Below are positions 1-64,000 of a DNA stretch of 64,000 bases, one piece after another. The notes below the pieces were generated by a model. The model saw nothing but the letters and a program-made list of their open reading frames with translations, did not search any database and was not told the DNA's origin. Each line of letters starts with the position of its first letter. The stretch's first letter is position 1. The DNA comes from Laburnicola sp. R22_1 (Eukaryota > Ascomycota > Dothideomycetes > Pleosporales > Didymosphaeriaceae). The position numbers were made by a program, and so were the translations under genes. The stretch is taken from positions 1,726,501-1,790,500 of the forward strand of contig JACONQ010000013.1 in the NCBI GenBank assembly GCA_014281115.1, read 5' to 3'.

Positions 1-2
1 TC

Positions 3-272
3 TCGGCGACGAAGAAGCGATGGGGGTTTCCCGTAATGCCGGGAGACAACGTGGGTGGCGTCAGCGTTAGAATGGCGGTCGGCTACACTGGATCAGACTG
101 CGATGGTAAGTTCCTCTCAGGTCGCTTTTGTCATCGCAGGAATGCAAGAAAAACCCATCAACAAATAGCTTGACAGTTTGTTCTTCAACATTGTTCTTCA
201 GCAAAGCTTGTAGCGTCCCTCTACAGTGTTATACAACCTCTAGGAAGGTATGTGTGTATGTTGAATACCTAG
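3..272 (+). CDS. Possible 3' end of a host gene (two exons)
   Basis: I do not recognise this product. One frame is open from the window edge and runs to a consensus 5' splice site, GTAAGT, at 106. Removing 106-201 (YTNAY-like TTGAC near 174 and a pyrimidine-rich 3' site ending TTCAG) joins it in frame to a second stretch ending at TAG 270-272. The joined tail would be roughly 57 residues, with VMPGDNVGGVSVRM followed by a C-terminus ending YVCMLNT. Base composition here is balanced and CpA is common, unlike everything after about 660, so this is the only stretch that has escaped RIP. A separate 99-codon ATG frame at 128-427 overlaps it and is equally unproven. The exon model is an inference from splice-like signals only. 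Confidence 0.25.
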
Positions 273-805
273 CTTACACGGGTTACGGGTGGCGTCGCCT
301 TACTGCGTACGTGCCTTCCCAGTGTCCACTCAACCTTGAACGCCAAAGGCTCTTTCCATCCTTTCTTACGTTGGATTCCCACTGCATCGCAGATCTGCGC
401 GTTTCTTATAATCAAAATCTGTGTTGATTTCGGCTTAGTGTCCTTGCATTGGTGTGAGACCCACGATTTTGCACCCTGAACGTTCGTTCCTAGGTGCATG
501 CTAGTGCGGGTGTTTAGTCCCCCATTAGCGCGAGGGACTCTGAAACAATAACAATGACACAGTGATGGGGGATGAGTAAGATGAGCGATCGCTGAGCGAA
601 TGAGTGAGTAACAGGTGAGCGAGTAAAAAATGAGTTAGCTGAGCAACGCTCATTTTACTTATAAGTAAAAATTATAAAAATTAATAAAAAATATATATTT
701 ATAAACTAGAAAAAAGCTCTATCTTTTATATATAAGGACCTTAGTAAGAACTATTATAGTTAATTTTTTATTTAGTGTTAAAGTTAAAATATTAAGGATA
801 AGTAC
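273..805. other. Intergenic boundary of the AT-rich block
   Basis: No gene is supported. From about 545 to 640 the DNA carries repeated TGAGCGA/TGAGTGAG-like words, followed by an inverted repeat (AGTAAAAAATGAG at 622-634 against CTCATTTTACT at 649-659). Just after this hairpin the composition switches abruptly to AT-rich RIP-like sequence. The last five bases, AGTAC at 801-805, are the target duplication of the first LTR element. Confidence 0.5.
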
Positions 806-1016
806 TGTAATAGTACTTGCTGGCCTCTCTGCTAAGCACGCCCTATTACCTCTCTTTTACACCCTATTTTCTTCTATTTACACCTTTTACCTTTCTAAAA
901 GCGTCTTTTCTAGTTAGTGTTAGCGTAGTAGTTAGCGTAGGCCTATGCCCTATACTACTCTCTATATAAAACAGGGCCTCTTATATTCCTTTCTTATTTA
1001 CTATCTTAAAATAGTA

Positions 1017-3210
1017 ACATATTCTATTAGTAGCCTAGACAGATTAGTTCACTAAATAGTTTTTCTTAGCAACTTTAAGGTCTCTTATAACTTATTATAA
1101 AACACTACTAACGTTACTTTATAGTAACTTATAATATACTAAGTTACTATTTAATCTACTTTTTATCTTATATAGTCTTTTTACGCAGCTATAGTAGCTA
1201 TATAAAGCTAAGAAGTCTTTCTTAGTAGTATAAACTTATAATAAGACTTTTTATAATATATAATATATTATCTACTATACTATATATAGGTAATATATAG
1301 TATACTTATTATAATATATAGTAAAGCATACTATATCTTAAGTAGTACTTTATTTAATTTTTAGTTACTAAGTGCGTACTATTATAAGATAAAGTTAACC
1401 TATTATTTCTAGCCTTATAGTAATCTATAATAAAATTACTCTAATTTACTATTAACACTATCTAAAAATAAGTTACTAAGAGTAATATCTAACTTTTCCT
1501 CTATCTCTTTATTTATCTAATAGGTTCTTGCGTTGTGTCTAGACTCTCTACACCTCCTATAGCAGCGTTATATTAAGGGACCTACCTTTTCCTTACTACT
1601 ATCTTGCGCTCTTTTTAATAACTTTATCCTAATAGAAGGGCTTTCTACTTCTAAATCTACTTCCTAAGTAAAGCCTAGCGTCCTACCTTTTTAAATGTGC
1701 TTTCTTTTACGCGTTTTTCGCTTTATTAGAATCTTAATTTACTCTTTAAGTTCCTTAATATAGGTCTTTTAAAGTACACTATAATAGAGTATAAGTTTAG
1801 CACCTTTTATAAGCTATAAGTAGCTTAATTTAGTATTAGGTAGAGACTAAATAAAAGAGTTGCATATAAGCTTTAACTAGAATCTAAACTTAAGGGTATT
1901 ACTTAGAGTCCTAGCTTACTATAGTGTATCTAGTAGGGTACCTTAAGGTAGAGTGTAAATATATATATTAAGGCAATTTACTACTACTAATATATTTAAA
2001 AGAATAAGCCTAGAGGCTTTAAAGGCTTTTTTATAGTTTTCTAGTATAAACATATTAAAAAATGTGTTATAAAAGGCTAGTAGAAAGCTCTTTTTGTTAA
2101 TATAAAAGACGCGTTAGTGCGCTAAGTCCTATATATACTAGAAGTACTTTAGTTTTAGTAGCGCAAAATAGACTATATTAAGTAGCTAAAGAATATAAAA
2201 TAAGTGCGCTAGTATATAGAGTGTTAGAATCTTCTATTTTAAGTAATAATTCTTAAAATTCTAGAAGTAGTAGCTCTTATAGCTATTTAGAATAAGTAAC
2301 CTTTATAACCCTACTATACGCGGCCTTATATACGCGTTAAAGTGCTTTAACTACGTAACTCTAAGATTATTATTAGTCTAGCTAGTCTTAGAGACTAAGA
2401 GCTTCTAATTCTAAGGGATACTAGTTTTCTTATACTACGCTAAAATATAGACTTGCCCTTTATAGATAATAAAGGGTGGGATAGTATATCTAGTAGCGCA
2501 AATACTCTAAATTACTATAACCTACTTATAGTTGCCTAGCTAAATAAGGGTAGGTTAAAAATATCTTTCTAAACTAGTTACAACCTTTATTAAGCTAATA
2601 ACTTCTATCTAGAAGCCTATCCTATCAAAGTCATAGATATTTTTATTCTATACTCTATACTTAGCTTTTGTGTCCTTTACTAGCTAAAACTATGCGTTTA
2701 TAATCTCTAGGTCTTTTTGTTATATTCTTTATTAGTCCTTCGCTTAATTAAAAGCTATTTTAAGCTTAGGTACGCGCTTTACAAAGCGCTAAGCCTATTA
2801 TTATTCTATAAAGTCTCTATACTGCGTAGCTAGTAGTTTATTAGCTATATCTTTCACCTTATCTAGCTAGGGTGCAAATTCTTATAAATCTAGGTTAAGG
2901 ATATACTATATAAGCGTCTACTCTTTAGTTATAGTAAGCTTTGCCATGCCTAATTATATATCTACTTAGGCGATAATTTTATTAATTTAATTGCTTAGTG
3001 TAGACTTTAGGATATTACATACTATAGTAGCACGTCGTAGGCTTAAAATTTGCTTATTCTAATAGGCGTAAAGGGCAAGCTTAATTCTATCTTCTTAATT
3101 AGATAATAACATGTTATATTATTAAGACATTATAATTTATAGTAAAGTGTTATAGTCTTAGTAAAAACTATCTAGTAGACTAATCTATCTAGGCTACTAA
3201 TAGAATATGT
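1017..3210 (-). mobile_element. Fot1/Pogo-type DNA transposon Fot1-a
   Basis: Terminal inverted repeats start ACATATTCTATTAG at the left and end CTAATAGAATATGT at the right, and similarity continues for about 60 bases. The flanking TA at 1015-1016 and 3211-3212 is the duplicated target. Removing the element restores the LTR sequence seen at 17080-17110. The internal minus strand encodes a degenerate DDE_1 transposase. Confidence 0.85.
1500..3090 (-). pseudogene. Fot1/Pogo (DDE_1) transposase, RIP-degenerate
   Basis: Read on the minus strand, the order is as in fungal Fot1-like transposases. An N-terminal helix-turn-helix region lies near 2880-3050 (recognisable IPKSTL-like word after allowing for RIP). 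The catalytic block containing NIYDFDRIGF and IPPF-like words sits near 2430-2650. A basic tail is near 1650-1740, and a CCHC-like zinc knuckle near 1550 is now CYRRCRESRHNARTY. In the family these enzymes cut and paste DNA at TA targets. Many TAG/TAA codons stand where Q or W is expected, and the frame shifts, so this copy is dead. It is older or more heavily mutated than Fot1-b. Confidence 0.7.
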
Positions 3211-3289
3211 TATTAATTTAACTAGCTCTTTTAACTATTCTAGCTATCCCTAATAGGTTAGTCCTATAAGGCTGTATACCGCTCTTATA

Positions 3290-3429
3290 TTATTCTAAGA
3301 CTAACTATTTTTATTTAGCTATAGATAGTAATATAATATCTACTCCTTCCTTAAAATACTACCTATAGGTAGTTAAATTAGTAGAAGTTTTACTTTATTA
3401 GTTACTAGTTATACTAGGCAGTTATTATA
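3290..3429 (+). other. G1-A leader, start
   Basis: This matches the sequence after the 5' LTR of G1-B (21742-21840), including a TTTAGCTATAGA word and a CTACTCC tract. It should contain the primer-binding site, but RIP has erased a recognisable tRNA complement. No gene is seen. Confidence 0.6.
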
Positions 3430-3800
3430 CTATACTAAAGTCTATTAAGAGAGACCGCTTCTAAGTCTCTCCTCTACTTATCGTATAAGGGTAGGAACTT
3501 TATTAGTTACTAGGAAGGATCCCTAGTACTAGGAAGTTTATATTTTACTACCTTAAGGTCTATTAAAAGAGGCTACTTCTAAGTTCCTTCTCTACTTAAT
3601 ATATAAGAGTAGAAACTTTATTAGCTACTAGAAAGAATTTCTAGCGCTAAGAAGTTTATATTTTACTACTCTAAAGTCTATTAAAAAAGGCTATTTCTAA
3701 GTACCTCCTTTACTTAATATATAAGAATAGAAACTTTATTAGTTACCTCTATAAAAGACTAGTTTGATAGGTTGCGCTACTATAGTCTATTAAAAGAGAT
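3430..3800. repeat. 118-bp tandem repeat in the G1-A leader
   Basis: The word TCTATTAA recurs at 3441, 3559, 3677 and 3786, giving a unit of about 118 bases in three full copies and one partial copy. Differences between copies are mostly transitions. G1-B carries a different 84-bp tandem repeat in the same leader position. Confidence 0.8.
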
Positions 3801-4010
3801 TGCTTTAAGTTATAGAAGTAGTAGTACTACTTTATACTAGTACGATTAAGACACTACTAAGGCCTATTTAAAGAGGTTAGAATTCTAAGTCTACTAGCTA
3901 CTAGTTATAGCATAAGTAGTAGAAAGTTCTATTAGTTATCTTTATAAGACTTTATACTCTAGTTTAATAGGTAGCACCTAAATCTACTAAAAGAAATCCC
4001 TCTAGTCTAT
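3801..4010. other. G1-A leader, end
   Basis: Degenerate AT-rich leader sequence with a further CCTATTTAAAGAGG word shared with G1-B near 22170. No coding signal is seen. Confidence 0.4.
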
Positions 4011-4450
4011 TAAATAATAATAAATAATAATAAATAATAATAAATAATAATAAATAATAATAAATAATAATAAATAATAATAAATAATAATAAATAATAA
4101 TAAATAATAATAAATAATAATAAATAATAATAAATAATAATAAATAATAATAAATAATAATAAATAATAATAAATAATAATAAATAATAATAAATAATAA
4201 TAAATAATAATAAATAATAATAAATAATAATAAATAATAATAAATAATAATAAATAATAATAAATAATAATAAATAATAATAAATAATAATAAATAATAA
4301 TAAATAATAATAAATAATAATAAATAATAATAAATAATAATAAATAATAATAAATAATAATAAATAATAATAAATAATAATAAATAATAATAAATAATAA
4401 TAAATAATAATAAATAATAATAAATAATAATAAATAATAATAAATAATAA
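4011..4450. repeat. Perfect decamer microsatellite (TAAATAATAA)44
   Basis: Forty-four uninterrupted copies of TAAATAATAA cover 440 bases with no mismatch. RIP mutates CpA and TpG; this unit contains neither C nor G, so the array cannot be altered by it. Confidence 0.97.
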
Positions 4451-6363
4451 TATATTACCTCTAAAGACTAATTCGCCTATAACACCTAACTAGTGTTATA
4501 CTATAAGGGCTAAAGGCACTAAGTAAAAGAAATTAGAATTAGGCTCTAGAGGCGCTATAGCGCTATCTACAAAGATTTTATATAAGTAATACTTTTACTC
4601 TTTTTATAAAGCGCTCTATCTTACTTACTAAGTGCGCTATCTTACACTTATAAAATACTTAGACCTACTAAATCTAAATACCTTACTATGCCTAACTATT
4701 AATCTCTTAGACATTTCTTTTTATTTTCTCTTTATAATAGACGCCCCTTATAAACTACTTAGCTACTTAAAAAACCTAGATACTAGATTACCCTAGCGAT
4801 AACCTTACTAAGTAGCTCTATCTAGTCTACTCTAATCTTTTACTACTCTACCTTACTAAGTAGCCTTATATACTCTACTCTAATCTTTTACTACTTTAAA
4901 CCTTAGTTAAGCTTATATTTAAACTAGGATAGTACTAGTTATAGGAACTTACTCTCTTTGCTGTAACTACCCTAGCTCTTATCTACTATCTATTAAGTAT
5001 TTAGCTAGGTAACTAATTACTAGACTATTAATATTACCTAGCTACCTTCTAGTTTAGCTTAATAATAAATTATAGTTAAATATTTCTATTACAATCCTAC
5101 TTCTACTTTAAACTCGCTAGTAGTTAGCCTTAAAATCTAATAACTCTATACTATTATCTTCTAAAGATTCTAAAATTAACGTATATTAGATAACTCTAAC
5201 TACTCTTTTTAATAATAGAGACTTTAAAGCGGAGCCTAAGCCTAATTACTTTAGCTAACTACTCCCTAGGCTGGCAAATAGGTATAGGTTAGATTGGGAT
5301 TAGGTTCCCTTTAGTCTATAATAACTTTTATAATAACCTTTTATAATAACTTTCTATAATAACTTTCTATAATGATTTTTATAATAATAGCTAATATATC
5401 TTGCAAAAGGAATTTAGGATAGATATTTACGCCTAGATTTTATTTATATATTGCTGCTATAGCGTCTCTCTAGAGTTAAAATTAATAGGCGCTAACAACT
5501 TAAGGTAATAGATAATATCTTAAACTATAAGATTAATAATATAAATAAGATATAGAATTATACTCTTTTAATTCTAGGTAATATTTAAGCAAGATAGAGA
5601 GTTTAGTTACCCTACTAATATTACTAAGAATAGCTGCCTTAGCAGCATTAAATTTATTTAAAAATATCTAGCAGAATCTATATTAGCTAGTTATTACAGT
5701 ATTAGGCCTAAGAAAATAAAGAAAGTGTTAAAAGAATAGTTGCTTTACTATTTAGAAGGACTAGTTATTATTAATTACTATTTATATAAGTTTAGTTTTA
5801 AATACCTATAAAGAGTATATAGAATATAACATAGCTATTTATTTTTTTATACTAAGAAGTAAAAGTTCTTTTATAAATAGGATTATTTTACTATATATAT
5901 ACTTAGAACTTTTATAGTTAATAAGGTACTTAGTACTAATTAGCTAGGTACTAGTAAAGTTAATACTTAGATATTATAGTATATAGCTATAGTTAAGATA
6001 GAATATATATAGATAACTAAAGGAGTACTCTACACCCTTCTAAAATATAGTCTAGATAATATCTATATAAAGATAAGAGTTTTAGTATAGGTAAGAGTTT
6101 TAGTATAGATTATAGGTTTGTTTATCTTTAGCCTATTAAGTATTAGACTACTATATATCCTATATAGCAAATATCTTTTTCTATTTTTAACTCTTAAAAG
6201 TCTAAAGGGGAACGTTAGATAAAACAAATTATCCTACTTTCTAATCTATTAGCCTATAGAGCTAGGATTATATATCTAAAAAGAGTATCTAGTAGTAGAG
6301 TAACTAGTTTATTAATATAGGGCTATATATTAATTTCTAGAGTAGGTGTAGTACTTAATATAG
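4451..6363. other. Unassigned interior of G1-A
   Basis: AT-rich, stop-filled in all frames, with no recognisable domain. It contains an internal near-repeat at 4790-4900 (CTCTAATCTTTTACTACT occurs twice) and, around 5210-5325, one arm of an inverted repeat whose partner lies at 13895-14025. A TAAGAGTTTTAGTATAG repeat occurs twice near 6075-6105. Confidence 0.4.
5210..5325 (+). repeat. Inverted-repeat arm flanking the cargo region (left)
   Basis: AGGCTGGCAAATAG at about 5262 followed by a GTTAGATTGGGATTAGG-like run pairs with the reverse complement near 13895-13978. The match continues weakly outward on both sides, so the exact termini are unclear. The two arms enclose the unknown gene at 8580-9285 and the H3-like gene. 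Confidence 0.5.
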
Positions 6364-6365
6364 TA

Positions 6366-8226
6366 ACGTGTTTACAAGCGAGCTACGAATATAAGTAAGT
6401 TACAAACTCTACTAAGTCTCTAAGCCTTTCGTAGCATATAAATTTATAACGCATTAATATTCTATTAATATAATAGCTATTCTAAATTAAGTAGTATCTA
6501 TAGAAGCCTTCTTACACGTGCGCGAGTTGTGCCCAGGCTCCCTACAGCGCCTACAGCGCACAGAAGCCTGTCGGCTCGCAACTAACTACGCCTTGCCTTG
6601 CTATATTTCTCCCTCTAGTTACTACTTAACAGCCTTTTAAGCAATAATATCCTCTCCCTCTGTCTTTAATAGAATGCCTCGCTTTTAGATCTACTTTTTT
6701 TGCGCTATTTACGCGTTATGGCTGCCTTATTTGCTCTTTATAGAGTAGCTATCTTCTCGCGCATAAGCACTATTAAATGCGCTATTCTTTTAGCGCCTCT
6801 TATAAGCCGATTAAGCGACTGGATAACTAAGGTAGGAGAGGATCCCTAATACCTTTAAATCCGCTTACGAACTAGAGTTAACTAAGCGCCTAGCTCGCGT
6901 GCGTTGCTTAGTATTACAGACTTCTATAGGGCCTCTAGTAGGGCTGCTAGCGCTAGTACTAGCGATGGTGTACAAAGCTTAATATTAAGCTTTAAGAGCA
7001 CTACCTCTAGATCGTGTAGAACTAGTCCAGAGCCTTAAAAGCTTACGTAGATATTCTTCTTTATAATTAACTAGTTATAGGCGGCGCGAAAGGCTAGTAG
7101 AAACTTAAGCTTACTAATATAGTTAATATAGTTGCGTATTAGGCCCTTAACCTAGCGTCTATACGTCCGCTTTAACGGCGAGAAGCAGCCTACGTTAAGT
7201 GGCTATAGAAGATGTAACAAATATAGTAACATATATAGGATATAGATCTTATTCTCCCTATAAATCTCCTAAATTCGAGTGAGTTATGGCTCTTATGGCT
7301 ATTAAGTATTAGGAGCTAACGCGCGCCTACTCTACACTCTACTATATGCTTAATAAAGTGCTATAGCCAGGCAACACTAAGCTTGTTTATAGTCTACCTA
7401 TTATTACTAAGACTAATAGTCTAGTTACTTAGTATATTATTGCCCTTGTACTAGGCTAAGAGGTAGTACTTACTAGTAAAGATAATAAAGGGCAGGATTG
7501 CCCACCCAGTAGCGTTAATTCTGTGGATCGTTGTCACCTACTCACAATTGCCTGGCTAGATCGCTTTTGGCTAACCACATCTCTCTAAGCCTATAACAAC
7601 TAGCTAGAAGAATATCTTGCCTATTAGAAAGCCAGTCTTGTTAAAGTTAAAGGTGTCCTTATTGCAGATACTATAGGTGGCCTTTATACGTACTACTAGC
7701 TCAAACTAGGCCTATATAGCTGTCGGGTCCTTATAGAGGACTTGCTGTCAATTGTAGGCTCGATTAAATCGCGTTATAAGGCTGTCTATTCGCTTAACAA
7801 AGTTTCTAGGCCACTACTAGCCAATATAGCCTATGCTACGCTTAGCGAGCAGCTTATTTGCCATATCTTATAGAGCACCTAGAGTAGGCACAAAGTCTCG
7901 CGAATCTAGGTTAAGTATATGCTTAATAATAACCTCCTCTTCTAGCTTAGTAAGCTTCTTTAATTTAGGCTTATAATTGCGTCGCATAGTAGTTTCAGCA
8001 CGTCGGCTGCGAAGTGTACTTTTAGGAATATTAAACGTCGCTGCAGCGTAATTAACGCTCTAGATCTAATTCTAATTAATAGCTAAGATAGCTAGAGAGA
8101 CATCTGCTTTGTTATAGGGCAATCGAATAAGTGTTAGTTAAGCCATTATAGTTAATAGGTAACGCGTTATAGAAAGTTAGTAGGGTTCGTAGCTCGCTTA
8201 TATTCGCAGCTCGCTTATAAACACGT
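6366..8226 (-). mobile_element. Fot1/Pogo-type DNA transposon Fot1-b
   Basis: The inverted repeats begin ACGTGTTTA at the left and end TAAACACGT at the right; about 55 bases match inward. TA at 6364-6365 and 8227-8228 is the target duplication. The element is 1861 bases long and encodes one transposase on the minus strand. Its GC content and CpA content are visibly higher than those of Fot1-a, so it has suffered less RIP. Confidence 0.9.
6500..8110 (-). pseudogene. Fot1/Pogo (DDE_1) transposase with C-terminal zinc knuckle
   Basis: A nearly full-length Fot1-type transposase can be followed on the minus strand. A helix-turn-helix pair lies at about 7900-8060, with IPKSTLRSRRAE, then KLTKLEEEVIIKHILNLDSR and DMANKLLA. 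The DDE core lies at about 7200-7650 with IHRINATGWAILPFIIF, then a DNGWT-like word (second acidic residue) and ARQLLIL before the expected DGHxSH. The basic tail follows at 6640-6760. Last comes an intact-looking CCHC knuckle, CRRCREPGHNSRTC, at about 6510-6565. Stops are TAG/TAA at Q or W positions. The enzyme would have catalysed TA-targeted cut-and-paste transposition; this copy cannot. Confidence 0.85.
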
Positions 8227-8228
8227 TA

Positions 8229-8579
8229 CTTAAGAGTATTAGCATAATAAAAAAATATAATAACTAGTTAAATAGTTATTTAAGAGAATAGTAGTTTAAG
8301 AAGAGAATAGAATAAACTAAATTCTATAATATTAACTATAGTAGTATTTAACTAATATTAAGGTTAGCTAGAAATAGCGTATAGCGTATAGTGTGCTACT
8401 AATAAGTTAGTTTTAAATCTAGACTAGTATATAGCCCTTTATTATAGAGTTAATTTTAGATAGTAATTAGCTTATTACTATACTACTATAAGTAGTATCT
8501 TTAGCGACTAGTATATAATTATTAGCTATAATAATTAGCTATAGTAAAATTGCAACTCTAGCTTATTTTATCCTATGCG
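8229..8579. other. Unassigned G1-A interior
   Basis: AT-rich with no supported gene. It continues the pre-insertion sequence left of Fot1-b and precedes the end of the minus-strand gene at 8580-9285. Confidence 0.4.
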
Positions 8580-9285
8580 CTAATTATTATCTAAAACCCT
8601 CTTAGCACCTAAGCTTCTCTTATTATCTAAAACTCCCTTATTATTTAAAACCTCTTTAGCACCTAAGCCTCCCTTATTATTTAAATCTCCTTTAGTACCT
8701 AAGCCCCTAAAGTCTAAGAAACCTTTAAAGTCTATATCCTTATTTATAATATTAGAGTTATACCTATTTAGCAGCTTCTAGAAATAAGCTTTAAGCTCCT
8801 TTTTATTATTCTTAATTTTCTCTTTATACTCTTTATTATTATTCCCCTTAATATATACCTTATTGCGATTAAGTATATTATTCTTCCTATAGTTAATAAG
8901 ATTAGTAAAAGGACTAGACTTATAGTAACTAATAATTATTAGCAAAGATATATAATAAACAAGTATAATAAACTTATAACTATTCCTTATTAGTAACTAT
9001 TACTAGCTCCTTAGTAATTAGATCTATATTGCCTACGCTATTATAGAAGTTTTTCTACTTTTTCTTATTAGCCTTAAGCTTTTTTAGGCCTGCCTTATAT
9101 ATATTACGTAAGAGCTTTTTATATATACTACTATAACTAAAGATTTATTTACCTACGCAACTCTATAGTATAGAAGGACCTTTCTCCTTACTAGTAGCAA
9201 TCCTACACTTAGCTAGGGCTACTTAGTAGGCCCTTAAATTAACTTTATTCTTAATCTTATTCTACTTTTTATATATAGCAATTAG
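8580..9285 (-). pseudogene. Unknown gene Z with C-terminal hexapeptide repeats
   Basis: I do not recognise this protein. On the minus strand a lysine/asparagine-rich frame runs from about 9285 and shifts once near 8930. From there it stays open for roughly 110 codons with a single TAG at a likely Q. The C-terminus (8583-8708) is seven hexapeptides of the type L-[GND]-[TNA]-K-x-x, for example LNNKGG, LGAKEV, LDNKRS and LGAKRV, encoded by an 18-bp DNA repeat. The N-terminal part is basic (KVNLRA, KAGLKKLKANKKK). It lies antisense to G1-A, between Fot1-b and a tRNA-like patch. It could be cargo of the same unit as the H3-like gene, or the remains of an unrelated element. Confidence 0.5.
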
Positions 9286-9289
9286 TTAG

Positions 9290-9465
9290 AGGGGCGTATT
9301 ATGGTGGGTACAGGCGTAAGGTCGTATAAGTATAGCAGAAGTCTAGATAGTAAATCTACGCTGTGGTGGGGCACTATAAGCGAGAATTTTAGTCTAGAAA
9401 TAAGCGAAAACTTAGACTTCTTAGCGAGTTCGAATCTTGCCCTCTCCCCCCTTATGGTTTTTAAA
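9290..9465 (+). other. tRNA-like (SINE-like) patch
   Basis: GCGAGTTCGAATCTTGC at about 9424-9440 folds as a perfect T arm with a 7-base loop and resembles an RNA polymerase III B box. An AGTCTA/TAGACT stem lies upstream. I could not pair an acceptor stem, so this is not called as a tRNA gene; it may be the head of a SINE or a degenerate tRNA pseudogene. Confidence 0.3.
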
Positions 9466-9517
9466 CACTAAAAAACTAATCTTTATAGATAAGAAGAAAA
9501 GTAGCCTAAATAAGCTA

Positions 9518-9697
9518 GTATCTCTAATAATTAAGAAATTTCTAACTATTTAAGCTAGTCTTAACTAAGTTACTAGATTAAACTTATAGGATGGGAAAGC
9601 TATTAGCAAGTATCTCTAATAATTAAGAAATCTTTAACTAGTTACTAGTCTTAATAAGTTATTAAGATTTAAACTCATAGGACAAGAAAGTTAATTA
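9518..9697. repeat. 91-bp tandem duplication
   Basis: AGTATCTCTAATAATTAAG recurs at 9518 and 9609, and the rest of the 91-bp unit follows with transitions and small indels. No gene is seen here. Confidence 0.7.
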
Positions 9698-9711
9698 AGG
9701 CATATTACTAT

Positions 9712-9904
9712 CTTCTAATTTAGAAAAAACTTTGTTAGAAATTTCAATTTACGCTTTAGACAGATAATAAGCCACTAGTGTTAGTTTTCCCTTAACCCCC
9801 TTTAAAGGGCTTTTTTTACTAGGGGAAAGTGCCCCTTAACTATCTATATAATTTGCCTGTGGCTGTATTTACTTTATAGAAAATTTAGAAGTAATAGAAA
9901 TGTT
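9712..9904 (+). mobile_element. MITE copy M1 (~193 bp)
   Basis: This matches, inverted, the 196-bp insertion at 51319-51514. It carries the palindromic core CCCTTTAAAGGG and a purine/pyrimidine-rich centre. The flanks ATATTACTAT (9702-9711) and ATATTAGCTAT (9905-9915) look like a ~10-bp target duplication that has mutated. It has no coding capacity. Confidence 0.65.
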
Positions 9905-9994
9905 AATATTAGCTATTAGTTTTGTCTCTAACTAGTTACTTACTTCTTATTAATTAACTAATATATAATAATAAAATATAATAATATACTACTT

Positions 9995-10234
9995 CTCCCC
10001 CAGGATTAATCCGTAATATTACGTAATTCTAGACTGGCTATTTAACCGATCACCGTGTTACATAATCGATAATTTTCTTAACAATATTAACAACAAAATT
10101 ATTATTATTTTGTGTATATTTTATTACTACCACTATATGCTAGGTACTAGGTTTTAGTGCCTTCTATTTTACTCCTCTCTGTGTATAGTGCGGACTCGAC
10201 CCTGGTTAGAATCTCCACACAACGAAGATGTTTA
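9995..10234 (+). mobile_element. Short dispersed repeat, copy 1 (240 bp)
   Basis: The sequence runs from CTCCCCCAGGATTAATCCG to CACACAACGAAGATGTTTA. It is flanked by a 17-bp direct duplication, 9978-9994 and 10235-10251, ending ATACTACTT. It corresponds to the two ends of the ~1.16-kb copies at 15356-16517 and 18173-19342, with their ~930-bp middle absent. The long target duplication fits target-primed reverse transcription rather than an LTR element. Confidence 0.75.
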
Positions 10235-10251
10235 ATAATAATATACTACTT

Positions 10252-10985
10252 TTTTAATTTTTAAAGTAAGACTATATAAGCTCTTCTTCTTTCTATATAA
10301 GCTATTAATACTTTTACACTTTAGAAAGTAGTTAGTAGTTTTTATTAATATAAAACTTCTTCTTAAGCTAATATTATATAGCTTAATTAGCTAATTTAGT
10401 AAAGTTTAGTGCTTTTTTTACTATAAAGTATATTGCAAGACCTCTATATAATAGTATAGGCGCTATTACTAAGTGCACCTTTAAATAGCACTTTATAGTT
10501 AGTAGGATAACCTTTTTAAGAGCTACCTTATCTATAGTATAAAAGAATAGTGCTAACCTCTTTATTTCTAAATATAAAGCCCTATTTATATTAGTATGTA
10601 GTATAATAAAAGGCTATAATTACTAGATATCTTAGTAAGACCCTTCTACTTATCGCGCTTAAAATTTACTAGTATCTATAGGTCGCTACTTAAAAGGTCC
10701 TCTAGAATATTAGAAGACTCTTTTTTAATAAACGCTATAGTATAGGATATAATAATAGTATATAATAACTATAGTTAATATTATAAAGATAATAAAAATA
10801 TTATTATTATTATAAAAAGCAGCTATAGGGGCCTATATATATAAGCGAGACGCTAATAACACTAGTGTATTTTCTTTACTTACCTTACTACCTACTTAGC
10901 TACTCTACTTTACTACTCTCCTAGCTACTTTTTTAATACTTTATAGCTTTAACTACTATATAACCTTAATTTCTAAAATAATAGT
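10252..10985 (+). other. Region upstream of the H3-like gene
   Basis: No gene is recognised. A TATATATAAG word at about 10840 lies roughly 150 bases before the first H3-like codons and could be the old promoter. The rest is AT-rich and stop-filled. Confidence 0.35.
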
Positions 10986-11134
10986 ATATATTAGGCTAGC
11001 TAGATACTCTAAGCTAGTTACTAGCAAATCTTAAGTAAAAAAGAAAAAGCAGCTAGCTACTAAGGCTACGTAAAAGGCGCCTCGCAAATTACTACCTATT
11101 ACGCTAAAAAAGAAGCACTGTTAGAAGCTAGATA

Positions 11135-11185
11135 GTATATTATTATTATAGCTAGTTATTATATATATATTCTAATAATATATAG
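11135..11185 (+). other. Intron 1 of the H3-like pseudogene
   Basis: GTATAT to ATATAG, 51 bases, with a CTAAT branch-like word. It follows KPG; joining A to CT restores T as in the H3 KPGT motif. The boundary is tentative because a one-base loss follows shortly after. Confidence 0.5.
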
Positions 11186-11370
11186 CTATTATACTTAGGA
11201 AATTAAAAAGTACTAAAAAAGTATTAAGCCCCTTATTAGAAAAATGCTATTTTGCTACCTTATTAAGGAAATGGTATAAGATAATAATAAGAAAGATCTG
11301 CGCTTCTAGTCTACTACGCTAGCTGCTCTCTAAGAGGTAATAGAGGCTTTTCTAGTTAGAATATTTAAAG

Positions 11371-11424
11371 GTATTTCTTTATACTACTCTACTCCTACTA
11401 TAAAATAAATACTAATACCTTTAG
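11371..11424 (+). other. Intron 2 of the H3-like pseudogene
   Basis: A 54-base interval starting GTATTT, with a perfect TACTAAT branch site and ending CCTTTAG. Removal joins G to AT, giving the D of the conserved FEDTN motif of H3. Its size and signals are typical of filamentous fungi. Confidence 0.8.
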
Positions 11425-11497
11425 ATACTAATATTAACACTAATTATATAAAATAGGTTACTATATAGGCTAAGAATATATAGCTAGTAGATAGATA

Positions 11498-11608
11498 CAG
11501 TAGGGTGACACAAAAAAAGCGTCTAGTAAAAAGATACCTTTTTAAAGGTTATATAACTAGGTGAGTTTTAATACTATGTAAATAAAAAGTATATCGTTTT
11601 AAGGAGAA
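11498..11608 (+). repeat. Left TIR of Tc1-B
   Basis: It starts CAGTAGGGTGACACAAAAAA and matches the reverse complement of 13505-13616 along its length. Confidence 0.88.
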
Positions 11609-12231
11609 GGTTTAGTAGATTTAGTATAGAAGGTTAGTAAGAGCTTAGTAATCAGCGCTAACTAGAGGTATCTTAGTAAAGTTAAGGAAACTTTTTTTAA
11701 AACTTTGACCCTATATAACTTTTCTTTCTACGTAGATAAAATTCTATAACTTATATATATTATAGTTTAGTCTATCAGGACTGTATAACCGAATTTTCAT
11801 TATAGGTTTATTCATAGCAATAATTATTAAAAGGAAAAAGATAAAAGTTAATTAAAATTAAACAATTAGATAGAACTAGTAAATAATATATAACTAGTAC
11901 TTAGTGTACCATCCTTTAGCCTCTATAACGTCATTATAACGCTTAGACAAAGATAGTATACAATAATCTATAGCCTCCTATGGAATTAAATCCCACTCCT
12001 CTTGTATAGCTCCTTCAAAGGCTTCTACACTAGATTTACTAGTGCCAAAGCCTAAAGAAGCCCTATTTCTTTTTCTTAGCCTATCTTTTAATAGACTACA
12101 AATGTTTTCTATAGGATTTAAGTCTGGTGAATAGGGTGGATGCCCAAAAACAAAGACTTTATTCCTAGAAAACCACCTTTTTACCTGTAGAGTTCCGTGG
12201 AACTTCGAATTATCCTGTTGAAATTTCCAGC

Positions 12232-12340
12232 CTAGTTATAATTAGTATAAAGAATAAGATTATAAAGAATATAATATATGTATATATTATATATAGTAAA
12301 AGAAAAAAGAAAAAAGAAGAATAAGAGGTACTTTACTTAC
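12232..12340 (-). other. Intron 2 of the Tc1-B transposase
   Basis: On the minus strand 109 bases run from GTAAGTAAAG to TATACTAATTATAACTAG. Removal joins KRG to WKFQQDN, placing the catalytic D in frame. Confidence 0.85.
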
Positions 12341-12496
12341 CTCTTTTTAAAAGAGGTTTTAGGATAGGATTTAAACACTCCTATATATATCTAGTATTAT
12401 TAAAGGACCTAGTTTTAATAGGGTCCCTTAAAAACACTAGTTTAGAACGTCCTCCTATCCAAATACAGCCCCAGACTAGGATAGAAATATCTCGCG

Positions 12497-12611
12497 CTTT
12501 TAGTAAATTAGTACTAGCTCAAAAAAAAAGATATAAAAAAAGTAAAATAGCCTAATTATAGTGAAAAGCGGGCTCTATAATTCTAAAATTTAAAAGAAAT
12601 TAATAACTTAC
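12497..12611 (-). other. Intron 1 of the Tc1-B transposase
   Basis: On the minus strand 115 bases run from GTAAGTTATTA to GTACTAATTTACTAAAAG. Removal joins the KSRTT exon to RDISILVWGC in frame, WG being a conserved block in these transposases. Confidence 0.8.
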
Positions 12612-13504
12612 TAGTTGTTCGGCTTTTGCGCTGTTTAGGCCCAATTTTCGATTCTCCCCTTTTTCTTATATATTCTTACCTATCACCATGCCCCCTTTGG
12701 ATAGTAGACTCGTCAGAAAATATAACTTTAGCAAAGTTAATATTTTCTAGCTCCTTAACTATCTCTTTAGCCCAGAATCTTCTTCTTTTAGCTCTTTCTT
12801 TAGTTAAATAGGCCTTTTTCTTAGAGACGTTAAAAGAATAGTCTTCTCCTTTTAAAACTCTCTGTAACGTCCTCTTAGTAAAGCCAAAACTATTTTCTTC
12901 TAATAGCCTCTTATTTGTCCTCTTAGGACTTTTAGTTAAATCTCTATTAATAACTCTTTTCTCTCTAGAAGTAACCTTAGTTACTCTCTCCTGTTTTACC
13001 CCTTTTAATAAGTTATCTCCCTTATTTTTCTTATTAATACGTCTAATAGCAGTCTTAATAGATTGTAGAGGCTTATTAAGAGTAGTAGCAATAGTAGAAT
13101 TAGAAGTATTTACTTTTTTAAGTAAAGAAACTTGACTTTCGAGTTTTGACAATTTTGGCTCCATTCGAGGAAATACAAAAGAGAAAATTTACTAGACAAA
13201 AGATATTATATTATACTATAATCTTAGTAATAAATCACGTGATTTAACTAACTTTTAAAATTACGTGATTGTTTAACCTTGAATAATTTCTTAATTAAGT
13301 TATATAAGTACTTCGAAATTTTGCTTACGTAATCTACACTAGGCCTAGAATAGCTAGTAAAAACATTAGCCTAGTAGCATACTAAATATAAAAGTCATAA
13401 CGCCTTAAAAATTGACTTTTTAGAAATACTAAGTTTAGAGATAGATACCTTAAGGACCCTGCTTAGTAAGCACGTAACTAGTAGCTAATCTTAATCTCCT
13501 ATAT

Positions 13505-13616
13505 TTCCTCTTTAAAACCGTATACTTTTTATTTACATAGTATTAAAACTTACTTAGTTATATAACTTTTATAAAGGTATCTTTTTACTAGGCGCTTTTT
13601 TTGTGTCACTCTACTG
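13505..13616 (-). repeat. Right TIR of Tc1-B
   Basis: The reverse complement begins CAGTAGAGTGACACAAAAAA and parallels 11498-11608. It is followed by the duplicated TA at 13617-13618. Confidence 0.88.
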
Positions 13617-13646
13617 TACTATAAGAAGTATATAGATACTAGATAA

Positions 13647-14454
13647 ATAGTAAGGCGCTTAGTTAGGTTTAATATATATATTTAATACTAAAGCTATACT
13701 TTTACTATAATAAGTAAATGTAATAATTGCTACTATAATAATAAGAGTATTTGTTATAGCAATTTACTATAAAAATTACATATAGCTAATAAAAAATATA
13801 ATTAGTTAGACCTAATATAACCTAGTCTATACAACTCTAACCTAACCTATAGTCTATGCAACTCTAACCTAACCTATACCTATTACTAGCGCAAAATCCA
13901 TAGGTAGAGGTTAGGTTGGAGTTAGGATTTTATAGAAGGAAATCTAACCCAACCAAACTTATATCTATTTGCCAGCCTAAGTAGAAATATAATTAGGGAT
14001 TAAAGGCATAATCTCGCTACTTAAACAATTTAAAAGGTTATAATAGTTAAGTTTATAATAGCTAATAAGCAATCTATAAAGTTATTAAATTCTAATATAG
14101 GGGAGGATAATTTAGAGGATATAGCACTATTAGATAAGAGGAATAATTTATATAAGTTACTAGCTAATAAGAAAACTATTAAAACTATATAAGGTTTTAA
14201 GGTTTTAGATAGCAAGCTACTAACTTCTTTCTACTAGGGGCAACCACTATAAAAGTGGTTAAGACCTTAGCGCTACTATAGCGTTAGTAATAATATAATA
14301 TAATAAATATATATATTAATAGCAAAATAGCGTTACTTTTACTTTTACTTAAATTTCTTTTCTTATATACCTTTAAAGAGTAACTAAAGTTACTAATCTT
14401 ATTAGTATTAATTTTATATAATATAAGTTACGCAACCCTAATAGGTACCCTAAT
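13647..14454. other. Downstream of the H3-like gene
   Basis: No gene is supported. CTCTAACCTAACCTATA-type words recur at 13800-13890, and the right arm of the inverted repeat (GCCAGCCT near 13975) lies here. A 61-codon minus frame at 14030-14215 has no recognisable feature. Confidence 0.4.
13895..14025 (-). repeat. Inverted-repeat arm flanking the cargo region (right)
   Basis: The reverse complement starts AGGCTGGCAAATAG and continues with TTGGTTGGGTTAGATTTCC, pairing with 5262-5325. Weak matching also extends outward past the GCCAGCCT word. Confidence 0.5.
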
Positions 14455-14605
14455 CTAACCTACACCTAGAAGTCTATATAACCTAACCTAACCTATACCT
14501 AGGGTCTATACAACCTAACCTAATCTATACCTAGGGTCTATACGACTCTAACCTAACCTATACCTAGGGTCTATACGACTCCAACCTAACTCTATATCTA
14601 AGCTA
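14455..14605. repeat. 33-bp minisatellite with CCTAAC-like words
   Basis: CTATACCTAGGGTCTATA recurs at 14493, 14525 and 14558 (period 32-33), with an earlier degenerate copy near 14460. Each unit contains AACCTAACC. Confidence 0.8.
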
Positions 14606-15355
14606 GGTACCCTGAACCCATTTACTAGCCTACTACTCTCTACTATCTTTTTCTAGCTATTACTAGAATAGCTAGATACGCTAAAAGATACCTAATCTAG
14701 TAAGAACTATAGTAATTACACTAGAGAAGAGGCGCTTAATAAAGAATAATCTTTATAAACATAGTATTACTTACTATAATAATAGCCTAGAAAATAATAA
14801 TACTACCTATTATAGTAGTAGATTAAAAGATAAAGAGCCTGCCTATTATAATAATCTTCCTAATAATAACTCTAAATTTACTAATCTAATTAACTCTAAG
14901 TCTAACTCTCTATAAAATAAATACTTAGGCAATAAATCTAATAGTAAACTACCTAATAAAATCTCCTAAATTAGTAATAATTAGAAGCTGTCCTCTAACT
15001 ATTAGCTCTTACTCTAATCTACTAGTTATCTAACTTATTCTACCCCTAAGGACACTCTAAGCTACTAAAGTGGGTAGCCTAGTTTTCTACTAGTTAAATA
15101 GCTTTCTAGCTAGCCTACTATATATAGGCACCTATTACTTTTAGCACCCTTACTTCTAGCTATTCCCTTCTTAGCTAGCTTATTACTAATTTAGTAGCTT
15201 TCTAACTATCGCGCGTGTAGGGTACCTTTTAGCACCTCTACTTTACTACGCTAGTAGTTTCTATAGCTTTGTAAGCTACCTTGCCCTAATTAAAAACTAT
15301 ATAGTTAGGTTAATATATTTTTTAACACTCTTTTATAGTACTAAAGAATATTATT
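14606..15355 (+). other. Asparagine-rich coding-like stretch and start of G1-A 3' region
   Basis: From about 14690 to 15000 one plus frame reads as low-complexity N/S/K-rich protein (YNNSLENNNTT, YNNLPNNNSKF), with no domain. From about 15230 the sequence matches the G1-B 3' region near 29160 (CTAATTAAAAACTATATAG). Confidence 0.4.
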
Positions 15356-16517
15356 AAAAATCTTTATTGTGTAGAGATTCTAACCAAGGTTAAGTCCGCA
15401 CTATATATAGAGAGAAGTAAAATAGAAGGCACTATAACCTAGTATCTAGTATATAGTAGTAGTAACAAAATATATATAAAATAACAATAATTTTATTATT
15501 AGCGTTCTGCATAATAGTATTATTAATAGTAGTTAATAGATAGTCTACTATCTAGCATAACTAAGTTATATATTATCTCTTAACTAGTAAACTATTAGAG
15601 AGCTATAGTGGAGCGCAAAGTTATAACTATAGTTTACTATACGCATATTATATAAGTTTATCTCTTATAATATCTATAATATTTAAAAAATCTTCCTCTT
15701 TAATATATATAACACTAAGTCTTTTAAATTTAACTCTTTAATATATGTGGCAAGCTAGCTTTCTAGCATTCTAAAATTAAGTTGTCTAATACCTATAGTT
15801 AAATAGCTACTAAAGAATTTAAAACTAGTATAGACAACTAGCTAGATAATATTAGCTATTTAGTCTACCTACTATAAGATATAGTTTAGGCAGGCCTATT
15901 AAAGGACTAGATTAATTACACTATTTTAGAGGTTATAACTAATAATCTATTTAGGCTATATACTATTTTTACATAACTTTAGATTCTTAAGTGTAAGACT
16001 ATTCTTTTATATAAAGGCTTAGATAATAATATAGTAATACTTATATAATAATAATAGCTCCTTACTATTATATTATTAGTAAAGCTAAAGGATAGACTAA
16101 GATATAGTAGTAGGTAACTATTAGAGGAGAAGAGGATATTCCTTATATATTGCTAGAGCGCGCGCGCACAGCTATAGTAAAAGAAGCTCTTAGTAGTAGT
16201 TAAGATTTTGTAGACGTATAAAAATAATAAAAAGTAAGAGTAGTAGTATAATAAAGGTAAAGGTAAGTAGTAATAGAGAGAGTATAGAGAAGATAGGCAG
16301 TAGTAAGGTCCTAGAGGGTAATATATAGCTTGCTAGTTGCCAGGAAAAATCTATTATAGAAGAGTAATAAAGTAGTTAAGTTAGGTACTATTATAATAGT
16401 TATTATTATTATTACAGCAAAAAATATTATTAAAGAAATTATTAATTATATAATACAATAGTTAGTTAAATAGCCAGCCTAGGATTACGTAGCATTATAG
16501 ATTAATCCTAGAGGAGA
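15356..16517 (-). mobile_element. Short dispersed repeat, copy 2 (1.16 kb)
   Basis: This is the reverse complement of the copy at 18173-19342 and is flanked by ACTAAAGAATATTAT (15341-15355 with the preceding A) and ACTAAAGAGTATTAT (16518-16532). That is a 15-bp duplication with one A/G difference. It interrupts the G1-A 3' region, which resumes at 16518 and matches 29270-29634. No conserved protein was recognised in the ~930-bp middle. Confidence 0.75.
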
Positions 16518-16875
16518 ACTAAAGAGTATTATATAATATAATTACGCCTACGCGTAATAAACTAACTAGAATTTTTTTAGCTAACTATATTTTTATATAG
16601 TATTAAAGCTAAAGATGCGCTCTATTAGTAAAATGCTAAACACTAAGATATAGTTTCTAATCTAGTACTAATTTACTCCTAATAACTTTCTTTAATATCT
16701 TTACTAAATAGCAACTAAATTAAAACCTAAGACTACTATTAGAACTATAGGGGCCTATTACCTCTATTATAACCCTCTTTAGCCCTAAAATAGTGCTAGT
16801 TATATTAAAAATCTGCTAAAACATCCTATTTTTATATACTTTCCTTTCTATTTTTAGACTTTAAAAAGGGAGTTA
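16518..16875 (+). other. G1-A 3' untranslated region and polypurine tract
   Basis: It matches 29280-29634 of G1-B closely. The last bases, AAAAAGGGAGTTA at about 16862-16875, are the degraded polypurine tract that primes plus-strand DNA synthesis in LTR elements. Confidence 0.7.
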
Positions 16876-17163
16876 TATAATAGTACTTACTAGCCTCCCT
16901 ACTAAGCACGCCCTATTACCTCTCTTTTATATCTTATTTCTTTCTATGTGCGTCTTTTACCTTCTTAAAGGCGCCTTTTCTAGTTAGTGTTAGTGTAATA
17001 GTTAGCATAGGCCTATACTCTACGCCGCCCTCTATATAAAAAAGGGCCCTCTATATTCCTTTTTTATCTACTGTCTTAGAATAGTATTAATTCAACTAGC
17101 TCTTTTAACTATTCTAGCTATCCCTAATAGGTTAGTCCTATAAGGTCGTGTACCGCCCTTATA
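16876..17163 (+). repeat. 3' LTR of G1-A
   Basis: It spans TATAATAG to CCCTTATA (TG...CA after undoing RIP), 288 bases, and is followed by the target duplication AGTAC at 17164-17168. Confidence 0.88.
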
Positions 17164-17469
17164 AGTACTTCTAGATTATATAGTAATTATATTTTAAAAA
17201 TACTTATTATTTTAGTATTATACTATTATAATTAGTAATAATAAAGTATATAATATATATAATAAGTATATAGAAAGTGTATAGTATAAAATAAATAAAC
17301 TATAGGTTATTTTAATTAATATATCCAAGGTACTATAATAAAGTATATAGTCTTAAATAGTATAAAAAAGTAGAGTCGCCCTGCTTATAAATAAACTATA
17401 AGCTTAATATTTTAATAAAGAATTTCTAGTCTAGTGATATAAAATATATAAAATATAATCACCTTTTTA

Positions 17470-17575
17470 CGCCATTTTTAATTACTAAGCAGGAGGCTCT
17501 GCTTTTTTGTTATATTATTTGAGATAAAAGCCTTTCTCGTCCTACCCCTAGGTAGATAAAATAACGCCACACATA
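17470..17575 (+). repeat. ~115-bp module, copy 1
   Basis: It contains AATTACTAAGCAGGAGGCTC, then GATAAAAGCCTTTC and AACGCCACACATA. The same order of words occurs at 17775-17895 and 62112-62230 in the same orientation. Confidence 0.75.
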
Positions 17576-17609
17576 AAATATAAAAAATTAAAAACTATAA
17601 AAACTATTA

Positions 17610-17634
17610 ATTATATATATATATATATATATAT

Positions 17635-17701
<67 letters not shown>

Positions 17702-17706
17702 TATAT
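17610..17706. repeat. (AT)n and AAAGTAT heptamer satellite
   Basis: An alternating AT tract of about 22 bases is followed by about ten perfect copies of AAAGTAT. Confidence 0.92.
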
Positions 17707-17774
17707 ACAAAATATTCTTAATAATAAAAGTAAAATAAAAAAGTACTACATATTTTAAATCGCTTTATTGTGTC

Positions 17775-17895
17775 TAATTACCTTTTTATACTCTTTTTAA
17801 TTACTAAGTAGGGGCTCTACTTTTTTGTTATGTTATTTAACATAAAAGCCTTTGTTATTCTACTCCTAGATAGTTAATTTAACAACACATATATA
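17775..17895 (+). repeat. ~115-bp module, copy 2
   Basis: Same word order as copy 1, with more C to T changes (ACTAAGTAGGGGCTCTAC, then CATAAAAGCCTTTG). It lies just beyond the C-terminal end of gene X. Confidence 0.75.
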
Positions 17896-18064
17896 TTTTA
17901 AATTATATATAGTCTAGTATATAATAAGATAATAAAATATATTATTAATGCAAATATTAAGTATAATACTAGTAATTATCAAAAACTTATAAACTATAAA
18001 AATTAATAAAATAAAATTTATATAGAAATTTTAGTTTATTTTATAAATGTAACTATTTAATAAT

Positions 18065-18172
18065 TTAAAATTCTACCTTAGCATCTACCTCTATATTTAC
18101 GTCTAAAGAAGCTAGAAATTCTGAAGGTTTTAAGTTAGAATTTTCTAGCTCTTTATATAAGTCTTTTTCTTT
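18065..18172 (-). pseudogene. Gene X, C-terminal segment
   Basis: The minus strand reads KDLYKELENSNLKPS, then EFLASLDVNIEVDAKVEF and a stop at 18065-18067. It continues the acidic EEKEEEK tail of the segment at 19343-19593 once the insertion 18173-19342 is removed. I do not recognise the protein. Confidence 0.5.
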
Positions 18173-19342
18173 CTCCCTAGAGTTAATCCGTAATATTACG
18201 TGATGCTGGGCTGGCTATTTAACTAACCACTATATTACGTAATTAATAATTTCTTTAATAATATTTTTTACTGCAATAATAATAATTATAATTATAATAG
18301 CAACTAACCTAACTATTTTGTTACTTTTCTATAGTAAATCTCCCCTTGCAACTAGCAAGCTATATACTGCCCTCTAGGACCTTGCCGCCGCCTATATCCT
18401 CTATACTCCCCCTGCTATTGCTTATCCTTACTCTTATTACGCCACTGCCTTAACTTCTTATTATCTTTATACGCTTATAAGATTTTAACTACTACTAGAA
18501 GCTTCTCCTACTATAGCTGCGCGCGTGCGCTTTAGTAATGTATAAGAAACACTCTTTCTTTCTCTAATAGTTGCCTACTACTATATCTTAGTTTGTCCTT
18601 TAGTCTTGCTAATAATATAATAGTAAAGAGCTATTATTATTATATAAATATTGCAATATTATTGCTTAGGCCTCTATATAAAAGAATAGCCTTGTACTTA
18701 AGAATCTAAAGTTATATAAAGATAGTATATAGCTTAAATAGATTATTAGTTATAACCTCTAGAATAGTATAATTAATCTAGTCCTTTAGTAGGCCTGTCT
18801 TAACTATATTTTATAGTAGGTAGGCTAGATAGCTAACATTGCCTAGCTAGTTGTCTATGCTAGTTTTAAATTCTCTAGTAGCTGTCTAACTGCGGGTATT
18901 AGACAACTTAATCTTAGGATACTAGAAAGCTAGCTTGCCGCATATATTAAAGAGGTATTTGAATTTAAAAGACTTAGTATTATATATATTAAAGAAAAAG
19001 AATTTTTAGATATTATAGACGTTATAAGAGTTGGCAGACTTATATAATATATATATAGCGAACTATAGTTGTAACTCTATGCTTTACTACAGCTCTCTAA
19101 TAGTTTACTAGTTAAAAGATAATATATATCTTAGTTATTCTAGATAGTAGACTATTTATTAACTACTATTAATAATGCTATTATGCAGAACGCTGATAAC
19201 AAAATTATTATTATTTTATATATATTTTATTACTACTACTATGTACTAGGTACTAGGTTATAGTGCCTTCTATTTTACTCCTCTCTATATATAGTGTGGA
19301 CTTAACCTTAGTTAGAATCTCCACACAACGAAGATCTTTAAT
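18173..19342 (+). mobile_element. Short dispersed repeat, copy 3 (1.17 kb)
   Basis: It begins CTCCCTAGAGTTAATCCG and ends CACACAACGAAGATCTTTA. The flanks AAGTCTTTTTCTTT (18159-18172) and AAGTCTTTTTTCTT (19343-19356) form a long target duplication with a one-base slip. It interrupts the acidic tail of gene X. The last 150 bases contain GTTAGAATCTCC, and the reverse complement gives a GGGTCGAGTCC word resembling an RNA polymerase III B box. Confidence 0.75.
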
Positions 19343-19593
19343 AAGTCTTTTTTCTTCTTCTTTTTCTTCTTTTTCATTTGTATAATTATTAATAAACCCT
19401 TTTTTCTTCCTAGAAATGTAATCCTTATTATAAAAATAAGTATATTTGGAAAATAGAAATTCTCCCTTATAAAGTATTCTTTATTATTATAAAAGTTCTC
19501 TTTATTAAAAAGAACTTCTTTATAATTATTAATTTCTTTAGGTATAGTAAGAAACTTAGATAAAAAGCTTCTTATATAATCTATAATATATTA
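19343..19593 (-). pseudogene. Gene X, middle segment
   Basis: On the minus strand an open frame reads DYIRSFLSKFLTIPKEINN, then YKEVLFNKENFYNNKEYF. After one frameshift it reads YNKDYISRKKKGFINNYTNE followed by an E/K-rich run. LTR element G2 separates it from the N-terminal part at 53388-53832, and the GTATA duplication proves that the two were adjacent. There is no domain I can name. Confidence 0.5.
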
Positions 19594-19598
19594 GTATA

Positions 19599-19775
19599 TA
19601 TTACTAATCTAAGGTGCGGGCCCCTCGCTTACGTTATGTTATCCTTTTAGAACTAGCGTAATTACTAAGCGAGATTCTAAGCGAGGCTACGTATATAGCC
19701 TACCTATATACCCACCTTATATAGATATTACTACTATCTTATATATAGTGTAATAACCCCTATAGTGCCCTTACA
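19599..19775 (+). repeat. 5' LTR of G2-outer
   Basis: It spans TATTACTAATCTAAGG (TGTTAC originally) to CCCTTACA, 177 bases. It is shorter than the 208-bp LTRs of G2-B because a ~30-bp TTTAGATTCTAATATC segment is missing. Confidence 0.85.
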
Positions 19776-21030
19776 CTATAGTAGTAATTGTTAAACTATA
19801 GTTTAACTATCTAAAATCTAGCCTATCTCTAGGGTGTGACTAATAACAATGCCTATTAATTAATATAGTAGGTAGGCCCTTTGCGTCCTTAAGTACCCTA
19901 TATATTAGGAGTACAGATGCCTTCTTTAGAGCGTTACTAACAACGCTTATCTATAGATTACTTATTAATAATAGGTATGGTAGGAGATAAAGAATAGCTG
20001 CTACCTTATTTATAGTAGTACATAGGTTATATCTTATAAGATATTAGCCCTCTAGTATTGTTATAATAGATAGTCCCTAGAAGAATAATCTACTTATAGG
20101 TAATATGGCTTTTATTAATAACCTATAAGCTTAGTAAGCTTTATATATAGTAACTATTATAGTAGTTATAAGAATAGCTTACTAATAAGCAAATCTAGTT
20201 ATTGTAATAACTATAAGTCTAGCTTACTTAGATAAGCCACCTATAGTTATAACTATTAAACTTACTATAAGTTACTATAAATCTCTATAATCCTATTACC
20301 TTACTAATAAGAAGTAAGATAATATTAATGTTATTAATCTAATAATAGTAACATCTCTAACTATAACGTCTCCTCTATTATTTATAATATACAGAACCTC
20401 TGCAATAATAGTAAAAGGCCATAATAACTAGAACCTCTATAATAATAGTAGAATATTATAATATATAGGACTTCTATAATAATAATAAAAGAGGATATAT
20501 AAAATCTTTATAATAATAGCAAATAGACATATAAAATCTCTACGATAATAGTAAATAAATATATAAAACCTCTATAATAATAGTAGATAGACACATAAGA
20601 TCTTTATAATAATAGTAGATAGTAATAACCTAAATAACTTATAGCCTAAGGTATAGTTATAAGTTAAATTAGTAAGATCTATACCTCTAGTACATTGCTC
20701 TAGTGTGATATAATAGTAATTCTAATAAGTCTTACCTACTTTAGTAAAAGTCTAGTTTAGTATTACTATGTAAATATTTTATATACATAGGCTTTTATAG
20801 TTATATATAGGCCAGAGCCATAACACCTAGGCGCTTACACAAAAGTAATTGCTGTACTAACTATAGTAGCCCTTATGCTTTTAACTTATAACCTTAACCT
20901 TTAACTCTAACCTAAATTATACACTTACTAAGAGACAAATCTATTATATATAATAAGCGAGATAGTAAGACTAAGCTAGAAAAATAAGAATAATTATACT
21001 AGTTTTTATAAGAAAGTCTATAACTTTACC
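19776..21030 (+). other. G2-outer leader with ~35-40 bp tandem repeats
   Basis: A long leader of 1.25 kb lies before gag. From about 20390 to 20625 a unit containing AACCTCTATAATAATAGTAG recurs about seven times with variation. The same leader follows the 5' LTR of G2-B (55150-56235). No gene is seen. Confidence 0.65.
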
Positions 21031-21457
<427 letters not shown>

Positions 21458-21462
21458 AACTA

Positions 21463-21741
21463 TGTAATAGTTCGTGCCTGCCTCCCTACTAGTTATTTAC
21501 TATTACCTTTCCTTTTACACCCTAATAGCGCCTTTTACCTTATAGAAGACGCCTTTCCTAGTTAGTATTAGCGCGTGGTTAGCGTGGGGCCTATGTCCTA
21601 CGCCACCCACTATATAAGTAAGGGCCCCCTAGGTCCCTTCCTTATCCTCTATCTTAGTATAGTCTTAATTTAGTTATTTCTTTTAACTATACTAGCTATC
21701 CCTAAGAGGTTTGCTCTATAAGGCTGTGTACCGCCCTTACA
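21463..21741 (+). repeat. 5' LTR of G1-B
   Basis: 279 bases, TGTAATAG to CCCTTACA, with a TATATAAG word near 21633. Confidence 0.93.
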
Positions 21742-21840
21742 TTATACTAAGATTAAATTTATTTAGCTATAGACAGCAATATAATATCTACTCCTCCCTT
21801 AAGATACTACCTATAGGCGGTTAAATTAGTAAAAGTTTTA

Positions 21841-22176
21841 GCTTACTAGGTTAGGCTAGAAGCGTATTAGTTACTTTAGTGCCAGGCAGTATTATTACAC
21901 TACGCTAAGGTAGATTAGGCCATTGCTTACTAGGTTAGGCTAGAAGTTTATTAGTTACTTTAGTGCTAGGCAGTATTACTATACTACGCTAAGATATGTT
22001 AGGCTATTGCTTACTAGGTTAGGCTAAAAGTTTATTAGTTACTTTGGTGCTAGGTAGTATTACTACACTACGCTAAGGTGGGTTAGGCTATTACTTACTA
22101 GATTAGGCTAGAAGTTTATTAGTTACTTTAGTGCTAGATAGTATTATTATACTACGCTAAGGCCTACTTAGAGAGG
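21841..22176. repeat. 84-bp tandem repeat in the G1-B leader
   Basis: CTTACTAGGTTAGGCTA recurs at 21842, 21926, 22010 and 22094, giving four copies of an exact 84-base period with mostly C/T and G/A differences. Confidence 0.9.
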
Positions 22177-24440
22177 TTACTTATCTAATTAGGCAGAAAG
22201 TTTCTAAAAAACAAATAATAATTACTAAATAACAACTACTACGCTATACTCTATAGAGCTAACTTGCCTAATAATTACCTTTTAGCGCTATTATAGCAAA
22301 GGCACAAGATACAAAGCTAGGCTATAGAGGTAATATAAAGGTTAAAGTTTTATATATTTTATCTTATACTTTATCTTTTACTTTATCTTTTCTTAGCTTA
22401 GACTATACGCTAGCTCGCACGCTATATAAGACCTACTACCCTAGGTCTATCTACTATACTCTCTCTGCAACCCCTACTTTACTTAACTCTACTACTACTT
22501 ACACTATAGTAAGCTGCCGCCCTTTAATTTAGGAGACTTCTAGAACGTTCTCTACATCCTCTCTACCCCTAGATAGTTCTAGAATTAATAATATAGAGGT
22601 GGATGTTTGCTTACACTTTGCTAATAATAGTCTATATAATACTTGCCTTAAGAAGATTCCTCTACTTAACTCTACTAGCGAGCTATTATCTATCTAGTGT
22701 AGAAAGTAGCTAATAGCTACTTTTTAGATAACTAGTCGCTTTGCCTCTAGCCTTATAAAGAAAAAGACCATTATTAAACTACTAAAAAAGGTCTATTCTA
22801 AAGGAATCCTTTATAATATATAGCACAATTACTATATTACTATACTTAAAGTAGACTAGCTAAGCAATAAATTTTTAATAGTAGATCTTAAGTAGCTTAC
22901 GCACTAAGGCAAAGCTAAACTTAAAGCTACTAGTAAGTATAATATATTTATAGAAAAATTTAAGCTAGACTAATTAATTTAGTATAGCTTAGAAATAAGA
23001 TAGTTACTTGCTATCTATTAGCTTTAGGCTTAATATTACTTTTCTTAAGGCCTATTCTTAGAGATAGTACTAGATTTAGTAACTAGGGCTATTATAAAGT
23101 CTAAAGAAGACCCTAAATAGGAGGTTCTTATTTAGGCTTTGTGCGAGCATGCTAATATGTTTAAATAAGCTTTTACTATACTTAAGATAATAATACCTTA
23201 TACTATAGTGTATGTAGTCTTATAAAATTTTTACTTCTAGCCTAATATTACTAATTAAGCAGTTATTAGATAAGACTTATTTAGCCCTAAGAAAGTTCTC
23301 TCCTTTGTTAAAGATAGTTATAATCTGTAGCACTATACTTAAGTCCCCTTAAAACCTCCTAGTCTAGAAACGCCTAATCTACTATATAGTTTACGCTGCC
23401 CTTAGACGGCTAAGTAGAGCTTATTTTGCCTAGCTGCGCTCTAATATACACTATAATATCTGCCCTAGCTTATAGTGCCTACTATATAATAGGATAATAC
23501 TCTTTACTACTCTTTAGTTTTAGAATATATATAAACTAAGCTTACTAATAGCGTCTAGATTAATATACCCTAGGGTAAATATGCTTTAGCTGCCCTATTT
23601 AGTGTATCTAAGCTAGGATGCTTTGCAAAGCTACCTAATATTAATAAGTACTATAAAAAAGGTTAATTTAGTCCTAGTATTAAAAATTAGCTAGAGAATA
23701 TGCGCAACAAGATCCGCGTAACTATAGACTATTATTAAGGTAATAATATTAAGAAAGATTAAGACAATCGTATAGAAGCTATTTTTAGCTACCTTAGAGG
23801 CGTGCCTTAAGTGGCAGCGCAAAATTAGTGTTAAATAAATTAGGTCCTCTAAGAAGATTATAGACCTAAAGCAGATTTTAAATTTCTAGAAGAGACTTAC
23901 TATAATTCCTTTACTCTCTAATAGGCACGTAAGAAGTTTTATAAGCTCTTCCTCTCTAATAAAATAAACGCCTAGACGTTTCTATAGGCTTTTAAGAGTC
24001 TAGCTAGAAAAGGTAGACTAGATATAAAGATCTAAAAGGACGAATTATAACTTAAATTAACTAGAAGTCTTAAGTTAATACTCTAGAGAGAGATAAAAGA
24101 CCCTAACGTTAACTACCTAGTAATTAAATGCTAAATAACTATAGCTAGCTGCACTCTTTAAGATAATAACGTAATAACTCCTTTCTAGGCACATATAAAA
24201 ACTTCTTTCTAGGTATTACCCTTTGGATTGCAGCTTTTATACGCGGCTCCTACCAAATTAGTACTCTACTCTAGACCCGCTACTAATAATTAACCTACTA
24301 TTCCCTTCTCTACTCTCTATAATTAGACTAGGGCGTAGTGTGTTAAAAACTATACTTGTTTTAAGTGTGGTAAAGTAGAAAATAAACACTTATGCTGCTA
24401 CTTCTATACTAAGAAAACAGCTATATAAGTAAATGTAGAC
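22177..24440 (+). pseudogene. G1-B gag with zinc-knuckle remnant
   Basis: The Gag region lies between the leader and the protease. At 24354-24400 the frame reads TCFKCGKVENKHLCCYF, a CCHC-type knuckle in which the histidine position now appears as N. Upstream frames are broken by many TAG/TAA codons. Gag would bind the RNA genome and assemble particles. The start codon cannot be set with confidence. Confidence 0.6.
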
Positions 24441-27400
24441 ATAGTAGACAATCTAGATTTAAATAAACTTAGTATTACCCACTACTCTAATTTAGAGGCA
24501 GGCAATTTGTTAGATAATAAGGCTTTAAATACGCGCTACTAGACTACTCTAATCTAGTAACTTATATAGGGACCACTAAACTAATTAATCTAGACAAACT
24601 ATAGTTCTAATTACAAACGCAGATACTAAGCCAAAATTATTACCTATAGGCGGCAAAATAGTAAGGGTTCCTAAGTTATTTAGAGGCCTCTAACTAGTTA
24701 TGCTAGTATAAATTGTATTCTAAGAATTGGCTCTTAGGTTGCAAGCCTTAATAGAAGCTAGTGCTAGCGCTTATAATCTTATCACTTTAAGGTATATAAA
24801 GGCAGTATAAAAATAGCTTAAAACTAAACTTCTCTACCTAAAGACACTAATTTCTCTTAAGAACTTTATAGAAAAGAAAAGTGTAAAAGTAAACACCTAA
24901 TTTATAGCCTAGTTTAATATTAATACATATAGCTTTACCACATAGTTTATTTTCTATAATATAGGGAACCACAATCTTATTATTAGTAGGAAATTTTTTA
25001 AGTAAGCTAACTACCTAGTTAACACTTAGGACTGTCGCCTTTATTAGAAAAATAATAAGAATCTAATCTTTACTAGTAATCTCGTCCTACTATAAACTTC
25101 TCTACTACTTAACTCTTTTTACTAGGATAACGCTACTTAATAAAATAGTCTACTTAAGAAGTAGAACTATACCCGCTAAAAGACTTGCTTATTAAAAGCT
25201 AACTAGAGCGTCTCTAAGGAAATCTCTATCTAGCTTTCTAATCCCACTATTTTAGTTATTAGAACGTACTTAAAGGCTTACTAGAAACTAAGCTATAAGG
25301 ACAACTTTAATAGAGATAGTAGCGTAGAGACTATAGAGCTGTCTTGCTTAGATAAAGAGCTATTAGATAATAAGTTGCCTATTAGTTACCTTATTCCTAC
25401 TATTTAAGGAAGCCACTAGTAAGACTAGCCCCTAGGAATTATGTAGTAGAATCTAGGTATTACCCCTAGCTCTAGATCTAGAGACTATAATTCTACTAGA
25501 GAAGCTAATCTAAAGATTAGATAGCTCTTACAGGAATTAACTATTTAATTTAAGCTATCCTAGCCAGAATAACCTAGAATAACTCCCTTTCACCCTACTA
25601 AATTACTAATATAGAAGGAGAACTTATAAAAGATAAATAATAAATTGCGTTTAGCAGATCCACTAGCCTTATATAATCTAGCTAACCTCTTAGAACTTAT
25701 TTAGGCGCTAATATAGAAATAATTATACGTTGCTAGCTTTAATATTAATATAGTAAGCGCCGCAGCCTTTGCTGTAAATAGTGGCTATAAGTCTAATGCA
25801 ATTATTAGTTATACTAGTCCCTATAAGCTAGCTAAACTTATTAAGGACTGTAAGAGCGAGATGCATAGCCTAGAAAATAGGTCCTAAGCTAACCTACTTA
25901 CTAAATTAAAATAAGCACTCTCCTAGCTAGGATACGCTAGAGCGAAGCCTACCCATTTTTTAAAATTAGATTCTAACGCTCTCCTACCTTACTAAAAGGG
26001 CATTAATTACTATATTAACCTTACTAAAGACCTATCTATGCTTACTACCTTGCCTTTATATAGTATATTCTTAAAGTATCTTAAACTTCTTAAAGCATAT
26101 ATTAACAACTATATTAAGCGTAGATTTATTATCTCTAGCAATGCTAGCTTTGCTTTACTAGTGTTGTTTACTAAAAAGCTAGATAAAGGTTAGCGCTTTT
26201 GCGTTAATTACTACTAGCTTAATACTATTACTAAAAAGGACGTTATAATAATTCTACTTATTAAGAAGACACTTATGCGCCTCTCTAGAGTAAGACTCTT
26301 TACTAAGCTTAACATTTGCTAAGCATTCTACTAAATCTAGCTTACTCTAGAGACTAAAGCGCTAACTACTTTTAAACCTAGTATAGAAATTATAAGTATA
26401 GGGTCTTACTCTTTAGTCTCTATAACAGTCCTACTATCTTTTAATAGTTTATTAATAGCGTTTTAGATAATTATCTAGACAACTTCTATACTATATATAT
26501 TAATAACATTCTTATCTTTTCTAAGGATCTCCTAGAATACAAAGAACACGTTCGCAAGGTTCTACTCTACTTAAAAGATACTAATCTCTAAGCTAATCTT
26601 AAGAAATACAAATTTGCTATAATAGAAACTAAGTTCTTAGAATATATTATTAGTACTAAAGGAATCTAGAAGAATCCTATAAAGACTACTATAGTTTAGG
26701 AATAAAAAGAGCCTATAATACTTAAGGTATTATAAAGCTTTTTAGGTTTCTATAACTACTACTACTTTTTTCTTTCTTACTATAGGTAGATTGTTTGCCC
26801 CCTAATTAAGCTCCTAAAAAATAGTGCCTTTTATACCTTTAGAGACTAGGAACGTGCCGCCTTTAAAGCCGCTAAGTAACTTATAGCTAGCAACGTTCTA
26901 GTCTTATAGTACTCTCTATTTTAAATTACCTATATAGAAACTAACTCTAGTAATAGTGTTAATATAGGTTCTCTTAGTTAACTATAATCTAATAGTATCT
27001 AGCGCCTAGTTATATGGTACTCTAAATTATTAAAGCCTACTACGTTAAATTATAATATTTATAATAAGGAAATATTAGTAGTTATGTAGAGCCTTTTAGA
27101 ATAGAGAGCACAACTAATTAGCCTCTAAACTACTAAGCCCTTTAATATTATTACTAATTATTAGGTTCTTAAGTACTTTAGTACTAAATGTAAGCTCTCT
27201 TTATAGTAAGCCTATTAGTCTAAGAAGCTATTTAAATACTATTGTTAAATTATGTACTAACTAGGCACCGCAAATATTATAGCTAATATGCTATTTAGGA
27301 AATAGGACAAGCTAAAGTTGTAGAAGAAAAAGAATTAAGAGGCCTACACCTAGTTTTTTCTCTTGCAACTACTAGATACTACTAAAGTAGTCCTTATAGC

Positions 27401-28960
27401 TATTATAATTGTAGAGTAAAAGAAAGGAAAAGTTAATATAAGCTCTAAAGGAGCCTATTCTTACATGCTTATTAATTGCCTACTATATACTAATTAAATA
27501 TATAAGGTGCTTAAATCGCTCTAAGAAGCTGTCTATTTAGGATTACTAGGTTTTACCCTTACCCCTTTAGGGTTGCTTCTCTATAAAGACTACATAATCG
27601 TTTTCTCTATAGAGTTTCTCTAGACGCATCTAATTTAAATAATGTATGCTTATTAGGTTACTACCTATCTAGGTCTATAAAAGACTTTTTAGCTTTTACG
27701 CTAGTTATATTACTAGAAGGATATAACTACTAATATTAATAGATATATTTCTAATTACAAAGACTGCTAGTAGAGTACGCCTTTACTAGATAGAAAGCTA
27801 GGCTTATTATACCTACTTTCTATTCCTAATAATGTCTAGCAAGATGTCTTAATTAATTTTAAATTATTTCCTAAGGATAAGAAAGGGTACAATAACGCAA
27901 TAGTAGCTTATTGTTGCCTATCTAAGCGTACCTTTTCTATATTCTACTGCAAAATAGTTACTACTAAATAAGCTACTAATCTCTACTATTAGTATATATT
28001 TAGAGTCTTTAGCCCCCCTAGATTAATTGTCTCTAACTGCGGCTCCTAGTTTATCTTTGCTTTCTTGGCTACTTTGTGTACACTTATAAGTATTAAGTAA
28101 CTTTTCTTTATAGCGTAGTATTTATAAACTAATAGCTAAACTAAGATTATAAATTAGTATTTTAACTAGTGTCTGCGTCTATTTATTAACTTTTATTAAG
28201 ACAACTAGTTAGATTTGCTGCCTAGCATAGACTAGGCCTAAGTAATACTACTCTATAATAGTACTAGAGTTTTGTCTTTTAAAATTAAGTTTAGGTATTA
28301 GCTATACTTTTACTAGGACTGGCGCAAGCGTATCTAACTAGTTACTAAATCTCTAAATAATATTCTTTAGAAAAGGCTAAGGTGTAGGTTAAGGCCTATG
28401 CTAAAGCCTACAAATTTGTCTATAATACTGCCTACGCTAATATATCTACTGCCTAGGAAATGCAATTAGAGTAGGCTACTAAACATAGATAAGCTATTAA
28501 TTTTAATGTTAGGAACTAGGTCTTTATTATCCTAAAGAGATTTATTACTAAACGCCTGTTAGTTAAGTTAAATTATTAAATAAAAGAACTATACCTAATT
28601 ATAGGCAAGAAAGACTACTTATTTATACTTAAACTTTTATAATATATAAGAGTCTATCTAGTGTTTTACGCTAATAGGCTTTAAAGAGATCTAAATAATC
28701 TCTTACTAGGTTAATTATAACCTCTAGAACTATCTATTAAGGTAGATAGAGTTTCTAAGTAGCTAGTTTCTTATATCCTTAATAGCAAAGTAGACTATAG
28801 AACACTAAAGTACTAGGCAGCGTAGAAAGGGTATAACCCTAACCTAACCTACTATTCTACTAATAACTTTGTTAACCCTTCTCTACTAATTAAAGCTTAC
28901 TATTAAGAGTACCCTAAGTAAGCTAGTCTACTAAAATAGTTATCTATTTAGCTAGACGCC
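24441..28960 (+). pseudogene. G1-B pol: protease, RT, RNase H, integrase
   Basis: Ty3/gypsy pol domains appear in order on the plus strand. Reverse transcriptase spans about 26000-26500, with YLKLLKAYINNYIKRRFI, RFCVNYY and LFTKLN, matching the ARPLYRLS...CVDYR...FTKLDL layout. RNase H/connection follows at about 26700-27300. Integrase spans about 27650-28350 with PRLIVSNCGSQF (D changed to N), FLATLCTLISIKQLF and a QTNSQTKIINQYFNQ block corresponding to TDGQTEIINQYLNQ. Substitutions are those RIP makes (D to N, H to Y, Q or W to stop). The products would copy the RNA and insert the DNA; this copy is inactive. Confidence 0.8.
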
Positions 28961-29634
28961 GCTTTTTAAAATATCTTTCTAGAGTCTATCTCAAAAGATA
29001 ATATGCCTACAAAGACAGGGTTAAAGCGCTATATTAGGCGTGCTTAGCTAGATGCCTATTACTTTTTAACACCTACACGTCCTTAGGCTTGTGCGCGTAA
29101 CTAGATACCTATCGCTTTTTAGTATCCTTACTCTCTAATAGCCCCTTCACTCCTAAACATCCCTACTACCACTAGTAGCCCCTATAGCTTTAGAAGCCGC
29201 CCTATCCTAATTAAAAACTATATAGTTAGGTTAACACGTTTTTTAAAACACTTTTTTATAGTACTAGGAAATCTTATATAATATAATTACGCTAGCGCGC
29301 AATAAACTAACTAGAATTTTTTTTAGCTAACTATATTTTTATATAGTATTAGAGCTAAGAATGCGCTCTATTAATAAAATACCAAACACTAAGATATAGT
29401 TTCTACTATGTTTTTCTACTAATCTATTAATTTATCCCTAACAACTTTCTTTAACATCTCTACTAAATAGTACCTAAATTAAAAACTAAGGCTATTGCTA
29501 GAACTATAGGGGCCTATTACCTCTATTCTAGCCCTCTTTAGCCTTAAAATAGTGCTGGTTACGTTAAAAATCCGCTAAAATACTCTATTTTTATGTACTT
29601 TCCTTCCTATTTTTAGGCCTTGAAAGGGGGGTTA
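28961..29634 (+). other. G1-B 3' region and polypurine tract
   Basis: It matches the G1-A 3' region. No gene is seen; it ends with the polypurine tract GAAAGGGGGGTTA directly before the 3' LTR. Confidence 0.7.
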
Positions 29635-29909
29635 TGTAATAGTTTGTGCCTGCCTCCTTACTAGTTATTTACTATTACCTTTCCTTTCACACCCTAATAG
29701 CGCCTTTTACCTTATAGAAGGCGTCTTTCCTAGTTAGTATTAGCGCGTAGTTAGCGTAGGGCCTATGCCCTACGCCGCCCACTATATAAGGGCCCCCTAG
29801 ATTCCTTCCTTATCCCCTATCTTAGTATAGTCTTAATTTAATTATCTCTTCTAACTATACTAGCTATACTTAAGAGGTTTGCCCTATAAGACCGTGTACC
29901 GCCCTTACA
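29635..29909 (+). repeat. 3' LTR of G1-B
   Basis: 275 bases, TGTAATAG to CCCTTACA, followed by the AACTA duplication. Confidence 0.93.
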
Positions 29910-29914
29910 AACTA

Positions 29915-32900
29915 TAATATATAACTAATAAGATTATGCTAGTCTACTACCTACTAATCTTTCTAAGTATATATACTTTACTAATATTACTAATACTAAT
30001 AGTAATATACTAGATTATAAACTCTATATTAGTGTAACTAGTGTGGAGAATAGTTTAAAGCTAAACAAAGTTAAGGTTTAAGAACATATACAGTTTATTA
30101 ACATAGTAAACTAGAAACCTAAATTCTAGTAGAATATTATTATATCACTATTAACAACTATATAGTAAGTTACTAATAAGCTAGAGAATAATTAAACTAA
30201 GCTCTAAGAGCTTAAGCAACTCTAGACTAGTTATAAAGTGTTAGAACAATAGTTTATAATAAAATTAGAATAGGTTAAGACACTAAAATAATATATATTA
30301 TTATATAAGAACTTCCTCTAAATTGTAAAATAGAATAACGTTAAGTTGCGAGCATATTATAATTTATTAAAAAAGGACTTTATTGCCCTAGGAAAGTCTA
30401 AGATCCTGGCTGCCTATTATATGGCCCTATAATAACAGCTTAAGGAGCTTAAAGACTATTTGCTTAATATCTACGTCCTATATATTAATTATTAGGACTT
30501 AGAAAATTATTTTACGCAGCTTATAGAGATAGAGCACATAGTTTAGTAAAAATTAAACATAGCTTATACCTATATTATAAAGCTTAGAGGCTAGCCGCTA
30601 GTACGCATTATATAGTAAGATTAACCTTATAATATCTAATAGTTTATAGATTCTAACTAGCCTATTCTATCTATTAAGTAACTAATAAATATTAAAGTTT
30701 GTTATACACCTGCCAACAATCTATTACATAATTATACACGCCCTTCTTTTACTCTAGACTTATAATATAACCTATATACTATAAGCTATACTAGTTACGC
30801 TTAATAATAAACTTGTCTAATGCCATTCTATAAATTTATGCTATTGCTAGAACTTATAGCAGATTCTTAGTATTTGTGACAGATTTAAATGCCTAAGGTA
30901 GATTTTTTTTTGTAAAAATAAGAATAAGGACAGCTATAAGCGCTGGCGTATTGCGTTAATAGACAAGTTATAGATATTTTCTAATAAATAGCTATATATT
31001 ATATATTTACGCAACTAGCCTAAGGAATATGCCTAGACTTTTATATACCCGTACTTTAAGACTAATATAACTATTATAAATATACTTAATTATCTTAATA
31101 AAATCTACTTATCTAAGGATAAGCTATTAGACGTCTAAGAAAAGATTATAGGCGATACTCTAGCCTAAGGTCCTAGGGAAACTCTTATAGACTAGCACGC
31201 GCGATTTATAGCCATTATTAACTACCTTAGTATACCTAACTACTTACTTATAAGCTATACTTATTATCTTATATATAGTTGCGCTATTTAAGCCACTAAC
31301 GCGTTATTTATCCCTAGAGAGTCTTTTATCTCCTATATAGAACGCACACTACATATAGAACGTCTTAGTTATAAATTTACTATAGGCTATTTAGAAGCTT
31401 TTACAACTATAGTAACTGACTACTTAAAAGCTTACATAGTAAATATAACTACAACTAGATTTAATACTACTACGCACACTTCTTTATCTACCCTATATAA
31501 GTCTACTAGGCGTAATAACTATAGGCGTACATTATATAAACTAGACTTACTAGCTAAGGCTAATATCTACTTTAAGTATGGCGTTACTAAATATTAAGTA
31601 ATAGACGCAATTACTAACTATTATAATAATGCTATTACTCTAGTAAAGAATATTAAGTATTTTTATATTATTATCTTAGGCCCTATTAGCTATAAAGACG
31701 CGCAACATATCTATACTATTTAGATAAACTCTAACTAACTATATAGTATGTATAGATATAATAGCTCTTATAATAAGTTACCTAAGTATAATAATATTAT
31801 TAATAATATACTAAATGTGCGTTATAGCTAGGACTATAAAAATAAGAATAAGTAATATTTTTAGTAGCTCTAGAGTAAAATTGCGTAATAGAGTAGTAGT
31901 AGTAGCGTATATAAAACAATCTTATAGTAGTGCAATAAAAGATTAATAAGTTTAAGGTAGACACTAATCTTAGCCTTAACCTATAGCGCATGTAGCAGAT
32001 TTTAGCTATTAAGATAGATAAGTCTAATAAAGTTAAATAATTCTAGTTCTTTTACCTTATTAAGCTTGCTACACCTTATAAATAGACAAAGGCATAATAA
32101 CTTATAGATACTAGTGCTAGTGTAAGTTTTATTAGTCCTTTATATATTAAATAACACTAGTTAAAGCTATATAAGGTTGTTAACCTAATTATATTATGTC
32201 TCGCAGATAGTAAGATTATGGATAGGATTAGCTAAGTAGTAAATTTTATAATATAGCATAGATTCTATACTAGCATAGCTATGTGATTTGTTACTAATAT
32301 TGGCGCTTTTAATATTATACTTAGTATAGATTAGATATTTGCCTATAATCCATAACTAGAATTATATAACTAGTCTATAATATTTAATAGCCACTACTAT
32401 CTAATTAACTATCTTAAGAATACTTTACCTAAGATAGTTTACTATAATAAACTACCTGCTAGTTTACTACAACCTATAGTATAAGAGGATATTAGTCTTA
32501 TAATAGACAAGGCAGCTTATCTTATAGTAATATACTACCTAGAATTAATTACTTAGTTAGAACCTTATTATTAGAATTAGCTAAGTTATCTACCTAATTC
32601 TACTAATAGTAATTGTAACACGCAATTCTTTTACATAGCTATAAGTCTGGCTGCCTATAGCTAGACTAACTATAATAAGTTTATAAAAAAATTAGTAGAC
32701 AAATCTTAAATAATAAATAAACTTAAATAATTACTACTAGACTAGTTACACAATAAGTATTAGTACTTTAACCTAAAGAAAGCTAATAAGCTAGCTCCTT
32801 ATTATCCTAGAGTTAACTACGCTATTAATCTTATTAATAATAAAGTAATACAACTGCATATCTATAATCTTACTTAGTTAGAAACTATGGCGATTAAGGA

Positions 32901-33903
32901 ATATATTAATAAAATAACTGTAAAAGATTTCTTATAGATAAGTATATCTTAGTATATATTACCTATCCTTATTATTAAAAAACTAGAAGGTGAATTACGC
33001 GTTTATATTAATTATTGCATAATTAACACTATTATAAAGCGTAATTATAACGCGCTACTATTGCTAAAAAAACGCTAGCGCATATAAATAAGATAAGGTT
33101 TATGTCTATTAAAGATATTATCGCGGATTTTTAATAATATACGCGTTAAGAAAGGTAATAAAGAAAAATAGTATTTTTACGCAATATAGACTTTACAAAT
33201 ACACTATTATACTATTTAAACTTACTAGAGCTTTTAGTACTTTTTAAATATATATTAATAAAACGTTATAATAGCACTTAAATAATTTCTATATAGCTTA
33301 TTTAGATAATATACTTATCTATAGTAAAATAGAGGAGGATTATACTAAATATATATAAGCTGTAGTTAAGAAACTTAGGCAAGCTAGTTTGTACCTAAAT
33401 GTTAATAAGTGTTAATTTAAAGTTAAGAAGGTTAAATACCTAAGAATTATCCTAACTACCAAGGGTATTAAAATGGACCCTAATAAGGTTTAAGTAGTTT
33501 ATAACTAGTAGCTTTTATAGTTACTTAAAAATATATAGACTTTTCTTAGTTTTGTAAACTTCTACTAATAATTTATTAAAGGTTTTAGTTAAATTGCCTA
33601 TTTATTAATAAATCTAATAAAAGGTAACACGCTAAAGGACTAGTCTATTAAACTAGAAACTTTTGTAGCAACCGCGTTTAAAGCACTTAAATAGGCCTTT
33701 ATAATAGTAGCTATTCTAGTTTATTATAACTTAGATAAGGAAATCTAGTTAGAGACTAATACATTAGACTTTATTACTACTATAATACTATTATAGAAGG
33801 ATAAGTAAGGCGTCCTATAGTCTATTATATACTTATTATATAAGATAAATTTTATAGAGTGTAACTATAAAATCTATAATAAGAAGCTTTTGGCTATTAT
33901 ATA
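29915..33903 (+). pseudogene. G2-outer gag (rest), protease, RT and start of RNase H
   Basis: It continues the gag cut at 21457. A protease motif LIDTSASVSFIS lies at about 32095-32150 (active-site DTGA with G to S). Reverse transcriptase lies at about 32880-33500, including ILIIKKLEGELRVYINY and IIKRNY before the expected YPLP. The RT/RNase H linker and RNase H run from about 33520 to 33900 and are then cut by G3. The same region in G2-B (56280-57925) is collinear and less mutated (IIKKLRGELRVCVNY). Numerous TAA/TAG codons replace Q and W. Confidence 0.8.
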
Positions 33904-34122
33904 TATAAGGGAGTAATCGGGCTCAATTATTAAATAGGTTAAATTACTATAATGAGAATACTAGGTGCCGCATACTACCTATATAGCAGTAGTCCTAAGG
34001 GCGCGCTAGTACTACCTAATTGGAACTAGCGCGCGGAGCCGGATTAACATTAGGCTAACCGAGTTAGATTAACATCGGACCGACTAGAGGTCTAATAGGC
34101 CGATAGGCGGCAATCTCTAACA
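33904..34122 (-). repeat. 3' LTR of G3 (left)
   Basis: 219 bases, from TATAAGGGAGTAATCGGG to CTCTAACA as read on the plus strand. It is adjacent to the polypurine tract, which makes it the 3' LTR. Confidence 0.9.
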
Positions 34123-34145
34123 TTACCCCCCCCCCTCTAAAAGCC
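34123..34145 (-). promoter_or_regulatory. G3 polypurine tract
   Basis: A run of at least a dozen C on the plus strand, read as AGAGGGGGG... on the minus strand, abuts the left LTR. Confidence 0.8.
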
Positions 34146-37100
34146 TTAGCTTCGGCGAGGCAAACTAAGAAAAACTATACTAGAGGCGCTAATTACGTGG
34201 CTTAATAAATATTATAAACTATTGTAATTTATTATAAACTATTATAGACTATTTAAGACTATCTAGAAATATTATAATAAGTAAAATAACTATTAGATAA
34301 CCTCTTCTAGTACACAAGCTAGTGAAGTAAGCGCCCTACTACTACGCGTTATAGTGGTTACGTCTAATAAAACAACCTAGGCGTCTCCATAAGTATAGCC
34401 TAGAGAGAGGCCTATTACCCAAAAAGGTCGTCTAAAACAGCCAGTTAGCGGGCGCTCCATATGCCTATCCTAGCAGTCTCGCGGCATAACGTTGTGTTAA
34501 GAGGTACCTTAATCTCACGCATGTGCGTACGTAAGGGCCAGAAGCTTAGGGTCCCCAACTCTATTGTTCTAAAGATACATAACTATAAGATCCTTATATA
34601 ACACTAGATCTTTATATAGGGCATATAGGCTAGGTTTCCTATTATTGTTCCTATAGTATACTTTAATAGCTTTCTCGCAACCTAATATGTCTGTGTAGGG
34701 CTGCTACTTAGGGTTAGCGTTCTACTTAGGGGAGTTTTTATACTAGACTCTATATATAAGTAGCCCCTTATTGCCTATTAAAGGATTCTTGTAGCGATGG
34801 TTAACCTTACTATTAACTATAGAGTTAACGTAGTAGTCCTGCAATCCTACTAGTAGGGTAATAGGCGCGTCTATTATAACTATACTCTCCTTATTAGAAA
34901 GCTAGACAGCCTTAGGGGCGTTATATAACAGCCAGGCGTGAAACTATGGGTGTACGTTATAGTAACTTGTAGAAAGCTCTAACTAGTACGTATGGTCGCG
35001 AAAGACCTCTGCAATAGAAAACAGTCCCAAATTCTTAACGTCTAGACCTTTATTAGGACAGAGAGACGGAATATTACGCGCGTCTAAATAAACCATATCT
35101 CTAATAGCATATGCTAGTGCGGGTTGTCGACCCTTATTCGCGTAAAACTCTATTTTTAATTAGGCCCAGGCTAGATTTTTATTTATAAAGCGCATAACAT
35201 CTTTAACATAATAAACTATCTACTAGATGTCTTTATATTGCAACTTCTTATAATAGTCTATTACTATGACTAGAGTAATGGGTTTAAAGTCCTATTGTGG
35301 TAAGTAGCCCTTAGTTGCAAGTAATAGCACAACTCTAGTAGATACGCTTTCTTTGTAATTTATAGCGAGTTGCGTAATAGACAACTAGTTAATCTAGTTA
35401 TTTTGCGTGTAATTAACGTAATAACGCAAATACGCCTTTAGAACGGCATTTATAATTTCTGTCTGTCTATTACCCTCTAGGTAAAAAGCTGTCATAAGCG
35501 TGAGTTATGTACCCACTTGTCTGTAAAGCTCCCTCCAAAAGTAGGACGTAAACTAGGCGCTGCAGTTAGAGACAACAGTGTTAGGAAACCCCTTCTCGCG
35601 CCATACGTACTTAATAAAGGCTCTGACAATAATCTTAACATCTAGCAATAGAAGCGCAATATACTTATGTTGCTTAGACAGGTTGTTAACTACTACTATA
35701 ATATAATAATAGGTGACTTTGCCACGCGTGCAATCTGACAATAGAGTAATAAAATTAATAGAAATATCTTTCTAAAAACGCTTTGGCACTAGTAGTAGGC
35801 AAAGGAGTCTTTACTTCTATTTCTTAAATAGCTTTAAGCAGTGGTAGATAACATAATCGCGTGTATAATAAGTAACCATATCTATTATACTAGGCTAGTA
35901 ATAGTGCTAGCTAACCTCATAGTACGTTCCTCTTTTCCCTGCGTATCCTGCCCCTAGGGGTTTATAACACGACTATACAATGTTCATATGGAGGATGTTG
36001 TTAAAGGGGACGAAAATCTGTTTCTAGAAAAACACCAAAATATTAGTAATATTATAGTCTTATAATTCTACCTTAACGTTGTAGTTATATATCACCGCTA
36101 CTAGAAGACGTCGCATGCCCTATTGCTTTGCTACAACAATCTATTATAGGATAGAATTCCTAGTAGTTGCCTATTTTAACTAGTCTATTATACTAACGTA
36201 ACTCTATACAAAGAAATCCTCACTTAGCAACTCTGCCTATCCTGGCAAAGTGGTCTCGCGACTCTCCGGAGGGCCATTGTCGACTGTCCTATCTTCGATG
36301 GGTTCCTCCTTACTAAGATGGTATAACCTTGCAGTAAGGCTAACTACTAACTCCTCTGTTTCTACTAGTATTTATGCGAGGTAAGCAGTGTATAACACTT
36401 CTTTAATAGAACACTCTGTAAGCAGTATAACTGTCTTTAAGATAGATTTAGATATGACTATTAGTAGGACAGATTTAACGCAATTAGGCGTAAGGATTAT
36501 TTGCGCTTAGTGTTAAAGATAATTGTCTAGTACATTGCGTGGCAAGTTACCCAGACAATAGGTAAGAGAATCGGGCTTTCCACCCTGCCTGCCCAGCCGG
36601 TAAGTAATCTTAAAGTTAAACTTAGAGAGGAATTCCGTCTAGCGAGCCTAACAACAGTTTAACTATTTTGTGGTTATAAACTACTCTAGTGCTTTGTAGT
36701 CTAATATCACATTAATAAGTAATCTGTTAGACAGCTTGGGTTGCCAGTCTTTAAAAGCCTTAATAATCGCGAGAAGTTTCTTACTATAAATCGCGTAGTT
36801 GCACTCCGCTAGTATTATTTTTATAGACATAAAGGCGATAGGATGTAGGGCGCCCTTATATATCTAAGACAAGACTGCGGTAACAACAAAGTCTAACGCG
36901 TCTATCTTAACCCACGTCTCTAGGTCTAGATTAAAATGTGCTAGGATTGGGGCTATTATAAACGCGTTCTTAAGCTGCTTAAATGCTTTAGCGGCGGGGC
37001 CTTGCGAGTTAAGAGGGAACTCTGCAGAAGCCTCTTTGCGGGTTAGGTCTGTTAGCGCTCTTACTAAGCTTAAGTAGCTGATAATAAATCGCCTATAAAA

Positions 37101-38620
37101 GTTCGCAAATCCTAGAAACGACTGCACCTTACGCACGTTAGTGGGGAGCTGCCATTTAGTTATAACGCAGATCTTAGCGGGATCCATCTTAATACTGTTA
37201 ATAGTAAGAATAAGTCCTAGGTATTTAATCTTCTTAACCGTAAACTCGCACTTGTTAATGTTAAGGTATAGTCTAGCCTTTTTTAAGCGTTAACAGACTC
37301 TATAAACATAGTCCTTATATTTAACTAACGTCTTGCTAAAGACTAGAATGTTATTAATATATGCCAAACAAAATTCATCTAGGTATTCCTGCAGCGTCTT
37401 ATTAATATAAGACTAGAAAGTCGCCAGTATATTGCACAATCTAAAAGGCATAATAAGGTATTTAAATAACCCATACTATATTGCAAAGACGATTTTATAT
37501 TTATCTCTATCCTTAATACGCATCTTGTAAAAGACCGCGATAACGTTAAGGACGCTAAACCACTGCACCCCAGATAGTCAGGAGAGCGTCTCACAGATAT
37601 TAGGTGGCGCGTTCTTGTTTTTTACTATAGCGGCGTTTAGCTAATAGTAGTTAACACAGATACGTAGGCCTCTATTAGGCTTCTTAATAACTAGCACTAG
37701 AGCCGCAAAATCTAAGGTGCTGTATTGCACCTCACCCATACTAAGCTTCTTGTTAACGTACGCCTTTACCGCCAGAGCCTTCTTTCTACTTATACTGTAT
37801 AGCCGGGCGGCGGGGTGCTTTGTCCCAGGTTCTAAGTTAATCTTATAGTCTACCCTAGGCCAATAAGACGGGAGCTGGTCTTCTGGCACTATAAAAGCCC
37901 CTCACTCGTCCTGAAGCCAGGTAGGTAGTGACTTTAGTATCTTATTCTTTGTCTTGTTAGGTTAATTCATCTTCTAATAAAACTTATTAAAGTCTTCTTA
38001 AGTTAAAGCTACGAGATTAACACAAAACAGCTGTGCAAACATGGCCTTAACATTAGTAGTATTATCTAACTTACTCTTATTGTTAATCCTACTAAGCTTC
38101 TTAAGTTGCTATATATATTTAGGATATAGCCAGGTAGTGTAGAAGTCGGTCTTAAGGGCTATAAGCGAAGCGGCGTACCTAGAGACAACTTTAATATCTA
38201 TTCTAGCATACGTAGGATGCAGCGTTCTTAGTTTAGACAACTATTATTAACAACCCTTACTAGTAATAATAACTAGGAGTCCTTTTATACAGCAGTTACT
38301 TATGCAATAGGGCTTGTTAAAGGTTATAGTCTTGTCTTTCTAATTAATATTTGGGTTGTGGGCACTTAACTATAATATACTAAAGATAACGTTATATCCC
38401 AAAATATTAATAACGTATGCCAACTCCTTAGAGAAGTGGTCCCTATAGTATATAGGCAACACTGTCGCCTTTATAAGTACTTATTTTGTAACGCTATCGC
38501 TAAGATATAGGCGGATAGACTTTTTAAGTAAGACTATATAGAGTCTGCAATAAGTAACGCAGTTCTTACTTACGTACGTATTTATCGCGCCCAAATCTAT
38601 AAGACTGTTAATAGTAATTT
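34146..38620 (-). pseudogene. G3 pol: protease, RT, RNase H, integrase
   Basis: Domains are read right to left. A retropepsin (SLIDLGAINTYVSK, active-site S to L) lies at about 38560-38610. Its C-terminal part is followed by a linker with NKPYCISNCCIKGLLVIITS. RT begins at 37889 with EDQLPSYWPRVDYKINLEPG, then LVIKKPNRGLRICVNY. The RT thumb/RNase H starts at 37187 with VQSFLGFANFYRRFI, then APILAHFNLDLETWV and ALDFVV. The integrase core at 35741-35553 has YYIIVVVNNLSKQHKYIAL and VWREKGFPNTVVSN (catalytic D to N). Stops are almost all TAA/TAG from CAR. Region 34146-35500 encodes the end of integrase and nothing else I can name. Confidence 0.85.
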
Positions 38621-40717
38621 TGCCTCTTTTAGCAGTCTAGAGCTAATACTTAAAGATAAATTGTGCCCTATATATTATCGGTATGTCCTTATTAAGCGAG
38701 TTCGCGTAGAGTTTAACAACCTACTAGGGCTGTAATAATTATTAAGTTAGCCGCAGCTTTAGCTCTTTAATCTTACGTAAAAGTTTTGGTAATAACTCTT
38801 AAGGTCCCTACTAATAACTTTTAATAGAGATATTTAGTTTTCTAATAGGTTGGCTTTAGTTAACGCAGTAAGAGCTAGCGACAAAGGTTAGATATTAACT
38901 ACAGCGAGGCCTGCATTAATAAGGACCTTAATCTTATTGGCTAGTTGCTACGGTTTGCCTTTGCATAAAGCGTTCTTATTTTTATAATAGTGGCCTTTCT
39001 CGCGACATTTAATACAGTGTCCTTTGTTTATTAGTAACTTAACCTAGGCGTTAGTATAACTAAAAATATTGCCACTAGTATTGTTACTTCCACTATAACC
39101 GTCTTCTCTACTACGATTGCCTTAATTGTTATTATTGTTGCCCTGCTGCTACGTAGAGCCCTGCAGCTTTAAGATTGTGGCCTAATAACGTATCTTTTTA
39201 ATAAATAATAACTATAAGTCTAAGTTTAACTATTACTTATTAGCCTCTAACTGTAATAGTTTTAAGAGTCAGATGGCAGTAATAATTTTTTGCTAATTAG
39301 GAACGTTAATAGGTGCAGTTGCGATTTTAAATTAGGATAGCCATCCTTTAAAGCTTTCGCGGTCTCTAATTTTTAACTAGTTGCCCTGTATCGCTGTGTA
39401 CGCCTTACCTATAGAATTCGCTGCCACGTAGCTACGATCTAATATATTAAAAATGTCTTTAGTAGACTAAAAGGCACTAGGCTTGTCAAAGTCCATACGA
39501 TGCTCTAAGCGTTAATACGTTATATTAAGAGTGTAATTAAAAATAAACTCCATCTTAGCGTGTTTAGTTATAAAGACATAGTTATACGCGCTTAGGTATA
39601 AGCATATAGAACTCTTCTATAGTTTATAATTTTTGCGGTTATCTAAGCCTTTAAACTTATTAGGCTTATAAAGATAATGGCTAGAAGTCTAACTAATGCC
39701 TATTAATATGGACGTTAACTAGCCACTAGGCGTGTTAGCATAAGCGGCATAGCTAGTATTTGTAGCAGGTATTGCGGATTGTAGAGTGCCTACTTACAAC
39801 GCGGCATATGTCTAAGCGTGGCGCTATTAGATAATCTTAAGATCTTTAGTGTTTAGATCTTGTTATATATACAGTGGTATATTAGGTAGGGTAAACGTTA
39901 TCGCCTTTAGCTAATCTTCTAGATCTGCGACTTTCCGCTCTTATTCCTTCGCGCGGGCACGGTATAGTTCTTTAAGCTCCTTTAACTAGTTAATATAAGC
40001 GAGCGCCTCTATTACCTAGGTTTTACGCTAGGCTAAACAATAACACTTAACCTATAAATTGTGCTCTACTTTTAATAGGGAAAGTTATGCACGTTTTGCT
40101 AACTCTATAGTATAGTTATAGCAATCTTCTAACTTAGCCTCCTGCTAATATTCTTAGTGAACCTTATCTTCTAACTTAGTGGCGCTATTAGCGTGCCCCA
40201 CAAAATGGCCAAAAAGCGACTTTGGCTATTTGTGGGTGAACGTGGCTTCTTACAATAACTCGCTATCGCGAATATCTATCACTATTTTCTATTATGGCTT
40301 AGTGCCTTTAGTGGGTAAGCAAAAGACTTTAAAATAGAGTAGTAGTGCGTTAGTATCCTTATTATATTAAAGTTGCAGCCGCGTATTCCTAGTAGGCTGC
40401 TCCACAATATTAAAAATAGATTTCCTGCTAAAACCGCGACGCTATCTACGCAATAGCCTGTCTATTATTAGTTTAGAGTACTTTACTGTGCCACTACTAG
40501 GGATTTCTATAGGCTGGCTATCTAAGGTAATATGCTTACTAGTGCCACTTGCGCCACCTACACTAAGTATATTTAAGTCCTCCTTATCTAGATCTTCTAT
40601 AATGCGAGGCGTAGGAGTCTATGGGGCAGTTCTAAACTATTAGGTTACGCTCTTATTAGTTAGGATGGCAGGCCCGCTTATGCGCCACCCCCTAGAGATG
40701 TTTCCATAGTTCGCCAT
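38621..40717 (-). pseudogene. G3 gag with zinc knuckle
   Basis: ATG at 40717-40715 starts MANYGNISRGWRISGPAI, and this start was chosen because it follows the 5' leader directly. A CCHC-like motif, GHCIKCREKGHYYKNKN, is found at about 38985-39030 near the C-terminus, the expected place for the nucleocapsid knuckle. In between, frames are interrupted by TAG/TAA at Q codons. Gag would package the element RNA. Confidence 0.7.
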
Positions 40718-40910
40718 TTTATTAGTGGTACTAATAGTGTTGTGAGGTTTAACTAATAGTTTAGGGTTATTAAGCCTAGCTATACACTATTACAGGTGTA
40801 GTTCCTCTTATTATAAGAGCGTAATATACGTCGTCGCAAGTTGTAAGTTAATTAAAAGTCTATTGTGGCTTGCGCTCTATTATAAGCGTGCTTTTATTAA
40901 CCTAGTATAA

Positions 40911-41129
40911 TATAAGAAAGTAATTGGGCTCAATTATTAAATAGGTTAAATTGCTATAATAAGGATACTAGGTGCCGCATACTACCTATATAGCAGCGGT
41001 CCTAAGAGCGCGCTAGTACTACCTAATTGGGACTAGCGCGCGGGGCCGAATTAACGTTGGGCCGACCGGGTCGGATTAACGTCGGGCTGACCGGAGGTCC
41101 GATGGGCTAATGGGCGGCGATTCCTAACA
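40911..41129 (-). repeat. 5' LTR of G3 (right)
   Basis: 219 bases, TATAAGAAAGTAATTGGG to TTCCTAACA on the plus strand; more GC-rich than the left LTR because it carries fewer RIP changes. Confidence 0.9.
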
Positions 41130-41134
41130 ATATA

Positions 41135-41227
41135 CGCCTTTAAAGAATAGAGATCTAAGCTATTAGGTACCTAGAATTCTATTAATATTATTACTAATTA
41201 CCTAGATTTATAATACTTTATAACTAA
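41135..41227 (+). pseudogene. G2-outer RNase H fragment between G3 and G4
   Basis: Collinear with 57925-58020 of G2-B (TTTAAAGAATAGA... CTATTAGGTAC). Only this ~93-bp piece separates two independent LTR-element insertions. Confidence 0.85.
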
Positions 41228-41232
41228 TAAGC

Positions 41233-41422
41233 TATAAGAGCGCTACTAGGATGCCTAATAGTTAATAAGACAGAATAGAATAATATTAGAAGGTAAGTAG
41301 TGATGAGACGAATTGCTACCTACTCTTATCTAAAGTAAGAAAGTTTTTTATCTAAACCCCTACTAGGCCTAAAGGAGGCATAAGGCCCTATTAGGCTAGT
41401 TAAACGCTAAGGAGGCCTTATA
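41233..41422 (-). repeat. 3' LTR of G4 (left)
   Basis: 190 bases, TATAAGAGCGC to GGCCTTATA on the plus strand; followed by CCTCCTTCTAGG, a polypurine tract on the minus strand. Confidence 0.9.
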
Positions 41423-42053
41423 GTATCCTCCTTCTAGGATTAATCTAACCTGGGTTGCCCTAGGAGATTAAAACATATAATATCCTACTATCTCTACTTA
41501 AAAAGTAAACAATTGCTAGTCTTATAACTGCATAGCAATAATTATTATTATGCTAGACATTATTACGCTACTAAGGTACTCTAGGGCACCTAACTAGTTT
41601 AGGAGCCAAAGGTGCCATTAAGCAAGACTTAGCATAGTTGTTTTGGTTTTCGCCTACCTTTATACTACCCTTACTTCTTACACCTTAACTAGTTAATTTA
41701 GTATATACTATTCTACTTTTATTATTCTAATATATTCTAATGTCTCTCTCTATAGTAAAATAGTCCTTAAGAAGACGCTTACTATATAGTAGGTAGAGTT
41801 AGCTTATAATTAACTTACTAACGCTAATTCTTATATTTATTATATTAAACTTATCTATAAAGGGAATCTTTTATACACTTATTATTTTCTAGACATAGAG
41901 CTTGTCCTATTAATTTAGATTAATAGAGTCTAACTGTCTAGGTGTAGAGATTACTTAATTTAAAATAAATATTATCTTATAGTAATGTATACCCTTATTA
42001 AGCGCTATTATACTACTAACTAAGATAATATAGTACTCTATTAACTTTAACGC

Positions 42054-43543
42054 TACGAAGGTGCCTTTTAAAAGTTCTGTCTAACGCTAAAAGCGCCACC
42101 ACAACGCCCAGCTCTTAGCACTAAAATACTTAAGATAGGAGCAATCTAATCTCTCTTCTAATTAACCATGGCCCCTAATACTAACGTGTATACGCGTACT
42201 CTTATTATTACTCTCAAATCACTATCTGTTGGCAAGTCAACCTCTCAAGTCTCAGAGCTCACTGGCATTAAACCACGCACAATTAATCGTATCTACAGCT
42301 AAGCTATTGCTGCTGGCTTCGAGCCCAACGTTCTGCCTCTCAAGATCCTCCCACACCACGTTCAAGACGCTCCTCGCTCTGGGCGCCCATCCAAACAAAC
42401 ACAGGAGGTCAAGGAGGAGGTATTACAACAAGTATGCCGCGACAGATATGGACGTGAAAAGACCTGCGCTAACATAGCTAGTAGGCTTAGTCTGCGAGGG
42501 ATAGATCTCTCAGCTACTACTATCTGGCGAGTCTTAAGAGAGGCTGGATACCACAAGACAAAGCCAACGAGAAAGCCTGGGTTAACACAGAAGATAAGGA
42601 CTAAGAGATTAAAGTGGGCGCTTAAGCACGTTACTTGGACGCTTAAGGATTAGAAGAACGTTATATGGACAGATAAGACTTCTGTCGTTCTTAGTTATCG
42701 CTGTGGTGGATACAGAATATAGAGAAGACCTAAGGAGCGCGTAGTCAAGAGCTATATACGTAAAAGATAGAAGGGATAACGTTACTCTAAGTTCATGTTC
42801 TGGGGCTACTTTACGTACGACAAGAAGGGTCCTTGCTATGTCTACAAGCCAGAGACTAAGGTAGAGAAGCAGATAGCTGCTCAAAGGATTAGTGAGCTAA
42901 ACGCTGAGCTCGAGCCTTTAATGCGAGATGAGTGGGAGCTGAACACAGCTATGAGGAGGACAGGACTACGCAACAAGCCAGGCAAGAAACCTTAATGGAA
43001 ATGGACAGCCAAGAATGGCAAGCTCGTACGCAGCTCTGGTGGAGGCATTAATTGGTGGCGATACCAGACGTGCGTTCTTATCCCTAAGCTTCTGCCCTTC
43101 GCGCAGGAGTGTATAAAGGATAGGCCACAGACTATAGTGATAGAGGATAAGGCACCTGCGCATGCACACCACTATCAGAATACAGTGTACAGTCTGTACA
43201 AGGTCACAAAGTTGCTCTAGTGTAGCAACTCACCAGACTGCAACTGCATTAAGCTATGCTGGTTCTATATAAAGAGAGAGACTACAAAGAAGGGAGCTCC
43301 TCAATCAAGAGCAGAGGGTATTAAGGCGTGGGAGAGATGCTGGCGAGACCTCCCTCAATCAAAGATACAAGCTTAGATTAAGCGTATTATTAAACATATC
43401 CCTAAGATTATTAAGCTTAAAGGTGGCAATGAGTACCTTAAAGGGAGAGGAGAAAAGCGAGTTAGATAGATCAGCAATATGTGGCGTTTTGGTGGCGTTG
43501 TGGCTTTCCTTAGCAGACAGAACTTTTAAAAGGCACCTCCGTA
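42054..43543 (+). mobile_element. Tc1/mariner element Tc1-C
   Basis: The element spans 42056-43541 between TA duplications. Inverted repeats start CGAAGGTGCCTTTTAAAAG (left) and CGGAGGTGCCTTTTAAAAG (right, reverse complement), and further GCCACCACAACGCC-like words are shared. It keeps near-balanced base composition and many CpA dinucleotides, so it is among the least RIP-affected sequences in the window. Confidence 0.92.
42168..43469 (+). pseudogene. Tc1/mariner transposase (DD34E family), catalytic E lost
   Basis: A single 434-codon frame runs from ATG 42168 to TAG 43467-43469. Residues about 10-130 form the helix-turn-helix DNA-binding part (VSELTGIKPRTINRIY, DAPRSGRPSKQ, TTIWRVLREAGY). 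The catalytic core shows VIWTDKTSVV, FMFWGYF, VIEDKAPAHAHHY and NSPDCNCIKLCW. The final acidic residue, 34 residues after the second D, is K where E is expected, consistent with G to A. In-frame stops (after RIY, LKD, GYRI, IRKR and others) fit Q or W codons changed by RIP. It would have moved the element by cut and paste at TA. No intron is needed, unlike in Tc1-B. Confidence 0.9.
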
Positions 43544-44240
43544 AGCTTAACTACTTTATAACTACTTAGATTATTCTCTATAGTAGTAATTCTAATAAGA
43601 ATAAGAAACGCGTTTATAAGGCCGCTAAGAGGCTTATAAACTATATTAAGTAGGTGTAGTTACCCTTATAGCGCTTTCTATTAACTAATTACTTCTTAGC
43701 TTATTTAAGCCCTACGCTTAGAATCTATGCGTCTATAATAGTAGCGATATTTATAGATTTACCTATTACTTTACTAAGAAGCGTGCTTAGACTAATATAA
43801 AGCGCAAAATAAAGTAATATTATTATAAAAAGGTAATTAACTATGCTACTTATAAGGGTGGAACACCTAAACGCAATAAAGTCTATAATTCTACTTTTTA
43901 TCTTATTATATTATATACTAACACAATTATAGAATAAATATAGGCTTATATATTATTAAGAGTACTAGGGTAATAATAAGAGTCCTACTTACAGTCTTAG
44001 TTGCAGATAGTGCCTTTTTAGCTTCTTAGTAGTGCTTTTGGCCTTTTTAGGGGCCTTAGGCCAATGTGTGTATATAAGGGGGACCTCTAGGGCCATTATG
44101 CCTTAGGGTCCCTAAGAATAACAGCTCCCTGTAATATAGGAGTCTATTAGACCTTAGATAGCGCCTTCTGGCGGGCGGCAACGCTCTAAAATATTTTAAA
44201 CCTAGATTCTTAGAATATTCTCTTCTTTTAGCTCTAAGTA

Positions 44241-47200
44241 AAGTGTGATATGCTTTTATAGTCCTTTATAGTTCTTTTTAACTAACTTCTAAAGATACTA
44301 TAATCTTTCTAAGTTTATATTACCTTTGCGATATTTTACATTATTAAATACCTCTATAATTATAGTAAAAAAACACTCTATAGAAAAAAATAGATAAAGG
44401 TAGTAAGTGTACTTCCTATAGTAATTCTCTAACTATATAGTTAACCTAAGTTTAACCTCTTATCTATAGAAAAGAAAACAAAATTCCCTAAGAAGGTTCT
44501 TTTCTTCCTTTATCCCTCTTCTATAGTTGTTTAACCTAAATAAGAGCCTCTTTAATATTGTTCTAGAATATTTTTTCTTTTCTAAAACTCTTTAATAGTG
44601 TTGGCACTTAGATTAGTGCCTAGCTCCTATAAGTTTTCTTCTTCTAAGTAACCTTTCTATTTAATAAGGTATTCCTAGGTTCTAACTAATAACTACCTAC
44701 TCTCTAGCACCTTCTCTACATAATATACGTTATTGCCAAACGTGCGTAGAGTGTCTATAATTAGACCTACTTAAGACTTAATAGCTTCTCTTTATTTATA
44801 TAGCTCTAATAATAATATATAAAAGACTAGGTGTACGTTTAATTTTATAAAGATAACTCTATAGGCTTCTTTCCCTATAGGATAATTAACTATGCCTAGT
44901 CTAATAAACTTCTAATTAAGTTTACGCTTAGGTTATGCAAAGTTTAAATGTCTAGTAGATATAAATACTTAATCCCCTAGTTTAAGACTAAGGTGCTTTC
45001 TCTTCTTATTAGCGTACTTTTTCTAGTATATATTCGCCGCTATAATCTTTATTTTGCATTAAGCCTATAGTGTAATAACTTTTACTATAATTAATATGCC
45101 TAATAGCGATTCTTCGCTGCCAAGTAGTATTCTAGACTATTCTAGCATATAAGGATCCGCTCTATAGTATACGCAAAAAGAAGTTACTCTAGTTATTGCA
45201 TTTATGCTATTGTTATATACAAATTCCGCAATTAGCAACTATCTTGTCTAGTTATTCTATTCTAGATAGCAAAAGCACTAAAAATACTACTTAAGCGTCT
45301 AATTCTGCCTTTTAGTTTGCCTGTCTATTTGCGGATAATAGGCTAATAATAACACCCTTATAGTGTTAAGGTAATAATAAAAAGAGTCCTAATAGTAAGA
45401 GTTTATTATTAGACCTCTATCTAATACAATTGTTTTATAAGTGCTATATAACCTAATAATATCCTAAATCTAGGCTTCTACTAAGTCCTTCGCGTCCTAA
45501 TCTGTTCTAACAGATATATAATAAGCCATCTTTATTAGGTAGTCTACTATTACTAGAATAGTATTATAGACTTGGCTAAGTATTTAGCTAGGAGGTAAGT
45601 CTATAATAAAATCCAAGGTGACGTCCTCCTAAGGGCTATTTGGCATAGGCAAGGGATTTAAAAGACTATATAGTTAGTATTAAGACGCAATAGACATCCT
45701 ATACTTTAAATAGTCTTAATAGTAGTTTTTAACTTCGCGTTACATTCCTTTCTATTAGAAATACCTCCTTAACTTTTCTAACGTCTTCTTTACTCTAAAA
45801 TGCCTAGCTATAGGGCTATTATAGTATGTTTAGAGAGCCTTCGCCTTCTCTACACTTATTATAAGCACTTTAGTTCTATTCTACTTTATTATGCCTTCTT
45901 CTGGTAACTTCTTGCCTAACTATTAGGACTAAGGTTCTTCTAGAGCCTTAACTGTATCTTTAATCTTTAAGTTAGATTTAGAGCTAACCTCTATTAATAA
46001 TATTAGCTCTTTCGCAATTGCTCTTCTAGGTTTACGCCTTCTTAGCCGCCTTTATTTATAGAGTGCTGCTTATTAGGATCTTATAATCGCACTAATTAAT
46101 TAGGTAGTTAGTTTATTAAAAGTATCCCTACTTAATAATATTCCTAAAGGCTCTATATAAGCCCTATTTCCTTTCTCTACTAGGTGTTACGCCTTGCTTA
46201 TATAGTTAGGGCGTCTTAATAGTCTATCTGCTGGATTTTTCTTCCCTGGCTAGTAGATAATAATAAAATTATACTCTGCTAGCCTCTTATAGATTCTAAC
46301 CTACTAGTAGTTTAATTTCTTTGTGTCTATAAACTATCACAAGTTATTGTAATCTATAAGGATAATAAATAGAATACTTAATAGGTAGTATTACTAATAT
46401 TGAATACTTTTATTAATAGCTAGCAATTCCTTATTATGTATATTATATTAAAGTTATATGCTATCTAGCTTTTATAAAAAGAAACTAATAGATCGCTATT
46501 ATAGGGTTCTGTTAGATTTAGGCATATTTTGGCTTAATATACTAGATATCGCACTACCTAAGGCGTTTACCTTAAGTCTTATCTCTCTATTAGGCTTAAA
46601 GTATACTAATATAGGCACTACTATAAATATATCCTTTAACTCTTTAAAAGCTGCTTTTGCTTATATATCTAGATATAAGGGTTAGCTTTCCTCCCTTCTT
46701 TAAGTATGCCTGCCTTAGATAGCACTAAACTCCTTCTAAGTAAGTTAAGTAAGGAGTAGAGCCACTCTTAAAAACCCTTTAATAAACATTTAGTAATAAT
46801 TTATAAAACTAATAAACACTCTAATATTATATACTATCTTAGAAAGTAGCTACTCTATAATTATTTTTATATAGTCTTTGTGCACCCTAACTCCTTTTTA
46901 GCTAATACTATAGTCTAGATACTTTATCTCTTTCTAATAAAACTTACACTTGCTAAGTTTAATATATAGTTTGGCCTTATATAGCCTTTAGAGGACTTCT
47001 TTTATATGCTATTTATATTCCTCTTCTATAGTAGAGAAGATAAGTATATTATTTAAATAGACAATTTATATTACATTAATTAGTTTTACTAGAACCTTAT
47101 TAATATGTTTTTAGAATTGTGCTAAAGTATTAGTTAAACTAAATAGTATTACTAAATACTTAAAGTGTCTATACGTTGTATAAAAAGCTATCTTCTACTT

Positions 47201-47893
47201 ATTACCTTCCTTAATTCTTATTCTATAATATGCCTCTTAGATATTAAGCTTAGTAAAGAACTTCGCTTTTGCCAATCTTTCTAAGGACTTAGTAATTAAG
47301 GGTAACGCATAATAATTTTTAATAGTAATCTTATTAAGGCTATAATAATCTACGCATAGCCTTAATATACTATCCTTCTTCTTTATAAATAGAATTAGTA
47401 CTCTAGCTAGTAACTTTAAACATTATATCTAGCCTCTTTGTAAGTAATCTATAATATACTTATATAAGACACTTAGTTTACCCTTAGATAAGTAATAGAG
47501 GGGCTAATAAGGTAGTTATTCTCTAGAGAGAAGATTAATACTTAGGTTAGTTGCAAACTATTCTACAAGTACTTTTAATTAATTACTATTTACTATATTA
47601 GTAAACTCTTAGTATACCTATAGTATTATAGCCTCTACTAAGGTTGTAAATATTCTATTACCTATATAGCTAATATTACACGCGTATAATTCTGCAGTTA
47701 AGTCTAATATTATTAAACTAAACTATTATATATCATTAAGGGCCACTTTGGCATAGTTAGACGCATTCTACTCTAACTTTCCTTAGAACAATAATTAACC
47801 TATGCGAAAGTTAAGTTTTAGATTATATATAGTAATCTACAGTAATCCTAAGTATATCTTATACTTCCTTAGGTCTACTATTATAAATAGGAC
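44241..47893 (-). pseudogene. G4 pol: RT, RNase H, integrase
   Basis: Located by position and by degenerate motifs on the minus strand. RT lies at about 46900-47500, where the LPLI-type and SPSAAP-type blocks can be followed only after allowing for RIP. RNase H lies at about 46200-46800 and integrase at about 44900-45900. A possible chromodomain-like end (LEPRNTLLNRK) is near 44650. It is heavily broken. A 75-codon plus-strand frame at 46458-46685 is antisense noise. Confidence 0.6.
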
Positions 47894-48118
47894 CTAGTGG
47901 GTCTCTTTACAACCTCTAGTATTTACTAGATACACTTTGGCAACTATAAATCTATATATAGTAGTATTCGCACTATTTGCCACCTCTACTATAAAGTCTA
48001 GTAATAGTGTTACTATTAGATCTCTCTCCTTTGCAAAGTAAGTAAAGATTATATTAAGTTTAGCGCCACTATTAACTAGTGCCTTAACTAAGTCTAAATC
48101 CTCTACTATAGCCTGCAC
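47894..48118 (-). pseudogene. G4 aspartic protease segment
   Basis: The minus frame shows VKALVNSGAKLNIIFTYFAK followed by ERDL, matching the retropepsin active-site block ALVDSGAxxNFIS with D to N at the catalytic position. It separates gag (upstream, to the right) from RT (to the left), as expected for Ty3/gypsy. Confidence 0.8.
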
Positions 48119-49400
48119 TATTATTATAGTTGGTCTCTTTAGGTAAAATATATTATAGAGCTTTCTAAGCTACTTATTCTCCTTATACTTAACAATTGTA
48201 GCTAATAGAATAGAGTCTAGTTCTACTAGTCCTTGCCTTTTTCTATAGACTCTAATACGTTCTTAGGATAAAAAGGTAGGTCTAAATTTCTCTCCTTCTT
48301 ATAATTAGGGGAGATATAGCCTCTCTTACTATAGTTCTAGCAAGTAACCTTTAGATTATCTTTATCCTTTTCCTTCCATATTAAGGTAGACTATTTATAG
48401 TCCTTATGCTTCTTTCTACTATATTTAGCTAGCCTAGCTAACTTAGTAGGGGGTGTTATTAACTTAGACCTCTTTAATAAGTCCTTAAACTTGCCTTTAC
48501 TCTTAGTAAACCACCCTTTCTCTTAATAAAGGCAATTAGTAATCTCTTCTATCTCTATAAAAGTTTCCCTCTAAGAAGGTAGGTAATATAGAACTTCTCT
48601 ATATAGCTTATTACCTATAGAAGCTAAAAGTTTAGCTACCCTATAATACTTATTCTACTCCTTAATTTTATTCTACAAAGGAAGAAGGTGGTTAAGTAAG
48701 TCTATTAGAGACTAGCCTACCCTTTAGCAGTAGTTCTTTATTGCCTTAAACACTATCTACTAGCATTACCCTTTAGCACTTAGGATATTAAGTATTTATT
48801 CTATTAATATCTACTAGATAAAAGCCTATTTAGAGTCTATCTATTATTATTAATTAGAATATAACTCAAATTGACTTTAAAAGTCCTTAGATAGATACTC
48901 TTTACTAAAGGTAATCTTATAATCTTCTATAATAAAGTAAAAAGGTACTTACAAAAATAAAACTTGTAATCCTACTTTTATTAGTTATAATTATAACAGC
49001 TCTTATAGTTATAAGTATATAGTAGGGGTGGTTACGGCAAGATACTTTATTTAGCGGCTACTAGAGATAATAAGGCCACTATAGCCATATATAGATTACT
49101 AGTAAGCTTATTAAGAGCTACTATATCGCTAGCTTTATATTATTATTAAATATCCTTAATATATTATATTTCCTATTGTTCCTATTCCTTACGCGCCCAG
49201 TCCCATAGTTCTATAAGATAAGCCGCCCTTCTATTAGCTTCTATTATATTTAGCTCCTTCTAAGGGGCTCGCGATCTCTTAGGGCTATTATTAATTTCTT
49301 ATTAGGTACCCTCCCTAATTTCTTCTACTTATTCTCCTACCTACCTAATAGCACTAGCTTGCTGCTAAGTGTTCCTAAATAGGCCGCCTGGCTCCTAGCT
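48119..49400 (-). pseudogene. G4 gag with zinc knuckle
   Basis: At about 48300-48355 the minus strand reads VTCQNYGKRGYISPNY, which after undoing C to Y and H to Y changes is a CCHC knuckle of the form CxNCGKxGHISPNC. The rest of gag extends toward the right LTR and is riddled with stops. No start codon could be fixed. Confidence 0.65.
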
Positions 49401-49485
49401 TATAAAAGCAAGGCATTTACTAAATCTATATATTACTATTATAGCAGTAAGAATTCTACTACTGCCTATAAGGAAGCGATTTAAA

Positions 49486-49675
49486 TATAAGGGCGCCACT
49501 AGGATGCCTAATAGTTAATAAGGCAGAATAGAATAATATTAGAAGGTAAGTAGTAATAAGACAAATCGCTACCTGCTCTTATCTAAAGTAAGGGAGTTTT
49601 TTATCTAAACTTCCACTAGGTCTAAAGGAGGCATAAGGCCCCATTAGGCTAGTTAAGCGTCAAGGAGGCCTTACA
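49486..49675 (-). repeat. 5' LTR of G4 (right)
   Basis: 190 bases, TATAAGGGCGCC to GGCCTTACA on the plus strand. Confidence 0.9.
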
Positions 49676-49680
49676 CAAGC

Positions 49681-52235
49681 AGCTTAATTAATAATAAGCA
49701 CAATAGGTAGAGTTTCTAGCTAAGTTTAACTTTTATATTTAGTACTACCCTAGTAAATAAGGCATAAAACCTAATATCTTAATATACTATCTAGGCAACT
49801 TACCTAAAGGTAATAATAACGCCTACTAATAACACTAAGTATAGATAGTCTTACGCCTAAAGCTCTTTAAAGGCAAAGAGTTATATTATATAATTACTAC
49901 CGCCTACGCTTTACTAGATAAAAGTTATTACTCTAGTCTATAGCTTATAACTATACTATACTATATCGCTAAACTTACTACTAATAATAATAATCCTATT
50001 ACTATAACTATAATAGCAACTAAGAAGACAGCGTAATTACTTAAGAATATTAAAATAGCCTACGCTGTTAACAAGACAGTCTAAGACATTATTACTACTA
50101 TTAAGGCTAAGGCCTAATGTTTGCTAGAGAAACTCCTTAAACAAAAACTTAGAATTAAGGTTATAGGTTATTGCCTAACAAATAATAGCCTACTATATAT
50201 TAAGAATTAATTATATATCCCTAATAATAAGGAAGTTTATATATATATTTTTAAGCAGGCCTATAATAGTATTACTACTAGATATATTAGTTGCGAGAGT
50301 ACTTATAAGCGTGTTAGTTACTAGTACTACTAGCTATATATAGTACACACTATTGCCTAATATATTTATGCCTATATATTTTACTACTATAGTAAACTAT
50401 ACTATAACGCTAAGTATAATTTGCTTTACCTACTACTAATTCTAGACTATTACAAGAAATTAATCTTAATAGACTTTATTATTAGCCTACTATCTTATTA
50501 TAATAATAATAAGACCTATACAGCCATTATAGTTATTATAAACTAGCTTAGTAAGAAAAAGAAGTTTATCCCTATAGTTAAGAATATAGTAGAGGTAGTT
50601 ATAGAGACCTTTATTATATATATCTAGCGTAAAGAGAGTTTTCCTAAGGATATTATTAGCAACTATAGTTAATAGTTTATATTTTACTTTTAGAAATAAC
50701 TCTATAAACGCCATAGCATAAAGCTGCAACTATTTACTAGTTAGTATTCTAAGACTAATAGTTAGACTAAGATTACTAATACTATACTAAAGGAGTATTT
50801 ACGCGTGTATATTAACTACTAATAGAATAACTAGGCTTTATACTTACCTATAGTAGAGTTTATTACTAACTTATTAGTTAGTAAGTTAACTAGCATAGTA
50901 CCTTTTATTGCTACTAAGGGCTACTTACTATATAATAGTATAGAGCCTATATAAATATATAATATTAAGTTAGTACGTAGAAATGCTAACACTAGCGAGC
51001 GCCTACTTATAGCACCTACCTATATAGATTATTAATGTGTAGATAACTTTATTAACTCTCTTACCTACTTATATAACTTTCTATATAATAATTTATAATA
51101 GGTATAAGCTAAGTACGCTAAGTACGCTAATGTAAAGTGCGCACTAGCACTATTTTTTTAAAGTTAGTAATAAGGTAATATTAGATGTAGACAACTTAAA
51201 GACTAAGAGACCTAGCTCTTTACTTAACTATAAGAATAGGAGACCTTTTTATATTATATAAGTTATTAATAACATAGCATATAAGCTTAACCTACCTAAA
51301 GAAATAGACTAATTATATTATTAACGTTTCTATTGCTTCTAAATTTTCTATAACATAAATACAGCCATAGGCAAATCGTATAGGTAGACGAGAGGCACTT
51401 TCCCCTAGTAAAAAAAGCCCTTTAAAGGGGGTTAAGGGAAAACTAACACTAGTGGCCTATTATCTGTCCAAAGCGTAAATTGAAATTTCCAACAAAGTTT
51501 TTCCTAAATTAAGGCTAATTATATAATATTTTTACCTATAGCTACTATACCTATATAATAAGCAACTACTTAATAGTTAGGCGTATAATAAAAATAATAT
51601 GCTACTAGATAAACACACTAATAAAGAGTATAAGGTAAAGACTATACTTACCTACTAGTTAAATAAGTTTAAGAAGAATCTATACGCCCTAATTATAGCG
51701 TTATAGAGTATAAGGCTATATAGAATAGTTTTAAAGACTATACCTAGGAGTTATATTATAACTTACTTAATTATTCTTACCTTATTACTAGTTTTTACGC
51801 TAAGAATCTAAAGAAGCTAAATATACTACACAACTTTAACGAGCTTATTATACGCTAAGATATTATTGTCTATCTTACTACTGTTATTATAGACGCCTGC
51901 CTAGATACTTAGAGATAGTTAGATATAGGTCTTAAGTTAGTAATAGATAGTAGTCCCCTTAGGAATCCTCCTAGTGGTAATTCTCTTAATAAGGCTGCGT
52001 GTATAGATAATAATAGTACTAATAATATAACTCTAATAGATATTAATAAATTAGATTAAATCTATAATAATTTAGTAGAAATTTATAGTAGTTTAGTGTA
52101 AATTACTATAAGAATTATAATAATTAGAAATAGAGCATAATAAAATATAATAGTGCGTAATAGAGCGTAATAGTTATATAGGAATTAATATATAGTTATA
52201 AAAAAAAATCTTAGTAGCACTAGAGTTACTGCTAT
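49681..52235 (+). pseudogene. G2-outer integrase and C-terminal region
   Basis: It resumes G2 pol. The integrase core is well preserved at about 50440-50900: LPILDYYKKLILIDFI, AIIVIINQLSKKKKFIPIV, FPKDIISNYSQQFI, FTSQYSKTNSQTKITNTI (DGQTE to NSQTK) and LKEYLRVYINY. From about 51700 a C-terminal part reads QELYYNLLNYSYLITSFYAK, in the place where Ty3/gypsy elements carry a chromodomain. A 196-bp MITE interrupts it at 51319. Collinear with 58020-60240 of G2-B. Confidence 0.85.
51319..51514 (-). mobile_element. MITE copy M2 (196 bp)
   Basis: It is flanked by a perfect 10-bp duplication CTAATTATAT (51309-51318, 51515-51524) and absent from the matching place in G2-B (59640-59660). It carries CCCTTTAAAGGG and matches M1 at 9712-9904 inverted. 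A 10-bp duplication is typical of Mutator-like elements. Confidence 0.8.
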
Positions 52236-52250
52236 AAAGGGGGGAGATAG
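52236..52250 (+). promoter_or_regulatory. G2-outer polypurine tract
   Basis: AAAGGGGGGAGATAG directly precedes the TGTTAC start of the 3' LTR. Confidence 0.85.
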
Positions 52251-53382
52251 TGTTACTAATCTAAGGTGCGGGCCCCTTGCTTATATTATATTACCCTTTT
52301 AGAACTAGCGTAATTACTAAGTAAGGTCCTAAGCAAGACTACGTATATACATTAGAAAAGTTTTTTCTAGAGAGGCTACTTAACCGTGCGTAGATATGCG
52401 TATCTGTGCGTATTTTTACATAGGCAATTTGCTAGCACAAAAATGCTTAGAGATGCGTAGACATATATAGACTTGCGTAAATATGCACAAATAGTTTCAA
52501 TAAGTAATTTTTTAAAGCTTTATAACTTTTTTACTAGTAAAGCCATAATTTTAATTTTTTAATAAATTCATAAAGAAAGTACTAATCTTTAATTATTTAA
52601 TTTAGAAATACCATTTTTATTACGTAATTAGTTAGTAATTAATAGAAAACTTTTATTTTGCTAGTTATTATATATATTTCGTAATATTATTATATAAATA
52701 TATAGTACTAATAATATCGTATATAAGATTTTAAAAACGTTTTAATAAAAATAAAGTAGTTAAAAAGTTATTAATGTTTATACTTTTTATAATAGTGTTT
52801 TTGCGAAGCCACTAATTTTCGCCTAATCTAATTCTTTTAAATAATTATAAAACTATATTTTTTCTATTTTTAAACCTACAAAATCTAGAATTTAGGGTTA
52901 GGTAGAAGTTCTATATAATACGCTAGTAATTAGTACTATTATATTAACTAGTAATTACTATCTAGTAAGAGACTTTAACTTTATACTTTAAGAAATCTTT
53001 TTTAAAAGCTTACTAAGCAGCTTACTAAGCTTTTTTGGTTAAATTCTAGCCAATTAAAGAGCTTTATTTACTAACTAATCAGTATTATTTTAATAGTATA
53101 GGTGCTATAGGTGCACTATTAGTATAGGTACGCATCTTTACGCAACCTTACGTATATATACGCTAAAAAACATAGTATTATAAATGCGCTTAGAGCGCTT
53201 TTAGTATACAAGTATATATAGAACTGCTTAGGTACTATAGGTGCGCACACACGCTTAAAATTTTTCCTAATATAGCCTACCTATATACTTACCATTTATA
53301 GCTATTACTACTATTTTATATTTAGATTCTAATTATACTATTATTTTATATATAGTATAATAACCCTTATAGTACTCTTATA
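52251..53382 (+). repeat. 3' LTR of G2-outer, interrupted
   Basis: It starts TGTTACTAATCTAAGG and ends CTCTTATA at 53382, followed by GTATA. A 920-bp insertion occupies 52350-53269, and the rest matches the LTRs of G2-B. Confidence 0.85.
52350..53269. mobile_element. 920-bp non-autonomous insertion with TGCGTA subterminal words
   Basis: The LTR is duplicated over ATATA at 52345-52349 and 53270-53274. The ends show short, imperfect inverted similarity (TTAGAAAAGTTTT against TAGGAAAAATTTT). Both ends are rich in TGCGTA or TACGCA words (52397-52500 and 53125-53165). No coding frame is recognised; a TTTAGGGTTAGG word occurs near 52893. Confidence 0.65.
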
Positions 53383-53387
53383 GTATA

Positions 53388-53832
53388 AAGTATAAATAGT
53401 TATAGAAGTTACTTACTATAGTCTTTAAAAAGAATACTTATATAGATAAAATAAGTATTAAGACTTTTAAACGTGTTATAAAGTTCTAAGTCTTTATTAC
53501 TATCTTTTATAATAAATAAGTGCTCTAGATTTATTTTACTATTTCTTAATAGACCTATTAATAGTTAGTACTAAAGTTTAAGAAGGAGAAGAAATTATAG
53601 ACTTACCTAGAGTAGAATTATATCTAGTATTATTATAATACTTAAGTCTTTTTAAATAATAAATAATTCTTAGAGTATTAAGATACTCTATTATAATAGA
53701 GCTATTTTTAGTGTTTAAGCTCTTATAGTTATTAATTATAGCCTTAATAGTAGAGTCTAACTTAGTAGACTTTACTATAGTACTATTATTAATAGTAGTA
53801 CTAATAAAGTAAGACTTAGATAGAGTAGGCAT
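53388..53832 (-). pseudogene. Gene X, N-terminal segment
   Basis: An 84-codon frame starts at ATG 53832 (MPTLSKSYFIS) and continues SIIIEYLNTLRIIYYLKRLK. After the stop at 53578, a second frame on the same strand reads INLEHLFIIKDSNKDLELYN before the G2-outer insertion. The GTATA duplication joins it to 19593 and so to 18065. I cannot name the family. Composition is N/S/I-rich, as expected after H to Y, M to I and D to N changes. Confidence 0.5.
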
Positions 53833-53844
53833 TTTAATAAAGAC

Positions 53845-53942
53845 TTAATAATAATAGTAGTAATAGTAGTAGTAGTAATAGTAGTAGTAGTAATAGTAGT
53901 AATAGTAGTAGTAGTAATAGTAGTAGTAGTAATAGTAGTAGT
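53845..53942. repeat. Imperfect AGT/AAT triplet repeat
   Basis: AGTAGTAATAGTAGTAG-type units run for about 100 bases immediately upstream of the gene X start. Confidence 0.9.
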
Positions 53943-54239
53943 TATAGTAAATAAAGTAGTTAACTTAAAAGTTAAGAAAAGAATAGAAGAAGAGAAGGTT
54001 CTTATATAGATATACTATTTATTCTAGAATATTCTAAGCTTATAAATCTAAACTTCTATTACTAATATAGAAGTTTCTAAAATATACTAGAATAGTGTCG
54101 CATTGTTTATTTAGTGTTAATTACCTTTTTTAATATATTTTTTTAATTTGAGTCTGCGTAGGTTGGGATAAAAAGGCCGCTCTAGTACAGCACCTAAAAA
54201 TAGAGTCTACTAGTCTCCGCTAATATAATAATAGTTTAT
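53943..54239. other. Upstream of gene X
   Basis: AT-rich with no gene. The stretch TCGCATTG...GTTAATTACC (54090-54123) resembles the sequence just before module copy 2 at 17765-17785. The patch at 54150-54215 is less AT-rich. Confidence 0.35.
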
Positions 54240-54640
54240 AAGAATAGTTTATAAACTATACACTTACCCTCTAATATCTATAAGCGCTCTAATACCTACT
54301 TAATTTACTTAAAGTGTATATAGTAAACTAAGCTTTATTATTACTATTATTAGTAATTCTACTATATTTGCCTATTGCTTACGTAGTATACTTATATAAT
54401 ACGCTTATTTAGTACTATAATTATAAGGATCTAGTATATTTTCGTAATACTTTTCTCTTTTAGTAACTTATTAATAAATACCTTTATCTTCTCTTTCTCC
54501 ATACTTTTCATCTTACTCTTTATTACTACCTTCTTAACTAGTAGTAATATATAAAACTATAGTAGAAACTTTATATATTTATTATTCCGCCTATAGTTAC
54601 TAATCTATGACTAGTCTAACTAGTATACTAGGACTACTTT
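54240..54640 (-). pseudogene. Unknown coding-like stretch Y
   Basis: The minus strand shows KSKMKSMEKEKIKVFINKLL followed by KEKSITKIY and further readable residues, with stops that fit Q codons. No domain is recognised and the limits are uncertain. It lies upstream of gene X on the same strand, and G2-B is inserted about 300 bases further upstream. Confidence 0.35.
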
Positions 54641-54936
54641 ATATAGGGTAAGGTATATCTTCTACTTTCTATTAATAATATTCTAGATAGAGTAGTATTC
54701 TAGTATAGACTTAGTAATAGTAATAAGTAGATAGATCTTTAGAGCGTACTTTTAGGTAGTGTTAATAGTAGTATTAGTATTAGTATTAATATTAGTATTA
54801 GCACTATAGCTTAGAAAGATAGTAGAAAATAAAGTAATAGTAGATTTATTATTAAGATTAACCTTAATATAGAAATAGAGTATTAGTGTACCTATGGTAT
54901 ATAAGCTTCTATCTAGTATATATTTTATAATAGTAT
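54641..54936. other. Unassigned old flank
   Basis: AT-rich. It contains a short TAGTATTAGTATTAGTAT hexamer run near 54765-54800. No gene is seen. Confidence 0.4.
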
Positions 54937-54941
54937 AAACC

Positions 54942-55149
54942 TATTACTAATCTAAGGTATAACCCCCTTACTTATATTATATTACCCTTTTAGGACTAGT
55001 TTAATTACTAAGCAACGTTCTAGGCAAGGCTATGTATATAGTCTATCTATGTACCCACCTTATATAGGTATTGCTACTATTTTATATTTAGATTCTAATA
55101 TCTACTATTATTTTATATATAGTGTAATAATCTCTATAGTACTCTTATA
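54942..55149 (+). repeat. 5' LTR of G2-B
   Basis: TATTACTAATCTAAGG to ACTCTTATA, 208 bases. Confidence 0.9.
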
Positions 55150-56275
55150 TTATAGTAGCGATTATTAAGCTATAGCTTAACTATTTATGGCCTATCTCTA
55201 AGGTGTTACTAATAATGCCTATTAATAGACATAGTGGGTAGGGCGTCCTTATGTTCTTAAGTATCTTATATATTAGGAGTATAGATATCTTCTTTAGAGC
55301 GTTACTAATGTAACTAATAGCGATAATAATAACGCTTACCTATAGGTTACTTATTAACAATAGGTGTGGTAGAAAATAAAGGATTAGCTTTGCCTTATAA
55401 AGTATGTAGGTTATGTCTTATAAGATATTGGCCCCTAGTATTATTATAATAGACAGTCCCTAGAAGGATAATCTACTTATAGGTAACGTGGCTTTTAATA
55501 ATAACCTATAAGCTTAGTAAGCTTTATATATAGTAACTATTATGGTAGTTATAAAAATAGCTTACTAATAAGTGAATATAGTTATTATAATAACTATGAG
55601 CCTGGCTTACTTAGATAAGCTACCTATAGTTATAACTATTAAACTTATTATAAGTTATTGTAAATCTCTGTAATCTTGCTTGCCTTACTAATAAGAGATA
55701 AGACAATATTAATATTATTGCTTAGATTTAATAATAATAATGTCTTTAACTATAATAGTTTCTCTATTACTTATAATATACTATAATAATAGCAGATGGT
55801 TATATAGAACCTTTGTAATAATAGTAGAAGGTTATAACACATAGGATCTTTATAATAATAGCAGATAGTTATATAGGACCTTTGCGATAATAATAGTAGA
55901 TAGTAATAATCTAGATAACTTATAGCCTAAGGCATAGTTATAAGTTAAGTTAGTAAGATCTATGCCCCTAGTAAATTACTCTGGTGCGGTATAATAGTAA
56001 TCCTAATAAGTCTTACCTACTTTGGCGAAAGCCTAGAAAATTCGATATTACTATATAAGATCCTAGGTTTTTATATATACTTAGAATTTTATAGTTACAT
56101 ATAGGCTAGATTATAATACCTAGCATAAAGGTAATTGCTATAACTAGTAGTAGTACTTACCTTACTCTTAACTTTATGACCTTAATCTCTAATTTAAATT
56201 ATACACTTACTAAGAGACAAACCTATTATATATAGTAGATAAGATTAGTTAAGCTGTGGACCTTATAATATAATA
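55150..56275 (+). other. G2-B leader
   Basis: Collinear with 19776-20970, including a shortened version of the leader tandem repeats at about 55790-55910 (TATAGGACCTTTG... units). No gene is seen. The deletion junction to pol is at about 56235-56290. Confidence 0.7.
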
Positions 56276-59200
56276 TAGTACCCACACTAGTACTGCGATG
56301 TGCTTTGTTACTAATATTAGCACTTTTTATATTATTCTTAGTATAAATTAGATATTTGCTTACAACCCATAACTAGGGTTATACTACTAATTTATAACAT
56401 TTAATGCGTATTATTACCTAGTTTATTGCCTTAAAGATGCGCTGCCCAAAACTATATACTATAATAAGCCACCCACTAGTTCCTTATAACTCGCAATAAC
56501 TTATAAGAATATTAGTCTAATTACTAGCTAGGTAGCTTATCTAATAGTGGTCCATAACCCAGACTCTATAACTTGGCTAGAGCCTTATAACTAGGACTGG
56601 CTAGATTAACTACCCAACCTAATAATAGGCGATTATAATGCGTAGATATTCTACGCTGCTATAGAACTTACTGCGTATAGTTAGACAAATTATAATAAGT
56701 TTATAAAAGAGTTATCTAACAAGCTCCATATAATAGGTAAGATAAGATAGTTATTACCTATATGATTATAAGATAAGACTTAGTATTTTAACCTAAAGGA
56801 GGCTAATAAGTTATCTCCCCATTACCCTAGAGTTAACTATACTATTAACCTTATTAACAACAAAGTCTCGCGACTGTACACATATAGTCTTACGCAACTA
56901 AAGACTATAGCGATTAAGGAATATATTAATAAAATAACTATAAAAGAATTCTTACAGATAAGCACTTCTTAGTACACGTCTCCCATCCTTATTATTAAAA
57001 AACTAAGGGGTGAATTACGCGTTTGCGTTAATTATCGCACAATTAACACTATTATAAAGCGTAATCGTAATACGCTACTAATATTAAAAGACACGCTGGC
57101 GCATATAAATAAGATAAGGATTATGTCTATTATGGATATTATTATAGGTTTTAATAATATACGCGTTAAGAAAGGTAATAAAGAAAGAATAATATTCCTT
57201 ATATAATATAGACTTTATAAGTACACTAATATACTATTTAGACTTACTAGAACTTCTAGTACTTTTTAAATATATATTAATAAGACATTACAATAACACC
57301 TAGATAACTTCTATATAGCTTACTTAGACAATATACTTATATATAGTAAAACTAAGAAGAATTATATTAAACACATATAGACTATAGTTAATAAACTTAG
57401 ACAAGCTAGTCTATACTTAAATATTAACAAGTGTTAATTTAAAGTTAAGAAGGTTAAGTACTTAGAGATTATACTAACTACTAAGGGTATTAAAATAGAT
57501 CCTAAAAAGGTTTAGGCAGTATATAACTAGTAGCTACTATAGTTACTTAAAGATATATAGGCTTTCCTAGGTTTTATAAACTTCTACTAACAATTTATTA
57601 AAGGTTTTAGTTAGATCGCTCGCCCACTAATAAATCTAACCAAAGGTAGTACGCTAAAGAACTGGCCTATTAAACTAGGGACTCCTACAGCAACCGCATT
57701 TAAAGCACTTAAGCAGGCCTTTATAATAGCACCTATCCTAGTTTATTTTAACCTAGATAAGAAAGCCTAGCTAGAGACTAACGCGTTAGACTTTATTACT
57801 ATGGTAGTACTATTACAAAAGAATAAGTAGGGCGTACTATAGTCTATTATATACTTATTACATAAAATAAACCCTATAGAGTGTAACTATAAGATTTATA
57901 ATACGGAGCTTCTAGCTATTATACGCGTCTTTAAAGAATAGAAATCCAAGCTATTAGGTACTTAGAATCCTATTAACATTATTACTAATTACTTTACTTT
58001 ATAGTACTTTATAACTAGTAAGCGGCTTAATTAATAATAAGCGTAATAGGTAGAGTTTCTGGCTAAGTTTAACTTTTATATTTAGTACCGCCCTAGTAAA
58101 CAAGACACAAAACCTAACGTCTTAACGTACTATTTAGGTAACTTACCTAAAGATAATAATAATGCCTACTAATAACACTAAGTCTAGACAGTCTTATAGC
58201 CAAAAATCTTTAAAGGCAAAGGGTTATAATACGCAGTTACTACCGCCTATACTTTATTAAATAAAAGTTATCACTCTAGTCTATAGCTCGCAGCTATATT
58301 ATATTATATTGCTAAACTTACTACTAATAATAACAATCCTATTACTATAACTATAATAGAGACTAATAAGATGACGCAATTACTTAAGAATATTAAGACA
58401 GCCTATACTATTAACAAGATAGTCTAAGACATTATTATCGCCATTAAGGTAAAAGCTTAACATTTGCTAGAGAAGCTCCTTAAGTAGAGATTTACAATTA
58501 AGGTTGCTAGCTATTAGTTAAGTAAGGGTTTACTATATATTAAGAACTAACTATATATTCCTAGTAATAAGAAGCTCTATACACACATTCTTAAGCAAGC
58601 TTATAATAGTATCACTACTAAATATATTAGTTATAAGGGTACTTATAAATATATTAGTTACTAGTACTATTGGCTATATATAATACACCCTATCTCCTAT
58701 TATATCCGCGCCTATATATTCTACTGCTATAGTAAGCTATACTATAACACTAAGCATAGTTTATTGCATCCGCTGCCAATCCTAAATTAATACTAGAAGT
58801 CTATCTTAATAGACTTTATTATTGGCTTGCCACTATATTATAGTAATAGTAAAACCTATATAGCCATTATAGTTATTATAGACTAGCTTAACAAAAAGAA
58901 GAAGTTTATCCTATATTTAAAATTATAGCCAAGATTGTTGTAGAGGCTTTTATTACCTATATCTAGCATAAGAAGGGTTTTCTAGGGGATATTATTAGTA
59001 ACTATAGTTAATAGTTTATATTTTACTTCTAGAAATAGCTTTACAAACATCTTAGCACTAAACTATAACTATCTACTAGTTAGCATCCTAAGATAAATAG
59101 CCAGACAGAGGTTACTAACACTATAGTAAAGGAATACTTACGCGCGTATATTAACTACTAACAAGATAACTAGACCTTATACTTACTTATAGCAGAGTTT

Positions 59201-60240
59201 ATTACTAACTCTTTAGTTAATAAATTAACTAGAGTAGCTCCCTTTATTGCTACTAAGGGCTATTTACTACGTAATAGTACTAAACTGACTTAATTATATA
59301 ATATTAAGTTAGTAAGTAGGAATACTACTACTAGTAAGTGCCTACTTATAACATCCACATGTATAGATTATTAACACACAGATAACTTTATTAACTCTCT
59401 TACCTACGTATATAACTTTCTATATAATAATTTATAATAGGTGTAAGCTAAATAAACTAAGTACGCAGACGTAAAGCGCGCACTAACACTATTTTTAAAA
59501 TTAGTAATAAGGTAATATTAAATGTACACAATCTTAAAACTAAAAGGCCTAGCTTATTACTTAACTATAAGAATAGGGAACCTTTTTACATAGTATAAGT
59601 TATTAATAATATAGTATACAAGCTTAACCTACCTAAGGAAATAGGTCGTTTACACAATATTTTCCACCTATGGCTACTATATCTATATAATAAGTAACTG
59701 CTTAATAGTTAGACACATAATAAGAATAATATACCGCTAGATAAATATATAAATAAGAAGTATAAAGTAAAGACTATACTTACCTACTAGTTAAACAAGT
59801 TAAAAAAACCTATATACCTCTAACCACAGCGTTATAGAGTATAAAGTTATATAGGATAGTTTTAAAGACCCTACCTAGAAGCTCTATTATAACCTACTTA
59901 ATTATCCCCGCCTTGTTACTAGGTTCTACGCTAAGAACCTAAGAAAGCCTACTATACTATATAACTTTAATAATCTTATTACACGTTAGAATATTATTAT
60001 ATACCTTATTACTACCCTAGTTATAGACGCCCGCCTAGATGCCTAGAGATAGATAGATATAGGTCTTAAGTTAGTAATAGATAGTAGTCCCTCTAGAAAC
60101 CCTCCTAGTAGTAATTCTCTTAGCCAGGTTAAGTGTACCAACCTATGTAATAACAGTACTAATAATAATAGTATTAATAATAATAGTATTAATAACAATA
60201 GTATTAATAATACAACCTAATAGATGTTAATAAATTAGAC
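56276..60240 (+). pseudogene. G2-B pol: RT, RNase H, integrase
   Basis: RT at about 56920-57500 contains ILIIKKLRGELRVCVNY, then RTINTIIKRNRNTLL. RNase H is at about 57640-57960 with ETNALDFITMVVLLQK. Integrase is at about 58560-59160, with the LIDFIIGLPLYYSNSKTYIA block and a TDGQTE equivalent now broken. The C-terminal region, about 59820-60060, contains LLNYPRLVTRFYAKN. It lacks nested insertions, so it serves as the reference for rejoining G2-outer. Stops are TAG/TAA at Q and W codons. Confidence 0.85.
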
Positions 60241-60426
60241 TAAATCTATAGTAATTTAAGTAGGCAGTTATAGTAATTTAGTATAAATTACTATAAGAAT
60301 TATAATAATTAGAAATAGTGCGTAATAGTTCGCAATAAAACGTAATAGATTATAATAAAGCGCAATAGTTACCTAAAAATTAATATAGAGTTAGAAGGAT
60401 CTTAGCAGTACTAGAGTTACTACTAT

Positions 60427-60443
60427 AAAGAGGGGGAGAGTAG
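60427..60443 (+). promoter_or_regulatory. G2-B polypurine tract
   Basis: AAAGAGGGGGAGAGTAG abuts the TGTCAC start of the 3' LTR. Confidence 0.85.
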
Positions 60444-60651
60444 TGTCACTAATCTAAGGTGCGATCCCCTTGCTTACGTTATATTACCATTTTGGGACTA
60501 GCGTAATTACTAAGTAACGTCCTAAGTAAGACTATATATATAGCCTGCTTACGTACCCACCTTATATAGATATCGCTACTATCTTATATTTAGATTCTAA
60601 TATCTACTATTATCTTATATATAGTATAATGACCCCTATAGTACCCTTATA
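60444..60651 (+). repeat. 3' LTR of G2-B
   Basis: TGTCACTAATCTAAGG to CCCTTATA, 208 bases, then AAATC. Confidence 0.9.
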
Positions 60652-60656
60652 AAATC

Positions 60657-61009
60657 TACTAATATAATAGCTATTACTAGTAATTTTTAGAAATAATAGT
60701 AGAGGAGATAATAGTTATAGCATTATAGCACTAGCACTATTTTATACCTTTTCTACTCTAAACTATAGTATAGTAATATGGCCTTACGCATAGTTTTGCA
60801 TATAGATTTTTTTTTAAGTTAGAGTGAGTACGCTAAGCTTACTTAGCTTACTTATAACACGCTAACCCCTTTTTATTAATACTATTTTAAAACGCTTTTC
60901 TGTGTTAACAATAGTAGGAGAGATAACTGCTATTATTATAATATTTTTATTAGAAATCCCTTAGTTATACAAAAATTATACTAGAATAGATTATAAATAT
61001 AGTATATTA
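60657..61009. other. Unassigned old flank
   Basis: AT-rich. It has a GCTTACTTAGCTTACTTA repeat near 60838-60853. No gene is seen. Confidence 0.4.
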
Positions 61010-61330
61010 TTAATATAGATTAATAATCTAAAAACTCTAGAAAATTCTACCTAGTTCTAGAAGACTCTATTAGTAATTATAAGCTTATTACTAATACTTT
61101 GTAATATTTAATTACTAATAGAACTTTTTAGAATTAAATAGACTGTTCTAGAAATTTATAATTATTAATATAGATTAGTAATTAAGAAAGTTCTAGAAGT
61201 TTCTTAAAGTTTCTACTTAGTTCTAGAAGATTCTATTAGTAATTATAAGTCTATTACTAAGAATTAGTAATATCTAATTACTAATAGAAGTCTCTAGAAT
61301 ACTATAGACTATTCTAGAAACTTTATATTA
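61010..61330. repeat. ~166-bp tandem duplication with hairpins and HSE-like arrays
   Basis: Two diverged copies, about 61010-61165 and 61166-61330, share AGTTCTAGAAGA and a hairpin made of CTATTAGTAATTA and TAATTACTAATAG. Both carry TTC and GAA triplets phased at 5 bp. Confidence 0.8.
61191..61233. promoter_or_regulatory. Heat-shock-element-like array
   Basis: TTC at 61191, GAA at 61196, TTC at 61201, AAA at 61206, TTC at 61211, then TTC at 61221, GAA at 61226 and TTC at 61231 fall on one 5-bp grid. The last three form the ideal nTTCnnGAAnnTTCn. The paralogous copy has GAA 61040, TTC 61045, TTC 61055 and GAA 61060 on the same grid. Function is inferred only from the consensus. Confidence 0.45.
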
Positions 61331-61530
61331 TTAAGATAGATTAGTAATATAAGAAGAATATATAAAGAGTACTTCTCTCCCTTTTACTTATCTATTATAA
61401 GTTACTTTTTATATTACTTTTATATCTTATACTTTATATACTTAAAGCGTTTTATTTACTACTTTATATTATAAACTCTCTACTACTATAACTATTTTAT
61501 AAGCTAGTTTTTATAAGGTATATTTTAAAA
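61331..61530. other. AT-rich flank before the minisatellite
   Basis: No gene; it leads into the TTTATAAGTTA repeats. Confidence 0.4.
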
Positions 61531-61975
61531 GTTATTCTTTAGCTTTACTTTATAAGTTATTCTTTAGCTTTACGTTATAAGTTATTCTTTAGCTTTACTT
61601 TATAAGTTATACTTTATAAGTTATTCTTTAGCTTTACTTTATAAGTTATACTTTATAAGTTACTTTCTATAGTTATACTTTATAAGTTACTTTTTTAAGT
61701 TATACTTTATAAGTTATACTTTATAAGTTATACTTTATAAGTTATACTTTATAAGTTATACTTTATAAGTTATACTTTATAAGTTATACTTTATAAGTTA
61801 TACTTTATAAGTTATACTTTATAAGTTATACTTTATAAGTTATACTTTATAAGTTATACTTTATAAGTTATACTTTATAAGTTATACTTTATAAGTTATA
61901 CTTTATAAGTTATACTTTATAAGTTATACTTTATAAGTTACTTTTTATAAGTTATACTTTATAAGTTATCTTTTA
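61531..61975. repeat. 14-bp minisatellite TATACTTTATAAGT with 25-bp precursor units
   Basis: From 61701 to 61939 about 17 essentially perfect copies of TATACTTTATAAGT occur. Before them, at 61531-61640, a related unit TTATTCTTTAGCTTTACTT recurs. The array contains few C and G bases. Confidence 0.93.
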
Positions 61976-62111
61976 TAGCTATTCTTTATAAGTTTAGCTT
62001 TAAAACTAATTTACTTTTATTTATGTACTTTAATAACTTATCTATTTTTATATAATAATTAATGCGCCAAGATCGCCAAGCTCGCTTAGCAGTTCGAACG
62101 CGCATTTTTGT

Positions 62112-62230
62112 GACCACCTTTTCACGCTTTTTTTGATTACTAAGCAGGGGGCTCTGCTTTTTTTATTATGTTATTTAAGATGAAAGCCTTTGTCGTGCTA
62201 CCTCTAGGTAGTTAATTTAACGCCACATAT
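62112..62230 (+). repeat. ~115-bp module, copy 3
   Basis: GATTACTAAGCAGGGGGCTC, then GATGAAAGCCTTTGTCGTG and AACGCCACATA. It is the least mutated copy and is immediately upstream of the hAT frame, so it may be the 5' end of that transposon. Confidence 0.75.
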
Positions 62231-62257
62231 AATAATTAATATGAAAAATATTAGTAA

Positions 62258-64000
62258 AAAGTTTCTATTAATTCTCCTAATTTTACTTTACCTTCTTTAG
62301 AAGATAGTAAAGAATTATTTAAAAATAGACTATTTACTAGAGAGTTATTACCTATTAAAGAAGGAGATAATAAAACAATTTTAATTAATTGTAACAATTA
62401 TGTTTATAATACTAAATCTAGTTGGCCTATTAATACTAGTAATTTAAAAAGACACTACGAAAAGAAATATCCTAGATTATTATTAAATAATAGTATAGGA
62501 AACAGTATAGAAAGTAATTCTAATTTAGAAGAAAGTAGTTTTTCTACTAATTTATCTACTAGTACTAATCTTTTAAGAAAAAGATCTAGGTTTATATTAT
62601 TTAGTAGCAAAGACTATAGAAGATTTTTATTACACTTTATAATTAGTAATAATTTACCTTTTAGTTTAGTAGAAAGTAATGGTTTTAATAATTTATTAAA
62701 ATATTTAAAAGATAATTTACCTACTATTAGTAGACGTACTCTAAAAGAGGATTCAGATATATTATATAAAGAGAAAGCTAAGTATATTAAACTTTTATTA
62801 AATAATAATAATAGTAGATTTTCTATTACGTTAGACGAATGGAATTCTAGTAATAATATAGACTTTTTAGCTATTACTATACATTATTATAATAATAATT
62901 TTAAACTAGAAAACTTTCTATTAGGATTTGAGACTTTAAATAGTATTGAGGCCTATACTAGCCCTATTTTATATAATTTTTTAAATACTATTTTAAAAGA
63001 GTATAAAATAAGAAAAAAACTATTATCTATTACTAGAGATAATGTCTCTCCTATTAATAGCTTAGTAGAAATAATAAGTTATAATTATAAAGAAAAATAT
63101 AATATAGATATAATAGATACTAAATGTGTAGCACATATTTTAAATATAACTAGCAATACCTTTTTTATCTTATACTTTTTTACTTCTAATAATACGAAAG
63201 TTTTTAATAATACTATAAATAATTTAAGAAATAGAAATCCTAATTTAGAAGATTTCTATATAACTCTTAATACGTTGTCTAATACTATAAGAAGTATTAT
63301 TAATACTATTAGATATAATGACTTTTTAAAAATAACTTTAAAATAGTAAAACAGAAAAATCCTAATAAAGATAGTATAGAAATTGTAATTAAAGATAATA
63401 GTACTAGATGGCTTTCTACGTATATTATGCTTAATAGATATATTCGTTTTAGAGAAGAAATAAATATATTATTAAAGAAAATAAGTAAATCTACTAATTC
63501 TAAAAAGAAAATTATTAATATAGATACTTATTTTATTAGTGACGAAGAATGCAATTATTTAAATTTTATTAGAGATATTTTAGAAACCTTTAAAAGGCCT
63601 ATTATAAAACTACAAGCTAGTAATTATTCTACTATTTTTTATACTATACCTTATATAACTAAAGTTATATAAAATTTAGAACGTTATACTCTTAGTAATA
63701 TAGAATAATTTAATCCTTTTTTAGCTGCAGCTATTTTAGAAGCTTATAATAAACTATTAGAATATTATTATTTGAATAATACTAATATAGATAAACTAAA
63801 AGATTTATATTTAGCTACAGTATTAAATCCCCAGTTTAAGTTAGAAGTTTTTAAAGAAAGGCATTTAAATTATCCTTATACTATAATAAAAGAAATAGAA
63901 AACTATTATTATAAAGTTTATTATAAATATAAGAAAGAATATTTAAGAGATTTAGAAATTAGAGATTGTACTATAATCTCTTCTAGTAATAATAATAATA
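62258..64000 (+). pseudogene. hAT-family transposase, truncated by the window end
   Basis: One frame is open for 362 codons (62258-63343) but contains no ATG, as if every methionine had become isoleucine through TpG to TpA. A degenerate BED zinc finger (INCNNYVYN, TSNLKRHYEKK) comes first. The catalytic region follows with ITLDEWNSSNNIDFLAIT, LLGFETL and TRDNVSPINSLV. After a one-base frameshift in an A run near 63340 the frame continues with DNSTRWLSTYIMLNRYI. Two TAA codons at likely Q positions and LATVLNPQFKLEVFK (AAVLDPRFK block) follow. The C-terminal hATC dimerisation domain would lie beyond 64000. hAT enzymes cut and paste DNA with 8-bp duplications. Confidence 0.85.

Follow-up and report, generated by a model that had tools for sequence, protein, structure and literature searches.

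The window analysed here, a stretch of 64,000 nucleotides from Laburnicola sp. R22_1 (contig JACONQ010000013.1, positions 1,726,501 to 1,790,500), contains a RIP-decayed histone H3-like gene (H3L; 10981-11497 and 13619-13646), which has two GT-AG introns and whose last exon is interrupted by a Tc1-like insertion. Copies of H3L sit within a hAT transposon of approximately 5.67 kb, and the copy of the window belongs to a composite (5267-14632) that is flanked by one target duplication. The individual features are listed in Table 1.

Table 1. Features of the H3L-hAT composite in the window, in window coordinates unless stated otherwise.
Feature	Position	Strand	Description
Left target-site duplication	5259-5266		CTACTCCC
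Composite left end	5267-5311	-	Last 45 bp (3' terminal) of H3L-hAT, reversed
Plus-oriented H3L-hAT block	5339-13979	+	X23 element coordinates approximately 1757-5668, lacking 1995-2251 and carrying nested inserts; ends in 3' TIR
Nested pogo/Fot1-like element	6364-8227	-	DDE_1, TIR ACGTGTTTAYAAGCGAGC, TA duplication
Nested 0.6-kb insertion	9288-9911		Direct repeat of approximately 10 bp; SINE-like by reading
Nested 0.24-kb insertion	9995-10234		15-bp direct repeat AATAATATACTACTT; SINE-like by reading
H3L exon 1	10981-11134	+	Divergent N-tail to KPGT; start column ATA
H3L intron 1	11135-11185	+	GTATAT...ATATAG, 51 nt
H3L exon 2	11186-11370	+	Alpha-N to FK; 1-nt deletion in window copy; PF00125 match at contig 1737696-1737869
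H3L intron 2	11371-11424	+	GTATTT...TACTAATACCTTTAG, 54 nt
H3L exon 3, first part	11425-11497	+	DTN...VTIQAK..QL.DRY
Tc1-like element in H3L exon 3	11498-13616	-	TIR CAGTAGGGTGACAC, TA duplication, DDE_3 transposase remains
H3L exon 3, second part	13619-13646	+	TAA stop at 13644-13646
Composite right end	13980-14632	-	Element 652-1 reversed; holds C-terminal end of hAT transposase region
Right target-site duplication	14633-14640		CTACTCTC, 7/8 identical to left

The gene model was built from an alignment of the window copy with 18 others, and then from one of 61 copies including that of the window. These 61 of the 81 degenerate copies found in the genome comprise 20 copies read with 5 kb on each side, 40 copies read over a short length, and the window copy. 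The alignment fixes the gene and bears out the H3-like blocks, the two spliceosomal-type introns and the Tc1 insertion that an initial annotation, made from the letters of the window, had recognized. The extent proposed there (10990-13646) was nearly right, but the true start lies about 9 bases earlier and a 1-base deletion in exon 2 had been overlooked. The start codon column (10981-10983) reads ATA in 53 of the 61 copies, which is the expected outcome of RIP acting on ATG.

Both introns are supported over the 61 copies. Intron 1 has exactly the length seen in the window in 46 copies, with a GT donor in 48 and an AG acceptor in 57. Intron 2 is exactly 54 nt long in 43 copies (reduced to 36-38 nt in eight), its donor is GT in 47, and the branch-point string ATACTAATA is present in 46. 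Its acceptor is AG in 23 copies and AA in 24, and RIP accounts for the AA only if the CpT context was also hit. Splicing restores KPGT-(V/I)xLR and FKD-TN (FED-TN in host H3), with no residue gained or lost. Additionally, when the exon 2-3 protein was compared with the whole genome, many loci gave two separate matches, one for exon 2 and one for exon 3, as an intron between them predicts. By reading, the introns of host H3 (locus L001) interrupt codons R8 and Q120, and neither position is used by H3L.

The lengths of the exons vary among the copies. Exon 2 has 185 nt in the window copy and 186 nt in 50 of the 61 copies, and the length of exon 1 varies around a run of A (154 nt in 24/61). Among the 61 copies, 17 have every exon complete and keep the reading frame across the whole gene; the other 44 are gapped, carry insertions or are frame-shifted, in many cases at the exon 1 A-run.

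The window copy of the element is without element positions 653-1756 and 1995-2251, and its opposed blocks were probably shaped by an internal inversion during repair. Since ARAGORN called no tRNA between positions 5000 and 15000, the SINE-like reading of the 0.6-kb and 0.24-kb insertions is based on their direct repeats and their look only.

The hAT element and its copies in the genome

The genome (63.9 Mb, 26 contigs) was searched with the Pfam histone profile PF00125, which gave 88 matches: 7 rows from six stop-free genes and 81 degenerate H3-like matches. The six stop-free genes were read as H3, CENP-A (two exons), HAP5, H2A, H2A.Z and H2B; the name HAP5 is backed by protein matches, of which the best named ones are in Paraconiothyrium brasiliense (91%), Byssothecium circinans (89%) and further Pleosporales, with some unnamed proteins scoring equally well. 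By this single protein the host belongs to the Pleosporales and hence lies outside the Mycosphaerellaceae, from which such elements have been reported. The initial annotation had taken H3L to be multi-copy and RIPped, and had considered the opposite outcome of no other genomic copies. At least 81 degenerate H3L copies, the window gene among them, were found on 20 of the 26 contigs, and all 81 contain in-frame stops. No intact H3L was seen among the matches listed in the genome search with the exon 2-3 protein (best 150 of 190 candidates, 213 matches), in which the sole stop-free row is host H3.

The element was read at full length in copy X23 (L029+L023), which has 5,668 bp, a G+C content of 0.28 and a longest stop-free run of 92 codons. 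Its terminal inverted repeats are TAGGCTGG... (TAGGCTGGCAAATRGGT; TAGGCTRGYRAATRGRT at both ends); the 3' end ...TATTTGCCAGCCTA and the 5' end TAGGCTGGTAAATGGGT... match as inverted repeats over approximately 17 bp, and telomere-like subterminal repeats are also carried. H3L, with its two introns, lies near one end of the element, and the hAT transposase lies on the opposite strand in divergent orientation. The 3' end has at least 41 near-full matches in the genome that are 91-98% identical (best 40 of 232 candidates), and the 5' outer end is known from three copies and from that of the window.

Element sequence around H3L is shared by all 20 copies read with 5 kb on each side (blastn among copies), and the alignment reaches the 3' end of the element in 15 of them. 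Both ends were read for three insertions, and their 8-bp target duplications are TTTATTAT (8/8 identical) in L028, YCTATTAC (7/8) in L023 and CTACTCYC (7/8) in the window composite; the 3' end of the remaining long copy, L022, was not recovered. These ends, duplications and constant flanks agree with the earlier suggestion of a cargo histone spread by an element.

The hAT dimerisation domain PF05699 was detected by read-through in L023 and L022 above the Pfam cut-off (E 6e-6 and 2.6e-7, respectively), at element positions 581-814 on the strand opposite to H3L; the single frame scanned in L014 gave no match. The 8-bp target duplications, the short inverted repeats and the PF05699 transposase together identify the element as a hAT. 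In the element frames scanned, no other domain gave a Pfam match above the cut-off beyond the transposase. DUF659 (PF04937) had no match in the genome, and control genomes likewise gave none.

The transposase region, read through as 600 residues, gave at least 103 match rows (best 73 of 452 candidates), with stops in all listed rows. Of these, 72 were entered as transposase loci, and the other 31 rows were judged by eye to be pieces of those loci. An H3L match lies within 20 kb at 47 of the 72 loci, in the same divergent order at 45, and the spacing between transposase and H3L is 3.7-4.3 kb in 20 of the 45. Even scatter would place approximately 5% of the loci near H3L, a figure that is too low if all of them lie in AT-rich blocks. 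No H3L match was found within 20 kb at the other 25 loci.

RIP, neutral decay and the origin of H3L

The element differs in composition from the host H3 locus, with a TpA/ApT ratio of 1.80 versus 0.75 and a (CpA+TpG)/(ApC+GpT) ratio of 0.33 versus 1.10. In the 17 in-frame copies we counted 153 in-frame stops, 88 of which fall on six columns that hold Gln in the host and 17 on R116, whereas even scatter over approximately 137 codons would place about 7 of the 153 on six columns; these are counts without a formal test, and related copies are not independent. Stops at the Gln columns and at R116 are what RIP leaves behind at CAA/CAG and CGA codons. Transitions outnumber transversions (2817 versus 468 cells). 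Polymorphism by dinucleotide (42 of 216 YA columns versus 62 of 170 YT columns) is uninformative on the dominance of RIP, because hardly any CpA sites are left, and the TpA/ApT index was used instead.

Transversions were compared over the 61 copies. Singletons are spread evenly over codon positions 1, 2 and 3 (35, 38 and 33 at 147 sites each), with 27 at 105 intron sites, and those common to at least three copies number 11, 3 and 3. The comparison of shared with singleton transversions gave no within-genome sign of selection on H3L in these 61 copies. The third-position excess expected from purifying selection is not seen, and the copies show neutral decay after insertion.

We consider it very likely that H3L is a gene of an autonomous-type hAT of approximately 5.67 kb, which was amplified and then broken by RIP. 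A maintained gene of the element is favoured over a one-off retrocopy by the introns, by frame breaks that are mostly of the RIP type despite a protein divergence of about 50%, and by the occurrence of hAT-borne H3-like genes in other fungi. The rival that fares best is passive transduplication, in which a hAT would have captured an H3 transcript or fragment, the histone would have hitch-hiked, and RIP would have inactivated all copies. It has a precedent in the published account of the Pseudocercospora fijiensis element, for which the capture of an intron-less H3 transcript was inferred and a 16 aa insertion in the second copy was left unexplained (Dhillon et al. 2019, PMC6710886). The stops in all 81 copies and the neutral decay would be expected under it, and the host introns are absent from H3L, as a retrocopy would show.

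However, the two introns of H3L are its own and have good splice and branch signals. They are absent from host H3 and are found over 61 copies, so that H3L is not an intron-less retrocopy here, and they argue against the published retrocopy origin. Moreover, the fold differs from that of host H3 by approximately 47% (in part through RIP), yet 105 of the 153 stops are confined to seven Gln/Arg columns. In addition, hAT-borne H3-like genes are found in two further groups of fungi. The H3L of Pyrenophora tritici-repentis has ESTs and, by its published description, corresponds fully to neither H3 nor CenH3 (Manning et al. 2013, PMC3538342). Taken with these points, passive transduplication seems to us less likely than not, but worth serious consideration.

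The two introns suggest a long-lived, element-borne histone gene. They may have been gained after capture, or the source gene may have differed in its introns; either history would agree with a long residence in the element. As a guess, the published 16 aa insertion may be an intron like intron 2, whose 54 nt correspond to 18 codons.

Relationship of H3L to H3 and CENP-A

The spliced, read-through H3L protein aligns with host H3 from the N-terminus, which reads MART in those copies with less damage, through the whole fold. The tail is divergent and loop 1 has one residue more than that of host H3, as the initial annotation had noticed. With Met as residue 1, A replaces G at 91 and F replaces Y at 100. 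The position of K4 holds R in all 17 in-frame copies and K in L012. RIP changes G to A and not A to G. In the fold, the mean identity of the 17 copies (computed without the stops but with the RIP damage) is 53% to host H3 and 42% to host CENP-A, and the divergence from H3 is in part due to RIP damage. Judged from its sequence, H3L is not a canonical H3, a class of near-invariant sequence and tail, given the 53% identity, the divergent tail and the R at K4.

The initial annotation had leaned towards a CenH3-like protein, and a centromere variant spread by the element would account for the longer loop 1 and for the F in EAFLV, which is as in CENP-A. Host H3 and CENP-A differ at 28 positions of the fold, and an H3L residue is aligned at 25 of these: 14 are H3-like, 4 are CENP-A-like and 7 are neither. 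H3L has DLRFQS, whereas host CENP-A has TRWQS, and the published description of the P. tritici-repentis H3L likewise assigns it to neither group (PMC3538342). The one extra residue in loop 1 is thus set against 4 versus 14 of the 25 positions, and the protein would not class as a CenH3. We rejected this reading on the fold positions and the identities, and regard it as very unlikely. In a PDB comparison the best 60 rows are H3s for both H3L and host CENP-A, so this comparison does not separate H3 from CENP-A.

A tree of 31 rows was built with 8 of the 17 in-frame H3L copies and 21 proteins chosen by hand from the matches of the two protein searches described below, and was rooted at the midpoint; besides those of the host, its named fungal rows are Tilletia and Villophora only. 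The 8 H3L rows are monophyletic (100/100) and lie outside the group formed by host H3, CENP-A and 20 further rows (98/96). Owing to the few hand-picked rows, the midpoint root and the H3L branch lengthened by RIP, the donor cannot be named from this tree. A protein search with a profile built from seven read-through copies scored 7989 candidates and found 172 matches of the H3 type. No fungal H3L was recognizable among the best 120 of the 172, which are mainly plant, animal and unnamed metagenome proteins; the search is word-based and may miss relatives, so that its negatives are weak. The top match (a plant double H3) and the second (a plant H3) were dismissed as ordinary. A single read-through copy gave 3 matches with E <= 1e-10 among 42 candidates, two of them unnamed H3-like proteins and one a rodent H3.3-like protein.

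A recent duplicate of host H3, later hit by transposons, was the alternative that the initial annotation had set against its own reading; it would explain the H3-like sequence and the MART start of the less damaged copies, but its probability is negligible and it was rejected in view of the copy number (at least 81), the element flanks and hAT ends of the copies, the other intron positions, the mean fold identity and the long separate branch on which the tree places H3L.

Proposed history and comparison with known elements

In the history proposed here, the element, while active, was inserted by its transposase at 81 or probably more places in the genome, with target duplications of 8 bp. RIP then broke every copy found, and later transposons and a rearrangement broke up the window copy. 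According to the reading of H3L as a maintained element gene, H3L would have been transcribed and spliced, and would have made an H3-type histone used by the element, for example in loosening or marking its own chromatin. That H3L served the element, rather than being dead freight, may be put forward as a possible function. A wider proposal is more speculative and, in our view, unlikely as a whole: H3L might be a standing part of an old hAT lineage of the Dothideomycetes, an intron-bearing histone variant without the H3K4 site, made by the element to alter the chromatin of its copies and to resist silencing, and the 16 aa insertion described in the Mycosphaerellaceae might be a misread intron within the same gene family.

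The H3L introns give a concrete ground to doubt that such genes are passive retrocopies. If the intact, expressed H3L of P. tritici-repentis shares them, a transposon-encoded histone variant that may act against silencing could be put directly to the test; if it does not, the present case would be another one of RIP erasing an amplified gene.

The initial annotation had called the association of a histone with a transposon undescribed, which does not hold, since hAT elements with an H3-like gene have been published (PMC3538342, PMC6710886). These two were the only reports recognized in the literature on hAT-borne H3, and, as far as the literature searched shows, the host lineage and the introns are new. 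The Laburnicola element is of the same kind as these elements, as a transposase and an H3-like gene lie between the same inverted repeats in many copies. A more distant parallel is found in fungal class II elements, hAT among them, which are described as carrying TET/JBP dioxygenases beside the transposase (PMC12730594); the cargo is likewise related to chromatin, but it is an enzyme and not a histone, and the lineages and hosts are others.

The P. tritici-repentis element is described as a hAT of approximately 5.6 kb that contains, between its TIRs, a transposase, a central ORF and H3L, and that is present in 26 near-identical, mostly intact copies with ESTs (PMC3538342). By this description, the Laburnicola element is similar in having a hAT transposase and H3L between TIRs, in its size (5.67 versus approximately 5.6 kb) and in its Pleosporales host. 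It differs in that all of its at least 81 copies have RIP-type stops, and no counterpart of the published central ORF was identified in it.

In the Mycosphaerellaceae, hAT elements with an H3-like sequence are reported from six species, P. fijiensis, P. eumusae, P. musae, Cercospora zeae-maydis, Sphaerulina musiva and S. populicola (PMC6710886). They are described as RIP-killed, AT-rich and present in 135-784 copies, with an 8-bp target duplication and inverted repeats of 18-20 bp. The Laburnicola element resembles them, as far as that account goes, in being RIP-killed, AT-rich and multi-copy, in its 8-bp duplications, in its short inverted repeats (approximately 17 bp) and in the absence of the host introns. 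The P. fijiensis element has a reported size of approximately 9.5 kb, one or two copies of the H3-like sequence and only a DUF659 domain (PMC6710886), whereas that of Laburnicola has 5.67 kb, a single H3L, a dimerisation domain and two introns.

The composite copy in the window

The copy of H3L-hAT (the hAT DNA transposon that bears the histone H3-like gene H3L) at 5267-14632 is a composite that retains the target duplication and both outer ends. Its inner block lies in inverted orientation, about 1.1 kb of the element is missing and the last 45 bp are present twice, and the whole looks like the product of a repair rearrangement. Just inside the element ends, telomere-like TTAGG repeats and a palindrome of about 70 bp (centre CTTACGTAAG) were observed, which are possibly subterminal transposase-binding repeats. 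Two short insertions flanked by direct repeats show RNA-polymerase-III-like boxes by eye, and ARAGORN called no tRNA in either of them.

Features of the window copy and of other H3L-hAT copies
Feature	Sequence	Position	Strand	Size or repeat
Short insertion	window	9288-9911		~10-bp direct repeats
Short insertion	window	9995-10234		15-bp direct repeats
TTAGG repeats and palindrome	window	13810-13979 and 14449-14632
13-bp tandem repeat TTTCTATAATAAC, longest exact run	L014	from 1221 (oriented copy)		27 units
Same	L017			14 units
Same	L024			8 units
Same	L023			1 unit
Stop-free run	X23	3514-3789	plus	92 codons
Stop-free run	X23	4189-4398	minus	70 codons

Variation among copies and hAT domains in the genome

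A tandem repeat within the element differs in unit number between copies. A second, TRLFKHTKAATS-like form of the N-tail, distinct from that of the other H3L copies, was found in L018, L025 and L071, which suggests that at least two subfamilies of H3L-hAT existed before repeat-induced point mutation (RIP).

At least 150 hAT dimerisation-domain matches were found in the genome (150 of the 340 candidates were scored), many with identical scores and long stop-free frames; these may stem from bursts of hAT elements in the recent past that were spared by RIP, in a genome where RIP acts strongly.

The region between transposase and H3L

In the full-length element X23, the longest stop-free runs of both strands lie between the transposase and H3L, at ~3376-4398 (~3305-4327 in L023). 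These could be the remains of a putative central ORF, on either strand, comparable to that of the published H3L-bearing hAT element of Pyrenophora tritici-repentis (PMC3538342).
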